Shown piece by piece: positions 1-64,000 of a stretch of 64,000 nt of DNA (position 1 is its first letter; each line of letters begins with the position of its first letter). Both the position numbers and the translations under genes were made by a program. Below the pieces are notes generated by a model that worked only from the letters and a program-made list of their open reading frames with translations, did not search any database and was not told the origin of the DNA. Source of the DNA: Aquisphaera giovannonii (GTDB taxonomy: Bacteria; Planctomycetota; Planctomycetia; Isosphaerales; Isosphaeraceae); assembly GCF_008087625.1 (NCBI RefSeq), contig NZ_CP042997.1:248001-312000 (forward strand), in the 5' to 3' direction.

Positions 1-1270
1 CATGCTCGTCCTGCTCTCGATGTTCAACCCCGTGGTCCGCTCGCTGCGGGCCATCCAGCAGGTCAGCGGGCTCCGCAACGTGCAGCGCAAGCTCGGCTGC
101 TCGCGGGCGTCGCTGGGCTCGCTGTCGGAGGCCGTGGAGGTCTTCGAGCCGGGCCGCCTCCTGGGGATCATCGACGCCCTGGCCGCCGACGCCGGGCCGG
201 TCCGCGACGTCCGCCAGGGCCACCTGGCGCACGCGCTGACGGCGGTCGACGGCAGCGTCGTCAAGACGCTCAAGTCGATCACCGAGGCCGCCTTCATGGG
301 CGACAAGAACGGCGGCTCGCACAGCGGCTGGCGGCTGCACACCCACTTCGACATCGACCGCGGCGTGCCGGTGCGGATCGACGTCACCCGCGCCTCCAAC
401 AGCGGCAAGGACGACGAGAAGAACCGGCTCCGCGACCGACTGGAGCCGGACCATTGCTACGTCATGGACCGGTGGTACGCCCAGTTCACCCTCTTCCGCG
501 ACATCGTCGCGGCCGGCAGCAGCTACGTCTGCCGGGTCCGCGACAACACCAACCTCATGGACGTGGTCGAGGAGCGGCCGGTCACCGAGGCGGCGAAGGC
601 CGCCGGGGTGATCCGCGACGTCGTCGTGAACCTCGGCGGCGATCGGAAGGAAGGCGAGCGGCCGGGCCACCCGGTGCGGATCGTGATGGTGAGGACGACG
701 CCGCACACGAAGCGAGGCGGCCGCAAGGGCGGCACGGCGGGCCCGTCCAGCGACGGCATCCTGCGGATCGCCACGAGCCTCCTCGACGTGCCGGCCGAGA
801 TTATCGCGAATATATACAAGCATAGGTGGACGATCGAGCTGTTCTTCCGGTTCTTCAAGCACGTGCTCGGCTGCCGGCGGCTGCTGAGCACGCACGAGGC
901 GGGGATCGAGATCCAGGCGTACTGCGCCATCATCGCGTGCCTGCTGATCAGCCTGTGGACGGAGCGGAAGCCGACGCTGCGGACCTACGAGATGATCTGC
1001 CACTACTTCACGGGGCTGGCGGGCCTGGACGAGTTGGTGGCGCACCTGGAGGGGCTGAAGCGGGCCGAAGAAGCGAAGCGTGCGGCCTCCTGAGCACGCG
1101 GCTCGATGCCGAGCCCGCGGCGTTCGCCGCTGCGCGTTGCTATCGCGCCGCGGCCGATGCACCCGCCCCGAGGGCCTCGATCGGCCGCCCGGACGTCGCC
1201 TCAGCGATCCCCGGAGGGGGCCCGCCGCGGGCCCAGCCCCGCAGAGCAATCGGCGGGCCGAACACTATTG
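1..1270 (+). mobile_element. IS4-family insertion sequence, copy A, cut by the left window edge
   Basis: The element holds one DDE transposase gene and ends at 1270 with GCCGAACACTATTG, the exact inverted repeat of the left end of the complete copy at 50491-51987. Over the shared part the two copies differ at only a few bases: AATATATAC here against AACATATAC there, one G/A difference in the 3' non-coding tail, and one G in a run near 1050. Outside the end lies GGGACATTCC, which opens the neighbouring Y1 transposase element. The near identity points to recent movement. Confidence 0.85.
2..1093 (+). CDS. IS4-family transposase (5'-truncated by window edge)
   Basis: DDE transposase that cuts and pastes its own insertion sequence. 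By comparison with the full copy at 50703-51911, about 48 N-terminal residues lie left of the window. The first catalytic Asp is in TAVDGS, the second in YVMDRWY, and the IS4 signature Y-x2-R-x3-E-x6-K is seen in YKHRWTIELFFRFFK. Here the C-terminus ends in LEGLKRAEEAKRAAS. The other copy has lost one G in a GGGG run and stops right after LEG, so this copy probably keeps the ancestral end. Confidence 0.88.
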   Translation: MLVLLSMFNPVVRSLRAIQQVSGLRNVQRKLGCSRASLGSLSEAVEVFEPGRLLGIIDALAADAGPVRDVRQGHLAHALTAVDGSVVKTLKSITEAAFMGDKNGGSHSGWRLHTHFDIDRGVPVRIDVTRASNSGKDDEKNRLRDRLEPDHCYVMDRWYAQFTLFRDIVAAGSSYVCRVRDNTNLMDVVEERPVTEAAKAAGVIRDVVVNLGGDRKEGERPGHPVRIVMVRTTPHTKRGGRKGGTAGPSSDGILRIATSLLDVPAEIIANIYKHRWTIELFFRFFKHVLGCRRLLSTHEAGIEIQAYCAIIACLLISLWTERKPTLRTYEMICHYFTGLAGLDELVAHLEGLKRAEEAKRAAS

Positions 1271-2071
1271 GGGACATTCCTAAATATCGCAGCAGCCTAC
1301 GTAGTCTGGGTGGTATCGTCCTCCCCTACCGCGTCCTCCACGCGCACCCTGCGCGGCCTGCCGCGGGGCTGGAGGCTGTATTCGAGGCCCAGGAGCCGCG
1401 CCGTGTCGCGGGTCCAGGCGTCGGCGCCGTAGGGGCGGTCCCGCTTCACGGAGAGGCGGATGGCGGCCAGCTCGGCGTCGGTCATCGGGGCGTTGACGAA
1501 CGCCAGCCAGTCGGCGCCCCGAGGCGCGGGGCCGGGGTCCAGGGCCGGGCCGTCGGCGAAGGTGCGGAGGCTCGACCAGGGCCAGGCCTCGGCACGCTCG
1601 GCGAGGCCGGCCCGCAGGGCGTTGCGCTCGACGTAGCGGATGACCCGCAGCAGGTGCTCGTCCTCCTGGATCGGGAAGGCCTTGAACCGGCCCTGCCAGA
1701 CGTGGCCGCTGCTGTGGTAGTGGCGCAGGTACCGCCTCACGTGCGAGGTCATCAGCCAGTGCATCCAGCGGCTGAGGTCGCCGTCCTCGCGGGGCCAGAG
1801 CACCAGGTGGAAGTGATTGGGCAGCAGGCAGTACGCCAGCACCCGCATCGGCACGCGGACCATCGCCTCCGCGGCGATCGCCAGGAAGGCCTCGAAGTCG
1901 GCCGGCTTGTGGAAGACCTCGGCCCTCGCGTTGCCGCGGTTCATGACGTGGTAGCAGTAGCCGCCGGCCGACGCCCGCGCCGATCGTGGCATTCGATCGC
2001 CTCCCGCTCGTCATGCCATCTGGAAAACCACCTATACTCTATATCTTGCCTCGTATATTAGCAATGTCCCC
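1270..2071 (-). mobile_element. REP-associated tyrosine transposase (RAYT) element
   Basis: A Y1-transposase gene is bounded by inverted copies of one short sequence: GGGGACATTCCTAAATAT at 1270-1287 and, on the opposite strand, GGGGACATTGCTAATAT at 2055-2071. Short GGGGACA motifs next to RAYT genes are common in bacteria. The left boundary abuts the IS4 end at 1270, so the two elements sit back to back. No target duplication was seen. Confidence 0.65.
1297..1992 (-). CDS. REP-associated tyrosine transposase (Y1_Tnp)
   Basis: A 231-residue single-domain HUH endonuclease of the RAYT/TnpA-REP family, which nicks single-stranded DNA through a Tyr. The His pair is in LPNHFHLVLW (around residue 60), and the likely catalytic Tyr is in IRYVERNALRAGL (around residue 120). 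The N-terminal YCYHVMNRGN block is typical. RAYTs are tied to REP palindromes, and GGGAGAGG-type palindromes do occur in this window (12913-12943, 16690-16710, 56851-56873, 57106-57129). That these are its substrates is inference. Confidence 0.88.
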   Translation of the reverse strand: MPRSARASAGGYCYHVMNRGNARAEVFHKPADFEAFLAIAAEAMVRVPMRVLAYCLLPNHFHLVLWPREDGDLSRWMHWLMTSHVRRYLRHYHSSGHVWQGRFKAFPIQEDEHLLRVIRYVERNALRAGLAERAEAWPWSSLRTFADGPALDPGPAPRGADWLAFVNAPMTDAELAAIRLSVKRDRPYGADAWTRDTARLLGLEYSLQPRGRPRRVRVEDAVGEDDTTQTT

Positions 2072-2243
2072 TTTTTGATGGTGGGCGCTTGACAGGCGTG
2101 GGGCGGGATGGTGCGCTGGGCGTCTCGATCGTCTGAAGGGGAATGATCGGCCATTGAGCGAGAGAGAGCCTGGGAGATCCTCGGCGAACCCGCCGGCCCG
2201 GGCGGGGCGACGAGAGACGAGTCGAGTCGAGAGGAGGTCGTCG

Positions 2244-2918
2244 TTGTCGCAGCGGGTCCCGCCTCAGCACGTCGCGGTCTTCGGTCGGCCGGGGAGCGGC
2301 AAGAGTAGCCTGGCCGAGCGCCTGAGCGCCGATCACGGGTATGCCCTGGTGCGCACCGGCGAGCTCCTCCGCCAGGCGGTCCGCCGCCGGGACTCCCTCG
2401 GGAGCCCGGTCGAGGGGTATCTCAAATCGGGCGCCCTCGTGCCCGACGACGTGGTCGCCGCCCTGGTCGCGCGGGCCGTCGCGGACGTCGGGGACGGGCG
2501 ACTCCTGTTCGACGGCTTCCCCCGGACGCTGAGCCAGGTCGGGATCCTCGACGCGTGGGAACGCGAGAAGGGCTACCGGGTCGACTGCTTCCTCGACGTG
2601 GATATCCGCCGCGAGGCGGCGATCGCGCGGATGGGCGGCCGTCGCGTCTGCCCGGCCTGCGGGGCGACCTACCACATGGTGAGCCACCCCCCGCTCCACG
2701 ACGAGACGTGCGACCTCGACGGCACCCGACTCGAGCGTCGCAAGGACGACGACCCCGAGGTCATCGAGGCCCGCCAGCGCGTCTTCGAGGAGTCCACGGA
2801 GCCGGTCGTCGCTCACTACAGGACGCACGCCCCGGGCCGCTTCCGCCGGGTCGACGGGGAGAAACCCCTCGACGCCGTCTATGCCGAGTCCCTCCGGGCC
2901 CTCGCCCTCGACGCGTGA
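2244..2918 (+). CDS. adk: Adenylate kinase-like nucleoside monophosphate kinase
   Basis: Probably phosphorylates AMP with ATP in the cytoplasm. The P-loop GRPGSGKS is followed by RTGELLR (NMP-binding) and LFDGFPRT. The LID has a zinc-finger form, CPACG then CDLDG, followed by RKDDDPE, as in long-type adenylate kinases. I chose TTG at 2244 because GAGGAGG sits 7 bases upstream, giving 224 residues, near the usual 215. A TTG at 2154 would add 30 low-complexity residues. The P-loop ends GKSS instead of the usual GKGT, so this may be a paralogue of the housekeeping enzyme. Confidence 0.82.
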   Translation: MSQRVPPQHVAVFGRPGSGKSSLAERLSADHGYALVRTGELLRQAVRRRDSLGSPVEGYLKSGALVPDDVVAALVARAVADVGDGRLLFDGFPRTLSQVGILDAWEREKGYRVDCFLDVDIRREAAIARMGGRRVCPACGATYHMVSHPPLHDETCDLDGTRLERRKDDDPEVIEARQRVFEESTEPVVAHYRTHAPGRFRRVDGEKPLDAVYAESLRALALDA

Positions 2919-3422
2919 TGTCGTCCGGGCGGATCCCGATGGGAGATCCGGGAAAGGCGGGGCATGCCGAGATCGGTGAGGGCGTCGGCGATGCGCGGCG
3001 AGCCCTCCCCGATGCGTCGGGCCCCTTGGACGACGTGGCGGACAGGCCCTGAGACCTGTTCCTCGTGGTGTCGACCGCCTTCGCCGTCGGCGGAGCGTGG
3101 CCGTTGCGGGTAAAAGGGCGGGGGCAAACGGGGCGGCAAACGGTGCCATTCAGCTTTGGGGCAGACGGGGCCGCCTGGCTTTCATCCCTCTTCGCCCCGG
3201 GTGGCCGTCTCTGCTCGCGGCTCGCCCCCTTCGCTGGGCCTCCTTCGCCCGGCCCGCCTCATGACCTTCGACCTGTTCGGTGTACGCGTTCTTATTCGCG
3301 AAGATCATTCAAGCCGACGCCTGGAACCGCCGAAGGTGTTCGGGATGGCGTGCCGGTCTGTTCCCGCGATGTCGCGTGTGCGAGCGACCCGGGCCCGTCG
3401 GAGTCGGGCCGGAGGGCTGGGC
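2919..3422. other. Intergenic, no gene recognised
   Basis: No reading frame here has a convincing start or family. CGGATC at 2930-2935 and GATCCG at 2945-2950 form a small inverted repeat just after the kinase stop, a weak terminator candidate. The stretch around 3280-3310 is locally AT-richer and may hold the promoter of the porin gene. Confidence 0.4.
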
Positions 3423-4793
3423 GTGCAATCAGTCCGGTGCCGGAAGTTCATCGGCCTGCTGCTCGCTGCCTGGGCGTGCGTCCCCTCCAACCGGCTCGAG
3501 GCCGCGCAGGATCGGGGCGATACGCCGCCTGCCGCGGGCATTCCAGCCTATCCGCCGAATTTCGACCCCGGCCAGGAGGCCCCGGGGGGCGCCTGGACGC
3601 CGGTTCCCGAGCCGGACCCTTATCCGGACGGCCCCGAAGCCAGCCGATTCCTCCTCGGCGATGACTTCCCCTTCCGCTCGCTGCGGGAAGGAACGGGCTT
3701 CTCCTTCTACACCTCGTTCACCCAGTTCGAGCAAGGGGTGGCATCCGGCGGGCTCCGAGACGGGGCCCGCTGGGGCGGCAAGTTCGACATGCTGGCGCAC
3801 CTCGACACGGAGGGCGCGGGCCTCTGGCGAGGCGGCATGCTCGATCTCTTCGCCGAATCGCGCCTCGGCCAGTCGATCGAGGGCTTCTCGGGCTCGCTGT
3901 CGCCCGCGAATCTGGCCATGTATTTCCCCGTGCCGGATGCCCAGGTCACGGCGATCACCGGGCTGAAGTTCACGCAGGAGATCACGGACCGCGCGGGGCT
4001 CTTCTTCGGCAAGCTGAACGCCCTCAACGGCGACCGCGAGAGGTTCCTCAAGTATCCCCTCACGTCGCGGTTCTGGAACGCCGCCTTCAACTTCAACCTG
4101 GCCCTGGATCGATACCCGTATTCCGCCCCCGGCGCCGGCTTCTACTACGTCCCGGAACGCGGCCCCTCGCTCGCGTTCCTGGCCCTCGACTCGTACGATT
4201 CCCCTCGCACGACCGGGCTCGAGAAGCTCTTCCGCAACGGGGCCTTCCTCTATGCCGAGGCGAAGCAGAAGACCGAATTCTTCGGCCTGCCGGGGAAGCA
4301 CACCCTGGCGACGCTGTGGGGCACGGGTGCCTTCGCGGACCTCGCCCCGGCCTCGTTCATCGACCTCCCGCAGGGCGCCGTCCCGGCCCCGAAGAGGCGC
4401 GGCACCTGGACGGTGCTCTGGAACATGGAGCAGCGCTTGTTCGTCGATCCCGCGATTCCGGACCGCGGCGTGGGCCTGTACGTCCAGACGGGCCTGGGCG
4501 ACGGCAATCCGAACCCGACCCGCTGGTTCCTGAGCGTCGCCCTCTGCGGCAACGTCCCGATCGCCGGCCGCGAGGGGGACACCGCGGGCCTGGGATACTA
4601 CAACCTCGGCCTCAGCCAGCAGGCCAAGGACATCCTCCCCGGGCTCCGGGACGAGCCCGGCGGCGAGCTCTTCTACAACCTGCGCCTCGCCCCCGGCTGC
4701 CACCTCACGCCGGACCTCCAGTTCGTCCGCCCCGGATTCACGCCCATCCGAGACGCCCTCATCCTGGGCCTCCGGCTCAAGGCCGATTTCTGA
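3423..4793 (+). CDS. OprB-type carbohydrate-selective porin
   Basis: Predicted outer-membrane beta-barrel for sugar uptake. GTG at 3423 has GGAGG 7 bases upstream and starts a clean signal peptide (CRKFIGLLLAAWACVPSN, cleavage near EAAQ), giving 456 residues. ATGs at 3345 and 3369 would add an Arg-rich leader. The body shows OprB features: a conserved AFNFNLALDRYPYSAPGAG block, alternating aromatic strands, YVQTGLGDGNPNP, and a terminal LRLKADF ending in Phe, the usual signal for barrel assembly. The gene stands alone. Confidence 0.8.
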   Translation: MQSVRCRKFIGLLLAAWACVPSNRLEAAQDRGDTPPAAGIPAYPPNFDPGQEAPGGAWTPVPEPDPYPDGPEASRFLLGDDFPFRSLREGTGFSFYTSFTQFEQGVASGGLRDGARWGGKFDMLAHLDTEGAGLWRGGMLDLFAESRLGQSIEGFSGSLSPANLAMYFPVPDAQVTAITGLKFTQEITDRAGLFFGKLNALNGDRERFLKYPLTSRFWNAAFNFNLALDRYPYSAPGAGFYYVPERGPSLAFLALDSYDSPRTTGLEKLFRNGAFLYAEAKQKTEFFGLPGKHTLATLWGTGAFADLAPASFIDLPQGAVPAPKRRGTWTVLWNMEQRLFVDPAIPDRGVGLYVQTGLGDGNPNPTRWFLSVALCGNVPIAGREGDTAGLGYYNLGLSQQAKDILPGLRDEPGGELFYNLRLAPGCHLTPDLQFVRPGFTPIRDALILGLRLKADF

Positions 4794-5065
4794 GAACACG
4801 CCAGCGGATGGGGGTGGGGTGAGCGGTGCGGCTCCCGCTCGTTGCGGAGGCCGGCGTGGGCGGCCTCATCGCGGAGCATCTCGGCGGTGGCGACGCTCCG
4901 GCCGACGCGGCGGGAGCGAACTCGGACGGCCGTCAGTCAGGGCACCCCCTCATCGGCGTTCCCGCTCCGGCCGGCGCGGCGAAACCTCCGATCGGGGCCT
5001 TGCCTCATCGGCGGCCCCGACCGGCGATTTGCCTGACGCGAGAGGCCGGGTTGCGGGACCACGCC

Positions 5066-7648
5066 TCACGCGGTCGGGGGGGCGGTCACGGTGGCGACGC
5101 CCGTGGTCGTGGCCTTGCGGTTGTTGCCGTCGGTGACCTGGACGGTGAACGTGTAGTTGCCGGTGACGAGATACGTATGCGTGCCCAGGACGATGAACGA
5201 CTGCGGCCCGCTCGTGTTGACGGTGGTGATCGGCGTGGTGATGCCGTCGCCCCAGTCGATGGAGGCGGTGAAGTCGCTCGGGCTCACGCCGGGGTCGGCG
5301 TCCGTGAACGTCGCCACGGTCGCGTTGGTGAACGCCTCGTTGACCGTCGCCGAGATCGCCTGGGACGTCAGGTCCTGGGGGCCGCCCGCGTTGTCCTGGG
5401 ACGTCACGGTGGCGGTGCCGCTGGCCGAGCCCTGCGCGTTCTCCGGGCCGTTGACGGCGATCGAGATGGGGTACGATCCGGCGGTCGCGTACGCGTGGCC
5501 CCCCTGGATGCTGTAGGTCCCCGGCCCGGTGGACGTGATCACGCCGGCCGACGCGGCGGTGCCGTCTCCCCAGTTGATCGTCGCCCCGAAGCTGCTCGCG
5601 GGCAGGCCGGCGCCGGACGAGGTGAAGTTGGCCACGACCTGGTTGGCGAACGCCTGGCCGGCCGCGGCGGAGACCGCCTGCGGCGACACGGTGATCGTCG
5701 GCGCGACGCCGATCGTGATCGTCTTGTCGGTGTTGGATTGCCCCTGGGTGGTCTGGATGCTCACCGGCAGGTCCACGCCGGGCGTGTTCGGCGCCACGAC
5801 CTGGATCTCGGTGTCGCTGAGGACCGTGTAGTTGGCCGGATTCACCTGCTGGCCCCCGACCAGGACGGCGCTGATGAGCGGGGCGTACAGGCCCGCGCCC
5901 TCGATCGTGAACGAATCGCCCGGCCTCACGGTCGTCGGGCTCACGCCCGTCACCTGAGGCTTGGCGAGCGTGAAGGTGTTGCCGAACGGGAGCGGGACGG
6001 AGGACGTCACGGTGCCGTTCACCATCCACTGCGACCCGAACGTAGGCGGGGTGGTGGTGAGCGGGTTGTTGTAGCCGAGGCCGGCGTTGGTCTCGAACGC
6101 CAGTCCGGTCGGGTTCTGCGCGTAGTTTGCGAACGGCACCTCCCAGATCCAGCCGGTCACGAAGGTCATCGTCTGGCTCGGCTGGGGCAGGTTCTGGTAG
6201 CCGACGTTGAACGACCACGCGGTCTTGCTGGTGGCGGGATCCCCGAGATAGGTGACCGTCAGCGGCGGCACGGTCTTCGTGGTGGAATTGGAGATCGTCA
6301 GCCCGACGGTGAGCCCCGCGTTGGGCCCCTGCGCCGCGTTGAATCCCACGCTGCCGCCGATCGAGAAGCTCACGCCGCTGGTGACGCTCGAGGTGGTCTC
6401 GGTCGTCTGCGGGCTGGGGGACAGCGTCAGCACCCCGGACGTGGTGGCGAGCCCCGTGAGCTGGTTGATCGCGTAATTCCCCCACTCGGCCTGGACGTAA
6501 TTGAACGGCGGGGTGCCGGCCTGGCCGATCGCCGGCGCGGCGATGAAGTTGTCGACCTCCTGGGTGATGTAGTAGAGGTCCTGGCTATTCGCGAACGACC
6601 GGGCGGCGTAGGCGACGTTGACGATCTGGACGGCGTCGCCGTGCGTGTTCGACTGGAGGGTGCTCGACTGGTACGCCGAGGCGAGCTGGACGAGGTTGTT
6701 GGTCGCGTCGGTGAGCGTCACCGAGGGGGCCATGGGCGTGGGCGTGAAGACGGTCGCCAGGTGCAGGCGGTCCCCCTGCTGGCGGGCCCGCATCCCGGCC
6801 GCCCGCAGGCCCGGCCTGAGCCTGGGGCCCTGGACCGGGGCCATGACGTCGATGCTGTAGAGCGTCTGGCCGTCCTGGGCGACCTTCCGGAACGAGACCA
6901 GGTCGGCCTTCGCGAGCCCGGCGGCGAAGGCCACCGGCCTCGGGTCGCCGAGCAGGCCGGCCAGCGTGTCGGCGTCGGCCTGGGTCGCGTTGGCGATGGA
7001 GATCGTCTGGCCGGCGTCGTAGCTCCCCTTCAGCAGCCCGGCGATCCGCGCGTTGTTCAGGTCCCCCGCGCCGACGACCGCCGGCCCCCCGACCTGGAGC
7101 CGCTGGACCGAGTACGCCCCCGACAGCCGCCGGAGCCCCGCCCCCGAGGCCGACAGGCCGACCTGGACGGTCCCCAGCGTCTTGAGGAAGACCTGCCGCG
7201 ACCGCCCGGGGCCGCCGTCGAACGTGTCGCGGCCCGGCGTCCCGACCAGCGTGTCGAACCCGTCCCCGCCGACGAGGGCGTTGACGCCGGAGCCCCCGCG
7301 CAGGTTGTCATTCCCCGCCTGGCCGTCGATCCGCGTCCGCACGGTGATCCGCGGATCCACCGCGATGACGTCCCCCCCCGCCCCGCCGCTGATGTCGATC
7401 TCGGCGACGGGCCCGAACCGGCCGAGCTGCCTCCCATTGGCGACGACCCGGACCGTCCCCACGCTCTCCGTCGGCAGCACCTGGATCCGGTCCGCCCTCG
7501 GCGTCCCCGCGATCATCAGGACGTTGCCGACGACGGTCGCACTCGGGCTCGCCGACGCGTCCATGACCCGTCGTGCCTCCAACGATTCCATGCGAGGGCG
7601 AGCGGCGTGGACCATCCGCCTGGCGTCTCGACGCGGGGACTTGGACAT
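5066..7648 (-). CDS. Large secreted LEPR-XLL-type protein with RTX-like, IPT/TIG and PKD-like repeats
   Basis: About 860 residues from ATG 7648 (GGAG 9 bases upstream). The N-terminus ends in PRMESLEARRVMDA, which resembles the planctomycete LEPR-XLL surface-protein motif. Next comes a short calcium-binding-like stretch (GQAGNDNLRGGSG, LVGGDGFDTLVG), a long region of unknown fold, an IPT/TIG immunoglobulin-like domain around VTGVSPTTVRPGDSFTIEG, then two PKD-like repeats with matching INWGDGT and IDWGDGI cores. A cell-surface or extracellular adhesive role is inferred from the architecture. The start at 7804 would only add a low-complexity leader. Confidence 0.7.
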   Translation of the reverse strand: MSKSPRRDARRMVHAARPRMESLEARRVMDASASPSATVVGNVLMIAGTPRADRIQVLPTESVGTVRVVANGRQLGRFGPVAEIDISGGAGGDVIAVDPRITVRTRIDGQAGNDNLRGGSGVNALVGGDGFDTLVGTPGRDTFDGGPGRSRQVFLKTLGTVQVGLSASGAGLRRLSGAYSVQRLQVGGPAVVGAGDLNNARIAGLLKGSYDAGQTISIANATQADADTLAGLLGDPRPVAFAAGLAKADLVSFRKVAQDGQTLYSIDVMAPVQGPRLRPGLRAAGMRARQQGDRLHLATVFTPTPMAPSVTLTDATNNLVQLASAYQSSTLQSNTHGDAVQIVNVAYAARSFANSQDLYYITQEVDNFIAAPAIGQAGTPPFNYVQAEWGNYAINQLTGLATTSGVLTLSPSPQTTETTSSVTSGVSFSIGGSVGFNAAQGPNAGLTVGLTISNSTTKTVPPLTVTYLGDPATSKTAWSFNVGYQNLPQPSQTMTFVTGWIWEVPFANYAQNPTGLAFETNAGLGYNNPLTTTPPTFGSQWMVNGTVTSSVPLPFGNTFTLAKPQVTGVSPTTVRPGDSFTIEGAGLYAPLISAVLVGGQQVNPANYTVLSDTEIQVVAPNTPGVDLPVSIQTTQGQSNTDKTITIGVAPTITVSPQAVSAAAGQAFANQVVANFTSSGAGLPASSFGATINWGDGTAASAGVITSTGPGTYSIQGGHAYATAGSYPISIAVNGPENAQGSASGTATVTSQDNAGGPQDLTSQAISATVNEAFTNATVATFTDADPGVSPSDFTASIDWGDGITTPITTVNTSGPQSFIVLGTHTYLVTGNYTFTVQVTDGNNRKATTTGVATVTAPPTA

Positions 7649-7974
7649 GAGATCACTCCAGTTGGTCAATCTTGGTGGGGGGAAACCGGAGGGCGACCGG
7701 GCCCGCAAACGGCCGCGGCCCGACCTTGCCCGGCACGTCCGGCGACGCATCCGGGCCGGCACTCCGGCGGCTTGCCTATCGGCGAGGAGTCGCGACGTCC
7801 GCACGAGGGGTCTCGCGATTCACTCACGACTCCTTGCACAGGCAAATGACGTGCCCTGGACGTCTGGGGAATCTGCGCGGCCTTCGGGGCGAAGGCATTC
7901 GGGCCTTCGGGGCGGGGACATTCAGGGGAGGGCGCATTCGGGGGGCGGGCGGACGGGGTGGGGCTGGGAGGGGC
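7649..7974. other. Intergenic, upstream region of the large secreted protein
   Basis: G-rich runs at 7860-7980 (ggggcgggga-type). No credible coding frame, hairpin or family was seen. Confidence 0.4.
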
Positions 7975-8310
7975 TCAGGCCCCCGGGCCGCGCAGCCGGC
8001 GGTGCCTGGCGCGGGCGGCCACGGCGCGGAGGGGCCCGACGGTGCCGTCGGCGCGAGGGGCCCGGCCCACGCACTCGAACTTCTGCCGGGCGGCCGCCAC
8101 GCCCGAGGAGATGATCCTCGACTCCGCCCCGAACTCCAGCCGTTCTCGGCCGGCCGCCAGGACGTCAAGGCGAGCGGGCGGATCGTGGTGGGGGGAGGAG
8201 GGCTGCCGCCCGACCGCGGCCTCCTTGCGTGGCCGGAGGCCGTACTCCGGGACGCGCCGCCGGGCCGTGTGGTGCGCCCGGGGGCCCTGCTTCGGGCCCC
8301 TCCGGATCAC
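7975..8310 (-). CDS. Hypothetical protein, coupled to its upstream neighbour
   Basis: 111 residues with a strongly GC-rich third codon position, as in real genes here. The GTG start at 8310 overlaps the stop of the upstream gene in a GTGA arrangement, which suggests translational coupling. The product is Arg-rich and basic, with a middle segment LEFGAESRIISSGVAAARQKFECVG that looks folded. No domain was recognised. It could still be a spurious frame, since the N-terminal third is low in complexity. Confidence 0.4.
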   Translation of the reverse strand: MIRRGPKQGPRAHHTARRRVPEYGLRPRKEAAVGRQPSSPHHDPPARLDVLAAGRERLEFGAESRIISSGVAAARQKFECVGRAPRADGTVGPLRAVAARARHRRLRGPGA

Positions 8311-8534
8311 GCGGGATTGCCGCGGAGCTGCACGCCCAGGCGGCCAGGGCGGATGAACACCCCTTCGTCGTCCCGCTTGAGGAAGCGGACGAGCTTGAAC
8401 CGGCCGCGATTCTCGAGGACGATCGCCCGGAACTGGTCGTCGGTCAGCTTCAACCCCGTCGTGCCCCGGATGAACTCGAAGCCGTGGGGCCTCCGGCGGA
8501 CGGCCTCCGCGATCCTGCTCGCCTCGTCCGACAT
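8307..8534 (-). CDS. Small hypothetical protein
   Basis: 75 residues from an ATG with GGAGGAG 7 bases upstream, a strong start. Sequence such as GLKLTDDQFRAIVLENRGRF and RFLKRDDEGVFIRPGRLG reads as a compact alpha/beta protein. There are no Cys, membrane or signal segments, so it is probably cytoplasmic. I do not recognise the family. It is the first gene of a likely two-gene unit with the frame ending at 7975. Confidence 0.6.
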   Translation of the reverse strand: MSDEASRIAEAVRRRPHGFEFIRGTTGLKLTDDQFRAIVLENRGRFKLVRFLKRDDEGVFIRPGRLGVQLRGNPA

Positions 8535-8659
8535 CGCCGCTCCTCCTCGTGATGGCCCGGTCGGGTCACCCGGGCGGCCGTCGCGGGCTGGGCTGGGCTG
8601 TCGCGGCCTCTCGATGCGCGAGCGGGATGGCTTCGCCGGCCCGGGCTCGCGTTGGGGGA

Positions 8660-8965
8660 TCAGGCGCCGCCCGTGAAGTCGATGAGCTCGGGGCGGCCGT
8701 CGCGGCCCTTCCTGATGACGGCCAGGATGCGGCCGTCGCGCCAGACGGCCATGTCCCGCGCGTCGGTCCCGTCGGGGTCGTCGAAGTCTCGCAACAGGTC
8801 GCTGATCACGTCCTTGAGGGTGTAGTCCCGCGTGGGGCTGGAGGCCTCGGGCTGCATGAAATACATGTCGCCGTAGGAGCACATCCACTCGTCGCCGTTG
8901 AAGACCTGGAAGACCCGGCGTCGATACTCGGCGCGCAAGCCCGCGCGGCCCAACTTGCCTTCCAT
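8660..8965 (-). CDS. Small hypothetical protein
   Basis: 101 residues with AAGGAG 7 bases before the ATG. It contains YRRRVFQVFNGDEWMCSYGD, then a C-terminal strand pair around MAVWRDGRILAVIRKGRDGRPELIDF. No signal peptide or membrane segment. The family was not recognised. It lies on the same strand as 8307-8534, about 125 bases upstream of it, so the three small genes may be one transcript. Confidence 0.6.
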   Translation of the reverse strand: MEGKLGRAGLRAEYRRRVFQVFNGDEWMCSYGDMYFMQPEASSPTRDYTLKDVISDLLRDFDDPDGTDARDMAVWRDGRILAVIRKGRDGRPELIDFTGGA

Positions 8966-9416
8966 CGGGAGCTCCTTCGTGTGCCGCCGGACGCGGCATG
9001 GGACCGGACCTGGACGTGAAGCATGACGGGCCCACGCGCCCGGCCGGCATCCGTCGCCCGCCCCGCGGCGGTGGTCATGGGTGCGACGGCCGGCACGCGC
9101 CGCCGGCGATGGCGGCGACGGGCGGGCGCCGATCCGGGCCGCCCGACCGCGGGACGCCCGGCTCGGAGGCCAGGGATCGGTCTGGCCTCCGGCCCGATTC
9201 CCCGGGCCTCCCGCGCCGCGACGGCGGCCCCGGCCGTGGAGGCCGGTCGTCCCCCATCATACCGGGGGCATCCCGGAAAAGGCATCAAATATTTTTGCAT
9301 CTTCAAAGTTTCGGTCCCGCGGCCGGCCTCGCCCGCCGCCGGCGCCGTCTCCGTCCCCGTCCCTTCTTGCGGGGTGTGGGATGGCCTTCGGGGGCGGCCC
9401 CGGTTAGGATCGCGCC
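8966..9416. other. Intergenic, GC-rich with one AT-rich patch
   Basis: Mostly low-complexity CG-rich DNA. A sharp AT-rich patch at about 9285-9310 (AAATATTTTTGCATC) could be a promoter for the small gene at 9417. No hairpin or gene was supported. Confidence 0.35.
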
Positions 9417-9644
9417 ATGGAATATTTCTGCTCGGTCGTGCGCAAAGGCGTGATGAGGCTGGCCGACGTCCCGGGTGCGATGGGGGTCTCCCAGACTCCC
9501 GCGCCCGGCGAGACGATCGGGACGGCGCTCGCCAGGGGCCAGGACCTGATGGGCCGCGCGGTCTTCAACCTGATCGTCGGCGAGAGCCTGGTCCCCGGCC
9601 GATGGAATCTGGCGGACGGGGTCTTCGTGGCGGCCGAGTCCTGA
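9417..9644 (+). CDS. Small hypothetical protein
   Basis: 75 residues with a real-gene codon pattern (third positions almost all G or C). It contains GQDLMGRAVFNLIVGESLVPGRWNLADGVFVAAES. No signal peptide or known domain. The ribosome site is weak (taggat 9 bases upstream). Function unknown. Confidence 0.45.
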   Translation: MEYFCSVVRKGVMRLADVPGAMGVSQTPAPGETIGTALARGQDLMGRAVFNLIVGESLVPGRWNLADGVFVAAES

Positions 9645-9933
9645 GCGGCATCCGACGGGGCGTCGGGGCCTCGCCGCTCCACGGCCGCCCCCCCGGGCCT
9701 GGGCCCCGCGCCGGGCTCCAATCAACTCCGCCCCATACACATCGCGTCGAGGCAGGCCGCGTGCGCATGGCCGTCGGCATCCGCGGCCGGTGCCGGCCCC
9801 CGCGGGGGATGCTCGTGCGCCATCGCCGGCCGAGGCGCATGGCGGGGCCGACTCCTCCGGGGCCGGCCCACGGCCCCCGGGCGGGGAGGTGCGTCCCGGC
9901 CCGGGATCGAGAGCAAGAAATGAGGATAAAATT

Positions 9934-10203
9934 ATGAGCTTGCCGATGATTGGAATTGCATTCTGGGTGGCCTCGGCGATCGGCGGCGGCTACGTGGCCT
10001 ACCACAAGGGGCGGAGCCCCATCGAGGGCATCGTCTTCGGCGTCGTGTTCGGCCCCCTGGGCATGCTCACGATGGCCGGCCTCCCGGCCCGCTCCCCGGA
10101 ATCGCGGCGGCGAGCCCGGTCGGCCGCCTCGGGCGCCGACCAGGGGGAACGCGATCTCGTCCGGGCCATCACCGAGAGATTCTCCAAGACCGTCTCGCCC
10201 TGA
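9934..10203 (+). CDS. Small inner-membrane hypothetical protein
   Basis: 89 residues from an ATG with GAGG 8 bases upstream. There are two hydrophobic segments, about residues 3-22 (PMIGIAFWVASAIGGGYVAY) and 30-50 (EGIVFGVVFGPLGMLTMAG), linked by a short basic loop, then a charged Arg-rich cytoplasmic tail. It resembles the many short two-helix proteins of bacteria whose function is unknown. Confidence 0.6.
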   Translation: MSLPMIGIAFWVASAIGGGYVAYHKGRSPIEGIVFGVVFGPLGMLTMAGLPARSPESRRRARSAASGADQGERDLVRAITERFSKTVSP

Positions 10204-10290
10204 CGATGTCCCGGTGCGAGGGGATGCGAGCGGCGTCGGGGCGGGACGGCCCTCTTCGTGCGGTCCGGGTGCCGATGGCCCCTCCGGGCC

Positions 10291-11211
10291 TCACAGGTCG
10301 CGGCACCAGGTCTGCGCGACGAGGTCCTTCCCGAAGCTGCGGTGCGGCTCCTCCTTGATCAGCCGGAAGCCCGCCTCCTCGTAGATCCGGCGTGCGCCGG
10401 CCAGCACGCTGTTGGTCCAGAGCGTCATCCTCCGGTAGCCGGCCAGTCGGGCGAAGGCCAGGCATTCGTCCACGAGGCGGCGGCCGATGCCGAGCCCGCG
10501 GGCCTCGGGCTCCACGTAGAGCAGCCGCAGCTTCGCGGTGGCGTCGTCGTCCCGGACGACGAACACCGACCCGGCCACCTTGCCGCCCTTCTCGGCGACC
10601 CAGCAGCGCTCGGATTTCGGGTCGAGCTCCCGCACGAACTTGGCGACGATCTCGGCGGCCAGGGCCTCGTACTCGGCGTTCCAGCCGTACTCCTCGGCGT
10701 AGAGCACCGCCTGCCGATGGACGATCCAGCCCAGGTCGCCCGGCCGGGGCTCTCGAAGCAGGTACCCCGGCCCCGCCCCGTCGAGCAGGCCCTGGATCTG
10801 GCCCATCGCCTCGACCAGCCGGAGCCGCTCCGGCTCCGACAGGCGTTGCAGCATCGCGATGGCGTCCCGCCGAGAGGCGTCGTCGAGCGGCCCGAACGTC
10901 GCACGCCCCTCCTCCGTCAGCCGGAGCTCGTGGACGCGGGCGTCGGCCGGCGAGCGCGTCTTCTCGATGAGCCCCTCCTTCTCGAAGCCCGCCACCAGCC
11001 GGCTCAGGTAGCCCGCATTGAGCCCGAGCTCCCGGCACAGGGTCGAGGTCGAGAGGGTGGGGCGATGGGCCAGCTCGTAGAGGACGCGGGCCTGGGTGAG
11101 CGAGAACCCGCTGCCCAGCAGGTGCTCGTGGAGCACCCCGATCCGTCGCGTGTAGAAGCGGTTGAAGCGGCGGACCCGCTCGACGTGCTCCTCGAGGAAG
11201 TGAGTCTCCAT
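10291..11211 (-). CDS. MarR-family regulator fused to GNAT acetyltransferase
   Basis: 306 residues. The N-terminal half (about 1-140) is a MarR winged helix (SLTQARVLYELAH, LCRELGLNAGYLSRLVAGFEKEGLIEK, SPADARVHELRLTEEG). The C-terminal half is a GNAT domain with the acetyl-CoA loop in VEPEARGLGIGRRLVDECLAFAR and a final NSVLAGARRIYEEAGF. Such fusions are common; the acetylation substrate is unknown. ATG 11211 is preferred over GTG 11217 because GGAGG sits 9 bases before it. Two operator-like palindromes lie just upstream, so autoregulation is likely, together with control of the divergent lyase gene. Confidence 0.88.
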   Translation of the reverse strand: METHFLEEHVERVRRFNRFYTRRIGVLHEHLLGSGFSLTQARVLYELAHRPTLSTSTLCRELGLNAGYLSRLVAGFEKEGLIEKTRSPADARVHELRLTEEGRATFGPLDDASRRDAIAMLQRLSEPERLRLVEAMGQIQGLLDGAGPGYLLREPRPGDLGWIVHRQAVLYAEEYGWNAEYEALAAEIVAKFVRELDPKSERCWVAEKGGKVAGSVFVVRDDDATAKLRLLYVEPEARGLGIGRRLVDECLAFARLAGYRRMTLWTNSVLAGARRIYEEAGFRLIKEEPHRSFGKDLVAQTWCRDL

Positions 11212-11233
11212 GGGCACCGGCCTCCGGGGTTAT

Positions 11234-11246
11234 TTGCCTCAGGCTC
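11234..11246. promoter_or_regulatory. MarR-type operator half, site 1
   Basis: TTGCCTCAGGCTC, matching TTGCCT-N-AGGCAA except for the last two bases. It lies 23 bases before the regulator ATG. Its centre is 21 bases from that of site 2, two helical turns, so two dimers could bind the same DNA face. Confidence 0.6.
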
Positions 11247-11254
11247 ATTATTGA

Positions 11255-11267
11255 TTGCCTGAGGCAA
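11255..11267. promoter_or_regulatory. MarR-type operator, site 2 (perfect palindrome)
   Basis: TTGCCTGAGGCAA is a perfect 6-1-6 palindrome. With site 1 it lies in the divergent gap between the MarR-GNAT gene and the PLP enzyme gene. The AT-rich spacer between the sites (TCATTATTGA) could overlap a -10 element. That the fused regulator binds here is inference. Confidence 0.65.
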
Positions 11268-11492
11268 GTAAATCCAGCGGGGAGCCGGGAAGGACCGCGA
11301 GAGACGGCGGCGCCCGAGGGAAACGCGGGCCTCGGCGAGTTCGCCGTCCGGCCGAGTCGTCGTGCCCCGCCGCCCCGTGCCCGGCCCGTCGCGGCGGCCC
11401 GGTCGCAGCCCCGCGATGGACGTCGGGCGCGGCTCGCGCGGGACGTGCGTGGCGCCTTGTTGCGGCCGGAGGCCATCCTGTAAGCTCTGAGC

Positions 11493-12647
11493 ATGAGGGA
11501 CGAACCGAAGATGAAGCCGGCCACGGCGGCGGCCCAGGCGCTGGGCTGGATCGACGAGGCGACGCGGGCGGTGGTGCCGCCGCTGCACCCCTCCTCGACC
11601 TTCGTGCGCGACGCGGACAACGGATTCCGCTCCGGGCGCAGCTACACGCGAGCCGACAACCCGACCTACGACCAGGCGGAGGCGGTGCTGGCGACGCTCG
11701 AGAACGGCGCGGGCGCGGCCCTGTTCGCCTCCGGCATGGCGGCGGCGACGGCCGTGTTCCTGGCGCTGAGGCCCGGCGACCACGTCGTGATCTCGCGGGT
11801 GATGTACTGGGCCCTGCGATCGTGGCTGCTCGGCTTCGCGACCGACTGGGGATTGAGGGTCGAGGTCGTCGACACGACGGACCTCGACGCCCTGGAGGCC
11901 GCCGTGCGGCCCGGCGAGACGACGCTCGTCTGGATCGAGACGCCGGGCAATCCCACGCTCGCGATCACCGACATCGCCGCGACGGCGGGGATCGCCCACG
12001 CGGCCGGCGCCCGCCTGGCGGTGGACTCGACGGTCGCGACGCCGGTCTTCACCCGCCCGCTCGACCTCGGCGCCGACGTCGTGATGCATTCGGCGACGAA
12101 GTCGCTCAACGGCCATTCCGACGTCCTCGCCGGCGCGCTGGTCACGCGGGCGGCGGATGCGCACTGGGAGGCGATCAAGCGGGTGCGCGTCCAGTCGGGC
12201 GGGGTGCTCGGCACCTTCGAGGCGTGGCTCCTGCTGCGGGGGATGCGCACCCTCTACCCGCGGGTGCGGGCCGCGGCGGCGAACGCGATGGCCGTGGCGC
12301 AGCATTTCCAGGGCCACCCGCTGGTGGAGGACGTGCTCTATCCGGGCCTCGCCGACTTCCCCGGCCACGCGGTCGCGGCGAGGCAGATGCAGGGCGGCTT
12401 CGGCAGCCTGATGTCGATCCGCGTGAAGGGGGGCGAGCAGGGCGCCATCGCGGCCGCCGCGAACGTGAAGATCTGGAAGCGTGCCACGTCGCTGGGCGGC
12501 GTCGAGAGCCTCGTCGAGCATCGCGCGTCGGTCGAAGGGGCCCAGTCGCCCGCGCCGCCGGATCTGCTGCGCATGTCCGTCGGCATCGAGGACGCCGGCG
12601 ACCTGATCGACGACTTCGAGCAGGCGCTGGCGGCGTCGCGGCGTTGA
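11493..12647 (+). CDS. PLP-dependent cystathionine lyase/synthase-type enzyme
   Basis: 384 residues of the Cys/Met metabolism PLP family, cytoplasmic, acting on cystathionine or a related sulfur amino acid. Conserved blocks are SYTRADNPTYDQAE, FASGMAAATAVFLAL, WIETPGNPTLAITDIAA, and the PLP lysine in SATKSLNGHSD. The C-terminal LRMSVGIEDAGDLIDDFEQAL is typical. Family members (gamma-synthase, beta- or gamma-lyase) cannot be separated by eye. It is divergent from the MarR-GNAT gene and shares its operator region. Confidence 0.88.
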   Translation: MRDEPKMKPATAAAQALGWIDEATRAVVPPLHPSSTFVRDADNGFRSGRSYTRADNPTYDQAEAVLATLENGAGAALFASGMAAATAVFLALRPGDHVVISRVMYWALRSWLLGFATDWGLRVEVVDTTDLDALEAAVRPGETTLVWIETPGNPTLAITDIAATAGIAHAAGARLAVDSTVATPVFTRPLDLGADVVMHSATKSLNGHSDVLAGALVTRAADAHWEAIKRVRVQSGGVLGTFEAWLLLRGMRTLYPRVRAAAANAMAVAQHFQGHPLVEDVLYPGLADFPGHAVAARQMQGGFGSLMSIRVKGGEQGAIAAAANVKIWKRATSLGGVESLVEHRASVEGAQSPAPPDLLRMSVGIEDAGDLIDDFEQALAASRR

Positions 12648-12912
12648 CGTCCCCGGGGGTCGGATCGGGGCGGGACCGGCGCCGGTCATCGGGGCGATGA
12701 CGAGTTCGAGGCCCGCCGCCCTCGCGGGTGCCCGCCTCGCGGGTCGTCGAGATCGCCCCGGCTTCGCGGGCTCGTCGCCCGCGGGCCGCAGGCGCGGGGC
12801 CCCGCGCCCCTGGCGAGGCGTGGGGTGTTGAAAATCGGCCGTGTTCGACGGCGTTGATGCGAGATCGCGGTGCTCCTACCCGTCGCGCCAGCCGGGGCGA
12901 GGAGCGAAGATA

Positions 12913-12943
12913 TCTCCCTCTCCCGCTCGGCGGGAGAGGGAGA
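12913..12943. repeat. REP-like palindrome
   Basis: Perfect 14-base arms TCTCCCTCTCCCGC and GCGGGAGAGGGAGA around a TCG loop. It belongs to the same family as 16690-16710. It may act as a terminator for the converging genes or as a RAYT substrate. Confidence 0.7.
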
Positions 12944-12974
12944 GGAATCTCGGCCCGGCCGCGCAACACGATCC

Positions 12975-13064
12975 GAGGGATCATCCGATCCGGCCGATCG
13001 CCCCCTCTCCGACACTCCGGAGGGATCATCCGATCCGGCCGATCGCCCCCTTCCCCACGCTCCG
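12975..13064. repeat. Tandem duplication of a 45-bp unit
   Basis: GAGGGATCATCCGATCCGG starts at 12975 and again at 13020; the two 45-base units are near identical over their first 30 bases and end in similar CTCCG. Each contains overlapping GGATC/GATCC and CGATCG short palindromes. It sits directly after the DUF1559 stop codon. Confidence 0.7.
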
Positions 13065-13074
13065 GGCGAGCGGT

Positions 13075-14109
13075 TCAGAAGGCGTCCGCCGAGAGGACCT
13101 CGCCGCCGTTCAGGCTGCCGAGGGCCCGCCAGGCGGCCCCGTCGACGGTGTCCTTGATGAACCGGACCGACCCGTCGCCGAGCAGCGCGTTGACGCCGCC
13201 GGGGTGGTAGCTCCGCGAGGTGATGGCGCCGAGGCTGGGCCCGCCGTTGGTGAGCGTGGCATTCTCGCGCCAGTTGACGAGGTCCAGGGCCTGCGAGGAG
13301 TTGGAGGTGCGGGTGATCGCCTTGTTCGGGGTCCAGGCGGTGGTGAAGCCGGTCTCGTGGACCGCGCCGTCCACCCACTCCGTGTGGCCGGTCAGGCCCA
13401 GCGAGCAGCCGGAGGCGTACTGGGGGACCAGCGTCATCGGGTCGGCCGAGGCCGGCGGAGGATTCTTCGGATTGACGTTGGCCAGGGCGCCGCAGTTGTT
13501 CAGGTTCGGCTGGTACGCCCGCACCTCCGAGGCGAGGAGCGTGTTGCTCGTGCCGTCGGTGAACGCGGCGAGGCGGCGGGCGACGTTGACGTCGAACGGG
13601 GCTCGGTTGGTGGTGCCCAGGCCGCCCCAGACCAGCCAGTCGCCGCGGTTCCAGCCGTAGTTGTTCACGCCGTGCACCACCTCGCCCGTCGTGGCATCCG
13701 TCCGCGGATCCGGCTTGATCTCGCTCGGGCAGAGGAACTGCCCGATGGTCAGCCGGCTCACGGTGAGGTTGTCCGGCACGCTGTACCGGAGGGACAGGTT
13801 CATCGCGTTGTACGCGGTGCCCTGCTCGGAGTAGGGCAGGATCCGCGCGTGGGCGCTCCAGCCGTTGCCGTTGAGCGTCGTCCCCGAGACGATCCCCAGG
13901 ACGAAGGGCGGGGGCAGCACCCCGGACGAGGACTCGTAGTTGTGCACGGCCAGGCCGAGCTGCTTCAGGTTGTTCGTGCACTGGATGCGACGCGCCGCCT
14001 CGCGGGCCGACTGCACCGCCGGCAGCAGCAGGGCGATCAGCACCGCGATGATCGCGATGACGACCAGCAACTCGATCAGGGTGAATCCGGGGCGGCTTCG
14101 ATGGCGCAT
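13075..14109 (-). CDS. DUF1559 (SBP_bac_10) pseudopilin-like surface protein
   Basis: 344 residues. Starts with a type IV pilin/pseudopilin N-terminus, [36 protein letters not shown], where G-F is the prepilin peptidase site and the helix is the membrane anchor. The body has [15 protein letters not shown] and ends with the planctomycete H-x9-DG motif ([18 protein letters not shown]). Such proteins exist in large numbers in planctomycetes and their roles are mostly unknown. ATG 14109 is chosen because it places the pilin motif at the N-terminus. A 15-base palindrome lies 59 bases upstream. Confidence 0.93.
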
Positions 14110-14167
14110 GGAACGGGACCCGCTGGCAGGCTCGAGCGGACAGGGACCAGCTGTCCACTTTGTGGAT

Positions 14168-14182
14168 TGAGACTCAGTCTCA
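14168..14182. promoter_or_regulatory. 7-1-7 palindrome, possible Fur-family operator
   Basis: TGAGACTCAGTCTCA: perfect 7-base arms with one central base, the same size and TGA...TCA ends as the 7-1-7 Fur box. It sits upstream of the DUF1559 gene in a locally AT-richer stretch. The identity of the regulator is inference. Confidence 0.5.
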
Positions 14183-14329
14183 TTGAGCACGAAGATACAA
14201 GCCGTCCTCCCGGCTCGTCAAGGGTCCTCTCCGACGAGGGCCGCAGCAGGGTTCTGGAGACGACCGGTGGGAAAAGCGCAAATTCTAAACGATACTGGAC
14301 TTATGGGTCGGTATGCTTCGTGTCGGAGG

Positions 14330-14645
14330 GGGTCTTCCCGGATGACTGGGGAGCCATCACGGGGAGGTTGACAGTTGGCACCACCCGCACGCGCGTGTGA
14401 CCACGATCGTCAGATCGTGGGTCGGACGGGCGAAGCCTCCGGCCTCGCACGCCAGTGCGACCCGGGAGGTCGGGGTATCGAGGCGAGGACGAGGCTCCTC
14501 CCGCGGGCCGGGGCCGGCCCAACAGATCCGGCTGACGCCGGAGGCTGGAGGCTTCGCCCGTCCGAACCACCCGCTCACGCGGGTGGTCACGTGTCCTTGG
14601 ATTCCCGGGCGAAGTGTCGAGTCGGGGCTCCAGCATTTGGGACGA
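14330..14645 (+). repeat. Structured dispersed repeat, copy A
   Basis: About 315 bases, homologous in inverted orientation to 57790-58100. Internal order: hairpin 14401-14420 (CCACGATC/GATCGTGG), arm 14422-14440 (TCGGACGGGCGAAGCCTCC), a 106-base centre, the exact reverse-complement arm 14547-14565, then hairpin 14566-14587 (ACCACCCGC/GCGGGTGGT). Similarity between the copies is comparable in all reading frames, so the element looks non-coding and structural. Confidence 0.7.
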
Positions 14646-14801
14646 CCCCTGTCGGCGGGGCCGCCGATGCATGCTGGGCCTGGTGGTCCATGGGCGTCGA
14701 GCCGAGCCATCGGGGTCCCAGGTCGGCTCCTATGACCCGGCACGCCGGCCGGGGCTCGGGCGGTCGCCGGGCGGGTCGGCCCGGGGGACGTCGCGTCGGG
14801 C

Positions 14802-16298
14802 TCATCTCCGGCCCTTCAGCAGCGCCCTGGCCGCCTCCAGCTCGGCATCCACGCCGGCCGCGATGTCCTCGGCGCGGGGCTTCACCGGGACGTCGGGCTC
14901 GACCCCGGCGTCCGGGACGTCGAGGAACGGCAGGACGACCCCATCCGGCAGCGGGCGCTCGCCCGGGAAGGTGGCGATCAGCGGCACGTCGAACTCGATC
15001 TTCGAGTTGGGCAGCTTCGCGAAGAAGAACGCCCCGCCGTTGATCCCCCTCCGATTGCCCCCGGTGGGCTGGCCGACGAGCGTGCCGAGTTGGTTGTCCT
15101 TGATGAGCCTGGCGAACTGGAACGTCGCGGAGCTGTTCGCCGCGTTGACCAGCACGACGAGCCGGCCCTCGAAGCGGCGGCCTCGCGGGGCGATCACGTC
15201 GCCGTTCGCGTCGTCGTCGTACCGGGTCAGCCGGTAGAAGCCGGCGCGGTCGGGGACGGCCTTGTCGCCCCAGTCCTTGAACGACCAGTCCCAGGTGTCG
15301 AGGAAGGGGACGAGGTCCCCGGGCAGCGTGCGATATCGGGTATACCTGCGCTGGATTCCGCCGCGGACTTCGCGGGCGGTGATCCGCTCGATCAGGACGT
15401 TGCCGACGTCCAGCCCGCCCTCGTTGTCGCGCAGGTCGACGATGAGGGCCGGCGCCCGGCGGTCGATCAGCGCGTCCATCCCCCGGTCGAGGAACCCCTT
15501 CCAGTCCCACTTGCTGTCGTACAGGGCCCACCCCGGCATGCGGAGGTAGGCCGCGCCGCCCTCCAGCGTCTCGAACTTCCAGGGGTCGGCCCCGGCGGGC
15601 TGCTGGGCCTCCTTGCCGAGGGCCTCCCGCTGGGCCCTGTCGTGGGCGGCGACGGCCAGAGTGAGCGGCCCTTTGGCCCCCGGCGGCACCACCTCCAGCC
15701 CGATCCGCTCGCCGATCCCGGGGTAGAAGAGCGGCAGGAAGATGTCGAACGCCTCGTACCTGTCCTTGCCGCGCACCTCGAGGTAGGCGACCCGCTTGGC
15801 GTCGTTGCCCCCGTCGGCGCGGGCGATGGTCATGAGCTTGCCCAGGATCTCCGCGACGGGATGCCCCTCGATGGCGAGGACCTCCGTCCCGGGCTTCAGC
15901 GCGCCCGAGAAATCCCGGTCCACGATCATCCGCCCGTCGATCCAGCGGAAGAGGAACGGGACGCGGTTCCTGCCGGAGAAGAGGGCGTCGGCGACGCCCC
16001 TGGGCTGGTTGTAGAAGTTCGCATAGGAGTGCCCGCAGCGGACCTTGGCGAGGAACTGCGAGACGGCGACGTAGGCCTCGCCGAGGCTGCGGTCGCGGGC
16101 GAACTCGGCCCGGAGGGCGGCGAGGTGCCCCGCCATCTGGGCCTTCGTGTTGTAGCGGTACAGCCCGGGATGCGCCCGCTCGTAGATGCGCCGGAGGACG
16201 TCCGCGTCCTCGAGGAGCTTGGCAGAAGGGATCGCCTCCTGCGCGGCGGCCCGGGAGCACAGCAATCCGAGCAGGAGGATGACGGCCGATCGCTGCAT
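14802..16298 (-). CDS. Secreted S41-family (C-terminal processing type) peptidase
   Basis: 498 residues from ATG 16298, with GGGAG 8 bases upstream and a signal peptide (MQRSAVILLLGLLCSRAAAQ). An N-terminal helical region is followed by a PDZ-like segment (LKPGTEVLAIEGHPV), then the S41 core: ALIVDLRDNEGG, a long insert, RLVVLVNAANSSATFQFARLIKDN with the candidate nucleophile Ser, GQPTGGNRRGINGG and a C-terminal FPGERPLPDGV. It probably acts in the periplasm or outside. No neighbour explains its substrate. Confidence 0.82.
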   Translation of the reverse strand: MQRSAVILLLGLLCSRAAAQEAIPSAKLLEDADVLRRIYERAHPGLYRYNTKAQMAGHLAALRAEFARDRSLGEAYVAVSQFLAKVRCGHSYANFYNQPRGVADALFSGRNRVPFLFRWIDGRMIVDRDFSGALKPGTEVLAIEGHPVAEILGKLMTIARADGGNDAKRVAYLEVRGKDRYEAFDIFLPLFYPGIGERIGLEVVPPGAKGPLTLAVAAHDRAQREALGKEAQQPAGADPWKFETLEGGAAYLRMPGWALYDSKWDWKGFLDRGMDALIDRRAPALIVDLRDNEGGLDVGNVLIERITAREVRGGIQRRYTRYRTLPGDLVPFLDTWDWSFKDWGDKAVPDRAGFYRLTRYDDDANGDVIAPRGRRFEGRLVVLVNAANSSATFQFARLIKDNQLGTLVGQPTGGNRRGINGGAFFFAKLPNSKIEFDVPLIATFPGERPLPDGVVLPFLDVPDAGVEPDVPVKPRAEDIAAGVDAELEAARALLKGRR

Positions 16299-16725
16299 GT
16301 CCGCGGCTCCCAACTTGAGGACGAGAATCCTCCGGTTGTAGACCCGGGCGCGGTTCCGGGAAGGGGAGGCGAAGTCCATCGTCGAGGCGGTCGCCGCGGA
16401 GGACGAGTGAGGGTAGGAAGGCCGTCGCGACGACGGCCGGCGCTCACGACACGACGCAACACCCGTCCTCTCCGAGGCGGCCGCCCCGGGCCTCCGTCGG
16501 TCGTCCACCTCGGCCATGCTCTGAGCCCGGGGCGTGCGCCCAGCCTGGGGAGCCAGCCGAGGAGTAGAGGCGAAGGTGTGAGGGTGGCCGGGAAGTCCGC
16601 TCGCGAGACGCCTGCCGTCAGGACCATGGCGGGCCAGGGTCCGGGGCCCTCGCGCGAGGTCGGGGCGATCGAGGACCCTCACCCCGCCCCTCTCCCGCCG
16701 AACGGGAGAGCGACTGTGTTGGGAG
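16299..16725. other. Intergenic with REP-like palindrome and an IS110 edge
   Basis: Upstream region of the S41 peptidase. Nothing coding was seen. A CTCTCCCG/CGGGAGAG palindrome lies at 16690-16710, and the IS110 element begins directly after it. Confidence 0.4.
16690..16710. repeat. REP-like palindrome interrupted by IS110
   Basis: CTCTCCCG and CGGGAGAG around loop CCGAA. In the intact relative at 12913-12943 the right arm continues GGGAGAGGAAT; here the matching GGGAGAGGAT is found at about 17912-17921, on the far side of the transposase gene. This suggests the IS entered the palindrome. Confidence 0.6.
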
Positions 16726-18898
<2,173 letters not shown>

Positions 18899-19115
18899 GA
18901 GTCCGCGCGTGCCTCCTGGTTGGGGGCGGGAGGCGCCCGGGCCGTTGCCATTGAGGGGGAGCCCGGGGCCGCCTCGACGTCGCCAGGAGGGCCAGTCTAG
19001 CCGATCCGGGGGCCCGATCCCACCCGGGGGCATGGCGGCCGGCCTCCGGCGTCCGCGAGGGGGCGTCGGGCGATTTCGAGGCGGGCGCGGATGCGAGGCC
19101 CGGCGGGCGGGCCCC

Positions 19116-19895
19116 CTACGCGGGCTGCACGAAGCGCCGGGCGAAGTCCGGGATGCGGTCGCGCAGGAGGACGTGCCAGGAGTCGTTGAAGGACGCGAGG
19201 TGGAGGCCCAGCGGCTCGGCGAGCCGATCGAGGCTCTCCGCCGTGAAGAGCGAGACGTGGCCGTTGCGGGGGCCGACGTACCACCAGCCCAGGCCCTGAG
19301 AGTCGAGGTCCGGCGGCTGGAGCAGTGTGGTGAAGAGGACCATCCCCGGGTCGTCGAGCAGGCCGGCGATGTCCTCGAGCACCCGCCTGGGGTCGGTCGC
19401 GTGCTCCAGGACCTCGGTGCAGACGATGAGGTCGAACCGCCCCGCCGGCCTCTCGGCGAACGCCTCGACGAACGGGTCGTAGGTGCGGACCTCGCCGAAC
19501 CCGCGCACGCGGAGGAGCTCCGCGAGGCGGCCACTGCCGCCGCCGTAGTCGAGCGTCCGCCGCGGCCGGTCCGCCGGGAACAGGACCGAGAGGTTGTCCG
19601 CGTTGATCCGCGGCCGCTCCTCGGGGTAGTCGGGGTCGACGCGGATGTAGTCGTCGTTGTAGATGTATCGCTTCAGGTCGTCGGCGGTGAATCCGTCGAA
19701 GTCGGTCGTGAAGAGGAACCGGCAGGACGGGCAGCGGTGATATTCGATGAGGATGCCGGACGGGGGGAAGACCTCCCGGCGGCGGGACTCGCAACTCTTG
19801 TGGAAGTCCACCCGCCCGAACGAGGGCGCGGGCCCTCCGCAGCACTTGCAGGCCGCGATCCGATCCATGACCGCTTCCATGACGCCCCCGCCCAT
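19116..19895 (-). CDS. Zinc-ribbon class I SAM-dependent methyltransferase
   Basis: 259 residues. The N-terminus has Cys pairs (CKCCGG and, further on, RCPSCRFLF) like the zinc-binding module of sugar C-methyltransferases. A Methyltransf_11-like fold follows: TLDYGGGSGRLAELL (SAM loop), DLIVCTEVLEHATDPRRVLEDIAGLL, VGPRNGHVSLFTAESLDRLAEPLGL. It acts in the cytoplasm and the substrate is unknown, possibly a nucleotide sugar. ATG 19895 is chosen for AAGGGGG upstream; ATG 19880 is also possible. Confidence 0.8.
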   Translation of the reverse strand: MGGGVMEAVMDRIAACKCCGGPAPSFGRVDFHKSCESRRREVFPPSGILIEYHRCPSCRFLFTTDFDGFTADDLKRYIYNDDYIRVDPDYPEERPRINADNLSVLFPADRPRRTLDYGGGSGRLAELLRVRGFGEVRTYDPFVEAFAERPAGRFDLIVCTEVLEHATDPRRVLEDIAGLLDDPGMVLFTTLLQPPDLDSQGLGWWYVGPRNGHVSLFTAESLDRLAEPLGLHLASFNDSWHVLLRDRIPDFARRFVQPA

Positions 19896-20067
19896 GGAGA
19901 CCCCCTTGCCAAGCCCGGCCGCACGCCCGGGGGGTATAACCCGGACCGCCGGGCGGCACAAGGTCGATCGTCGCGCGGCTGGGCGGGCGGATCGTCGCGC
20001 GTCCGCACCCGGGATCGATCCCGGGCCGGGCCTCGCCAGGCGGCCGGCGCGCGGGTACGATGCGGGG

Positions 20068-20409
20068 ATGAGCTACGATGTCGTCCTGGAATCGGTGGAG
20101 CCGGGCTTCCACGGCCCGGTCGTGGCGGCGCTGCTGACGGCGAGCATCCCGAGCCGGACCGTCTGGCGGGAGTCGGGTGGGTTCCGCAACGCCACGACCG
20201 TCGGCCTGGGGCTGAACCCGGCGAAGGCCGAGCGGCGGGCCACGTCCTGCCCCTCGGTCGTGGCGAGGGGCGTCACCCTGGAGGATGCCGAGCACCTCAA
20301 GGCGTACCTCCAGGCCGGCCACTTCCCCGAGAAGGCGGAATGGCCGCGCCCGGAGCCCGGCCGGGCCTGCTGCGTGGTCGCCATCCGGCCCGCGGAGGAG
20401 AAGGCCTGA
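20068..20409 (+). CDS. Hypothetical protein
   Basis: 113 residues with good codon pattern. Begins MSYDVVLESVEPGF and contains LNPAKAERRATSCPSVVARGVTLEDAEHLKAYLQAGHF, ending in a CCVVAIRP strand. It could be a small alpha/beta fold like ribosomal-protein L7/L12-type peptide-loop proteins, but I cannot name a family. Divergent from the methyltransferase gene. Confidence 0.6.
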   Translation: MSYDVVLESVEPGFHGPVVAALLTASIPSRTVWRESGGFRNATTVGLGLNPAKAERRATSCPSVVARGVTLEDAEHLKAYLQAGHFPEKAEWPRPEPGRACCVVAIRPAEEKA

Positions 20410-20572
20410 CCGCGACCCGCCGCTTCGTTGACGGCCCCGGCCGGCATCGCCGATAATCCCGGCCCCGGCACGGCCCGCCGGGACGATCGCCGCGGGGGCC
20501 TCGGATGAGTCATGGGAATTGGTCGGCCCGAGGCGCCCGCGAGCCGGGCGCCGAGGCGGAGGTCCACCCGCG

Positions 20573-21346
20573 ATGAGCACCGCCACCCCCCTCGCGTCGG
20601 ACGACGGCCCCGCCCTCGACGAGGAGCGACGGCTCCGCGTCGAGCTCGCCGGCTGCTATCGGATCTTCGATCACCTCGGCTGGAGCGAGGTGATCATGAA
20701 CCACATCACCGTCCGCGTGCCGGGCGAGGGGCACCACTTCCTCATCAACCCGTACGGCCTGCGGTACGACGAGGTCACGGCGTCGAACCTGGTCAAGATC
20801 GACACCGAGGGGAACGTGGTCGGCCGCTCCGAGTGGCCGGTCAATCCGGCGGGGTTCATCATCCACAGCGCGATCCATTCGTCGCGCGAGGACGCGATCT
20901 GCGTCATGCACACGCACACGACGGAGGCGCAGGCCGTCTCCGTCAAGCGGGGCGGGCTGAACCACAACTCGTTCTACGCCGCCCAGCTCCACGGCCGCGT
21001 CGGCTATCACACCTTCGAGGGCGTCACCGTGCACGACGAGGAGAAGCCGCGGCTCCTCGCCAGCCTGGGCCGGGCGAACACGGTGCTGGTGATGCGCAAC
21101 CACGGCGTCCTGACCGTCGGCCGGAGCATCGCCGAGGCGTTCTGGAACATGTGGCGTTTCCAGCGCGCCGCGGAGGTGCAGGCGGCGCTCGCGGGCATGG
21201 AAGGCCCGGACGTCGAGGTCCCCGAGGCGGTCCGCCGCGACTGCGTCGCGGTCGGCGACAACTACGGGCCGAGCAGCGTCGCCGAGACGATCTTCCGGGC
21301 CCTTCTGCGGAAGGTCCGCCGGCTCGACCCCTCCTTCGAGGACTGA
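20573..21346 (+). CDS. Class II aldolase/adducin-family protein
   Basis: 257 residues from ATG 20573 with GGAGGT 9 bases upstream. The family uses a metal held by His residues to cleave or epimerise sugar phosphates. Here the metal site is in VMHTHTTEAQAV and VMRNHGVLTVG, preceded by the substrate loop GWSEVIMNHITVRVP and NPYGLRYDEVTASNLVKID. Adducin-like members exist whose substrate is unknown, and nothing next to it names a pathway. Confidence 0.88.
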   Translation: MSTATPLASDDGPALDEERRLRVELAGCYRIFDHLGWSEVIMNHITVRVPGEGHHFLINPYGLRYDEVTASNLVKIDTEGNVVGRSEWPVNPAGFIIHSAIHSSREDAICVMHTHTTEAQAVSVKRGGLNHNSFYAAQLHGRVGYHTFEGVTVHDEEKPRLLASLGRANTVLVMRNHGVLTVGRSIAEAFWNMWRFQRAAEVQAALAGMEGPDVEVPEAVRRDCVAVGDNYGPSSVAETIFRALLRKVRRLDPSFED

Positions 21347-21454
21347 CGCCGGCGCGGGGATGGATCGAGGCGGCCGCGTCGCGGAGCCCATCCGATGGCC
21401 GCCCGGGCCGCCCGCCCCGTCTCCCTCGGGCCGGGCCGGGCCTGCCCGCTCGGA

Positions 21455-22150
21455 TCAGCCGCGGCGGCGGCGGGCGGCCGCCAGGCCGACGGCGGAGAGC
21501 GAGGAGGCCAGCATCGCCAGGCTCGCCGGCTCGGGGACCGTGGACAGCGTGATGTTGTCGAACTGGTGGAGGCCCGGCGCGGGGGCCGTCGGCGTCCCGC
21601 TCGTGAACGGGGGCTGGTCCCAGCTCACGGAGAGCAGGTCGGTGAAGTCGGACGAGAACGCGAAGGTCGCGAAGGCGAATTCGGCCTGATCCGCGGTGAA
21701 GGCCTGCGTCACGATGGTCCCGTCGGCCCTCGTTCCCGTGAACGTGACGACCGGATACGCCTGGCCCACGTCCGGGGTATTGAATCGGAATTCCCTCGCC
21801 AGGTCGATCGACGCCAGATTGAAGGCCCCGCCGTCGTCGCGGATGAGCGTGATCGTCCCCGGGGCGAAGGCCGCGAGGGAGGTGGAGACGGCCCCCGACC
21901 CCGGCGCGGTCTCGGGGGTGTAATTGGCCGAATCGGTGCCCGGCCCGCGGGCCGAGAATCCGCTCGTCGAGACGAGCGTGTACCCCTGGGAATCGTAGAC
22001 GGCGAGGGAGCCGAATCCCTGACTGCTGAGGGGGACATCCTCGAAATCGAGCGTGACCGTGCCGGCCCGGAGGCCGGCCCCGCACATCCCCAGCAGCAGT
22101 CCCATGAGGCCGATCCGGAGGCCGCCGCGGCGCATCCCGAGCGTGGTCAT
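21455..22150 (-). CDS. PEP-CTERM sorted secreted protein
   Basis: 231 residues with GAGGAG 8 bases before ATG 22150. Hydrophobic signal peptide (GLMGLLLGMCGAGLRAG), a beta-rich body opening TVTLDFEDVPLSSQGFG, and a C-terminal PEP-CTERM signal: VPEPASLAMLASSLSAVGLAAARRRRG (motif, hydrophobic helix, Arg cluster). Such proteins are handled by exosortase and are usually exported to the surface or exopolysaccharide layer. Function of the body unknown. Confidence 0.9.
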   Translation of the reverse strand: MTTLGMRRGGLRIGLMGLLLGMCGAGLRAGTVTLDFEDVPLSSQGFGSLAVYDSQGYTLVSTSGFSARGPGTDSANYTPETAPGSGAVSTSLAAFAPGTITLIRDDGGAFNLASIDLAREFRFNTPDVGQAYPVVTFTGTRADGTIVTQAFTADQAEFAFATFAFSSDFTDLLSVSWDQPPFTSGTPTAPAPGLHQFDNITLSTVPEPASLAMLASSLSAVGLAAARRRRG

Positions 22151-22831
22151 CGTGGAGGCTCCTCGATCTCTCGAACTGGGGACGGGTCTCACCGGCCAGA
22201 CTCGACTCGCGGCCGCGTCGATGACGCTACCCGCGGCCCGCCCCGCCGGCAAGGAAGCGACCCGATCCTTGCCCGTCGGTGATGTTTTTTTGACACGTCC
22301 TGTTTCGATCCGGCAGGGGCGGGCCCGCTCGGGGGATCTTGGATCGGGATGGAGGCTCGCCGAGGTGCTATCGCCGTCGATCGCCCCGCGGGACGAGATT
22401 CGCCGCCGGGAGCATGGCGGCCCTGGAATCTCGGTTCATCCGGCTGGCGCGTGCGCCGGGAGCGGGAGGCGGCCCGCCGCCTCGATCGCCGGCCTTCGGG
22501 GTGGCCGCGGCGGAGCCGGGGGCGATGCCGCGGGATCACCCCGGAATGGAGGAAGGGCCTCAACCCTCGCGCCGGCCCGCCCGACCGTGGCGTCGCTGCG
22601 CCTCCGCCACGGCCACCCGGGCGGCGATTCGACGGGGCTTCGAGGCAGTCGCCGCGGGGTCGATCGCCCTCCACGACTCCGCATCAAGGCCCGGACGACG
22701 CGCACTTCAACCGGATGAGCCGGAATTTCTCGGGGAAATGGCGCGTGGCGTGCGATATCTTCTAGGCTCGCCACCGGATTCCCCCGGACGTTCCTCGAAT
22801 CGCATGCCCCCTACGCGGACGGAGCATCCCC
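22151..22831. other. Intergenic, holds a MITE-like repeat
   Basis: No coding frame is convincing. The repeat at 22437-22718 is described separately. TTTTTTTGACA near 22285-22295 is an AT-richer patch that could hold a promoter of the PEP-CTERM gene or of fdhD. Confidence 0.4.
22437..22718. repeat. MITE-like element, copy 1 (imperfect ends)
   Basis: Left end CATCCGGCTGGCGCG, right end GCGCACTTCAACCGGATG. It is homologous to 28944-29138, sharing the centre GATGCCGCGGGATC and CGTGGCGTCG blocks and the outer context CCGGATGAGC. It is about 87 bases longer than copy 2 and has no open reading frame of note, so it looks like a non-autonomous element. Confidence 0.6.
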
Positions 22832-23704
22832 TTGCCCGCCACCGAAGAAGGTGAACCCAAACCCAGCCCGGCGCTCGCCCTGGCGTGCGTCGGCCGGGTC
22901 GAGGGCGGGGGCGTGACCGATCGGCCCGACGCGCTGGCCGTGGAGGAGCCCCTGGAGATCCGGCTGGGGCTCGACGCGGATGGCCGGCGGTCGCGCCGGG
23001 CGATCTCGGTGACGATGCGGACGCCGGGCCACGACGAGGACCTGGCCGTCGGCTACCTGTTCACCGAGGGGCTGCTCGAGCGCCCGGGCCAGGTCGCGGG
23101 CGTCCGGCCGTGCCGGTCGGGGAGTGCGGTCCGCGTGGACCTCCGCCCCGGCGTGGCGATCGATCTCGCGAGGCTCGAGCGCCGCTCGTTCGCGTCGTCG
23201 AGCTGCGGCGCCTGCGGCAAGACGTCGCTGGAGGCCGTCGGGATCGATCGCCTCCCGATGGTGGACGGGCCCGGGCCGGTCGTGGACCCGGCGGTCGTCC
23301 GCGGGCTCCCCGGGGCGCTGAGGGCGTCGCAGCCGACGTTCGACCGGACCGGCGGGCTGCACGCCTGCGCCCTGTTCGACCCGTCGGGCCGGCTGCTCTC
23401 GGTCCGCGAGGACGTGGGCCGGCACAACGCCCTGGACAAGCTGATCGGCGCCGAGTTCCGGGCGGGCCGGGCCCCGCTGTCGGGCGCCGTCCTGCTGCTG
23501 AGCGGCCGGGTGGGCTTCGAGCTGGTCCAGAAGGCGGCGATGGCGGGGATCCCCGTCGTCGCCGCGATCGGGGCCCCGTCGAGCCTGGCCGTCGCCGCGG
23601 CCGGGGCGTGCGGGATGACGCTGCTCGGGTTCGTGCGCGACGATCGATTCAACATCTACTCCGGCGCGGCGCGGGTCGCCGTCGGCGGACGTTCGGCGCG
23701 GTAG
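22832..23704 (+). CDS. fdhD: FdhD, formate dehydrogenase sulfurtransferase
   Basis: 290 residues. FdhD passes sulfur from a cysteine desulfurase to the molybdenum (Mo-bisMGD) cofactor of formate dehydrogenase in the cytoplasm. Conserved marks are DALAVEEPLEIRLG, RTPGHDEDLAVGYLFTEGLL, the active loop SSCGACGKTS, LFDPSGRLLSVREDVGRHNALDKLIG and SGRVGFELVQKAAMAGIPVVAAIGAPSSLAV. The start is TTG 22832 with GGAG 8 bases upstream. It lies 40 bases before the formate dehydrogenase genes, which fits its role. Confidence 0.93.
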   Translation: MPATEEGEPKPSPALALACVGRVEGGGVTDRPDALAVEEPLEIRLGLDADGRRSRRAISVTMRTPGHDEDLAVGYLFTEGLLERPGQVAGVRPCRSGSAVRVDLRPGVAIDLARLERRSFASSSCGACGKTSLEAVGIDRLPMVDGPGPVVDPAVVRGLPGALRASQPTFDRTGGLHACALFDPSGRLLSVREDVGRHNALDKLIGAEFRAGRAPLSGAVLLLSGRVGFELVQKAAMAGIPVVAAIGAPSSLAVAAAGACGMTLLGFVRDDRFNIYSGAARVAVGGRSAR

Positions 23705-23744
23705 GCCGACGGGCCGTCCGGCCCGGCCTCCAGGAGGATCGACC

Positions 23745-26700
23745 ATGTTCCGGCTCCCCTCGTTCATGCAGTCCTCCGGCGGCGCGTCGCAGCCGGCCAG
23801 CCCGCAGACCGCGGCCAAGGCGTCTCGCCTCCGGGGCGCGACGGTCGTGGAGGCGGTCTGCCCGTACTGCGCCGTCGGCTGCGGGCAGCTCATCTACACC
23901 AAGGGCTCGGCCATCGTCGACATCGAGGGGGACCCGCGCAGCCCGATCAGCGAGGGGGCCCTCTGCCCGAAGGGGGCGAACGCCTACCAGCTCCCGGTCA
24001 ACCCGCACCGGGTGCGCGAGGTGCTGTACCGGGCCCCCCATTCGGACCGCTGGGAGACGAGGCCGCTGGACTGGGCGATGGGCCGGATCGCCGCGAAGAT
24101 CAAGGAGGCGCGCGAGGCCGACTTCCGCCGCGCCAGCGAGGCCGGCGACCGCGTGAACGGGTTCTCCACGGTGGGCGTCCTGGGCGGGGCGACGCTCGAC
24201 ATCGAGGAGAACTACCTGATGAAGAAGCTGTTCTCGGCGGGGCTGGGCATCCTCCCCATCGAGAACCAGGCCCGAATATGACACTCCGCCTCGGTGCCCG
24301 GTCTGGGCGCCTCGTTCGGCCGCGGCGCGGCCACCAACTACCAGCAGGACCTGGCCCACTCGGACTGCATCCTGTTCATGGGCTCGAACATGGCCGAGGC
24401 GCACCCGGTCGGCTTCCGGTGGCCCATGAAGGCGAAGGAGAAGGGGGCGACGCTCATCCACGTGGACCCGCGGTTCTCCCGGACCTCCGCGCTGTGCGAC
24501 GTCTTCGTCGGCATCCGCGCCGGCACGGACATCGCGTTCCTCGGCGGCCTGATCCGCCACATCATCGAGAACGGCCGCTGGTTCAAGGAGTACGTCCTGG
24601 CGTACACCAACGCCTCGACGATCATCGAGGAGGGCTACCGCGACGCGGAGGACCTCGAGGGCCTCTTCTCCGGCTTCCACCCCGAGACGAACTCGTACGA
24701 CGCCGCCGACGGGCACTGGGAGTACGAGGGCGAGGGCAAGGACGCCGGCCCCGGGCCGAAGAAGGACCGGCACGGCGGGCGGGGCGTCCACGGGCACGCC
24801 CAGCAGGGCAACGTGGAGGAGACCCACACGCCCGAGCGCGACCCGACCCTCCAGCACCCCCGCTGCGTCTTCCAGCTCATCCGCCGGCACTTCGCCCGCT
24901 ACACGCCGGAGCTCGTGGCGCGGGTCTGCGGCTGCCGCCCCGAGGAGGTCGTCCGCGTCGCCGAGCTGCTGTGCGCGAACTCGGGCCGCGAGCGGACGAC
25001 GGCCCTGGTGTACGCCGTCGGCTGGACCCAGCACACGACCGGCGTGCAGATCATCCGCTGCGGCGGGATCCTGCAACTGCTGCTGGGCAACGTTGGCCGG
25101 CCCGGCGGCGGCGTGATGGCCATGCGCGGGCACTCGAGCATCCAGGGCTCCACCGACGTCCCCACGCTCTACGACCTGATGCCCGGCTACCTGCCGCAGC
25201 CGAAGGCCGACGCCGACCACGAGACGCTCGACGCCTACGTCGAGCACGAGGCGCCGTCGCGCGGCTACTGGTCGAACTTCCGCAAGTTCGCGGTCAGCCT
25301 GCTGAAGGCCTGGTACGGCGACGCCGCGCGGCCGGAGAACGACTTCCGCTACGACTGGCTCCCGCGGATCGACGGCGACTACTCGATGCTGCTGACCTTC
25401 GACCGGATGTCCCGGGGCGAGATGAAGGGGTACATCCTCATGGGGATGAACCCCGGCGGCGGCGGGATGAACGCCCGGCTCCACCGCGCCGGGCTGCGCA
25501 ACCTGGACTGGCTGGTGGTCGCCGACTGGTTCGAGACCGAGAGCGCCGTCTTCTGGAAGGATGACCCCGAGGCCCCGCCCCCCTCGGAGATCAAGACCGA
25601 GGTCTTCTTCTTCCCGGCCGCCGCGGCGCCCGAGAAGGACGGCACGCTGACGAACACGCAGCGGCTGCTCCAGTGGCACAACCAGGCGATCGACCCGCCG
25701 GGCGACTGCCGGTCGGACGCCTGGTTCGTCTACAACCTGGGCAAGCGGCTGAAGGCCCTGTACGCCGGCTCGACCGACCCGAAGGACCAGCCGCTTCTGC
25801 ACCTGACCTGGGACTACGACTTCGAGGGGCCCCACCGCCTGCCCGACGGCGCGATCAGCCGGATCGAGGGGGAGCCCGACGTCGCCCGGATCCTCCAGGA
25901 GATCAACGGCCACGACCTGTCCGACATCGACCCGAGGACCGGCCGGCCCCGCCTGCTCCCCGACTTCTCGGCCCTGGCGGACGACGGCTCGACGGCCTGC
26001 GGGTGCTGGATCTACTCCGGCGTGTATCCCGAGCCCGGCCGGAACCGCGCCAACGAGCGGAAGCGGCGGCACGACCCGCTGTCGGTCGAGCCCGACTGGG
26101 GGTTCGCCTGGCCGCTGAACCGCCGGGTGCTCTACAACCGGGCCTCGGCCGACCCCGAGGGCCGGCCCTGGTCCGAGCGGAAGAAGCTCATCTGGTGGGA
26201 CGAGGCCGCCGGCCGCTGGGTCGGCGCCGACGAGCCCGACTTCGAGGTCACCAAGCCGCCGGGCTATCGGCCCGGCCCGGACGCCCGGGGGATGGACGCC
26301 ATCGCCGGCGACGCGCCGTTCCTGTTCAAGCCCGACGGCCTGGGCTGGCTCTACGCGGCCGGCGGCGTGAAGGACGGGCCGATCCCGACGCACTACGAGC
26401 CGGTCGAGTCGCCGGTCGGCAACCTGCTGTATCCCCGCGTGACCTCGGACCCGCTCGTCCGCATCCCGGAGAACCCGCTGAACCCGGTGGCGCTCGCCCC
26501 GACGGCCGAGTTCCCGGTCGTCGCCACCACGTTCCGCCTCACCGAGCACTACCTGAGCGGCCCGATGAGCCGGTTCAACTCCTGGCTCAACGAGCTCCAG
26601 CCGGAGATGTTCGTCGAGCTCAGCCCCGAGCTGGCCGCCGAGCGCGGGATCGAGCACGGGGGCTGGCTCACGGTCCGGTCGGCCCGAGGGCGGATCGAGG

Positions 26701-27020
26701 CCCGGGCGATGGTCACCCGGCGGATGCGGCCGCTGGTCGTGGAGGGCCGGGTCGTCCACCAGGTCGCCATCCCGTTCCACTGGGGGTTCGCCGGGGAGAC
26801 CGTCGGCGGCAACGCCAACGACCTGACGTCGATCGTCCTGGACGCCAACGTGAGCATGCACGAGGCGAAGGCCTTCGCCTGCGAGGTGGGGCCCGGGCGC
26901 CTGCCCGGCCCGCGCCCCGGCCCGACGAAGCGGCCGGTCGCCTGGCCCACGCGCGACCCGGTCCCCGACACCCCGACCGCCGCCCAGCCCGAGGGGGGAT
27001 TCGCGCATGGCCGTGAGTGA
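23745..27020 (+). CDS. fdhA: Formate dehydrogenase alpha subunit, selenocysteine-containing
   Basis: 1091 residues when TGA at 24279-24281 is read as selenocysteine (residue 179); otherwise the gene appears as two frames, 23745-24281 and 24294-27020. Around the UGA the protein reads ENQARI-Sec-HSASVPGLGASFGRGAATNY, matching the NQARV-Sec-HGPT site of E. coli FdnG/FdoG. An N-terminal [4Fe-4S] site has Cys39, Cys42, Cys46 and Cys74 (CPYCAVGC, LCPKG). The large Mo-bisMGD domain follows, and the C-terminal domain has FRLTEHYLSGPMSRF and GGWLTVRSARGRIEA. No twin-arginine signal peptide is visible at the start, unlike FdnG, which suggests a cytoplasmic-side enzyme. It overlaps the beta gene by 14 bases. 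Confidence 0.92.
24279..24311 (+). promoter_or_regulatory. UGA selenocysteine codon with bacterial SECIS hairpin
   Basis: TGA at 24279-24281, 11 bases of spacer, then GGTGCCC-GGTCT-GGGCGCC at 24293-24311: a 7-base-pair stem (one G-U) with apical loop GGUCU. The E. coli fdhF element has the same spacing and an AGGUCUG apical loop, the part read by SelB. The match in spacing, stem and loop is direct; binding by SelB is inferred. Confidence 0.9.
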
Positions 27021-27975
27021 GCTGGAAGTCGCCGCACGCCCGTCGCCGCCGGAGACCTCGCCCCGGCGCGGCCTCGCCGCGTCCCTGGCGAGGCGCCTGG
27101 TCGGCCCGTTCCTCCGGGGCGAGATGCCCCCGCCCCGGCCGGCGACCGGCTTCTACACCGACACCACCGTCTGCATCGGCTGCAAGGCCTGCGAGGTGGC
27201 CTGCAAGCAGTGGAACCAGCTCCCCGCCGACGGGTTCCGCTGGACGGGCAACAGCTACGACAACACCGAGACCCTCTCGGCGTCCTCCTGGAGGCACGTC
27301 AAGTTCGTCGAGCAGTTCGCCGGCCCCGAGCCCCCCGCGACCCCCGGCGACCCGGCGGTTGCGGCGCCCCGGGACCTGACGGTCCACGACCTCCTGGGCG
27401 ACGGCCCGTCCGGGCGCTGGCTGATGATGAGCGACGTCTGCAAGCACTGCGTCGCCGCCCCCTGCCAGCACGCCTGCCCGACCGGCGCGATCATCTACAA
27501 CGAGTTCGCCAACGTTTATATCCAGCCGGACATCTGCAACGGCTGCGCGTACTGCGTGGCGGCCTGCCCGTTCGGCGTGATCACGCGGAGCGCGATCGAC
27601 GGCGTGGCCCACAAGTGCACGCTCTGCTACGACCGCCAGCGCGACGGCCTGACCCCCGCCTGCGCCAAGGCCTGCCCCACGGCCTCCATCCAGTTCGGGC
27701 CGATCGAGGAGCTTCGCGAGCGGGGCCGCCGCCGGGTCGCCGAGCTGCATGAGCGGGGCGTGCACGCCGCCCACCTCTACGGCGACGAGTCGACCGACCG
27801 CTACTCGAGCCTGAACTCCTTCTACCTCCTGGTCGACCGTCCGGAGGTCTACGGGCTGCCCGGGGCCCCGTCGAACCCCTGGCTGTCCATGCCCGGGGAT
27901 TACGGGCGGGCGGCCCTGACCGGGCTGCTGACCCTCGCCGCGATGCTCGCGGCCCTCTTCCTCTCGGGGCGTTGA
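27007..27975 (+). CDS. fdhB: Formate dehydrogenase iron-sulfur beta subunit
   Basis: 322 residues. Carries electrons from the alpha subunit to the membrane subunit through four [4Fe-4S] clusters: CIGCKACEVACKQW, CKHCVAAPCQHACP, CNGCAYCVAACP and CTLCYDRQRDGLTPACAKACP. A C-terminal hydrophobic helix (AALTGLLTLAAMLAALFLSG) anchors it in the membrane, as in FdnH. It overlaps the alpha gene by 14 bases and precedes the membrane subunit by 4 bases, so the three are one translation unit. Confidence 0.93.
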   Translation: MAVSELEVAARPSPPETSPRRGLAASLARRLVGPFLRGEMPPPRPATGFYTDTTVCIGCKACEVACKQWNQLPADGFRWTGNSYDNTETLSASSWRHVKFVEQFAGPEPPATPGDPAVAAPRDLTVHDLLGDGPSGRWLMMSDVCKHCVAAPCQHACPTGAIIYNEFANVYIQPDICNGCAYCVAACPFGVITRSAIDGVAHKCTLCYDRQRDGLTPACAKACPTASIQFGPIEELRERGRRRVAELHERGVHAAHLYGDESTDRYSSLNSFYLLVDRPEVYGLPGAPSNPWLSMPGDYGRAALTGLLTLAAMLAALFLSGR

Positions 27976-27979
27976 CGCG

Positions 27980-28900
27980 ATGACGACCCTCGGCGACCGC
28001 GAGCCGACGAAGGCCCACTCCGGATACCTCGGGGCCGAGGTGACCAAGGCGCCCGACTGGCACGGCCTGGTGACGCTGGACCTCCTGCTCAACAACCTGA
28101 CGACCGGCCTGTTCCTCGCCGCGGCCGTCGGCGAGCTGGCCCGGCCTGCGCTCATCGGCCCGGTCGCGCGGCTGGCCTACCCGATCGCGCTGGTCGCGCT
28201 GCTGGCCGACCTGCTCTGCCTGGTCGTCGACCTGGGGAACCCGACGCGGTTCCACCACATGCTCCGGGTGTTCAAGCCGACCTCGCCGATGTCGCTGGGC
28301 GTCTGGTCCCTGACGGCGTACTCGCTGCCGTTGACCCTCGTCGTCGCGATCGACCTGTTGGGGTGGCTCGGCCTGCTGCCGTCGTCCGGCGGCGTGGGCC
28401 TCGCGCGGGGGGCGATCCTCGCGCTGGGCCTCCTGCCGGCGTTCGGGTCGGCGATCTACAAGGGGGTGCTGTTCAGCACGAGCTCGCAGCCCGGCTGGAA
28501 GGACGCACGCTGGCTGGGGGCCTACCTCGTGAGCTCGGCCCTGATGTACGGCGCGGGGGGGCTCTACGCCCTGGCGATCCTCGCGGGCCTCGAGGCGGCC
28601 GGCCCGCTCCGCTGGGCGTTCGCCGCGCTCGTCGCGACGAACCTGGTGCCCCTGGGACTCCTCGCCGCGGGCCTCCACCCGGCCCTGGCCCGGGTGCACC
28701 ATCGCGGAGGCCTGTACCGGCTCGGCGCGCTGGCCGCCGGCGTCGGCGTCCTGGGCCCGCTGGCCCTCGTCCTGGCCTCCGGCGGCGAGCCTGCGGCCTG
28801 GGCGGCGCTCGGCGGCCTCGTCCTGGGCGGCCTCGCCTGGCGGCACGCCATCGTCATGCTGCCCCACGGGGCCCCGCACGGGGCCGGGAGCCCCGGATGA
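27980..28900 (+). CDS. NrfD/PsrC-type membrane subunit
   Basis: 306 residues with about eight membrane helices. The family block DLGNPTRFHHMLRVFKPTSPMSLGVWSL marks it as NrfD (polysulfide-reductase type), a heme-free quinone-reacting anchor. Canonical formate dehydrogenase N uses a cytochrome b gamma subunit instead, so this operon is a variant that pairs an FdnG/FdnH-like catalytic arm with an NrfD anchor. It probably passes electrons from formate to the quinone pool. The His-rich tail is short. Confidence 0.9.
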   Translation: MTTLGDREPTKAHSGYLGAEVTKAPDWHGLVTLDLLLNNLTTGLFLAAAVGELARPALIGPVARLAYPIALVALLADLLCLVVDLGNPTRFHHMLRVFKPTSPMSLGVWSLTAYSLPLTLVVAIDLLGWLGLLPSSGGVGLARGAILALGLLPAFGSAIYKGVLFSTSSQPGWKDARWLGAYLVSSALMYGAGGLYALAILAGLEAAGPLRWAFAALVATNLVPLGLLAAGLHPALARVHHRGGLYRLGALAAGVGVLGPLALVLASGGEPAAWAALGGLVLGGLAWRHAIVMLPHGAPHGAGSPG

Positions 28901-29370
28901 GCCGGGCGTCATCGCTGCTTTCCGCGGCCGGGGAAATACGGCCCATCCGGCTGAAGCGCGCCGAGCGTCGCATGGGGCTATCGGAGTCGGGATCGCCGGC
29001 CCTAGCTCCGGGTGGCTGCGGCAGGGCCGCAGGCGATGCCGCGGGATCGAGGCGGCCCGAGGGACCGGCATCGGACGTGACGCCGGCCCGGCCGTGGCGT
29101 CGCGGCAGGGCCCGGACGCCACGCGCTTCAGCCGGATGAGCGTGAATAATCCGCCATGAGCGGCGAAGACCAGATACTGTTGCCCCTGCCCGACTCGCCC
29201 CCCTCGCGTGGCACGCCGTGCCGCGGAAGGCCGGCCGGATGCGGTTGGCGGATCGCGGACCCCGGGTCGCGGAGTCGGACATCCGCCCCTTCGGGCGGGG
29301 GGCCGGCGTGTCGCTCGCCGAGACCCGGCGGGCCGGGGCGTCGGCGTCGGGATCTTGCGAGGTCATCGTC
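28901..29370. other. Intergenic with MITE-like element
   Basis: Downstream of the formate dehydrogenase operon. It contains the repeat at 28944-29138, and no supported gene. The repeat's hairpin-forming ends could terminate the operon. Confidence 0.4.
28944..29138. repeat. MITE-like element, copy 2 with perfect terminal inverted repeats
   Basis: CATCCGGCTGAAGCGCG at 28944-28960 and its exact reverse complement CGCGCTTCAGCCGGATG at 29122-29138, enclosing a GC-rich centre without a gene. Copy 1 is at 22437-22718, so the two flank the formate dehydrogenase operon. Confidence 0.7.
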
Positions 29371-29682
29371 ATGCTCATGCCCTGCCCCGAGTGTAAAAGC
29401 GAGGTCTCCGTCTCGGCGAGGACGTGCCCGCAATGCGGCGGTCGGCTGCCGCGGCCCGAACGCCTCGTGAGCTGCCCCCACTGCGAGGCGGAGGTCGTCC
29501 CCGAGTCGAGCCCGCACGACACGATCAGCCGGTATTGCCCGGCCTGCAAGCGGCCGATCACGGGCCTGACGGCCCGGAAGGCCTTCCTGGCCGCGTCGGG
29601 GGCTGCCTTCCTCGGGATGCTCATCGCCCTGGCGTGGCTGCTCTCCTCCCTCGCCTCCAGGCCCGGCGCCGGCCTGCCTTGA
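29371..29682 (+). CDS. Zinc-ribbon membrane protein
   Basis: 103 residues. Three CxxC pairs (CPECKSEVSVSARTCPQCGG, CPHC, YCPACKRP) form two short zinc ribbons, followed by one membrane helix (AASGAAFLGMLIALAWLLSSLA). GAGGT lies 8 bases before ATG 29371; the longer upstream frame is not zinc-ribbon like. A cytoplasmic sensing role is a guess; function unknown. Confidence 0.65.
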   Translation: MLMPCPECKSEVSVSARTCPQCGGRLPRPERLVSCPHCEAEVVPESSPHDTISRYCPACKRPITGLTARKAFLAASGAAFLGMLIALAWLLSSLASRPGAGLP

Positions 29683-29902
29683 TGCAGTCGCCACTCTTCG
29701 GTCCGGGCCCGCCGGAGCCGATCGGCCCGGGGCCGCTCGGGCGCCCCGCCGGGGCCGCTCAACCGCCCGGCGACCCGGCGGCTGGACCTGAGGCCCTTCC
29801 CAGGCCCGATGCGCGCTCGTGCCGACGACCGTCCGCCCGGTCGGTGGCCCGTCCGGCGGGCGGGTCGGGCGGATCGCCCGCCGATCAAGGGCGTGGCGTC
29901 GT

Positions 29903-31468
29903 TCATCCCGAGTTGTAGATCGGGCTGCGTCCGCCTGCCATGTCCCTGGCCATCGTATGGGCGTGGTAGTGCATCGCGCATTTCACCACGTAGGAGACGA
30001 CAACCGTCGGCTCGCGGCGGATCCTGAGGAGCCCCCACAGTCGCCGGCGGTATTCTCGCCGCAGGGCGGCGTCGGGCACGCGCAGCATCAGCAGGGCGAA
30101 TAGCCCCAACGCCAGGGCCATCAGCTCGGCCTGGTCGCGGAGCCGACGCCAGGGATGCCGTGCCCAGTGGCGCATCCACGCCCCGGCCACCGGGAAGTCG
30201 CCGCCGAGGAGCAGGTCGTCGAGCCGGTCGAAGTACGCGGACGGCTCGTAGAGGGCGTTCATCGACCGGACGTAGCCATCCCGCAGCTCCTCGCGGCTCA
30301 TCTTCAGGGGGACGATGTTGGTCCCGTACGACGACTCCTCCGACCAGTCGAGCAGCCGCCCCTCCCGCTCCAGCCGGGCGTGCAGCGGGGTCTTGGGGAT
30401 GGCGTTGAGCATGCCGATCATCGTGGTCGGGATGCGGGCGTCCCGGATGAACTCCTGCTGGGCCTCGAAGATCGTCGCGTCGTCGTTGTCGAACCCGAGG
30501 ATCATCCCGCACCAGACCTCAAGGCCCGCGTCCTGGATGCGGCGGACCTTCTCCAGCATGGTGCCCCCGGCGCGGACGTTCTGGTACTTCTTCGTCTCGC
30601 GGAGCGACGCCTCGTTGGGGCTCTCGATGCCCACGAAGACGGAGACGATGTTGGCCTCGACCATCAGGGCGAGCAGCTCCGGGTCGTCGGCCAGGTCGAT
30701 CGAGGCCTCGGTGGTGAACGCCAGGGGGAAGCCGTTGGCCTCCTGCCACGCGGCCACCTCGCGGAGGACGGCCTTGATCGCCGCCTTGTTGCCGATCAGG
30801 TTGTCGTCGACGATGAAGACGATCCGCTGCTTCTGCGCTCGGATCGCCTCCAGCTCGGCGAGGATCTGGCCGGAGGTCTTGATGCGGGGCTTGCGGCCGA
30901 AGGTGACGATGATGTCGCAGAACTCGCACTGGAACGGGCAGCCCCGCGAGAACTGGACGCTGCCGAAGGCGTAGTGCCGCATCTTGAGCAGGTCGAACCG
31001 CGGCGTCGGCACGCGGCCCATGTCGGTCTTCTCGGCCTGCTCGTACCGGGGACCGTGCACCCCCCGGTGCCATTCCTCCAGGAACCGGGGCCAGGTCACC
31101 TCGGCCTCGCCGACGAAGATCACGTCGGCGTCGTCTCCGAAGTAGCCCTCCTCGACGGTCACGTAGGGGCCGCCGACGACGGTGAAGCAGCCCCGCCGCT
31201 TCAACTCGGCGAGGATCTCCTTCATGCGGAAGCGCTGGACGCTCATCCCGGTCAGCCCGACGATGTCGGCCCGGGCGCAGCGCCCCCAGTCGATGTCCTC
31301 GACGTTCTCGTCGATCAGGGTGACGGTGTGCCCGTCGGGAGTGAGCGCCGCCAGCAGGGGCAGGCACGCGACCGGGAGGTTGGCCCGCTTGCCCAGGAGC
31401 GGCAGCGCGTGCTCCATGCCCCAGTAAGAGACCTTGAACTTGGGGTTGATCAGGATGATGTCGGCCAT
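29903..31468 (-). CDS. B12-binding radical SAM protein (DUF4070 group)
   Basis: 521 residues. An N-terminal cobalamin-binding Rossmann domain (ADIILINPKFKVSYWGMEHALP, VTLIDENVEDIDW) precedes a radical SAM core with C-x3-C-x2-C in SRGCPFQCEFCDIIVTFGRKPR, GFPLAFTTEASIDLADDPELL and FVGIESPNEASLRETKK. The C-terminal DUF4070-type region is followed by amphipathic helices. Relatives methylate unactivated carbons (e.g. the hopanoid 2-methylase HpnP). A lipid substrate is possible but not shown. ATG 31468 starts the B12 fold directly. Confidence 0.85.
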   Translation of the reverse strand: MADIILINPKFKVSYWGMEHALPLLGKRANLPVACLPLLAALTPDGHTVTLIDENVEDIDWGRCARADIVGLTGMSVQRFRMKEILAELKRRGCFTVVGGPYVTVEEGYFGDDADVIFVGEAEVTWPRFLEEWHRGVHGPRYEQAEKTDMGRVPTPRFDLLKMRHYAFGSVQFSRGCPFQCEFCDIIVTFGRKPRIKTSGQILAELEAIRAQKQRIVFIVDDNLIGNKAAIKAVLREVAAWQEANGFPLAFTTEASIDLADDPELLALMVEANIVSVFVGIESPNEASLRETKKYQNVRAGGTMLEKVRRIQDAGLEVWCGMILGFDNDDATIFEAQQEFIRDARIPTTMIGMLNAIPKTPLHARLEREGRLLDWSEESSYGTNIVPLKMSREELRDGYVRSMNALYEPSAYFDRLDDLLLGGDFPVAGAWMRHWARHPWRRLRDQAELMALALGLFALLMLRVPDAALRREYRRRLWGLLRIRREPTVVVSYVVKCAMHYHAHTMARDMAGGRSPIYNSG

Positions 31469-31981
31469 TGAATGTAAATTCCTGGATGGTTTATGCCCCG
31501 CCCCGACGCTCATGCCGGGGCCGTCCGATGTCGGGGCCCGTCCCGCCCCGGCTCTCGCCGGACGGGCCGATGCGCCGGGGATGATCGCCCGAGGGCGGAG
31601 GGCCCCCGTCCCCGCGCGGGCCAGCCGGGACGCGGCCGCCGGATGTCGGGGAGGCTTGCCGGGAAGCGGAGGCGGGGGCGATCCTCGCGGCCAATGTGCC
31701 GCGACACGATCGCGGGGGCGAGGCAACCGGAGCCCGTCGATCCCCGGATGGAGGACGCGGGGGAGGGACGCCCGTTGCAGGCCGGACTCCCTCGCGAACC
31801 GCGGGCCGCCCGGCCCGATTCCGGGATAGCGGCAAACTAAATCTCGTGAATGAAATTACAAAATCAAGAAATTTAAAATATATCAAGCTTTGGGGGTTTC
31901 CGCGGCCCCGGACTTGCACGTGGGATGGCCGCGTATGGAGGTCGGCGGCACGGGCCCTAACCGGATTGCGTGGCAAGGGAG
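31469..31981. other. Intergenic with an AT-rich promoter-like patch
   Basis: About 31835-31890 is strikingly AT-rich (AAATTTAAAATATATCAAGC region) in a 70% GC setting. It probably drives the small gene at 31982 and perhaps the following transaldolase. The remainder is low-complexity GC-rich DNA with no gene. Confidence 0.45.
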
Positions 31982-32188
31982 ATGGCGACGCCGGGCAAGA
32001 AGCGGGGCAGGCCCAAGGGGCCCGGCCCGGTGCGCGAGACGGTCGTCGCGCTCAAGGGCGGGGCCGCCTGGAAGGCGTGGCTCGACGAGTTCGCCGCCCA
32101 CTGCCGCCTCGGGATCGCCGACACCATCGAGCAGGCGTTGCTGGTTTATGCCAAGGAGCGGGGGTTCCGGGAGCCGCCGAAGCGATGA
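31982..32188 (+). CDS. Small basic putative DNA-binding protein
   Basis: 68 residues. Begins MATPGKKRGRPKGPGPVRETVVAL, an AT-hook-like basic run, then a helical part (WKAWLDEFAAHCRLGIADTIEQALLVYAKERGF) that resembles a ribbon-helix-helix regulator. GTG 31970 would add four residues. Role unknown; it lies 130 bases upstream of the transaldolase gene and on the same strand. Confidence 0.55.
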   Translation: MATPGKKRGRPKGPGPVRETVVALKGGAAWKAWLDEFAAHCRLGIADTIEQALLVYAKERGFREPPKR

Positions 32189-32320
32189 CGTCGCGGAGGC
32201 CGCGGCCGACGTGCGGCGCCAAGGGCGAGGAGTCGAGCACTCGCCGGGCCGGGTCGGGGGCGGGACGGTCCCGCGTGCCGGCGAGGACGACGGTTTGGGC
32301 CACCAACGGAGGGGACATCG

Positions 32321-33580
32321 ATGGCAGTAGCGGCCTCGAATTCGAACCGGCGTGACGAGGTCGTCGCCGAGCTCGCCCACACTCTCGCAGACGCCCCGGC
32401 ACGCATGCCGGCGCCTCGGAGCGACCCGGCCCTGGCCAAGCTCCGCCAGGTCGGGACCGAGCCCTGGCTGGACACGGGCAACCTGGACGAAGCCCGGTCG
32501 CTCTGGCGGGCCGAGCTGACCGCCCTCACCACGAACAACTCCCTCGCCAACCAGGTCGTCCAGTCCGGCCTGATGGACGCGACGATCCGGGAGGCGGCCC
32601 GGCGGATCCGGGCCGAGGCCCCGGAGGTCCCGGCCGACGACCTGGTCCTCGACCTCGTCTTCGTCGTCAATTGCCACATCGCGCTGAGGCTCGCCGGGGC
32701 CTTCGGCGCCCGCGTCAGCGTGGAGCTCCACCCGGGCGTCGCCCGCGACGTCGAGCAGACCGTCCGCTATGCCCGTCGCTATCACGCCGTCAGCCCGGAT
32801 CGCTTCATCGTCAAGATCCCGCTGACCCCGGAGGGGTACTGCGCCGTCGCCAGGGTCCGCGCCGAGGGAATCCCGGTCAACTTCACCCTCGGCTTCTCCG
32901 CCCGGCAGAACTACCTCGCCGCCCTGCTCGCCGGGCCCGACTACGTCAACGTCTTCCTCGGGAGGCTCAACGCGGTCGTCGCCGACAACAAGCTGGGCGA
33001 CGGGAAATTCGTGGGCGAGAAGGTCGCGCTCGCCTCGCAGGCGGCCGTGCGCGAACTCCGGGAGGCCCGCCCGGGCGTCCCCACCCGGCAGATCGCGGCC
33101 TCGATGCGCAACGCCGATCAGATGCTCGCGCTGGCGGGCGTGGACGTCTTCACGATCCCCCCCAAGGTCCTGGCCGAGTTCTACGCCAGGGGCCCCTCCC
33201 CGGACGCCATCCGCTCGCGGCGCGAGGAGCAGTACGAGGTGAAGCTGGGCAACGACACCGACAAGGGGGGCGTCGAGGTGCTCTGGACGATCGACGACGC
33301 GTTCCGCGCCTTCGCCGACGAGCTGGCGACGCGGGGCGGCGCGAATCTCTCCGGCGCCGACCTCCGCCGGGCGGACCGCGACCACGGCACGAAGCTGTTC
33401 GCCGACTTCGACGAGGCCGGGCGGGCGGCGATCCGGGAGAAGGGCAAGATCCCCGACGTCGCCCGGTGGCGAGGGCGGGCGGCGCTCGACGACCTGATGA
33501 CCGAGGCGGCCCTCCAGTCGTTCCACACCGACCAGGCCGCGTTCGACGCCTACGTCCGCAAGCTCATCGAGGCCGCGTGA
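32321..33580 (+). CDS. tal: Transaldolase-family protein
   Basis: 419 residues with GGAGGGG before ATG. Transaldolase exchanges dihydroxyacetone units between sugar phosphates in the non-oxidative pentose phosphate pathway. The Schiff-base Lys is K165 in [36 protein letters not shown] and RIG-like downstream barrel segments fit. It is longer than the classical 315-residue form, with an extra C-terminal region ([21 protein letters not shown]). The next gene is transketolase, which supports the role. Confidence 0.87.
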
Positions 33581-33636
33581 ACGCGGACGGCGGGGGTGCG
33601 GCCCCCGCGGGTGCCCTCGCCCACGAAGGAGGGGAC

Positions 33637-35805
33637 ATGAACCAGGCAGGGCCTCGGGATGGCGGCGAGACGGCGGGCGGGAAGTCGCTCGACGAGCTCT
33701 GCATCGACACGTTGCGGGTCCTCGCGATCGACGCGGTCCAGGAGGCCAACTCGGGCCATCCCGGCCTGCCGATGGGCGCCGCGACGATGGCCTACGTTCT
33801 GTGGACGAGGTTCCTGAAGTACAACCCCAGGGACCCGCTCTGGCCGGACCGCGACCGGTTCGTCCTCTCGGCCGGCCACGGCTCGATGCTGCTCTACGCC
33901 CTGCTCCACCTGACCGGCTACGACCTGCCCCTGGGCGAGATCGAGCGGTTCCGCCGGTGGGGCAGCCGGACGCCCGGCCACCCCGAGCGGGGCCACCACA
34001 CCCCGGGCGTCGAGCTGTCCACCGGGCCCCTGGGCCAGGGCTTCGCCAACGGCGTCGGGCTGGCGATCGCCGAGTCGTGGCTCGCGGCCCGGTTCAACCG
34101 CCCGGGGCACGCGATCGTCGACCACCACACCTACGCGCTCGTCTCCGACGGCGACCTCATGGAGGGCATCACGCACGAGGCCGCGTCGCTGGCCGGCCAC
34201 CTTCGCCTCGGCAAGCTCATCTACCTCTATGACCAGAACCGCGTCACGCTCGCCGGCGTGACGGACCTCTCCTTCACCGAGGACGTCGCCGGCCGCTTCG
34301 ACGCCTACGGCTGGCACACCCGCCACGTCCCCGACGGCGACGACGTCGGCGAAATCACCCGGGCCATCGAGGAGGCCCGCGCCGAGCGGGACCGGCCCTC
34401 GCTGCTGCTGGTCCGCACCCGGATCGGCCGGGGCAGCCCGAAGAAGGAGGGGACCTTCGGCGCCCACGGCTCGCCCCTGGGCGAGGACGAGGTGCGGGCG
34501 ACGAAGCGGGCCCTCGGCTGGCCGACGACGGATCGCTTCTACCTGCCCGGGGAGGCCGTGCGGCACTTCCGCGAGGCGGTCGGCCGGGGGGCCGGCGCCC
34601 GGGGCCGGTGGGATCGCCTCGCCGAGGCCTATGCGGCCGCCCATCCCGAGGAATGGGCCGAGTGGCGCCGGATCATGGGCGGAGAGCTCCCGGAAGGGTG
34701 GGCGGGCGGGCTGCCCTCGTGGAAGCCCGAGGACAAGCCGGTCGCCACGCGCACCGCGGCCGGCCAGGCGCTCAACGCCCTGGCCGCGAGGATACCCAAC
34801 ATCCTCGGCGGCTCCGCCGACCTCAACCCCTCGACCAGCACGGCGCTCAAGGATCGGGGCGACTACCAGCCCCCGGGGGAGGCCGTCGGGCCGGGCACCC
34901 CGGGCGCGGTCGGTGGGGCCTGGGGGCGGTCGGGCCGCAACCTCCACTTCGGCGTCCGCGAGCACGCGATGGGCGCGGCCGTCAACGGCATGGCCGCCCA
35001 CGGGGGCGTCATCCCCTACGGGGCGACCTTCCTCGTCTTCTCGGACTACATGAAGCCGTCGATCCGGCTCGGCGCCCTGATGGGCCTGCATGCCGTCTAC
35101 GTCTTCACCCACGACAGCATCGCCGTCGGCGAGGACGGCCCCACCCACGAGCCGGTCGAGCAGCTGGTCGGCCTGCGGGCCATCCCCGGCCTGACCGTGA
35201 TCCGCCCGGCGGACGCCAACGAGGCGGCCGAGGCGTGGGCCGTGGCCGTCGAGCGGGATGGCCCGATCGCCCTCGCGTTGAGCCGGCAGAACCTGCCGAT
35301 CCTCGACCGGGCGGATTCCCGCGAGCCCGGCGTGCGTCGCGGGGCGTATATCCTGGCCGAGGCCGCGGGCGGCCGGCCCGAGGTGATCCTCATCGGGTCC
35401 GGCTCCGAGGTCTTCCTCTGCATGAAGGCCCGCGAGCGCCTGGCCGCCCTCGGGGTGGCCGCGCGCGTGATCAGCATGCCGAGCTGGGAGCTCTTCGACG
35501 CCCAGGACGCCGCCTACCGCGATCGCGTCCTGCCTCCGGCCGTGCGGAAGCGGGTCGCGATCGAGGCCGGCTCGCCGATCGGATGGGAGCGATACGCCGG
35601 ATCGGAGGGGGCCGTCATCGGGATCGACCGGTTCGGGGCCTCCGCCCCCGGCGAGGAGGTCATGGAGCGATTCGGCTTCACCGTCGGGCGCGTCACCGCC
35701 GAGGCCCTCCGCCTCCTCGGCCGCCGCGACGAGGCCGCCAAGGAGGAGGCGGGCGGGGAGGAGACCGCGGTCGCCCCGACCGGGCCCCGGGAGGGGCATT
35801 CGTGA
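33637..35805 (+). CDS. tkt: Transketolase
   Basis: 722 residues, GGAGGGG upstream of the ATG. Transfers two-carbon units between sugar phosphates with thiamine diphosphate. Seen in order: [15 protein letters not shown], the substrate His region [43 protein letters not shown], the ThDP site [13 protein letters not shown] with LYDQNRVTL, then the pyrimidine domain with [37 protein letters not shown] and [17 protein letters not shown]. It has the usual length and is cytoplasmic. It sits 56 bases after the transaldolase gene, forming a pentose phosphate operon. Confidence 0.95.
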
Positions 35806-35907
35806 ACGACCGCCTCCGGGCCGACTGCCCTTCTCCCCGCCATGGACCTCGGGATCATCACGCCCGGGGATCACGCGGTGATCCATGCGACGGCTCGTGC
35901 GCAAGCC

Positions 35908-36639
35908 TCAGGCCGAAGGCTCCAGGAACACCGGGTCGCCCACGGCGATGCGGCCCGGCTCCACGGGCGTCCCGTAGACTCCCAGGCAGCCCTCGCGATC
36001 GCGGGCGACGGCGCGCAGGATCGCCGGGTTGCGCCCCGCGGTCTCGGGGTCGATCGTGATGACGACGCAGCGGGCGTCCCGCTCGTCGACACGCATCCGC
36101 ATGCCGCCGATGCGGAGGGTGCGGCCCACCCACGAGTCCTCGAGGAAGGGCTCCTCGCCGGCCGCCTCGATCAGGAGGTTCGGCCGGAACCGCTCGGCGT
36201 CGAGCGGGGCGCCGACGGCCTCGCCGAGGCGCGCGACCGACTGGGTCGTGATCAGGGAGAGCGGGAAGGTGTCGAAGACGCCGCGGTCCTGCTTGATGAC
36301 CCGCACGCCGCCGGGGCCGAGCTCGTCGCCGAGCCGAGGGTCCGCGACGTCGAACGTCTCGCCCGAGGGGGCCTCGACGAACGTCGGCGACTTGTCCGGC
36401 TGCGCCGGGTCCGCGAACGACGGGCGGAAGAGTCTCATGTCCGCGCGCTCGCGGAGCGTGAACCAGGGGAATCCGCTCCGGGCCGAGTCCCCGCGGACGA
36501 ACGCCCAGCGGCGGTCCCCCGCCAGGCCGTGCCAGGTGACCTCGACCTCGTCGAGCGGCTCGGCCGCCATCGACTTGACCGGATAGCGCCGGATTCCCGC
36601 GACGCGGCCGACGTGCCGCCCGCCCGGAGAGTCGCCCAT
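35908..36639 (-). CDS. MOSC-domain protein
   Basis: 243 residues with GGAGG 7 bases before ATG 36639. N-terminal MOSC_N beta barrel (GRVAGIRRYPVKSMAAEPLDEVEVTWHGLAGDRRWAFV) and C-terminal MOSC domain with ERFRPNLLIEAAG, DSWVGRTLRIGGMRMRVDERDARCVVITIDPETAGRNPAILRAV, where the Cys is the likely molybdenum ligand. Related to mitochondrial amidoxime reducing component and YcbX; it probably reduces N-hydroxylated compounds with Moco. The alpha formate dehydrogenase also needs a molybdenum cofactor. Confidence 0.85.
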   Translation of the reverse strand: MGDSPGGRHVGRVAGIRRYPVKSMAAEPLDEVEVTWHGLAGDRRWAFVRGDSARSGFPWFTLRERADMRLFRPSFADPAQPDKSPTFVEAPSGETFDVADPRLGDELGPGGVRVIKQDRGVFDTFPLSLITTQSVARLGEAVGAPLDAERFRPNLLIEAAGEEPFLEDSWVGRTLRIGGMRMRVDERDARCVVITIDPETAGRNPAILRAVARDREGCLGVYGTPVEPGRIAVGDPVFLEPSA

Positions 36640-36999
36640 GCCGCAGCCTCCAGGATGTGCCCCCGGCCCCCGGGCCCGAGCCCGCATCGGACGCGGCGGG
36701 CCAGGCACGCCGCGACGCCCCTCGACGGCGCCGCACGCCGCCGGAGGACCCACGGATCCGACCACAAACGCGGGCCCCCGGCAAGCCCCCGCGGCGAGCC
36801 GGGCGTTGAGCTCGGGATAATCGCGGGGGCGCGGGAGGCATGCGGCGGATCGTGGGAGTTCCGACGGGCTCCGGAGACTTCCTCGCGAGGGCCATCCCGC
36901 CCTGTCGCCGCCCGGCCTCGATTCGCGATGGGAGTGATGAGCGAGGCCGATCCTCGTCCTTGCCGGCCCGTCGGCAGATTCTTTCCCCCGGGGCACCCC
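36640..36999. other. Intergenic, nothing recognised
   Basis: Divergent gap between the MOSC gene and a secreted-protein gene. It has GC-rich, low-complexity DNA with no clear hairpin or operator. Confidence 0.35.
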
Positions 37000-37539
37000 A
37001 TGATCCGCCGCACCGACCGAGCGCTCCGACCGAGGATCGATGGCCTGGAGACGCGGCTCGTCCCATCCGCGAGGCCCGTCGTCGCCCTCGCCGTCGCGAG
37101 GGTGCCCCTGGCGGGGGCGGGCCAGGGGACGTACCACGTCGCCCACGACAACCGGGCGGCCGACCAGCCGGCCACCGTGGAGCTCTCGGGCGTCGGGCGG
37201 GCGAGGCTCCTCGGCCGCGTGACGATCAGCGGGACCCTCCTCATGGGCGGCTTCCTGGCCCCCGGCACGCCGGACATCTCCGGGACCATCACGGTCGCCG
37301 ACGGGCGGGGGACCCTGGGCCTCCGGGTGGGCGGGCCCGGCGGGTCGGCGACGATCCCCGGCTCGCGGTTCCGCCTGGACGCGACCCTCGAGGGGGGCAC
37401 CGGCGCGTACCGGAACCTCCGGGGTGCGGGCGTCGCACGCCTCTCCTTCGGGCTGGCCACGACGGCGGGCGTGACCCCCATCGGCGGCGGATTCCAGCTC
37501 GTCGTGACGCCCCGACGCGCCGGGCACGGACCGGCATGA
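37000..37539 (+). CDS. Secreted LEPR-XLL-like hypothetical protein
   Basis: 179 residues. The N-terminus RPRIDGLETRLVPSARP resembles the planctomycete LEPR-XLL surface motif, also seen in the large protein at 5066-7648. The rest is a short beta-rich domain (ATVELSGVGRARLLGRVTISGTLL, DISGTITVADGRGTLGLRVGG, FRLDATLEGGTGAYRNLRGAGVARL). A secreted or surface function is likely; no enzyme motif is visible. Confidence 0.65.
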   Translation: MIRRTDRALRPRIDGLETRLVPSARPVVALAVARVPLAGAGQGTYHVAHDNRAADQPATVELSGVGRARLLGRVTISGTLLMGGFLAPGTPDISGTITVADGRGTLGLRVGGPGGSATIPGSRFRLDATLEGGTGAYRNLRGAGVARLSFGLATTAGVTPIGGGFQLVVTPRRAGHGPA

Positions 37540-37847
37540 TCGCGACCTGCGCCGATTCGACGGATTCGCCGGGTGGCGGAGGGAGGCGCGAGGCGACGAC
37601 CGGGCCTCGCGGATCGATCGCATCCTCGGGGCGGCCTTGCCGGCGCTCTTCCGACCACGCCGACGCCGCCATCCCCCTCTCGTGAGCCGACGGCCGCGGC
37701 GACGACGCGCAGGGCGGGCACCCCATCCGAGCCCGCGCCCGGCTCGTCGCCGTCCCGCCGGCCCGGGGCACGACCCCGGCCCCGTCCTCGCCCCGACGTG
37801 GGAGGCCTCGACGCCTTGCCCGAAGGCCGGCCTCGAGTGCCCTCCGC
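37540..37847. other. Intergenic, nothing recognised
   Basis: Convergent gap between 37000-37539 and the pyruvyl transferase gene. No gene, palindrome or known repeat was seen. Confidence 0.35.
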
Positions 37848-38801
37848 TCAGCAGGGCCTGGGCCGGCGATACCGGAGGCGCAACTCGCCGGCTCGCGATG
37901 CCGTCGAGAACGCCGCGACATATTCCTCGACCTTGGCGGCGAACCGCCGGTTGGCCCCGCGGCACTCATCCAGCGCCTCGGGATAGACGCGGGCGGATCG
38001 CCCGCCGGACATCCAGTCCGAGGGCGTGCCGTGGACGGGCGGGTGTTTCATCCCGAAGAACTTCGAGGAGGACACGCCGATGAGGACCACCCGCTTCCCG
38101 AGCAGGGTGGCCCAGTAGGCGCCATGGTATGACGACGTCAGCACCAGCTCGCCCGAGCCGAGGAATCTCAGGACCCTGTGGAGATCCATGCACCGGCTGG
38201 TCAACTTCGGGATGGCGGGATCGACCCCCCGGACCGGCCGGTGGCTGCCCTCGAAGAAGACGACCTCGTGCCGGATCGGATGCGGGCGGTCGAATCCGGG
38301 CTCCATGCAGCTAACGCACGGCACCCAGTCGTGGCCCTGGCCGTAGTCCCGCAGGCCGACCAGGCGGCAGCGGTCCAGGTGGGAGTAGCCGTCGATCCGC
38401 CCGCTCCCGTGGGCGTTGTGCCCGCCTCCCCAGACGATCAGGCAGGCCGAGGGGTCCGACGTGATGAGCTCCCACTGGCGTCCGAAGACGGAATTGAGGA
38501 GGCCCCCGCCGCCCACCACGATCAGCTTCCCGCCGAGGTCGGCGGGCCCCTCCCAGCGGGCGAGGTCGTTGATGTCGACGACCGGATGGCCCCCGAGGAA
38601 GTCGAAGTACGAGTAGGGGCCGCACTTCAGGTCCCCCAGGTTCGTGTAGTCGACCCGGTGGAGGTTCAGGACCGGGGCGCGGCGGATCCGGCCGGGCAAC
38701 GCCGCGAGGCGGAGCGGGCTCGTGGCCTTCCGGAGGAGCCTCTTCGCCAGGGTTGCCGGATGCCTGGCGTCGTGGGCGAGCATGCGGCCGAGCTTGCGCA
38801 T
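37848..38801 (-). CDS. Polysaccharide pyruvyl transferase-family protein
   Basis: 317 residues with GGAG 6 bases before the ATG. The family (PF04230) moves a ketal pyruvate from phosphoenolpyruvate to a sugar of an exopolysaccharide or wall polymer. Features: an N-terminal Rossmann fold NLHRVDYTNLGDLKCGPYSYFDF, KLIVVGGGGLLNSVFG, VWGGGHNAHGSGRIDGYSHLDRCRLVGLRDYG, and the conserved ELVLTSSYHGAYWATLLGKRVVLIG. No other polysaccharide genes are close, except perhaps a decayed one at 38960-39190. Confidence 0.75.
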   Translation of the reverse strand: MRKLGRMLAHDARHPATLAKRLLRKATSPLRLAALPGRIRRAPVLNLHRVDYTNLGDLKCGPYSYFDFLGGHPVVDINDLARWEGPADLGGKLIVVGGGGLLNSVFGRQWELITSDPSACLIVWGGGHNAHGSGRIDGYSHLDRCRLVGLRDYGQGHDWVPCVSCMEPGFDRPHPIRHEVVFFEGSHRPVRGVDPAIPKLTSRCMDLHRVLRFLGSGELVLTSSYHGAYWATLLGKRVVLIGVSSSKFFGMKHPPVHGTPSDWMSGGRSARVYPEALDECRGANRRFAAKVEEYVAAFSTASRAGELRLRYRRPRPC

Positions 38802-40122
38802 GGGGGGCTCCGGTTCGGGTGCCGGGGAGGCGGCCCGCCGCCACGGCCTGCGCCGCGCGGCGATTCGAGTCGATCACGCCGTGGGCTTCCCGGCCTGGAC
38901 GGGCCGCGGGCCGCCTGTCCGGGGCGACGAGGGCTGCTGATCGTAGAAGGGCATGATCTCCGAGAGGCTGGACGCGACGTCCAGCCTCCGGGGGGGGCCG
39001 GCGTCCCAGCCGCCGCATGGCCCTCCTGAGGAGTCGCGCGACGGGGTTGGCGGGCATGGCCTGCGCGTGGCCCCTCGGGGCCCCGTGGACGAGGTGCCAC
39101 TCGCGCAACGCCCCCCGCTGCAGTGCTGGATGAAGCTATCCTCACTCAAGAACCGATTGTTGTTCCACCGATGATGGTCGATGACCTTCACCCGGCCGCG
39201 AGCCTTGCCGCGGGCGATCACGCGGCCATCCTCGCAGGGCGCCCTGCCCTCGGGGGCGACCCGCGACTCGCGTCGCCGAGGACGGGATCGAAGAACGCCC
39301 TCGCGCCCGGGGTGTTCCTGGAGAAGATCACGCCGTTCCTCCAACCCGAGCGGTCACCGAAGGGCGTCCGCCTGGGAAGTCGCCCGGACCCATCGTCGCC
39401 CGGGAGGTGCTACTCGACCCCCCGCTTTTATTTTGCTTCCATGTGTGCTGGCAAGACGATGTATTTATCGGACATATTCCTTCGCGAGGCGAGTATAATA
39501 AAATTGCCCTCGCGGGATCCAGAGGGCGGGCGAAGGGGCCGCCCGGATTTCGCCCGGGCGTGCGAACGGGCCCAGGGGCGTCGAGCGGGGGCCATGGACG
39601 GGGCCATCCACATTGCCGGTGCCCCGTAGAAGGTCGAGCGCCGCGACCACCGATGGCTCCGATCACCGCCCCGATCGCCTCAGGCGGGTAGCCCCGCCTA
39701 CCGGTGGCCCCGTTCACCCGCCTCGTGAAGCCGGCCGACCGGAAGGACCGCCCCCTTCGTCGACCGGCCGCCCGGCGGCGAGCGGACCGGGTCTTGTGAA
39801 TCGGAGGCGTGGGCCTCTGCGGGCGTCATCCGGATCCCGCTGGCGCGAAGGGCAGGCTGGATTCGGATGGAAGGGTAGCCGCCTGCGGCCTCTCCCTCGT
39901 CGGCCTGCGAGCGCCGGCGGGAGGCATGCCGGCGGGCGGGCCCGGGTCGTGCACGGGCCCGGTCGTCGCGGGCCCGCCGGGCCCGCCCCGGAGGCCGCGT
40001 CGGGCCGGCCTTCCCCGCGCGATCCTGGCCATTCTCGCCCGCGGGCCGCCGTGGCATGCGGGGACGGCGGCGCATCCCGCTCGCCCGGCGCCGGGGCTCC
40101 ACGCGCTCCTAAGGAGGAGAAC
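38802..40122. other. 1.3-kb region with a possible gene remnant and an AT-rich patch
   Basis: No intact gene. A possible decayed coding piece is at 38960-39190 (minus strand). An AT-rich patch at about 39419-39510 (TTTTATTTTGC... TATAATAAAATTG) stands out and may hold promoters. The rest, to the OmpA-like gene at 40123, is GC-rich and featureless to my reading. Confidence 0.4.
38960..39190 (-). pseudogene. Possible remnant of a glycan-biosynthesis protein (C-terminal part)
   Basis: The minus strand reads GRVKVIDHHRWNNNRFLSEDSFIQHCSGG in one frame, then, after a shift near 39115, LREWHLVHGAPRGHAQAMPANPVARLLRRAMRRLGRRP in another. Together the pieces look like the C-terminal end of a cytoplasmic enzyme interrupted by a frameshift. 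It lies upstream of the pyruvyl transferase gene in the same direction. Identity uncertain. Confidence 0.25.
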
Positions 40123-41157
40123 ATGTCGGGGTTCGACAAGGTCGGCAGGAACACCGGGGCGGGGAAGTTCGAGGCGGAGATCGCCGTCGGGCCGAAGTTG
40201 GTCTGCCAGTATCTGGTCTACAACTACAACATCGACGGCAACGTGCTGAAGCCCGAGCACAGGGACGACCTGGACCGGCACGTGGTGCCGCTCCTGCGGG
40301 ACCAGAACGTCCACGCCGAGCTCACGGGGACCGCCAGCCGGAGCGGCGACTCCGAGTACAACCGCCAGCTCTCCCCGGGCCGCGTGCTGCGGGTCAAGCA
40401 GCACCTCCGCGGCAAGGGGATCCCCGAGTCGAAGCTCCCCGGCCCGGACATCCGCGCAGCCGGCGAGGACCTCTCGACGTCCATCTCGGACGAGGACGAG
40501 CGGGACCGTGGCGTGCGGATCCGGATCGGCATGGGGATCAAGGCCCTGCCCATCTGGCCGACGATCGTCGTCCCGGTGATCGTCACGGCGGACGGCCCGA
40601 AGCCGATCGACCTCCCGCCCCCCCCGCCCGCCCCGGACGCGGAGGGGCGCTGGACGATCCGCCAGATCCACGGCTCGAATGCGAGCGTGGGCTTCGGCGC
40701 CAGCGTCCCGTTCGCCGGGGCCAGCGTCGCCGGCTCCCTGGTCGAGTACCACTTCCTGCTGGTGAACCGGAAGACGTCGCAGATGGCCCAGTGCCGGTTC
40801 TTCGGGCCGGGCGTGTCGGGGGGCGTCGCGCCGGCGGACTGGGAGCGGCTCCCCGGCGCGGGGAAGGTCAGCTTCGGGCCGACGGGGGGCGTGTCCTTCA
40901 CGATGCAGAGCAAGACCTGGAACAACTTCTCGACGAGGAAGGACGTCGACTTCCCCTCGTTCCACGGCAAGGCGGTCTGGATCGAGCCGGCCGGCCTGGG
41001 CCTCACGACCTCCGCGGGCGTCACCCCCCGCCTCGTCCTCCCGGACGTCGGCGTCACCGTCGAGGTCTCGACCGGCAACACCATCGGCACCCCCGGCTCC
41101 ACCCTGAGCGCCGGCACCTTCGCGTGCAAGGAACCCGTGCCGCTCAAGCTGCCCTGA
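40123..41157 (+). CDS. OmpA-like domain protein
   Basis: 344 residues with AAGGAGGAG before ATG 40123. The N-terminal third is an OmpA/MotB C-terminal fold (YNYNIDGNVLKPEHRDDLDRHVVPLLRDQN, HAELTGTASRSGDSEYNRQLSPGRVLRVKQHLRGKGI, DERDRGVRIRI), which normally binds peptidoglycan. A Pro-rich linker (LPPPPPAPDAEG) joins a second, beta-rich domain of unknown function (FGASVPFAGASVAGSLVEYHFLL). No signal peptide is visible, so location is unclear; the fold may be used for another ligand here. Confidence 0.75.
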   Translation: MSGFDKVGRNTGAGKFEAEIAVGPKLVCQYLVYNYNIDGNVLKPEHRDDLDRHVVPLLRDQNVHAELTGTASRSGDSEYNRQLSPGRVLRVKQHLRGKGIPESKLPGPDIRAAGEDLSTSISDEDERDRGVRIRIGMGIKALPIWPTIVVPVIVTADGPKPIDLPPPPPAPDAEGRWTIRQIHGSNASVGFGASVPFAGASVAGSLVEYHFLLVNRKTSQMAQCRFFGPGVSGGVAPADWERLPGAGKVSFGPTGGVSFTMQSKTWNNFSTRKDVDFPSFHGKAVWIEPAGLGLTTSAGVTPRLVLPDVGVTVEVSTGNTIGTPGSTLSAGTFACKEPVPLKLP

Positions 41158-41380
41158 CGCCCGATCGCCCATCCGACGATGACCGGCGAACGGCCCGGGA
41201 GCCGGCGGGATCATCTCGATCCCTCCCGCCGATCGGAAAGCCCGGCAAGAGCCGGCGGCCCAGGAGCCGACGGGCCATCCCTCCTCTTCGCATCCGGTCG
41301 CGCCCGGGACGGCGATAACCCTCCGTCGGGACCGGGTGCCGGTCCGAGTTCAGTCGAGCGAGCGGACAGGAGCGTGGACG

Positions 41381-41722
41381 ATGCGACGGAGTCTGAGGAA
41401 CCTGGTGATGGCGGGCGTTGCGATCGGCGGTCTGATGGTCGGTTCGGCCCAGGCCCAGCCGTACCTCCCGCCCAACGGCAACCCCGGCCCGTTCCCCCCG
41501 CGGACCGGGGGCTGGTGCGGGACGTACCCCTATCCGGGCGGCTGGTGGGACGGCTACGGCGGCTGGGGTTACGGTGGCTATGGCGGCTGGGGCTATGGCG
41601 GGTATGGCGGTTGGGGTTACGGCCGCTGCCGGGGCTACGGCGGTCCGTATCGTCCCGGCAGCGGCCACGGTTACCACGGCCACAACGGCGGCCACCAGGG
41701 CAACCACGGCGGCCATCGTTGA
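41381..41722 (+). CDS. Small secreted Gly/Tyr/Trp-rich repeat protein
   Basis: 113 residues, AGGAG 9 bases upstream. A signal peptide (MRRSLRNLVMAGVAIGGLMVGSAQAQ) is followed by a Pro-rich stretch, then tandem GYGGWGYG repeats and a His/Gly tail (GHGYHGHNGGHQGNHGGHR). It is probably an extracellular or surface structural protein; the His tail might bind metal. A strong terminator hairpin follows 22 bases after the stop. Confidence 0.75.
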   Translation: MRRSLRNLVMAGVAIGGLMVGSAQAQPYLPPNGNPGPFPPRTGGWCGTYPYPGGWWDGYGGWGYGGYGGWGYGGYGGWGYGRCRGYGGPYRPGSGHGYHGHNGGHQGNHGGHR

Positions 41723-41744
41723 GTCGCGTCATTCGCCAGTGGAA

Positions 41745-41768
41745 CGGCCGGGGCACCAGCCCCGGCCG
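41745..41768 (+). terminator. Hairpin after the Gly/Tyr-rich gene
   Basis: CGGCCGGGGC and GCCCCGGCCG around loop ACCA, a perfect 10-base-pair stem. It lacks a long T run but ends in CTCCGCCGTTTCGG. Likely a terminator for the gene ending at 41722. Confidence 0.6.
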
Positions 41769-41977
41769 CTCCGCCGTTTCGGGGCAAAGGAGGTCCGGTC
41801 AGCTCCAGGCGAATGCCGGGTGTCTCGCTATCGGCTCCCTGGGGGATGAACGCGACTCGTCACGCCTGGAGGATCCGGCGTCCACGGACGGAAAGAACCG
41901 CGGATCGATCGAATCCCTCATCCCAAATGGAATTCGTCTCGTGGGAGCACCACCGAGGCCACCGGGGGCAGGATTGA

Positions 41978-42030
41978 TTTTTGGTTTTCTTCGCTAGGGA
42001 AAGCCACACGGGCCGCTGGAAAACCAAAAA
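41978..42030. repeat. AT-rich inverted repeat next to the group II intron
   Basis: TTTTTGGTTTTC (41978-41989) and GAAAACCAAAAA (42019-42030), perfect 12-base arms with a 29-base loop. It ends 12 bases before the inferred intron 5' end. Some bacterial group II introns (class C) insert after terminator-like inverted repeats; that link is inference. Confidence 0.55.
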
Positions 42031-42042
42031 CCAAACCTGACC

Positions 42043-42780
42043 TTGCGCCAAGAAGCTCGGGAAGGGAGGAGAGCCATGGCTTGAAACCTATCGTCGGGAA
42101 CCCTGCGGGTAACCAATCCCGTCCGGCAGAGCCGGGCCAGCAGCCGGAAGCGAGTCTTGCGTGGTGGGCGGGCGACCGCCCCTGCGAAGCGTAGACAGCG
42201 AGACCAGACGCCGTGTGATTGAGCCTCGAAATCTCCTCGCAGTGAGCCCTCGCCTTGGTCAGCCGCGGGGGCCGAGTCGTGCCGCCCGCACCTGGACCCA
42301 CAGGGGCAGCACGGTCACGCCGGGGTCGGAGAGCAGGGCGAATGGTCGCGAGGGATCCCCTGAGAACTTGGGAGGCCCCGACGCCTCCACCGCAGAGCCG
42401 GCAGGAGATACCGGCATACCAACTCCGGGATGATCCGCGGCCCCGCGACCGGGGCCGTCGGGGACGAACGACGGTCGCGGCGGTGGTATCGCCGAGCGAA
42501 GGAAACGAAGCGAGGCGAGACGGGCGGCGGGGAGTCGGAGCGTCTCATAGTACCGACGAAGCGGGGGGACCAGCCCGAGGGACGCCGTGGAGGGAAGGAG
42601 GCGCCATCTCGGGACCCGTCGGAGGGAAACAGGACCGGTACACCGAGACCGGGGCCATGTCCACGCAACGACGACGGACCGCGCAGGCCGCGGACTCCTG
42701 AGATGACGAGCCGGATGCGGGCAATCCGCACGTCCGGATCTGCGGGAGCCCCGGGTGAGCCATCACCCGGGGCGACCCGG
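42043..42780 (+). mobile_element. Group II intron lacking its reverse transcriptase
   Basis: The 5' end TTGCGCCAAGAAGC resembles group II starts (GTGCG), with G replaced by T. Domain V is intact at 42708-42741: 34 bases, GAGCCGGATGCGG-GCAA-TCCGCACGTCCGGATCT. Domain VI follows as hairpin CCCCGGGTGA/TCACCCGGGG (42749-42772), and the 3' end is near GCGACCCGG (42780). Between the early domains and domain V only an N-terminal piece of the intron protein remains (frame to 42701: GVGASHSTDEAGGPARGTPWREGG ... MSTQRRRTAQAADS), and the RT and maturase parts are gone. It could splice only with help in trans. Confidence 0.8.
42490..42701 (+). pseudogene. Truncated intron-encoded reverse transcriptase/maturase N-terminus
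   Basis: The frame reads GVGASHSTDEAGGPARGTPWREGG and MSTQRRRTAQAADS before a stop. These match the short lead-in and first residues of group II intron RT proteins, but the RT, maturase and endonuclease domains are missing because of an internal deletion. The deletion endpoint lies between 42701 and domain V at 42708. Confidence 0.7.
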
Positions 42781-43058
42781 CCCGCGGGTGTGTGTGACCC
42801 CGCGGGTGTGACCCCGCGGGTGTCGCCGGCGGCGGCCGTCGACGGGACCTGATCGCGGCGAAATCGAGTTGATGAAGCGGCCCCCGGCGTGGGGGTCAGG
42901 GGGGAGCTATGCACCGCGAGCTCGGCGAAGCCCCAGGCCCGCCGAGGTTGCAGCGACACTTGCTCATGCGTCGTCGGGCGGCCGGCGTATGAAATACCCG
43001 GGCTAGCTCTCCCGGAACGGCCACCGCCCCGGCGGAGCGGTAGCTTAACTCAACGCGG
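42781..43058. other. Intron-flanking spacer with short tandem repeats
   Basis: Downstream of the intron lies GTGTGTGTGACCCCGCGGGTGT, with GACCCCGCGGGTGT repeated in tandem at about 42795-42826. It then runs to the operon end at 43059. No gene seen. Confidence 0.45.
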
Positions 43059-44075
43059 CTACGACCCCTGGAACGGCGTCTTGAGTGGTCCATCCAGGCC
43101 CTTCCGGTCCAGGTCGTCGAGGATGTCCCGGATCGGGATGCCGGTTCCTCGTCTTGATACTCCTCGCCCACAGTGAAGCGCGATGACCGCCCAGTCCTTC
43201 GACACGATCAGGGAACCGGCCAGGGCCGACGCGTCGTGCCCGTGGTCGATGTGTCCGTCGGCCGCGGCCCCGATCGAGTCGTCGCGGAAGACGAACTGGA
43301 TCTGCCCCTCGGAGGAGTGCCGTAGTAGATAGGTTCCGTCGCCCACCGAGGCGGTCCGGCCCGGGTCGAGGTAGAGCCACCCACGGGACAGATAGGACGG
43401 GCCGTCCCCCAGGTCATGGCCCAGGGGCCGAGAAAGGTGGAGAAGGAAGAATTTCTTTCCCCAGAAGGAGTTTGAGGCGACGACCTCCTTCACGAGAAGG
43501 GCGTCTGGAACTCCCTTCGGCCGACCCAGTTCGTCTACGCCGGCGTTGAACCGGGCGTAGGCGGATGGCTCCTCCGCATAGAGATTCGGCCCGCAGGTCA
43601 GGACGAGGTCTGGGGCGACGAGCAGGCCAGCAGCCGACGGTACGCCCTCCGGTCGGTCGGAATACAGCCGGCAGACGGTCAGCTCGAAGGCCGCACGGCG
43701 GGCGTACCAGCTCTCGCGGTCCATGAACGTGGCCGGCCTGTCGAGTGGCGCCTCGCCCGCAGGCTCCACTCGCTCGGGTCTGAAGCCGAGGAGATCGAGC
43801 TTGGCAGCGACCCCATGCAAATGGGGATTCAACGGATTCGCCGCGACCAGCCGCTGGGTCAACTCCGCGGTCTTGCCCATCCCTTCTGCCCATGTCAGCA
43901 CTTCGTGGACGACCTGGTGCAACGTCCCAGACGCCGAGGTAATGTGGTCCAGCGGTTCGTAGAGCGAGTCGCGCACCACGACCGCAAAGGAATCGCGGAT
44001 GGGAAAGGCATCGAGTATTGCGTCTAGCAACTCGCGGAATTCCTGCCCCGTGAGTCGTCGCGGCGACACGGGCAT
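43059..44075 (-). CDS. EAD1-type adaptor domain with degenerate trypsin-like domain
   Basis: 338 residues. The N-terminal ~90 residues (LTGQEFRELLDAILDAFPIRDSFAVVV ... VVHEVLTWAEGMGKTAEL ... ANPLNPHL) match effector-associated domain 1, an adaptor domain of STAND conflict systems. The rest resembles the trypsin-like peptidase at 48445-49584, but the His motif LTNWHVV is LTCGPNL, the Asp position is Phe (FFLLHL), and only a Ser-bearing ALAGSLIV and VIALHCG remain. It is therefore probably a catalytically dead protease acting as sensor or decoy. It is last in the operon, 13 bases after the STAND gene. Confidence 0.7.
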   Translation of the reverse strand: MPVSPRRLTGQEFRELLDAILDAFPIRDSFAVVVRDSLYEPLDHITSASGTLHQVVHEVLTWAEGMGKTAELTQRLVAANPLNPHLHGVAAKLDLLGFRPERVEPAGEAPLDRPATFMDRESWYARRAAFELTVCRLYSDRPEGVPSAAGLLVAPDLVLTCGPNLYAEEPSAYARFNAGVDELGRPKGVPDALLVKEVVASNSFWGKKFFLLHLSRPLGHDLGDGPSYLSRGWLYLDPGRTASVGDGTYLLRHSSEGQIQFVFRDDSIGAAADGHIDHGHDASALAGSLIVSKDWAVIALHCGRGVSRRGTGIPIRDILDDLDRKGLDGPLKTPFQGS

Positions 44076-44088
44076 GGGTCGACCCCGT

Positions 44089-47000
44089 TTACGTGACGGG
44101 CTTGTTCCTGGTCGTCAGCCGGTCGAGGAGTTCCTGGAAGCGCCCCTGCTCGTGAGCCCAGGAGAGCAATTGGCGCACGACGTCCCGCTGGTCGGTCCCC
44201 TTCGCGATCTTGGACAGGTCCTCGCCCAGCTCGTCGGCGACGAACCGGGTGAGATCGTGCGGGGTCATCGCGTCAAGCAGGTGGGTGTGCAAAGGCGCAA
44301 ACATCTCCGTTTCTGGAGGCATCCGGAACAGTTCCCCGAACCGCCTCAGAGCATTGTCTGGGAGGCCGAATCGGGCGGAGAGGGAGTTGATCACATCGTT
44401 TACAACCCCTTGCCTATCCACGAGTTGGCTCCACCAGGACTCAATCGTCTGGTCGAAGGTGGGCCGGCCGGCGGCATCAGCGAGTATCCCGTCAGGGCGT
44501 CGCCGGTTGGCGGAGCTGATCTCGTCCCACGTGACCAATGCACGGCACAGGAGCCGGCGGCGGGGCGGATTTAACGGTCCCTCGGCCACTCCATACCGCC
44601 GGACGACCTCACGGATCAATTCCGGGTAGCGTGTGCCCAGCAGCCCGGCCGCGATCCGGGACAGCCCCGCGAAGCCCCACGCCCGCGGGCCGGCCATCAA
44701 TTCTCTTAGGCGCCAGGCGGCACGTTCCTCGATCGCAGCCGACACCTCGGTCGTCCCGAGGGCTCCCGCGAACGCGACCGGTTCGCGGGCCGGTGCCACG
44801 GCCGCCTGGGCGACCCGGATCTCCGCCAAGTCTAGCTCCAGTTCGAAGGCGAGCTGTCGCACTGGGTCGCCCTTGATGGAGAGGCCCCGGGCCCCGGCGA
44901 TCGCCCGGGGAGCACCGGTGAGGTCGCGGGACAATAGAATAGCCTGGATTAGCTGGCGGCCTAGCTCGTACGCCATCTTCGGGTCGCCGGCATCGGCCGC
45001 CGCCGCGAGCCCGCGGGCCGCCACCTCGCGCATGCCGGCCCAATCTTGAAGGTGCTTAAGGACCGTAACCTCTAGGGCGAAGAGCTTGCTTCCGGAGAGC
45101 CGCTCCTCACGCTCTCGCAGTGTGGTCCGCGCCTCGGCCGGCTGGTTCAGCTTGATCTGCCGCTCGGCCCGCCGGGCCGCGTACCGCTCCCAGCCAGCTT
45201 GGTCGAGCGCCGCCCGCCTCCGCGGGTCCGCCTCTAACTCGCCGGTCAGTTCGAGCCGATCGGCCAGGATCCGCTGCGATGCCGGCGGAAGTTCGTCAAG
45301 GGACTCTCGCAGAAGCCGCTCGACCCCGGGCAGCCAGCGTTGCTGAAGGGCTTTCTGGGACTGTCCGAGCTGGAGCCGGTGGTAGATCTCCTCGGCACGC
45401 GATTCCAGGTCCGGGAACCTTTCGTAGAACGTGACAGCGTTCCGGTGGATCCGTCTCGCCATTTTCGCCGCCCACCCGCCGTGGGCCAGCATGTCGAGCA
45501 GTACGACCCGGACGTCGGGCAGGTTCTTCAGCACACCATCGCGCTCGCGGAACACGAGCGACACCTCACGCGATAGCGCCCGGAAGAGGGTTTCTGGCGT
45601 GTGACGACCGCGGCTGCCCTGTTCCTCGGCCGCCGTAGCGACAAACTTCAGGCGGCACGGCCCGGCCAGAACCTCACGTATGACATCAGGCGTGATCCGC
45701 CGCAGAACGAGGCCGGGGTAGGCGAGCCGGCGGACGTCTTCGTCAACGACCTGACCCAGGTATCGCTCGATCAGGAGGCCTTGAATTTGGGCGTCCTGCA
45801 GGGCGTACCAGATCGGATGGAGGCCGTCGAACTCGCCCTCGGCGAGCACCTCGTCGCGCGCTTGAGTAACTAGCTCGGCTGCCACGCGCAGGGTCAGCGG
45901 CACCCCGCGGACCTGCTTCACGACACGCGGCGCCAGCGCCCTATCGACGCCAAGGTCGATCAGGAACTGCTCGGCCGCCTCCGGGGCCAGAGGGCCGAGC
46001 GGATACGGCCGGACACCCAGCTCCGGTACCGGGATTCGGCCCGATATGATGACCCGGAGGCGAGGCCCGCCAGACGTGGCGAGCTGCGATTGCAGGTCGG
46101 CGAGAAAGCCGGACAGCTCAGCGACATAGTCCCCGCTCCGGCCCTGCACCTCCTCGAACGTGTCCAGAACGAGCAAGAACGGACGGTCCGACGGAGCAAG
46201 GCCCGCAAGGGCCTGGGAAAATTCGAACGTGAACCTGCCGGTCTGCCGCCCCTGCGAGAACGCCGCGCTCTCCAGACTCGACTGCATCGGCTCGTCTCGG
46301 TCCCGCCGGAACTCCTCCTGCCAGCGCGCCCGAATCTCGCGCAAGGGCTCCCGGGCGTTGGGGTAGAAGGCGGCGAGTTGGCTGAGGGCCTCATAGAGGA
46401 GGGTCGCGGGGTACTCGATGGATAGACTACGGCGGTCGAAGTCGAGGTACGCGAAGGGGCAGCGAGGCGGGATACCCAGGACCGCCTCGCGAAGGAGCAG
46501 CTCGGCCAGAAGCGTAGACTTACCCATTCCGCCCGGGCCGTGCACGAGCAGGGGCCGCACCTCGGCGTCCAGCTCGCCCGCCGAACGCCGTGGGAGCCCA
46601 GCGAACGCAATGAGGTCGGCGAGCTCCCTGGCCCGCCCGGAGAAACGGCCCCCCGCGAGCGCCCGCAGGGTCTGGAGCAGGGACTCGCGGTCCAGGCGGG
46701 CCTCCGCCTCGGCCGCCTCCGCTCGGGTGTCGGGTACCCCAGGCAGGTCGCGGAGAACCTCGTACGCTTGCAGGGCCGCCGCGAGCTGACTGGCCGGAAG
46801 GTCGGCGGCGGGGAGGGAAGTCCCTCGGAGGTAGCCGGCGAGCACGGGGTTGACCGGCAGGCCGAGCTCGTCCTCGGCCCGGCGGACGGCGTCCGCCGCC
46901 ACGCCGTCGGCGACCAACTGGGCGACCACCCGCCGCCGCGGCGTGGTCCGCATCCGCCGCATCCGAACGCCGCCCGATTGGGCCACCGGGACGCAGGTCG

Positions 47001-47235
47001 CGATGAGGGCCTCTGCGTCCGCGAGCCGCTCGTCGCTCGCGGCGGGGCCGAGCGCCTCCGACAGGGCGTTAGGGTCGAACTCGTCGAGCAGGGCGGCAGC
47101 AGCTAGGAGGTCGCGCCTCCGGGTCCCGGTATCGGGTAGCGGGCGTCGCTTCTGTCCCACGGCGGCGCGTACACGGTCCACGAAGTCGCTCAGCTGCGAC
47201 GATATGGACGCCAGGGAGATGGTCTTATTGGACAT
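44089..47235 (-). CDS. STAND-family NTPase with C-terminal EAD1-like domain
   Basis: 1048 residues. P-loop GPGGMGKST (233-241), Walker B LLVLDTFEEV (about 354-363), sensor RVIISGR, then a long helical TPR-like array (about 450-960; ADRLELTGELEADPRRRAALDQAGWERY). The C-terminal end (about 985-1048, DLTRFVADELGEDLSKIA ... QLLSWAHEQGRFQELLDRL) looks like a second EAD1 adaptor. STAND proteins act as switch ATPases that oligomerise after sensing an invader. Target unknown. It starts 6 bases after the AAA gene stop. Confidence 0.8.
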   Translation of the reverse strand: MSNKTISLASISSQLSDFVDRVRAAVGQKRRPLPDTGTRRRDLLAAAALLDEFDPNALSEALGPAASDERLADAEALIATCVPVAQSGGVRMRRMRTTPRRRVVAQLVADGVAADAVRRAEDELGLPVNPVLAGYLRGTSLPAADLPASQLAAALQAYEVLRDLPGVPDTRAEAAEAEARLDRESLLQTLRALAGGRFSGRARELADLIAFAGLPRRSAGELDAEVRPLLVHGPGGMGKSTLLAELLLREAVLGIPPRCPFAYLDFDRRSLSIEYPATLLYEALSQLAAFYPNAREPLREIRARWQEEFRRDRDEPMQSSLESAAFSQGRQTGRFTFEFSQALAGLAPSDRPFLLVLDTFEEVQGRSGDYVAELSGFLADLQSQLATSGGPRLRVIISGRIPVPELGVRPYPLGPLAPEAAEQFLIDLGVDRALAPRVVKQVRGVPLTLRVAAELVTQARDEVLAEGEFDGLHPIWYALQDAQIQGLLIERYLGQVVDEDVRRLAYPGLVLRRITPDVIREVLAGPCRLKFVATAAEEQGSRGRHTPETLFRALSREVSLVFRERDGVLKNLPDVRVVLLDMLAHGGWAAKMARRIHRNAVTFYERFPDLESRAEEIYHRLQLGQSQKALQQRWLPGVERLLRESLDELPPASQRILADRLELTGELEADPRRRAALDQAGWERYAARRAERQIKLNQPAEARTTLREREERLSGSKLFALEVTVLKHLQDWAGMREVAARGLAAAADAGDPKMAYELGRQLIQAILLSRDLTGAPRAIAGARGLSIKGDPVRQLAFELELDLAEIRVAQAAVAPAREPVAFAGALGTTEVSAAIEERAAWRLRELMAGPRAWGFAGLSRIAAGLLGTRYPELIREVVRRYGVAEGPLNPPRRRLLCRALVTWDEISSANRRRPDGILADAAGRPTFDQTIESWWSQLVDRQGVVNDVINSLSARFGLPDNALRRFGELFRMPPETEMFAPLHTHLLDAMTPHDLTRFVADELGEDLSKIAKGTDQRDVVRQLLSWAHEQGRFQELLDRLTTRNKPVT

Positions 47236-47241
47236 GCCGCG

Positions 47242-48393
47242 TTATCCCCTCGTGCCTGGGCTGGAGGGCGTCGCCCCGGAAAAGACTGTCGCGCCTGAGC
47301 CCGTCCCGTTCGCCGATGCAGGGCCAGTCCCGGGGGCTACCGCGTTACGGTCCAGGAAGGCCATAGCCTCCTCGGCGGCGGTCACAAGGTCGTCCATCAG
47401 GACCAACCCAGCCGGCGTGGTAATCGGAGCCCAGGCCGAATTGGCGACCGCCGTAAGGGCTTCCTCGTCGAAGCTGTATCCCTTGTGTCTGTTGTAGGCG
47501 GCCAGGAAGTCATAAAAATCCGTCTTGCTGGGCGGGGTAATGTTGTCGAAGTTGACCCGGTGTCGGGCCGGGGGCTTGTAGGGGTCCTGGTGGGCGAGCA
47601 GGACGACCCGCAGGCCCTCCTCACCGGCCGCCCGGTCGGCCAGGTAAACTACCAACGCTTTCGTCTCCGTCCGCAGCCCGGCGGCGCACGTGTTATCGAA
47701 CACCAGGACCACCCGGAACCCGAACTCCGAGCCCGGGGCGCCGCGGGCCGCCATGTCGGCCACCCGACCGGCCACCCACTCACCGATCTCCTCCGCCCAC
47801 TGCAACTTCTGAGCGTGGGGTTTCGGGAGGGTCTCAAGCGACCACCCGTAATACCCGGCGATCAGGCGGGCGACGTCATCCGGGCCAGTTGGCTTTCGCT
47901 TCATGTCCAGGTAGAACGGCCGCGCGTTGTGGAACCGGGCCACGTGCTCGATGTACCAGTAGGTGAACGTGCGGCCGCTTCCTGTCGCACCCCGGACCAC
48001 CATGGTCCGCTTCCCGCCGGTCAGCAGCTCCCGGACGTGAGCGCGCAACTTCGTCCGGTCCCAGCACGGCCCAGCATCGCCCAGGAGGCAGGCGTTGAAT
48101 TCGTCGGCGTCGTACGATCCGGTATCGGTTGCATACAGGAGCCACGCCTCCTGCACCTTCGAGTTCTCCGCCCGCTCGGCCTTCAGCCGTGCTAGAAACT
48201 CGCGGATCAAACCCCGAGCGGCGATCCCCCGGATGACCTTGGAGTACATGTGTGGACGGGAGAGGTTAAGAGAGGCGAACGTCTCCAGCTCATATCCCCA
48301 GTCGAGCAGGAACACGCTCAGATCATCGGGACTGGGGTAGGCGTTCTCGATCGCCTTTCGTATCGTTTTGTACAGCTTTGGTACGATTGGCAT
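47242..48393 (-). CDS. AAA-type ATPase with N-terminal EAD-like domain
   Basis: 383 residues. The first ~85 residues (TIRKAIENAYPSPDDLSVFLLDWGYELETF ... GIAARGLIREFLARLKAERAENSKVQE) have the EAD1 pattern. The ATPase has Walker A VRGATGSGRT (135-142), Walker B FRVVLVFDN (226-234) and VVLLAHQDP. The C-terminal ~40 residues are a low-complexity Gly/Ser/Pro tail. It may be a second switch or regulator ATPase working with the STAND protein. Partner specificity is inference from the shared adaptor. Confidence 0.72.
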   Translation of the reverse strand: MPIVPKLYKTIRKAIENAYPSPDDLSVFLLDWGYELETFASLNLSRPHMYSKVIRGIAARGLIREFLARLKAERAENSKVQEAWLLYATDTGSYDADEFNACLLGDAGPCWDRTKLRAHVRELLTGGKRTMVVRGATGSGRTFTYWYIEHVARFHNARPFYLDMKRKPTGPDDVARLIAGYYGWSLETLPKPHAQKLQWAEEIGEWVAGRVADMAARGAPGSEFGFRVVLVFDNTCAAGLRTETKALVVYLADRAAGEEGLRVVLLAHQDPYKPPARHRVNFDNITPPSKTDFYDFLAAYNRHKGYSFDEEALTAVANSAWAPITTPAGLVLMDDLVTAAEEAMAFLDRNAVAPGTGPASANGTGSGATVFSGATPSSPGTRG

Positions 48394-48444
48394 CGCGATC
48401 CATCCGTTAGATAAGGTGGATCCGAGATCCCACCTGCACCAAAG

Positions 48445-49584
48445 TCACTTGACCTCTCCGAGTTTGCCCCGGTCAGCGAGGAGTTTTCGCACCCGGTCGA
48501 TCGGCATCCCTTGATTGTAGATGTATTTGGCGTCCGCCGGCCAATCCATTGCCCCGGCGTGGTGCAGGGCGACCAGCTCAAACTTCGTGTTAAAGCACGG
48601 CGAGCCGGACGAACCCTTCCTTGTGTTCACGCCGTACACCACGCGGGTGCCGTTGGCGTTAAGGCCGCGGACAGCTGGCTTCTCCCAATCGTACTGGAGG
48701 GGCAGCGGCTTCTGCGTTGGCGGGTCGTATGGGTGCTGGATGATAAACAGACCGGCGTCGGGCTTCAGGTCGGCCGGGTTCACCGGACCCGCCGGCAGCG
48801 TCAGGAACCCTCGCGTCATCCCGCTGGCCGGCTCGGCGCCGGGCGAGCCCTCCGTCCGGAGCACGGCGTAGTCGAGGCAGTAGTCGGGCCGGGTGTCGGC
48901 CAGTCGCTGGGCGATCGGTTCGGCGGCCACGTCCCTCGGGTCGTACGGGGAGTGATCGATTAGCCACCCCTGGTCGTCGTCCACGAGGCGATGCACGGTC
49001 CCGCCGTCTGTCGTCCCGGCGCTCGTCGTACGGTAATCGAACAGTAACTCTACGTCCTTCCGGTTCGCCGTGGTGACAAGCTCGACTACGTGCCAGTTCG
49101 TCAGCAACGTCGAATCGCCGATTAGAAACCCTGTCCCGTAGGCAGTCGCGCCGTTAACGGGATACGAGATCTGACAGATCGCGTTGGCGATGGCGCCGAG
49201 CCGGTTCAGGAGCGACCCGAAGTCCGCAAACCCTCGGATCGGGTCGAGCATCCGTTCGAGCTCAGCGGACTCCGAGGCCACCTCCGCGATGGCGTTCGGC
49301 GGCTGGAACGCGATCCCATGACGCCAGGCGAACTCGGCGAGTCGTCCGTTGTCCGGCCGCGGTCTCAGCAGGGCTTGGAGCAGCTTGTCGATCCACCACT
49401 TGGCGTTGTAGTACTTGACTAGATTGAGCAGGAGGGTCGGATACCTGATGTGCAGTCCCCCATGCCTCTCGATCGAGTCGTTCAACGCTAAGATCACGGG
49501 GTCCAGCAGATCCGGGCTGGGGAAGCCGTCCTCGATGGCGTTGATGAGAATCGGGATCTCGTTGAGCAGGATTTGCATCGCCAT
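48445..49584 (-). CDS. EAD1-type adaptor fused to active trypsin-like protease
   Basis: 379 residues. N-terminal adaptor domain (IPILINAIEDGFPSPDLLDPVILALNDSI ... WWIDKLLQALLRPRPDNGRL), then a chymotrypsin-like peptidase with an intact triad: His165 in LLTNWHVVEL, Asp238 in DYCLDYAVLRTE, Ser328 in KGSSGSPCFN. No signal peptide, so it should act in the cytoplasm, as a protease effector released or activated by the STAND switch. ATG 49584 starts 1 base after the stop of the upstream gene, with GAGAGG 7 bases before. Confidence 0.78.
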   Translation of the reverse strand: MAMQILLNEIPILINAIEDGFPSPDLLDPVILALNDSIERHGGLHIRYPTLLLNLVKYYNAKWWIDKLLQALLRPRPDNGRLAEFAWRHGIAFQPPNAIAEVASESAELERMLDPIRGFADFGSLLNRLGAIANAICQISYPVNGATAYGTGFLIGDSTLLTNWHVVELVTTANRKDVELLFDYRTTSAGTTDGGTVHRLVDDDQGWLIDHSPYDPRDVAAEPIAQRLADTRPDYCLDYAVLRTEGSPGAEPASGMTRGFLTLPAGPVNPADLKPDAGLFIIQHPYDPPTQKPLPLQYDWEKPAVRGLNANGTRVVYGVNTRKGSSGSPCFNTKFELVALHHAGAMDWPADAKYIYNQGMPIDRVRKLLADRGKLGEVK

Positions 49585-49585
49585 G

Positions 49586-50020
49586 CTACGGCCTCTCAGG
49601 GGGGAGATGAGAGCCGACCGCGAGGGGTTCTGCAACGGCTAGTGTCCAGCTGGTAGGGTCGGCTTCGATCCGAGCAACTCCGCCGAATTCCGCCTCGACC
49701 ACTAAGGTCGCGGGGGTTTGGAGGATGTGGACGCCGATCCTCGCCCCGACAACGGCCCGGACGAGGATGGTATCCACGCGGTGCATGAGGTGGACGTTGG
49801 CGTCGGCGGGGTCGTTCGTCAGGTTTCGTTCCACGCTCTCTCCCCCCAGAACGCACCACGGCTCCGGTCGATCCAGGTGTCGAGCGGCGAGACTGTCGTG
49901 CCATCGTCGGTCAACGGCTAGGTCGCCGCGCCAGGGAAGTCCACTCGCCCCGGTCGGAGCCTCCGCCCGATCAGGAGGAGAGGGGTGCAAACAGCACCGG
50001 CAAGTTCGGCTCGGCGGCAC
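49586..50020 (-). CDS. Small unknown protein, first gene of the STAND/protease operon
   Basis: 144 residues if GTG 50020 is used; the start is uncertain because no ribosome site is visible. The C-terminal 80 residues (LTNDPADANVHLMHRVDTILVRAVVGARIGVHILQ ... ARIEADPTSWTLAVAEPLAVGSHLPPERP) look like a beta-rich domain. Its stop is 1 base before the protease start, so the two are probably coupled. The middle section reads more like protein in another frame (see findings). Not recognised. Confidence 0.5.
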   Translation of the reverse strand: MPPSRTCRCCLHPSPPDRAEAPTGASGLPWRGDLAVDRRWHDSLAARHLDRPEPWCVLGGESVERNLTNDPADANVHLMHRVDTILVRAVVGARIGVHILQTPATLVVEAEFGGVARIEADPTSWTLAVAEPLAVGSHLPPERP

Positions 50021-50490
50021 TTAAGTCAGTTTTCATCACGACGGCGACCACGAACCTAGCTCGCCGGGTGGTTCTGGACGAGTTCCGCCGGCTTCGAGCC
50101 CGTCTCCAGCACTAAGCCGGCCTCTTCCAGCCCACCCCGGACTTTTCGCCGCAAGATCGTCATCCAAAAGTCTCTATACCATCTCCTTAATCGACGACAG
50201 ACGTGGAGCATCCGGACGAATTCGGCGAACCGAGGTTCAACTCGACGGGCTGGGCAGTCTTCGCCAGAGATGCGAGTCTCGCCCATAGCCGCAATTGAGT
50301 CAAGGAATAGGTCCTGTTAAGGGGATTTGGATTCTGCGCGACCCTACCCTATCGCCCCGCATCTGGATCCGCAACGCCGCCGCCGTCTTCTCCGGCATCC
50401 GCGGCGCCGTCACCCGCCAGGCCGAGCGGTCCGGAAGGGCCGAACAGGGGCCATCGCAGGCCGAAAAGGCTGGCCGAAAAGGGGCCATCG
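50021..50490. other. Island edge: upstream of the conflict operon, up to the IS4 end
   Basis: No supported gene. A short minus-strand frame at 50056-50286 has no family. GGGGCCATCGCA occurs twice (about 50451 and 50481), 30 bases apart, just outside the IS end. The operon promoter is probably here. Confidence 0.35.
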
Positions 50491-51987
50491 CAATAGTGTT
50501 CGGCCCGCCGATTGCTCTGCGGGGCTGGGCCCGCGGCGGGCCCCTTCCGGGGATCGCTGAGGCGACGTCCGGGCGGCCGATCGAGGCCCTCGGGGCGGGT
50601 GCATCGGCCGCGGCGCGATAGCAACGCGCAGCGGCGAACGCCGCGGGCTCGGCATCGAGCCGCGTGCTCAGGAGGCCGCACGCTTCGCTTCTTCGGCCCG
50701 CTTCAGCCCTCCAGGTGCGCCACCAACTCGTCCAGGCCCGCCAGCCCCGTGAAGTAGTGGCAGATCATCTCGTAGGTCCGCAGCGTCGGCTTCCGCTCCG
50801 TCCACAGGCTGATCAGCAGGCACGCGATGATGGCGCAGTACGCCTGGATCTCGATCCCCGCCTCGTGCGTGCTCAGCAGCCGCCGGCAGCCGAGCACGTG
50901 CTTGAAGAACCGGAAGAACAGCTCGATCGTCCACCTATGCTTGTATATGTTCGCGATAATCTCGGCCGGCACGTCGAGGAGGCTCGTGGCGATCCGCAGG
51001 ATGCCGTCGCTGGACGGGCCCGCCGTGCCGCCCTTGCGGCCGCCTCGCTTCGTGTGCGGCGTCGTCCTCACCATCACGATCCGCACCGGGTGGCCCGGCC
51101 GCTCGCCTTCCTTCCGATCGCCGCCGAGGTTCACGACGACGTCGCGGATCACCCCGGCGGCCTTCGCCGCCTCGGTGACCGGCCGCTCCTCGACCACGTC
51201 CATGAGGTTGGTGTTGTCGCGGACCCGGCAGACGTAGCTGCTGCCGGCCGCGACGATGTCGCGGAAGAGGGTGAACTGGGCGTACCACCGGTCCATGACG
51301 TAGCAATGGTCCGGCTCCAGTCGGTCGCGGAGCCGGTTCTTCTCGTCGTCCTTGCCGCTGTTGGAGGCGCGGGTGACGTCGATCCGCACCGGCACGCCGC
51401 GGTCGATGTCGAAGTGGGTGTGCAGCCGCCAGCCGCTGTGCGAGCCGCCGTTCTTGTCGCCCATGAAGGCGGCCTCGGTGATCGACTTGAGCGTCTTGAC
51501 GACGCTGCCGTCGACCGCCGTCAGCGCGTGCGCCAGGTGGCCCTGGCGGACGTCGCGGACCGGCCCGGCGTCGGCGGCCAGGGCGTCGATGATCCCCAGG
51601 AGGCGGCCCGGCTCGAAGACCTCCACGGCCTCCGACAGCGAGCCCAGCGACGCCCGCGAGCAGCCGAGCTTGCGCTGCACGTTGCGGAGCCCGCTGACCT
51701 GCTGGATGGCCCGCAGCGAGCGGACCACGGGGTTGAACATCGAGAGCAGGACGAGCATGCAGTACTGGTCATAGAACAGGCAGCGATTGCCCGCCTTGTC
51801 GCGGCCGCAGCCGACCTCGTGCAGGGCGTCGAGCATCGGCAGGAGCCGCTCGACGTACTTCACGCCCCGGATATCCCGGGATTTCAGAGGTTCGGCCGCG
51901 CGCTTCGCCATCCCCGAGTCCTCGCCGCCTGGAAGGCAACCTCAGTCCGGGCGAAATATCGCGCAAATCTCGTGCCGAACACTATTG
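50491..51987 (-). mobile_element. IS4-family insertion sequence, copy B (complete)
   Basis: 1497 bases bounded by CAATAGTGTTCGGC (50491-50504) and GCCGAACACTATTG (51974-51987), perfect 14-base inverted repeats. It is nearly identical to copy A at 1-1270, in opposite orientation. Outside the 51987 end lies GGGACATCCC, similar to the GGGACATTCC beside copy A. No target duplication was found. Confidence 0.88.
50703..51911 (-). CDS. IS4-family transposase (complete, C-terminal tail shifted)
   Basis: 402 residues with the DDE motif and YREK signature (YKHRWTIELFFRFFK). The N-terminus MAKRAAEPLKSRDIRGVKYVERLLPMLDALHEVGCGRDKAGNRCLF supplies the part missing from copy A. It ends in VAHLEG because one G is absent from a GGGG run; copy A continues LKRAEEAKRAAS. 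Loss of 13 charged residues may or may not reduce activity. Confidence 0.9.
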   Translation of the reverse strand: MAKRAAEPLKSRDIRGVKYVERLLPMLDALHEVGCGRDKAGNRCLFYDQYCMLVLLSMFNPVVRSLRAIQQVSGLRNVQRKLGCSRASLGSLSEAVEVFEPGRLLGIIDALAADAGPVRDVRQGHLAHALTAVDGSVVKTLKSITEAAFMGDKNGGSHSGWRLHTHFDIDRGVPVRIDVTRASNSGKDDEKNRLRDRLEPDHCYVMDRWYAQFTLFRDIVAAGSSYVCRVRDNTNLMDVVEERPVTEAAKAAGVIRDVVVNLGGDRKEGERPGHPVRIVMVRTTPHTKRGGRKGGTAGPSSDGILRIATSLLDVPAEIIANIYKHRWTIELFFRFFKHVLGCRRLLSTHEAGIEIQAYCAIIACLLISLWTERKPTLRTYEMICHYFTGLAGLDELVAHLEG

Positions 51988-52202
51988 GGGACATCCCGCG
52001 ATTTCCCGGCAAGGTCAGCAACCTGGATAATCGTCCTGCACTTGCCGCTATTTCAAGGGCGAGAGTAGGAAGACATCGCACTTCGACCGCTTGTTGACTG
52101 GCATGAGAAGCCCGATAGCTGCGTCAATGGTCGCTTCGGAGGATTCGCTTGTTGCGATTATTGCGATCTCCTGTAGGGTGGATCGATTGACGGAGGCATC
52201 GC
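51988..52202. other. Short spacer before the toxin-antitoxin pair
   Basis: 215 bases. TTGCGATTATTGCGAT near 52153-52170 is a short direct repeat that could be an operator of the toxin-antitoxin genes. Nothing else seen. Confidence 0.4.
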
Positions 52203-52658
52203 ATGACCTCGATTCGCGAGACGACGCCGGATGCGGCGGACGTGCTGATGGCGCGAGAGTCCCTGGTGCGGATCGACCGGATGCTCGACGGCGGCGCGGT
52301 CGATCTGCGGGCGGCCGCTCCGGGCGGGGGAGATGCCGGCGGCGAGGCCCGGCTGCCGGTGGCGGCGGTCCGGGCGCTCAGGGACATCCTGGCGGAGATG
52401 GCCCAGGGGCGGGCGGTCGCGATGGTGCCGATCCAGGCCGAGCTGACGACGCAGCAGGCGGCCGGCCTCCTCAACGTCTCTCGGCCGTACCTCATCGGCC
52501 TGCTCGAGGCCGGCCGGATCCCGTTCCGCCTGGTGGGCCAGCATCGTCGCGTGCGGCTCGACGACTTGCTGGAGTACCGCCGCAGGGATGACGAGGCCCG
52601 GGGCCGCATCGCCGACGAGCTCGCGGCGGACGCCCAGGAGCTGGGCATGGGATACTGA
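52203..52658 (+). CDS. Excisionase-type HTH protein, putative antitoxin
   Basis: 151 residues with GGAGG 6 bases before the ATG. The C-terminal half has an excisionase/MerR-like [51 protein letters not shown]. Its stop overlaps the start of the PIN gene (TGATG). This pair matches the HTH-PIN toxin-antitoxin arrangement, in which the antitoxin binds the PIN nuclease and represses the operon. Repression is inferred. Confidence 0.75.
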
Positions 52659-53221
52659 TGGAGCCGGTCCCGACCGCCATCGTCGACGCGTGCGTCCTGT
52701 ATTCCGCCCCCGTCCGCGACCTGCTCGTGCGGCCCGCCCAGGCGGGGGTCTTCCACGCCCGATGGACCGCCGACATCCACGACGAATGGATCCGCAACGT
52801 CCTGAAGAACAATCCCCGGCTCACCCGGCCCCGGCTGGAGCGCACTCGGTCGCTGATGGATGCCGCCGTCCGCGACTGCCTGGTGACCGGCTACGCGGAC
52901 CTGATCGACTCCCTGACGCTCCCGGATGCGGATGATCGGCATGTCCTGGCCGCCGCGATTCGCGCGGGCGCCTCGCTGATCCTCACATTCAACCTCAAGG
53001 ATTTCCCGCCCGGGGATCTCGCCCCGCACGGCGTGACGGCCCGCCACCCGGGCGCCCTCCTGGCCGATCTGCTGGACGCGTTCCCCGACGAGTTCCTCAA
53101 GGCGATCCGGCTCCAGAGGGAGGCCCTGAAGGACCCGCCCATGTCCGCGGAGGACCTCCTTGCCCGATTGGAGACGGCGGGCCTCGCTCGGACCGCGACC
53201 CGACTGCGGCAACGCGGCTGA
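52658..53221 (+). CDS. PIN-domain ribonuclease, putative toxin
   Basis: 187 residues. PIN fold with acidic residues in PTAIVDACVLYSAPVRDLL, ADIHDEWIRN, LPDADDRHVLAAAIRAGASLILTFNLKDFP, the layout of PIN_3-like VapC relatives that cleave RNA using metal ions. The C-terminal tail (SAEDLLARLETAGLARTATRLRQRG) is helical and could hold an antitoxin-binding segment. Overlaps the antitoxin gene by one base. Confidence 0.78.
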   Translation: MEPVPTAIVDACVLYSAPVRDLLVRPAQAGVFHARWTADIHDEWIRNVLKNNPRLTRPRLERTRSLMDAAVRDCLVTGYADLIDSLTLPDADDRHVLAAAIRAGASLILTFNLKDFPPGDLAPHGVTARHPGALLADLLDAFPDEFLKAIRLQREALKDPPMSAEDLLARLETAGLARTATRLRQRG

Positions 53222-53271
53222 TCCGGAAGCCCCCCCCCGTCATGCGCCCGTGAAATCCGCGTTCCTCATCC

Positions 53272-53377
53272 CGGGATCGTGTTGGGTAAGAGCTGCGAGA
53301 ATGCGCGCTCGCGGCGGACTGCCCCTCATCCTCGACGCGGAGGCACACGGCGATGGCGATCGAGGCCCAGGCCCAGG
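53272..53377 (+). repeat. 106-bp duplication, copy 1, with truncated gene start
   Basis: Identical to 55517-55622 at 105 of 106 bases as I read it. The segment covers the upstream region and the first nine codons of the gene at 55598. Here the frame ATG 53353 MAIEAQAQ runs into the minisatellite, so it is a 5' gene fragment with its own former ribosome-binding region. Confidence 0.85.
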
Positions 53378-53503
53378 GAGCCAACGGGGTCACAGGGAGC
53401 CAACGGGGGGAGCCAACGGGGTCACGGGGGGAGCCAACGGGGGGAGCCAACGGGGGGGGAGCCAACGAAGGAGCCAACGGGGGAGGAGCCAACGGGGTCA
53501 TTC
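53376..53503. repeat. AGCCAACG minisatellite
   Basis: Eight AGCCAACG cores with variable spacers (GGGGTCACAGGG, GGGGG, GGGGTCACGGG, GAAGG). The array starts inside the truncated gene copy and ends in AGCCAACGGGGTCATTCT, as does the smaller array at 55148-55200. Confidence 0.8.
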
Positions 53504-53840
53504 TGATTGCCCTCACCGTTCTGGGAAACCTGGGCAAGCCGGTTGCCAATTCCTTCGGCTTTCCGTGGGGCATAGGGACGCACAGGGGCCGTGAGTAGGG
53601 GGCTCAAGGAACTGACGAGTCGGCACTGCCGCCGAGTGGGAGGTGGGAAGCTCGTCGCCGCAGCGAGAGAGCCTGGTGGAGCGGTCGATGGGGCTCGCTC
53701 AGGGGTGCAGATGGGTCTTCATCCAGGAGGGCCTCGTGGTTCGCGGGACGGCCCGACTCCTCTGCAGGGGCGCCACGGTGACGCGACCGGTCGCCGACAG
53801 CCCGCGGATCGAGCCATCGTCGCGATCGACGTGAAAAGGC

Positions 53841-53960
53841 TCATCCCAGGCGTCGGGCCGCAGCGAGGACCAGGGAGCCGGCCTCGTCGTTCAGGATGAC
53901 ACGCTCCGGGAGGCGGTCGCTGGAGGAATCCTCGAGGGTCCCGGCGTCGAGCGGGCTCAT
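53841..53960 (-). pseudogene. Third partial copy of the Rpn-like tail module
   Basis: 39 residues, MSPLDAGTLEDSSSDRLPERVILNDEAGSLVLAAARRLG. It is homologous to the first part of the tail modules at 53957-54205 and at the end of the Rpn-like gene (DSSS..L.ER.I pattern). Its ATG overlaps the stop of the previous module (ATGA). It may be a decaying duplicate. Confidence 0.55.
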
Positions 53961-54205
53961 GATGGGTCGGCCGTCCCGAGCAGGTCGTCCCGGGACTGGG
54001 CCGTCGACACGGCGACCGCGAGCGCGTCGAGACGATCCAGCTCGTCGATCGACGCGAGCCGGGCCGATGCCTCCTCGGGGGCCGGCCCGAAGCGCCGGGT
54101 GGCGAGTCTCTGGGCGATCTCGCGGGTGTTTTCCGTGCGGATCAGCCTTTCCAGGAGATGGTCGCTGGAGGAGTCCTTGAGGATCCTGGCGTCGAGCCGG
54201 CTCAT
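53957..54205 (-). CDS. Duplicated Rpn-like tail module (82 residues)
   Basis: SRLDARILKDSSSDHLLERLIRTENTREIAQRLATRRFGPAPEEASARLASIDELDRLDAL ... DDLLG. It aligns along its whole length with the C-terminus of the gene at 54228-55103 (SLLDSKILKDSSSYRLLERLIRIDESRALLLALATRRFGPP ...). It is a free-standing copy of the module, 22 bases after the parent gene, with an ATG. Whether it is expressed is unknown. Confidence 0.6.
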   Translation of the reverse strand: MSRLDARILKDSSSDHLLERLIRTENTREIAQRLATRRFGPAPEEASARLASIDELDRLDALAVAVSTAQSRDDLLGTADPS

Positions 54206-54227
54206 CCTGGGTGCCGCTCGTATCCCA

Positions 54228-55103
54228 TCAGCCCTGCTTCTGCCCTGCCAGGAGTTCATCCCAGCCGGAGACGGAATCGAGGCTCAGGCACAGGCCTTGA
54301 AGCCGATCGTGGTCGTCGATGCCATCCAGGTCCGCCTTCTGGGACCCGGTCGGCGGGCCGAACCGGCGTGTCGCCAGGGCGAGCAGGAGGGCGCGAGACT
54401 CGTCGATTCGGATCAACCGCTCCAACAGGCGATAGCTGGAGGAGTCCTTGAGGATCTTGGAGTCGAGCAGGCTCATGTTCAGGGTCCCGAAGAAGAGGGT
54501 GGCGATCGTCTCTTCCGCGAACCGGAGGCCGGCGAGCAGGAACGTCGAGTTCATCAGGCGGGCCGCTTCCGGCCCGGAGCTTTCGCGTGCCAGTCGTTCG
54601 TCGATGCGATGGATGACGGACCGTGCGGCCTCCGGCGGGGCGTCGGCCAGCAGGGCCAGCGGCAGGAGGCTCAATGGGCCGCGGAGGATCGTCTCGGCCG
54701 ATTGCTGCCAGGTCCGCACGACGCCGAAGCGGAAGTCGTGGACCGGGCGGCCGTCGGGGAGCCGGAGGCCCAGGCTGCCGGTCATCCCCGGGCCGTCGGC
54801 CTCGGGACGTAGCAGCACGGCCACGCTCCAGACCCGGGCCCCGTGGCGATAATCCAGCAGCGCATTATAACGCAGGAGCCGGCGAGGCAGGGTCGCGTCG
54901 GACGAGGATTGCATCTCCACGTGCACGAGGTATGGGTCGGGCCCGCCGACGCGGTAGACCATGTCGGCCTCGGTCGTGACGGTGGAGAGGTCGGCATCGA
55001 GGACTTCGACCGGCCCAGCGGGCCGCAGGCCCAGGTAGACGAGCAGGGCGGCCGGGTCGGCCTGGAACAGATCCTTGGTCGTCGCGTCGAACGGCTTCGC
55101 CAT
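54228..55103 (-). CDS. PD-(D/E)XK nuclease-family (Rpn/transposase-like) protein
   Basis: 291 residues from ATG 55103 (MAKPFDATTKDLF; GGAG 10 bases upstream). The N-terminal domain has DMVYRV, YLVHVEMQSSSDATLPRRLLRYNALLDYRHG, a PD-(D/E)XK-type core of the recombination-promoting nuclease/putative transposase family. The C-terminal ~80 residues form the module duplicated downstream. Rpn proteins are mobile-element nucleases or defence toxins. Catalytic Asp and Glu-x-Gln are visible, activity not shown. Confidence 0.75.
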   Translation of the reverse strand: MAKPFDATTKDLFQADPAALLVYLGLRPAGPVEVLDADLSTVTTEADMVYRVGGPDPYLVHVEMQSSSDATLPRRLLRYNALLDYRHGARVWSVAVLLRPEADGPGMTGSLGLRLPDGRPVHDFRFGVVRTWQQSAETILRGPLSLLPLALLADAPPEAARSVIHRIDERLARESSGPEAARLMNSTFLLAGLRFAEETIATLFFGTLNMSLLDSKILKDSSSYRLLERLIRIDESRALLLALATRRFGPPTGSQKADLDGIDDHDRLQGLCLSLDSVSGWDELLAGQKQG

Positions 55104-55597
55104 GCCCCGCCAACTCCGAATTGGGACTCGATATCTATCCCACAGGGGAGCCAACGGGGGCAAGTGTAGCTAACGGGGGGTGAGCCAACGGGGTCATTCT
55201 CGAGCTTACCTCCGCCCCCGGCCGCCAGTCTGTGCCGCGGCAGGCGTTCCTCCTCCCGGGCGCCGTCCCGGCTCGCGGCCGACGGACCGTCACCGGTCGG
55301 GGCCAGGAGCCCCGAAGGGCCATCGTGATCTCCCCTCGAGGTAGGTAGGGGAGCCAGGCCGCCGGCTTGAGTGCCTGGTTTCGCTGCGAAGGCCAGGGGA
55401 CGTCGATGAGGGGCGTCGCGTCGGTTGCTGGAGCGGCGCCGCGGCGATTGCCCCGTGTGGCCGCGGCAGGTCTTCGCGCCTCTTCGGCATCGTCATGAAA
55501 CCGATTTTGCTCGCGTCGGGATCGTGTTGGGTAAGAGCTGCGAGAATGCGCGCTCGCGGCGGACTGCCCCTCATCCTCGACGCGGAGGCACACGGCG
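55104..55597. other. Intergenic, upstream of the Rpn-like gene and of the gene at 55598
   Basis: Divergent promoter region. It holds the small AGCCAACG array (55148-55200) and the second 106-base copy (55517-55622). Nothing coding was seen. Confidence 0.45.
55148..55200. repeat. AGCCAACG array, small copy
   Basis: Three units, one mutated (AGCTAACG): AGCCAACGGGGGC, AGCTAACGGGGGG, AGCCAACGGGGTCATTCT. The last unit matches the end of the array at 53376-53503. Confidence 0.7.
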
Positions 55598-55622
55598 ATG
55601 GCGACCGAGGCCCAGGCCCAGG
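55517..55622 (+). repeat. 106-bp duplication, copy 2
   Basis: Upstream region and first codons of the gene at 55598. It differs from 53272-53377 at one base (GAC against GAT, changing Thr to Ile). Confidence 0.85.
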
Positions 55623-58600
55623 CGAGCAGGCGGGACGAGAGGCTCTCGACCGGGCCACGGACGGAGCGGGGGAAGGTCCGGGACCCGCGGGATGGGTGCG
55701 GGCCGGGGGGGACGTGGCGGGGGGAGGCGACGACGAGGGGATGCGAGGCGGATCGGCCGGGGGTCGAGGGGCGGGTGGCGGCGTTCCTGGCGGCGGCGCG
55801 GTCGGCCGGTGATCAAGAGGTGGCGGGGCTTCTGAGGAGGGCCGCGGAGCTGTCGTGGAAGATCGATCAGGCCGAGCGGGAGGGCGCGGCGCTCCTCGGG
55901 CGGGCGGCCCGGGGGGCGGAGGAGCGGCGTGGGGCGGCCGAGGCGGGCGGGGCCGTGCGGGCGGCGGGATTGAGCCGTCGGCTGCTGGAGTGGGGGGAGG
56001 CCGCCGCCGACGACCTCGGGGGCGAGGCCGGGGCGATCCTCCGCGAGCTGGAGGGCTCCCGCGCGGGGCGGGCGTGGCTGATCGGGCTCTGGCGGCGGGT
56101 CCGCGAGTGGATCGGGCGCACGGGGCGGTTCGACGCCATGGGCCGCTATCGGCTCGTGCGGCTGCTCGGGTACGACCCGATCGACGTCGCCACGTTCCCC
56201 AGGGTCAATGAGGTGTTCCGGGCGCTCAACGCCCTGGACGGGCGGGGAGGGGGCGATTGCGAGGCGTTCTTCGCCCTGGCCCGGGAGAAGGCGAGGGGGT
56301 GCCGCCCGATGATCCTCGCCTCGCTCGTGTGGCGCGAGCTGGCCGGGCCGTTCGGGTCGGCGGAGGAGGCGCGGGCGTTCCTGCTGGGCCTGGCGGACGA
56401 TCGGATCGGCCGGCTGGAGGCCCTCCAGTCCGAGACGGAGGCCGAGCGGGCCGGCCGCGAGGCCATGGCCGCGGGCGCGGCGGCGGAGCGGCTGCGGCGG
56501 CAGTCGGCGGCGATGGGGCGGGAGCTCCTCCGGGTGCTGGACGACCTCCGCCGGGTCCGGGAGGACGGGCCGGAGCCGGAGGGGGGCGAAGATCCGGCGC
56601 CGGAGGGGGGCACGCCCGTCGTCGCGGCCGGCCCCGCCCTGCGCCCGGGCGAGGCCCGGCCGGCGGTGCCCGTCCGGATCCCGCAGCCGGGGAACGACGC
56701 GTCGCCGGGCGTGCTCCATCAAGGGGATGTGCCGGGCCAGGACGGGCCGGCGGGCCTCCCCTCGCGGGGCGGCCCCGCGATTCGGGGCGGGCCCCGCGGG
56801 ATGGGCGAGCCTTCCTCGACGTCGCCGAGGCGATCGCCCTCCCTCCCCAACCCTCCCGCACCAAAAGGGAGGGAGCGAAGCGGGCCGATCGGCTCGAGTC
56901 GCGGGCCAGGCGGGTGTGCCGAGGCCGGCTCGTCGCGCCGTCGCGGGGGGAAATGTGTCGGGCGGCCAGCCACCGGGGAGAGGGTCAGGGAGAGGGGGGC
57001 CGGAAGGCCCTCGAATGTCTGGCGAACCGGTGAACAGGAGCGGGCCTCGACGAACCATCCCGAATCCTGTCCCCATGTCCGAGGCGGTCACCCCCCTCTC
57101 CCTAACCCTCCCCCACGGTGGGGGGAGGGGACCGGAAGGGCCGCTCGGCTCGAGTCGCGGGCCACGACAAGCCCACCAGGGAGGAGGGAGCGGAGGAGGC
57201 CGATCGGCTCGAGTTGCGGACCGGGGGGAGGTACCGAGGCCGGCTCGTCGCCCGGTTCCGGGGCGGGATGTGTCGGGCGGCCAGCCACATGGGGGGAGTG
57301 GGATGGGAAGGGCCGGCCGGCCCGGGCCGCGGGCCTGGGCGAGCCGACGGCCGAGGGCTTGCCGAGGCCCGGGCCGGGGCCTGGGATTCGTGGCGGCGTG
57401 ACCCTCGCCGGGGCCTCGGGAGTCGTTCCAGGAGACCTCGGCATGTCCCCGGCGACGCGGCACCGTCCCGCGGCGGGCGACCCTGGCCTCCGGGGGCTTG
57501 ACGGTCGGCATGGCCGTGCGAGCGGGCCCCATCGGCCGGGCGCCTCCTCGCCCGCCGCGAGTCGACATCGGGGTGGCCGTGGCGGACGTGCCTCGACGCC
57601 ACGGGTGGGCGGGCCTTCGCCCCCGGCGGCGGCCGTCCCCGAGCCGCGGCGATCCCGGGGCGTCGCGGCGCGTCCGCCGCGGCCGCCCGGAGGCGCGAGG
57701 ATCGCGGTCGGTCTCGTGTCGTCGTTGGAGGGGCAAGTCGCGGCCCCTCGACCGGGGACGGTGCCGGCGAAGCGGGATCGGCCCGGATGCTGGAGCCCCA
57801 GCTTGACACTTCACCGTGGAATCCATGAACACGTGACCACCCGCGTGAGCGGGTGGTCTGGACGGTCGAAGCCCCCAGCCTCCGGCGTCAGCCGGACCTG
57901 CGGGGCCGGCCACGGCCCTCGTGAGGGATCTCGTCCTCGCCACGGTGCCCCGGCGGCCCGGGTCGCACTGACGTGCGCGGCTGGAGGCTTCGACCGTCCG
58001 GACCACGATCCGACGATCCTGGTCACCCGTGAATGCAAGACAATGCCAACCGTCAAACTCCCCGTCATGGCCGCCCAGTCACTCGGGATGATGCCGGCGA
58101 AGTCGGTCGTTTCTGGATGCAAGCCCTTGTGTCGTAACAAGAAATGTCAAAGTGCGCGCGGCAGGCCCGGCGACGAGCGAACCCACGCCGGCGGATGGGC
58201 CGCGGTTGGAGGCGGCGGGCACGAGGCCGGGGAGGCGGTCGCGACGGGGGGCGGACCGGTGGCCCGGTCGCGTCGCGGCCGGTCGGGCCTGTCCGCCGCC
58301 CGGTCCCCTTCGGCGGCTCCTCCGGGGGAGGCCGGCCGGCCTCGTGCCGTCGCCGTCACCCCGGCTCCGGGGGCCTGGAGGGTCGTCGGGGCCGTGGCCT
58401 CTTCGCCCCATCGGGGGGCCTCGTCCCGTCCCTCGCGAGGGGCGACGAGGCCCCCTCCCCCGGGGCCGCCCGGTCTCCGGGGGAAGCGCCCGGCCCGCGA
58501 GGGGGACGCCCTCGCGGCGGGCCCTCGGGGCGGTGCCCGCCGATCGGGGCGAAACGAAAAGCGGCGACCCCGACCGGGATCGCCGCTGCATGGGAAACAG

Positions 58601-59209
58601 GCGTTTTTACATGTTCACGATGGTGGATTCATGTCCGTCCCGGGCCGGGGGCGCCCCGCGATCAGCGCGGGGGGCGGATGGTGTCGCCCGGGTCGGGCGT
58701 CGGGGGGAGCGAGCCGGGGGGCAGCCCTTCCCCGGGCGTCGACGAGACGTTCGGGTCCGGGGGCGGCGGGCTGCCGGGGTCTGCGGGGGGCATGGGCGCG
58801 GGGTTCGGCCCTTCGCCGGGGGTCGGCGTGCCCAGGTCGCCGGGCAGCGGCTGCGGGAGCCGCTGCGGGAAGGAGTCGGGGTCCTTGCCGCCCGGGGTCG
58901 TACCGCCGGGCGCCGCGCCGGGGGGCGTGGCCAGGCCCCTCTCGCCCTCGGGCGGCGGCGGTGCCGCGTCGCCCGCCCCGGCGCCCGGGGCCGCACCCTG
59001 GCCGGGGGCCGCGCCGCCCGCCCCCGCCGCGGCGGTGCCCGGAGGCCCGAGCAGGGTCGCCGGGTTCTTGCCCCAGGGCCACTGCCACATCCAGACGTGA
59101 CTCTTGTGCTCCTGCAACAGGGGGCGCGGCGGCGAGACCGGCATCAGGTAGCTGCCGCCGCCCAGGGCCTGGTAGGTGTCCACGACGGCGGCGAGCTGCT
59201 GCTGCTTGA
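55598..59209 (+). CDS. STGPRTERGKV-family planctomycete protein, 3' end doubtful
   Basis: Starts MATEAQAQASRRDERLSTGPRTERGKV, a known planctomycete opening, and for about 390 codons reads as a helical, Ala/Glu/Arg-rich protein (DQEVAGLLRRAAELSWKIDQAEREGAALL, GRYRLVRLLGYDPIDVATFPRVNEVFRALNALDGRG). After about 56760 the frame runs through repeats and the structured element, then overlaps an opposite-strand gene by 548 bases, so only the first part is likely coding and the natural stop was probably lost by a frameshift. Function unknown. Confidence 0.5.
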   Translation: MATEAQAQASRRDERLSTGPRTERGKVRDPRDGCGPGGTWRGEATTRGCEADRPGVEGRVAAFLAAARSAGDQEVAGLLRRAAELSWKIDQAEREGAALLGRAARGAEERRGAAEAGGAVRAAGLSRRLLEWGEAAADDLGGEAGAILRELEGSRAGRAWLIGLWRRVREWIGRTGRFDAMGRYRLVRLLGYDPIDVATFPRVNEVFRALNALDGRGGGDCEAFFALAREKARGCRPMILASLVWRELAGPFGSAEEARAFLLGLADDRIGRLEALQSETEAERAGREAMAAGAAAERLRRQSAAMGRELLRVLDDLRRVREDGPEPEGGEDPAPEGGTPVVAAGPALRPGEARPAVPVRIPQPGNDASPGVLHQGDVPGQDGPAGLPSRGGPAIRGGPRGMGEPSSTSPRRSPSLPNPPAPKGRERSGPIGSSRGPGGCAEAGSSRRRGGKCVGRPATGERVRERGAGRPSNVWRTGEQERASTNHPESCPHVRGGHPPLPNPPPRWGEGTGRAARLESRATTSPPGRRERRRPIGSSCGPGGGTEAGSSPGSGAGCVGRPATWGEWDGKGRPARAAGLGEPTAEGLPRPGPGPGIRGGVTLAGASGVVPGDLGMSPATRHRPAAGDPGLRGLDGRHGRASGPHRPGASSPAASRHRGGRGGRASTPRVGGPSPPAAAVPEPRRSRGVAARPPRPPGGARIAVGLVSSLEGQVAAPRPGTVPAKRDRPGCWSPSLTLHRGIHEHVTTRVSGWSGRSKPPASGVSRTCGAGHGPREGSRPRHGAPAARVALTCAAGGFDRPDHDPTILVTRECKTMPTVKLPVMAAQSLGMMPAKSVVSGCKPLCRNKKCQSARGRPGDERTHAGGWAAVGGGGHEAGEAVATGGGPVARSRRGRSGLSAARSPSAAPPGEAGRPRAVAVTPAPGAWRVVGAVASSPHRGASSRPSRGATRPPPPGPPGLRGKRPAREGDALAAGPRGGARRSGRNEKRRPRPGSPLHGKQAFLHVHDGGFMSVPGRGRPAISAGGGWCRPGRASGGASRGAALPRASTRRSGPGAAGCRGLRGAWARGSALRRGSACPGRRAAAAGAAAGRSRGPCRPGSYRRAPRRGAWPGPSRPRAAAVPRRPPRRPGPHPGRGPRRPPPPRRCPEARAGSPGSCPRATATSRRDSCAPATGGAAARPASGSCRRPGPGRCPRRRRAAAA
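56851..56873. repeat. REP-like palindrome
   Basis: CCCTCCC and GGGAGGG arms around GCACCAAAA, in the doubtful 3' part of the 55598 gene. Same family as 57106-57129. Confidence 0.5.
56884..56973 (+). repeat. 90-base direct repeat, copy 1
   Basis: GCCGATCGGCTCGAGTCGC ... ATGTGTCGGGCGGCCAGCCAC, also at 57199-57288, same length and orientation, about 75-80% identical by eye. A partial third piece lies at 57143-57165. Confidence 0.6.
57106..57129. repeat. REP-like palindrome
   Basis: CCCTCCCCC and GGGGGGAGGG around a CACGGT loop, preceded by CCCTCTCCCTAA, the form of REP-like palindromes seen in many bacterial genomes. Confidence 0.55.
57199..57288 (+). repeat. 90-base direct repeat, copy 2
   Basis: Second copy of the unit at 56884-56973, with GCCGATCGGCTCGAGTTGC at the start and GTCGGGCGGCCAGCCAC at the end. 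Confidence 0.6.
57790..58100 (-). repeat. Structured dispersed repeat, copy B
   Basis: Homologous to 14330-14645 in reverse orientation. The pairing arms are GGACGGTCGAAGCC and GGCTTCGACCGTCC. In copy A these are GGACGGGCGAAGCC and GGCTTCGCCCGTCC, so a G-to-T change is matched by C-to-A on the other arm: pairing is preserved by compensatory substitution. It lies in the doubtful part of the 55598 reading frame. Confidence 0.7.
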
Positions 59210-60608
59210 TCTCGACGAACGACACCCTGCCGTCCCGGAGGTCGCGCTGGGCGAACAGCACGTCCACGTAGTCGGCCCGGGCGAACTGGAAGAGCTTCTG
59301 GGCGACGTCCACCGACTTCTCGAGGGCCGTCAGCTGCTGCTGCCTCAGCTCCAGGCTCTTGCGGTAGTTCTCCACCCGGTTGAGGCGGTTCACGACCTCC
59401 GTGAAGGCGTTCAGGACGACGCGCTGGTAGTTGTAGACGGACTGGAGCTGCCGGGCGTTGGCGGAGAAGTAGTCGGCCTTGATGGCCTTCCTGTTGATCA
59501 CCGGCACCAGCAGGTTGCTGGCGGCGTTGGCGACGATCGCGTTGGGGGAGAGCAGCAGGTAGCTCGGGTTGAAGGAGCTGTAGCCGACGCCGGAGGTGAT
59601 GGTCATCGCGGGCAGGAAGCGCTTGCGGGCGACCTTCACGTCGAGCCCGGCCGCGGCGAGCTGGCGCTCGGCCTCGCGGACGTCGGGCCGGTTGCGGAGC
59701 AGCTCGGAGGGCACGCCGACGGAGAGCCTCTGGAGGGTGACGTCGAGGATGTCGGTGTTGGTGCGCTCGACGGGCTGCGGGTAGCGGCCGGTGAGGAAGT
59801 TGATCCGGTTCTCGACCTCGATGATCGACTGCCGGACGACCAGCTTCTCGCCCTGGTTCCTGCGGACCTCGGCGAGGAACCTCTGGACGGCCAGCTCGGA
59901 GCCGCGGGCGGCCTCCATCTTGGCCCTGGCGATCCGCAGGCTCTGCTCCTGCAGGGCGATCGTCTGGTCCAGGATCTCGAGCCGCTTGTCGAGCGCCAGG
60001 AGCTCGTAGTAGCTGTCGGCGAGCTCCGCGACCAGGCGGGTCACGAAGAAGGACCGCTGCTCGCCCAGGGCGTAGTAGCGCATCGCCGCGGCGTCCTTGG
60101 CGTTGTGCAGCTGCCTCCAGATGTCCGGCGTCCAGAAGAAGGTGGGGCCGAAGGAGAAGTTGGGCAGCGGGTTGGGGAACCGATGGCCGGGGAGGATGTT
60201 GAGCTGCTCCTCGACGGCGCCCTCGAAGGTGTAGCGGCTGAACCGGTTCATGCCCGCGTCGCCGCCCATCCAGACGAAGGGGAGGTACTGGCCCTGGCGG
60301 GCCAGGATCTCATTGCTGGCGATCTGGACGTCCTCGTTGAGGATCCTCAGCTCCTGGTTCCCGAGCACCGCCTGGTGCATCAGGCCGGTGAGCCTGGGGT
60401 CCTGGAAGAAGTCCTCGACCTTGATGGCGGACGAGTTGTCCGGGCTCGCCGCCCCGTTGAAGTCCGCCGGCAGTTGCGGCCCCGGCTTGGGGTTCCGGAG
60501 GCGCGGGATCGCGCATGACGGCAGGATGAACAGGAAGCCGCAGGTGACCGCGATCAGGATCGCTCGCTTCCTGGGCCTCGCGTTCGTAGGGCTGGGTGAC
60601 CGTTCCAT
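58662..60608 (-). CDS. RND efflux outer-membrane lipoprotein (TolC/OprM-like)
   Basis: 648 residues from ATG 60608 with AAGGA 8 bases before. Lipoprotein signal peptide with the lipobox LPSC (FLFILPSCAIP). OMF domains: helical coiled coils with LDQTIALQEQSLRIARAKMEAARGSELAVQRF and PDVREAERQLAAAGLDVKVARKRFLPAMTI. It forms the outer-membrane duct for the RND pump upstream. An unusual ~150-residue Gly/Pro-rich C-terminal extension (GEGLPPGSLPPTPDPGDTIRPPR at the end) is not typical. Confidence 0.85.
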   Translation of the reverse strand: MERSPSPTNARPRKRAILIAVTCGFLFILPSCAIPRLRNPKPGPQLPADFNGAASPDNSSAIKVEDFFQDPRLTGLMHQAVLGNQELRILNEDVQIASNEILARQGQYLPFVWMGGDAGMNRFSRYTFEGAVEEQLNILPGHRFPNPLPNFSFGPTFFWTPDIWRQLHNAKDAAAMRYYALGEQRSFFVTRLVAELADSYYELLALDKRLEILDQTIALQEQSLRIARAKMEAARGSELAVQRFLAEVRRNQGEKLVVRQSIIEVENRINFLTGRYPQPVERTNTDILDVTLQRLSVGVPSELLRNRPDVREAERQLAAAGLDVKVARKRFLPAMTITSGVGYSSFNPSYLLLSPNAIVANAASNLLVPVINRKAIKADYFSANARQLQSVYNYQRVVLNAFTEVVNRLNRVENYRKSLELRQQQLTALEKSVDVAQKLFQFARADYVDVLFAQRDLRDGRVSFVEIKQQQLAAVVDTYQALGGGSYLMPVSPPRPLLQEHKSHVWMWQWPWGKNPATLLGPPGTAAAGAGGAAPGQGAAPGAGAGDAAPPPPEGERGLATPPGAAPGGTTPGGKDPDSFPQRLPQPLPGDLGTPTPGEGPNPAPMPPADPGSPPPPDPNVSSTPGEGLPPGSLPPTPDPGDTIRPPR

Positions 60609-60987
60609 CCATTTCGTCCTTGAAATTCCCACCACGAAAGGATTGTCGGTCATCCGCCGGGGAGCGAAACGACCACCAGATCCCGGCGCCCGGCCCTCCT
60701 CCTGAGGGTCGAGCCCCGTGCGACCGTCATGGCAACCCCCCGCTCCCGGGTCGACCGCGACCGGGCGGGGGTGCCGAATGGACAAGCCTGTATCCATGAG
60801 GGCGGGCGGACCTGCGACCGATGCCCAACCCCGGGGCGCTGCCTGCCCCGTCGATCTGAGAAATGAGACTCGCCGATTGTCTAGCCGCTTCTCGCCCGGC
60901 CGTCAAGGCGGGGTGCCGGAGAAGGGCCGCCGCGAGGGCCGCGGGAGCGGCCCCCGGGGCGGCCGCGAGCGGCCGCACTCCCGCGGA
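60609..60987. other. Intergenic between the pump and outer-membrane genes
   Basis: 379 bases with a GC-rich, low-complexity middle. TGAGAAATGAGACTCG at 60858-60873 contains a TGAGACT half like that of the 14168-14182 palindrome, but no full palindrome. No terminator seen. Confidence 0.35.
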
Positions 60988-63900
60988 TCAGACCGCGTGC
61001 CCGTCGTGCCCGCCATGGCCCGCGTGCCCGCCGTGGTCCGCGTGCCCGCCGTGGGCCGCGTGCCCGTCGTGGCCGTGGGCGTGGGCGTGGGCGTGGTGCC
61101 CGCCGTGCTCGAAGATCTCCGTGACCGGCAGGGTCGAGATCTCCGCCTCGTCCTTGTCGAGGAGGGAGCGGCCCTCGTTGAGCTTGCCGAAGAGGAAGTA
61201 GAGGCCCGGGATGACCAGCACGCCGATCACCGTGCCCACGAGCATGCCGCCGACCGCCGTGGAGCCGATCGTGCGGTTGCCGATCGCCCCGGGGCCGCTG
61301 GCGCGGACCAGGGGGATCAGGCCGGCGATGAAGGCGAAGGACGTCATGAGGATCGGCCGGAAGCGCAGCTTGCCGCCCTCGATGGCCGCCTCCTCGATGC
61401 TGAGGCCCTCGTGATTCCGCTGGACGGCGAACTCGACGATGAGGATCGCGTTCTTGCCCAGCAGGCCGACGAGCATGACCAGGCCGATCTGGGCGTAGAC
61501 GTCGTTGGAGAGCCCCATGGCCCTCAGGAACAGGAACGACCCGAAGATGCCCACCGGCAGCGACAGGATCACGGCCAGCGGCAGGATGAAGCTCTCGTAC
61601 TGGCCGACCAGCACGAGGTACACGAAGGCCACGACGATCAGGAAGATGAAGGTCGCCAGGTTCCCCTTGTTCGCCTCGTCGTAGGAGAGGGCCTCCCAGC
61701 CCAGGCCGTAGCCCGGCGGCAGGGTCTCGGCGGCGACCTCCTTGATCGCCTGGATCGCCTGGCCGCTGCTGAAGCCGGTGTTCGGGGCGCCCTGGATGGC
61801 GGCCGAGGGGTACAGGTTGTAGCGGTTGATCTCGTTGAGGCCCTGCTGCTTCTTCAGGGTCATGAACGAGGAGTACGGGACCATGTCCCCCTTCTCGTTC
61901 TTGACGAAGATGTTCTTGAAGTCCTCGGGGTACCTCCGGAACTCCGGCAGGGCCTGCACGAACACCTTGTAGAACTGGCCGAACCGGACGAAGCCCTGCT
62001 CCCAGGTGCTGCCCACGAGGATGGACAGGTTGTCCATCGCCTTCTTGATCGAGACGCCCTTCTGCATGGCGACGTCGTTGTTGATGACGATCTCGTACTG
62101 CGGGTAGTTGCTGGCGAAGAAGGTGAACAGGCCCTTCACCTCCGGGCGCTTGCCCAGGGCGGCCATGAACTTGTCGGTCACCTCGCCGAGCTTCAGGTAG
62201 TTCATCGTGTTCGTCTTGTCCAGGACGCGGACGGAGAAGCCGCCCGCCGCCCCGAAGCCCGGCACCGCGGGGGGCTCGAAGAACTCGAGCTTGACGTTGG
62301 ACATCACCGCGCAGTCGTGCTCGAGCTGCTCGATGATCTGCTTGGAGGTCATCTTCCGCTCGGACCAGGGCTTGAGGTTGATGAGGCAGGTCCCGGCGTT
62401 GGAGCCGCGGCCCTCCGTGAGCACCTCGTAGCCGGCCAGCGAGGAGACCGAGTTGACCCCGTCGATCTTCTTGGCGATGTCCTGCAGCTCGTGCGACTTG
62501 GCGTTGGTGTACTCGATCGTCGAGCCCGGCGGCGTCTGGAGGATGCCGTAGATCATCCCCTGGTCCTCGAGCGGGATGAAGCCGGACGGCAGCTGCGTGT
62601 TGACCGCGAAGATGCCGAACGCGAAGGCGCCGATGATCGCCGCGGTCAGCACCCGGCGCGTCACGATCCGGCGGACGAGCCCGGCGTAGCCGCCGGTGAC
62701 CTTCTCGACCAGGCGGTCGAACGCCCGCAGGAAGAGGGCCAGCGGCCCGCGCTTCTTGTGGCCGGTGTGGGGCTTCAGGATCATCGCGCAGAGGACCGGC
62801 GTGAGCGTGAGGGCCACGATGCCGGAGAGGACGATGGACACGGCCATCGTGATGCCGAACTGGCGGTAGAACGTGCCGACCGGCCCGGTCATGAACGTCA
62901 CCGGGACGAACACCGCGGTCATCACGAGGGTGATGGCGATGATCGCGCCGCTGATCTCCCCCATGACCTCCCAGGTCGCCCGATACGGCGAGAGGTGCCT
63001 CTCGTGCATCTTGGCGTGAACCGCCTCGACCACCACGATGGCGTCGTCCACGACGACGCCGATCGCCAGCACCAGCGCGAAGAGCGTGATGAGGTTGATC
63101 GAGAGGCCGAACGTCTTCAGGCAGAAGAAGCTGCCGATGAGCGAGACCGGGACCGCCAGCGTCGGGATCAGGGTGGACCGCGCGTCGCCGAGGAACAGGA
63201 AGACGACGAGCGAGACCAGCACGAAGGCCTCGAACAGGGTGTGGAGCACCTGCTCGATCGAGGCCTCGAGGAAGCTCGAGACGTCGTAGCTGACCTCGAA
63301 CTTCATGCCCGGCGGGAAGGTCGCCTCCTGGATCTCCTTGAGCCGCTCCTTCACCTGCTCGATGACGACCGAGGCGTTCGTGCCGGGGAGCTGCTTGAGG
63401 ACGATGGCCGCCGACGGGTGGCCGTCGATGTCCGAGTAGATGTTGTAGTACGAGGCGCTCAGGTCCACCTTGGCGACGTCCTTGAGCCGCAGGACCTCGC
63501 CGTCGGGGTTCGCCTTGAGGATGATGTTCTCATACAACTCGGGCTTGTCGTACCGCCCCACCCAGGTGAGCACGTACTCCATCGTCTGCGACTTCACCCC
63601 GGTCGCCTGGCCCAGGCGGCCGGGGGAGCCTATCATGCTCTGCTCGCCCACCGCCTTCATCACGTCCTCGGCGCCGATGTTGTAGGCCCGCATGCGGTCG
63701 ATGTCGAGCCAGACCCGCATGGCGTACTGGCGGCTGCCGAGGATCGTGGCGCTGCCGATGCCGCGCACCCGCTTGATCTCGGGCAGGAGGTTGACGAAGG
63801 AGAAGTTGTAGAGGAAGTTCTGGTCGTGGCCCGGATCGGTGCTGTAGATGTTCACGTACATCAGCATGCTCGTCATGGACTGCATGACGACGATGCCTTC

Positions 63901-64000
63901 CAGCTCCACCAGGGGCGGGAGCCGCTGCTTCACGGTCTGGACGCGGTTCTGCACGTTCAGGACCGCCACGTTCGCGTCGGTGCCGGGCTCGAAGATGATC
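60988..64000 (-). CDS. RND multidrug/metal efflux pump, HAE-1 type (5' part off the window)
   Basis: The visible 1004 residues cover most of an inner-membrane RND transporter. The partial N-terminus reads IIFEPGTDANVAVLNVQNR, as in AcrB. Proton-relay helix 4 has LVLAIGVVVDDAIVVVEAV, and C-terminal repeat signatures include GLVMLVGLLGKNAILIVEFAV and LRFRPILMTSFAFIAGLIPL. It ends in a His-rich tail (GGHHAHAHAHGHDGHAAHGG ...). It should pump drugs or organics from the periplasm through the OMF partner. A membrane-fusion gene is probably beyond the right edge. Confidence 0.92.
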   Translation of the reverse strand, partial: IIFEPGTDANVAVLNVQNRVQTVKQRLPPLVELEGIVVMQSMTSMLMYVNIYSTDPGHDQNFLYNFSFVNLLPEIKRVRGIGSATILGSRQYAMRVWLDIDRMRAYNIGAEDVMKAVGEQSMIGSPGRLGQATGVKSQTMEYVLTWVGRYDKPELYENIILKANPDGEVLRLKDVAKVDLSASYYNIYSDIDGHPSAAIVLKQLPGTNASVVIEQVKERLKEIQEATFPPGMKFEVSYDVSSFLEASIEQVLHTLFEAFVLVSLVVFLFLGDARSTLIPTLAVPVSLIGSFFCLKTFGLSINLITLFALVLAIGVVVDDAIVVVEAVHAKMHERHLSPYRATWEVMGEISGAIIAITLVMTAVFVPVTFMTGPVGTFYRQFGITMAVSIVLSGIVALTLTPVLCAMILKPHTGHKKRGPLALFLRAFDRLVEKVTGGYAGLVRRIVTRRVLTAAIIGAFAFGIFAVNTQLPSGFIPLEDQGMIYGILQTPPGSTIEYTNAKSHELQDIAKKIDGVNSVSSLAGYEVLTEGRGSNAGTCLINLKPWSERKMTSKQIIEQLEHDCAVMSNVKLEFFEPPAVPGFGAAGGFSVRVLDKTNTMNYLKLGEVTDKFMAALGKRPEVKGLFTFFASNYPQYEIVINNDVAMQKGVSIKKAMDNLSILVGSTWEQGFVRFGQFYKVFVQALPEFRRYPEDFKNIFVKNEKGDMVPYSSFMTLKKQQGLNEINRYNLYPSAAIQGAPNTGFSSGQAIQAIKEVAAETLPPGYGLGWEALSYDEANKGNLATFIFLIVVAFVYLVLVGQYESFILPLAVILSLPVGIFGSFLFLRAMGLSNDVYAQIGLVMLVGLLGKNAILIVEFAVQRNHEGLSIEEAAIEGGKLRFRPILMTSFAFIAGLIPLVRASGPGAIGNRTIGSTAVGGMLVGTVIGVLVIPGLYFLFGKLNEGRSLLDKDEAEISTLPVTEIFEHGGHHAHAHAHGHDGHAAHGGHADHGGHAGHGGHDGHAV

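Follow-up and report, generated by a model that had tools for sequence, protein, structure and literature searches.

Selenocysteine-containing FdhA proteins are well documented, 103 of them being counted in the relevant part of one earlier survey (PMC1794560), and planctomycete selenoproteins have been described from the Porphyra isolates P1 and P2. P1 is reported to carry a selenocysteine fdhA along with dispersed sel genes, and full selenocysteine-insertion sets occur in Isosphaera pallida and Gemmata obscuriglobus (PMC4807772). Planctomycete selenoproteins, a selenocysteine fdhA included, are hence already published, and the gene analyzed here is a further example. It lies in a stretch of 64,000 nucleotides (hereafter the window; C1:248001-312000) of the Aquisphaera giovannonii genome (Planctomycetota, Isosphaeraceae; 10,526,296 bases on 3 contigs). 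P1 shares with this genome a planctomycete selenocysteine fdhA and dispersed sel genes, and Isosphaera pallida, a relative in the same family, has a sel set too; the fdhA of P1 adjoins nuoEF, whereas the one in the window adjoins iron-sulfur and NrfD-like genes (PMC4807772). Our literature searches retrieved no paper linking Aquisphaera with selenocysteine and none on selenoproteome and Planctomycetota; the literature on Isosphaeraceae and formate dehydrogenase yielded a report whose strain, in the section consulted, is described as having no formate dehydrogenase (PMC12603096).

In the open reading frame listing of the window, fdhA appears as two mechanical frames (23745-24281 and 24294-27020), exactly the split that the first-pass annotation had foreseen for automated calling. 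Reading through the UGA at 24279-24281 restores one frame on the forward strand, which extends from the ATG at 23745 to a UGA stop at 27018-27020 and comprises 1091 codons with no further stop, thereby correcting the annotation of a gene that mechanical calling cuts in two. The 1091-residue product, assigned as selenocysteine formate dehydrogenase alpha subunit, scored above the cut-offs of TIGR01553 (993.1 versus 814.2 bits) and NF041513 (formate_DH_Act; 1469.9 versus 1400), the latter scan covering the FdhA of the window alone. Among solved structures, the PDB matches included formate dehydrogenases, some of them named selenocysteine-containing, and the best relative was E. coli FdnG (1KQF), which aligns with the catalytic chain over residues 22-327 and 358-1047. 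The selenocysteine alpha subunits used for comparison were FdnG, 1H0H and 8CM4/6SDR.

On either side of the UGA, the sequence aligns with FdnG and with other formate dehydrogenases, and the UGA itself (residue 179) together with the following histidine matches a non-standard residue X and a histidine in 1KQF (chain A) and 1H0H, X in these chains standing for selenocysteine. The proposal that the in-frame UGA occupies the catalytic position of FdnG is thus borne out by the alignment. At the same position, 9QM0 is written with C in an entry named selenocysteine-containing. From the UGA onward, FdhA reads U-H-S-A and does not carry the U-H-x-P motif listed for the formate dehydrogenase family in the accessible part of a recent description (PMC13188914). 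As the 1H0H chain likewise reads X-H-S-A, U-H-x-P is not universal in the family.

Downstream of the UGA, a spacer of 11 nt (CACTCCGCCTC, 24282-24292) leads into a predicted bacterial SECIS hairpin on the forward strand (24293-24311), built from GGTGCCC (24293-24299), the loop GGTCT (24300-24304; GGUCU in the RNA) and GGGCGCC (24305-24311), with letters and positions as they had been proposed from the sequence at first reading. The stem consists of seven continuous pairs, one of them G-U, and the loop starts 18 nt after the UGA. In the part of the published bSECIS model considered here, loops span 3-9 nt and stems 4-16 bp, a G is found within the first two loop positions and the UGA-to-loop distance is 16-37 nt (PMC13188914); the fdhA hairpin, with its 5-nt loop, 7-bp stem, initial GG and distance of 18 nt, conforms to these published rules. 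A layout near identical to that of E. coli fdhF had also been suggested. This holds for the loop, GGUCU starting 18 nt after the UGA in both genes, but not for the stem, which is interrupted in folded fdhF and continuous over seven pairs in the window. In E. coli fdnG, fetched along with fdhF as a control, AGTCT starts at the same distance of 18 nt. Moreover, the glycine codon GGT is used only once among the 111 glycine codons of fdhA, namely at 24300, in the loop.

Folding energy gave z = -2.53 relative to shuffles for 24288-24316, and z = -0.59, i.e. no better than shuffles, for the 42 nt from 24279 to 24320; in DNA as GC-rich as this, such energies carry little weight on their own. When the whole genome was searched with a model of the fdhA SECIS, this was the one site returned, which is no independent proof given that the model includes this very sequence; the same search did not report the element of SelD (see below), which sits further from its UGA. 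Using Rfam at gathering thresholds, we found no SECIS match in the window and only pieces of group II introns. The latter are matches to the domains RF02005 and RF00029 within 42113-42781 (forward strand), about 370 nt apart, and no open reading frame of at least 180 aa on the forward strand covers them; this segment would represent either a group II intron without reverse transcriptase or a remnant.

We then turned to homologues. The alignment holds 89 rows (all 80 loci of one homologue set and 9 family loci covering the site, >300 bits), which include same-genome copies and near relatives and do not amount to 89 independent observations. At the selenocysteine position, 78 rows have UGA, 9 have UAG and 2 have a cysteine codon (TGC). 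All 87 UGA/UAG rows have the inner six stem pairs in standard form, and in 63 of them the complete stem of seven is standard, the outermost pair being non-standard in 20 of 65 distinct rows. The cysteine rows, from Arthrobacter and Sinomonas and the only two available for contrast, keep 5/7 and 4/7 pairs, and both have lost the loop-closing pair. The loop reads GGTCT in 63 and AGTTT in 3 of 66 distinct UGA/UAG rows. UGA and hairpin are shared with the window fdhA by homologues in Actinomycetota, Chloroflexota, Acidobacteriota and Binatota.

Within the stem, the silent third bases Val-3 and Gly-3 face each other, and they pair in 66/66 distinct UGA/UAG 48-mers (Watson-Crick in 54/66), compared with a mean of 29.7 and a maximum of 46 in 10,000 shuffles. 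In a broader pairing test, for which near-copies were removed to leave 73 of the 87 rows (65 distinct; 500 shuffles), 95.6% of stem cells were paired versus a shuffled mean of 86.9%, with 0/500 shuffles as high, and sliding the stem register by 1-3 reduced pairing to 28-61%. Two of the five covariation measures lay within the shuffle range in these 73 rows; both-sides-changed pairs were as high in 245/500 shuffles and further pair types in 68/500. Compensatory change is located mostly in one pair (columns 18/30). These data indicate that the base pairing of the fdhA hairpin is maintained by compensatory change, and the silent-position pairing across phyla provides a clean example of a SECIS conserved as RNA within a coding sequence.

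The same alignment bears on whether fdhA is a pseudogene or the product of a sequencing error, in which a cysteine codon (TGC or TGT) became TGA and left the enzyme dead or misread. A single-base change would be enough, and TGC is found in 2/89 rows; against this stand UGA or UAG in 87/89 rows, the silent covariation that maintains the hairpin, the 1091 codons devoid of another stop and the sel set encoded in the genome, which together render such an origin exceedingly improbable.

Among the rows with UAG in place of UGA, all nine belong to Geodermatophilaceae (L058, L060, L062, L068, L079, L083, L095, L097 and L098), and the hairpin after the codon is intact. A tRNA-Sec with anticodon CUA and Sec-TAG formate dehydrogenases are already on record for this family, according to the part of the publication consulted (PMC5330540).

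The first-pass annotation had predicted that the genome should encode SelA, SelB, SelD and tRNA-Sec, and each was found above its curated cut-off: SelA at C1:5920142 (475.4 versus 267.9 bits; N-terminal domain PF12390), SelB, 643 aa, at C1:9392011 (370.5 versus 242.25; winged-helix domain PF09107), SelD at C1:9201676 (350.3 versus 125) and tRNA-Sec with anticodon UCA at C1:8657727 (77.1 versus 47). It had also named two observations that would speak against selenocysteine, i.e. absence of the sel set, or a sense-codon homologue with no trace of read-through here; we looked for both and found neither. A second match to the tRNA-Sec model (C1:2324810; 47.9 versus 47 bits) is called tRNA-Ser by ARAGORN and was rejected. 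The sel genes are dispersed, the closest two, SelB and SelD, being about 190 kb apart and none lying near the fdhA operon, whereas a match to SelA, SelB or SelD was present in the fetched flank at 23 of 90 homologous loci, all from Actinomycetota apart from one of Granulicella.

With this machinery at hand, plain readthrough or a reassigned UGA (e.g. UGA = Trp) can be weighed as an alternative to selenocysteine. The frame is indeed open beyond the UGA. Nevertheless, UGA also serves as the stop of fdhA and of its two downstream neighbors, SelA, SelB, SelD and a tRNA-Sec(UCA) are all present, and the sense replacements among homologues are cysteine (2/89 rows), so that we regard a decoding of this kind as scarcely conceivable.

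SelD is itself a UGA gene (L018 1501-2430, reverse strand), with the UGA in the context CAG-Sec-AGK and a hairpin of 6 pairs whose loop, GGUCC, starts 26 nt after the UGA. Of 29 family rows, 15 have UGA, and every one of these retains 6/6 pairs as well as a G within the first two positions of the loop; among the 14 cysteine rows, 9 of which are distant SelDs, one keeps 6/6 pairs, its loop starting AA. Folding of the SelD hairpin stretch alone was no better than shuffles. The SelD of a genome of the same genus (G001, L156) has TGT at the UGA site and retains 3/6 hairpin pairs; UGA in the window's genome versus TGT in G001 is a predicted Sec/Cys swap of SelD within one genus. The machinery could accordingly be kept for SelD or another protein, with the fdhA UGA decoded poorly or not at all in normal growth. 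The UGA and hairpin of SelD itself, and the location of the sel genes away from fdhA, would fit such a division of labor, but the fdhA hairpin is kept at silent positions across phyla, and we consider it very unlikely. On the strength of the DNA and its homologues, the UGA at 24279-24281 is almost certainly the selenocysteine codon of a functional selenoprotein gene; fdhA is a real selenoprotein gene, but of a well-known type.

Regarding its surroundings, fdhA is preceded by fdhD (22832-23704, forward strand), which encodes the accessory sulfurtransferase for formate dehydrogenase (PF02634; TIGR00129, 150.2 bits versus a cut-off of 140.9; NF001943, 262.3, slightly under the cut-off of 269). 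Overlapping the end of fdhA is a gene for an iron-sulfur subunit (27007-27975, forward strand) with 4Fe-4S dicluster domains (PF13247 above cut-off) and, by hydropathy, one C-terminal hydrophobic helix; its best NCBIfam match, TIGR01582, stayed below cut-off. It is followed by a gene for an NrfD-like membrane subunit (27980-28900, forward strand; PF03916, 41.8 versus 25.8), a putative quinone-reducing anchor with eight hydrophobic peaks, some overlapping, that scored far under the cut-off of TIGR03148. The order FdhA-FeS-NrfD is found in 69 of the 90 loci examined, many of whose flanks end at contig ends.

In FdnGHI and FdoGHI, the alpha subunit bears a Tat signal and the gamma subunit is a cytochrome b, the latter being the membrane subunit of FdnGHI. 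FdhA, in contrast, has no such signal: the first 40 residues contain no RR of a twin-arginine leader, and the interval from the preceding stop (23616) to the ATG at 23745 offers no ATG, GTG or TTG. Its third gene is NrfD-like. The formate dehydrogenase of the window thus probably faces the cytoplasm, and the predicted enzyme resembles FdnG in its catalytic chain alone, its architecture being unlike that of FdnGHI.

A survey of 45 Isosphaeraceae genomes returned a long-form fdhA match with in-frame TGA in 11, the codon position being checked base by base in nine of these (all except G002:C26 and G015:C612); G005 has fragments only, which do not cover the site. SelA exceeded its cut-off in 30/45 genomes, and tRNA-Sec was found in 28/45 at E <= 1e-9, under stricter filters. 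Each of the 11 genomes with the long-form gene has at least one of the two (SelA 10/11, tRNA-Sec 8/11), and one or the other is missing in G002, G015, G016 and G018, perhaps because their assemblies are incomplete. No long-form match was obtained in the 13 genomes that lack both SelA and tRNA-Sec. Since the 21 other genomes have SelA or tRNA-Sec and lack a long-form TGA match, the selenocysteine trait is wider than the fdhA gene.

Across Planctomycetota, a match to the SECIS model was obtained in 28 of 149 sampled genomes, counting that of the window. The first-pass annotation had described selenoproteins as reported only in part of the planctomycetes; by this figure, selenocysteine use extends beyond a minor fraction of the phylum. 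At 27 of 29 other matching loci, the center of the locus shows an in-frame TGA followed by His in a molybdopterin-oxidoreductase-like motif; for the remaining two (L199 and L204), shorter than the others, the reading missed the relevant position. Judged by motif, most proteins at these loci appear to be of other types.

Of nine other Isosphaeraceae loci fetched, eight (L184, L185 and L187 to L192) have another, distant gene of formate-dehydrogenase-like type containing an in-frame UGA (CNRT-Sec-HAPSVAGL), after which GGTCT is found in a hairpin context. In the window's genome, no gene of this type was seen among the three listed of four matches, nor was there a second such SECIS. At the locus L186 (G007:C3:573600-576600), a molybdopterin-oxidoreductase match contains a single in-frame TGA, and its Sec-aligned residue is cysteine (TGC); in G007, no SelA above cut-off and no tRNA-Sec were found.

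In a FastTree phylogeny that combined the window with 50 homologue rows out of 89 (51 rows in total), the window falls into a starred set of 14, consisting of 7 Planctomycetota, 3 Acidobacteriota, 1 Binatota, 1 Gemmatimonadota and 2 unlabelled rows, and its nearest fork has a support of 84 only. Under starred support, planctomycete rows are mixed with rows from Acidobacteriota, Binatota, Gemmatimonadota and Abditibacteriota. Two genomes of the window's own family, G003 and G025, have a distant form placed far away in the tree beside an Anaerolineales row. Transfer of fdhA between phyla appears likely on this basis, within the limits set by labels of metagenome bins. More tentatively, the selenocysteine FdhA-FeS-NrfD operon might be a mobile module that passes between phyla and among the genes keeping the planctomycete selenocysteine trait alive, a possibility to which we give less than even weight; mislabelled metagenome bins or paralogues are alternatives to the mobile-module reading.

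The DNA itself shows the reading frame with its UGA, the covarying hairpin, the presence of sel genes and the order of the genes, and established knowledge of the families suggests how selenocysteine insertion, enzyme activity, metal, electron route and topology would follow. In this model, SelD would supply selenophosphate and SelA would convert seryl-tRNA-Sec(UCA) to selenocysteyl-tRNA. SelB would bind the GGUCU hairpin after the UGA through its C-terminal winged helix and bring selenocysteyl-tRNA, upon which the ribosome would insert selenocysteine at residue 179 of FdhA. Sec-179 would coordinate the molybdenum or tungsten of the active site, and electrons from formate, entering probably from the cytoplasmic side, would pass via the 4Fe-4S clusters of both FdhA and the iron-sulfur subunit to the NrfD-like subunit and the quinone pool. 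Overall, Aquisphaera giovannonii and a number of its relatives are predicted to need selenium for formate oxidation.
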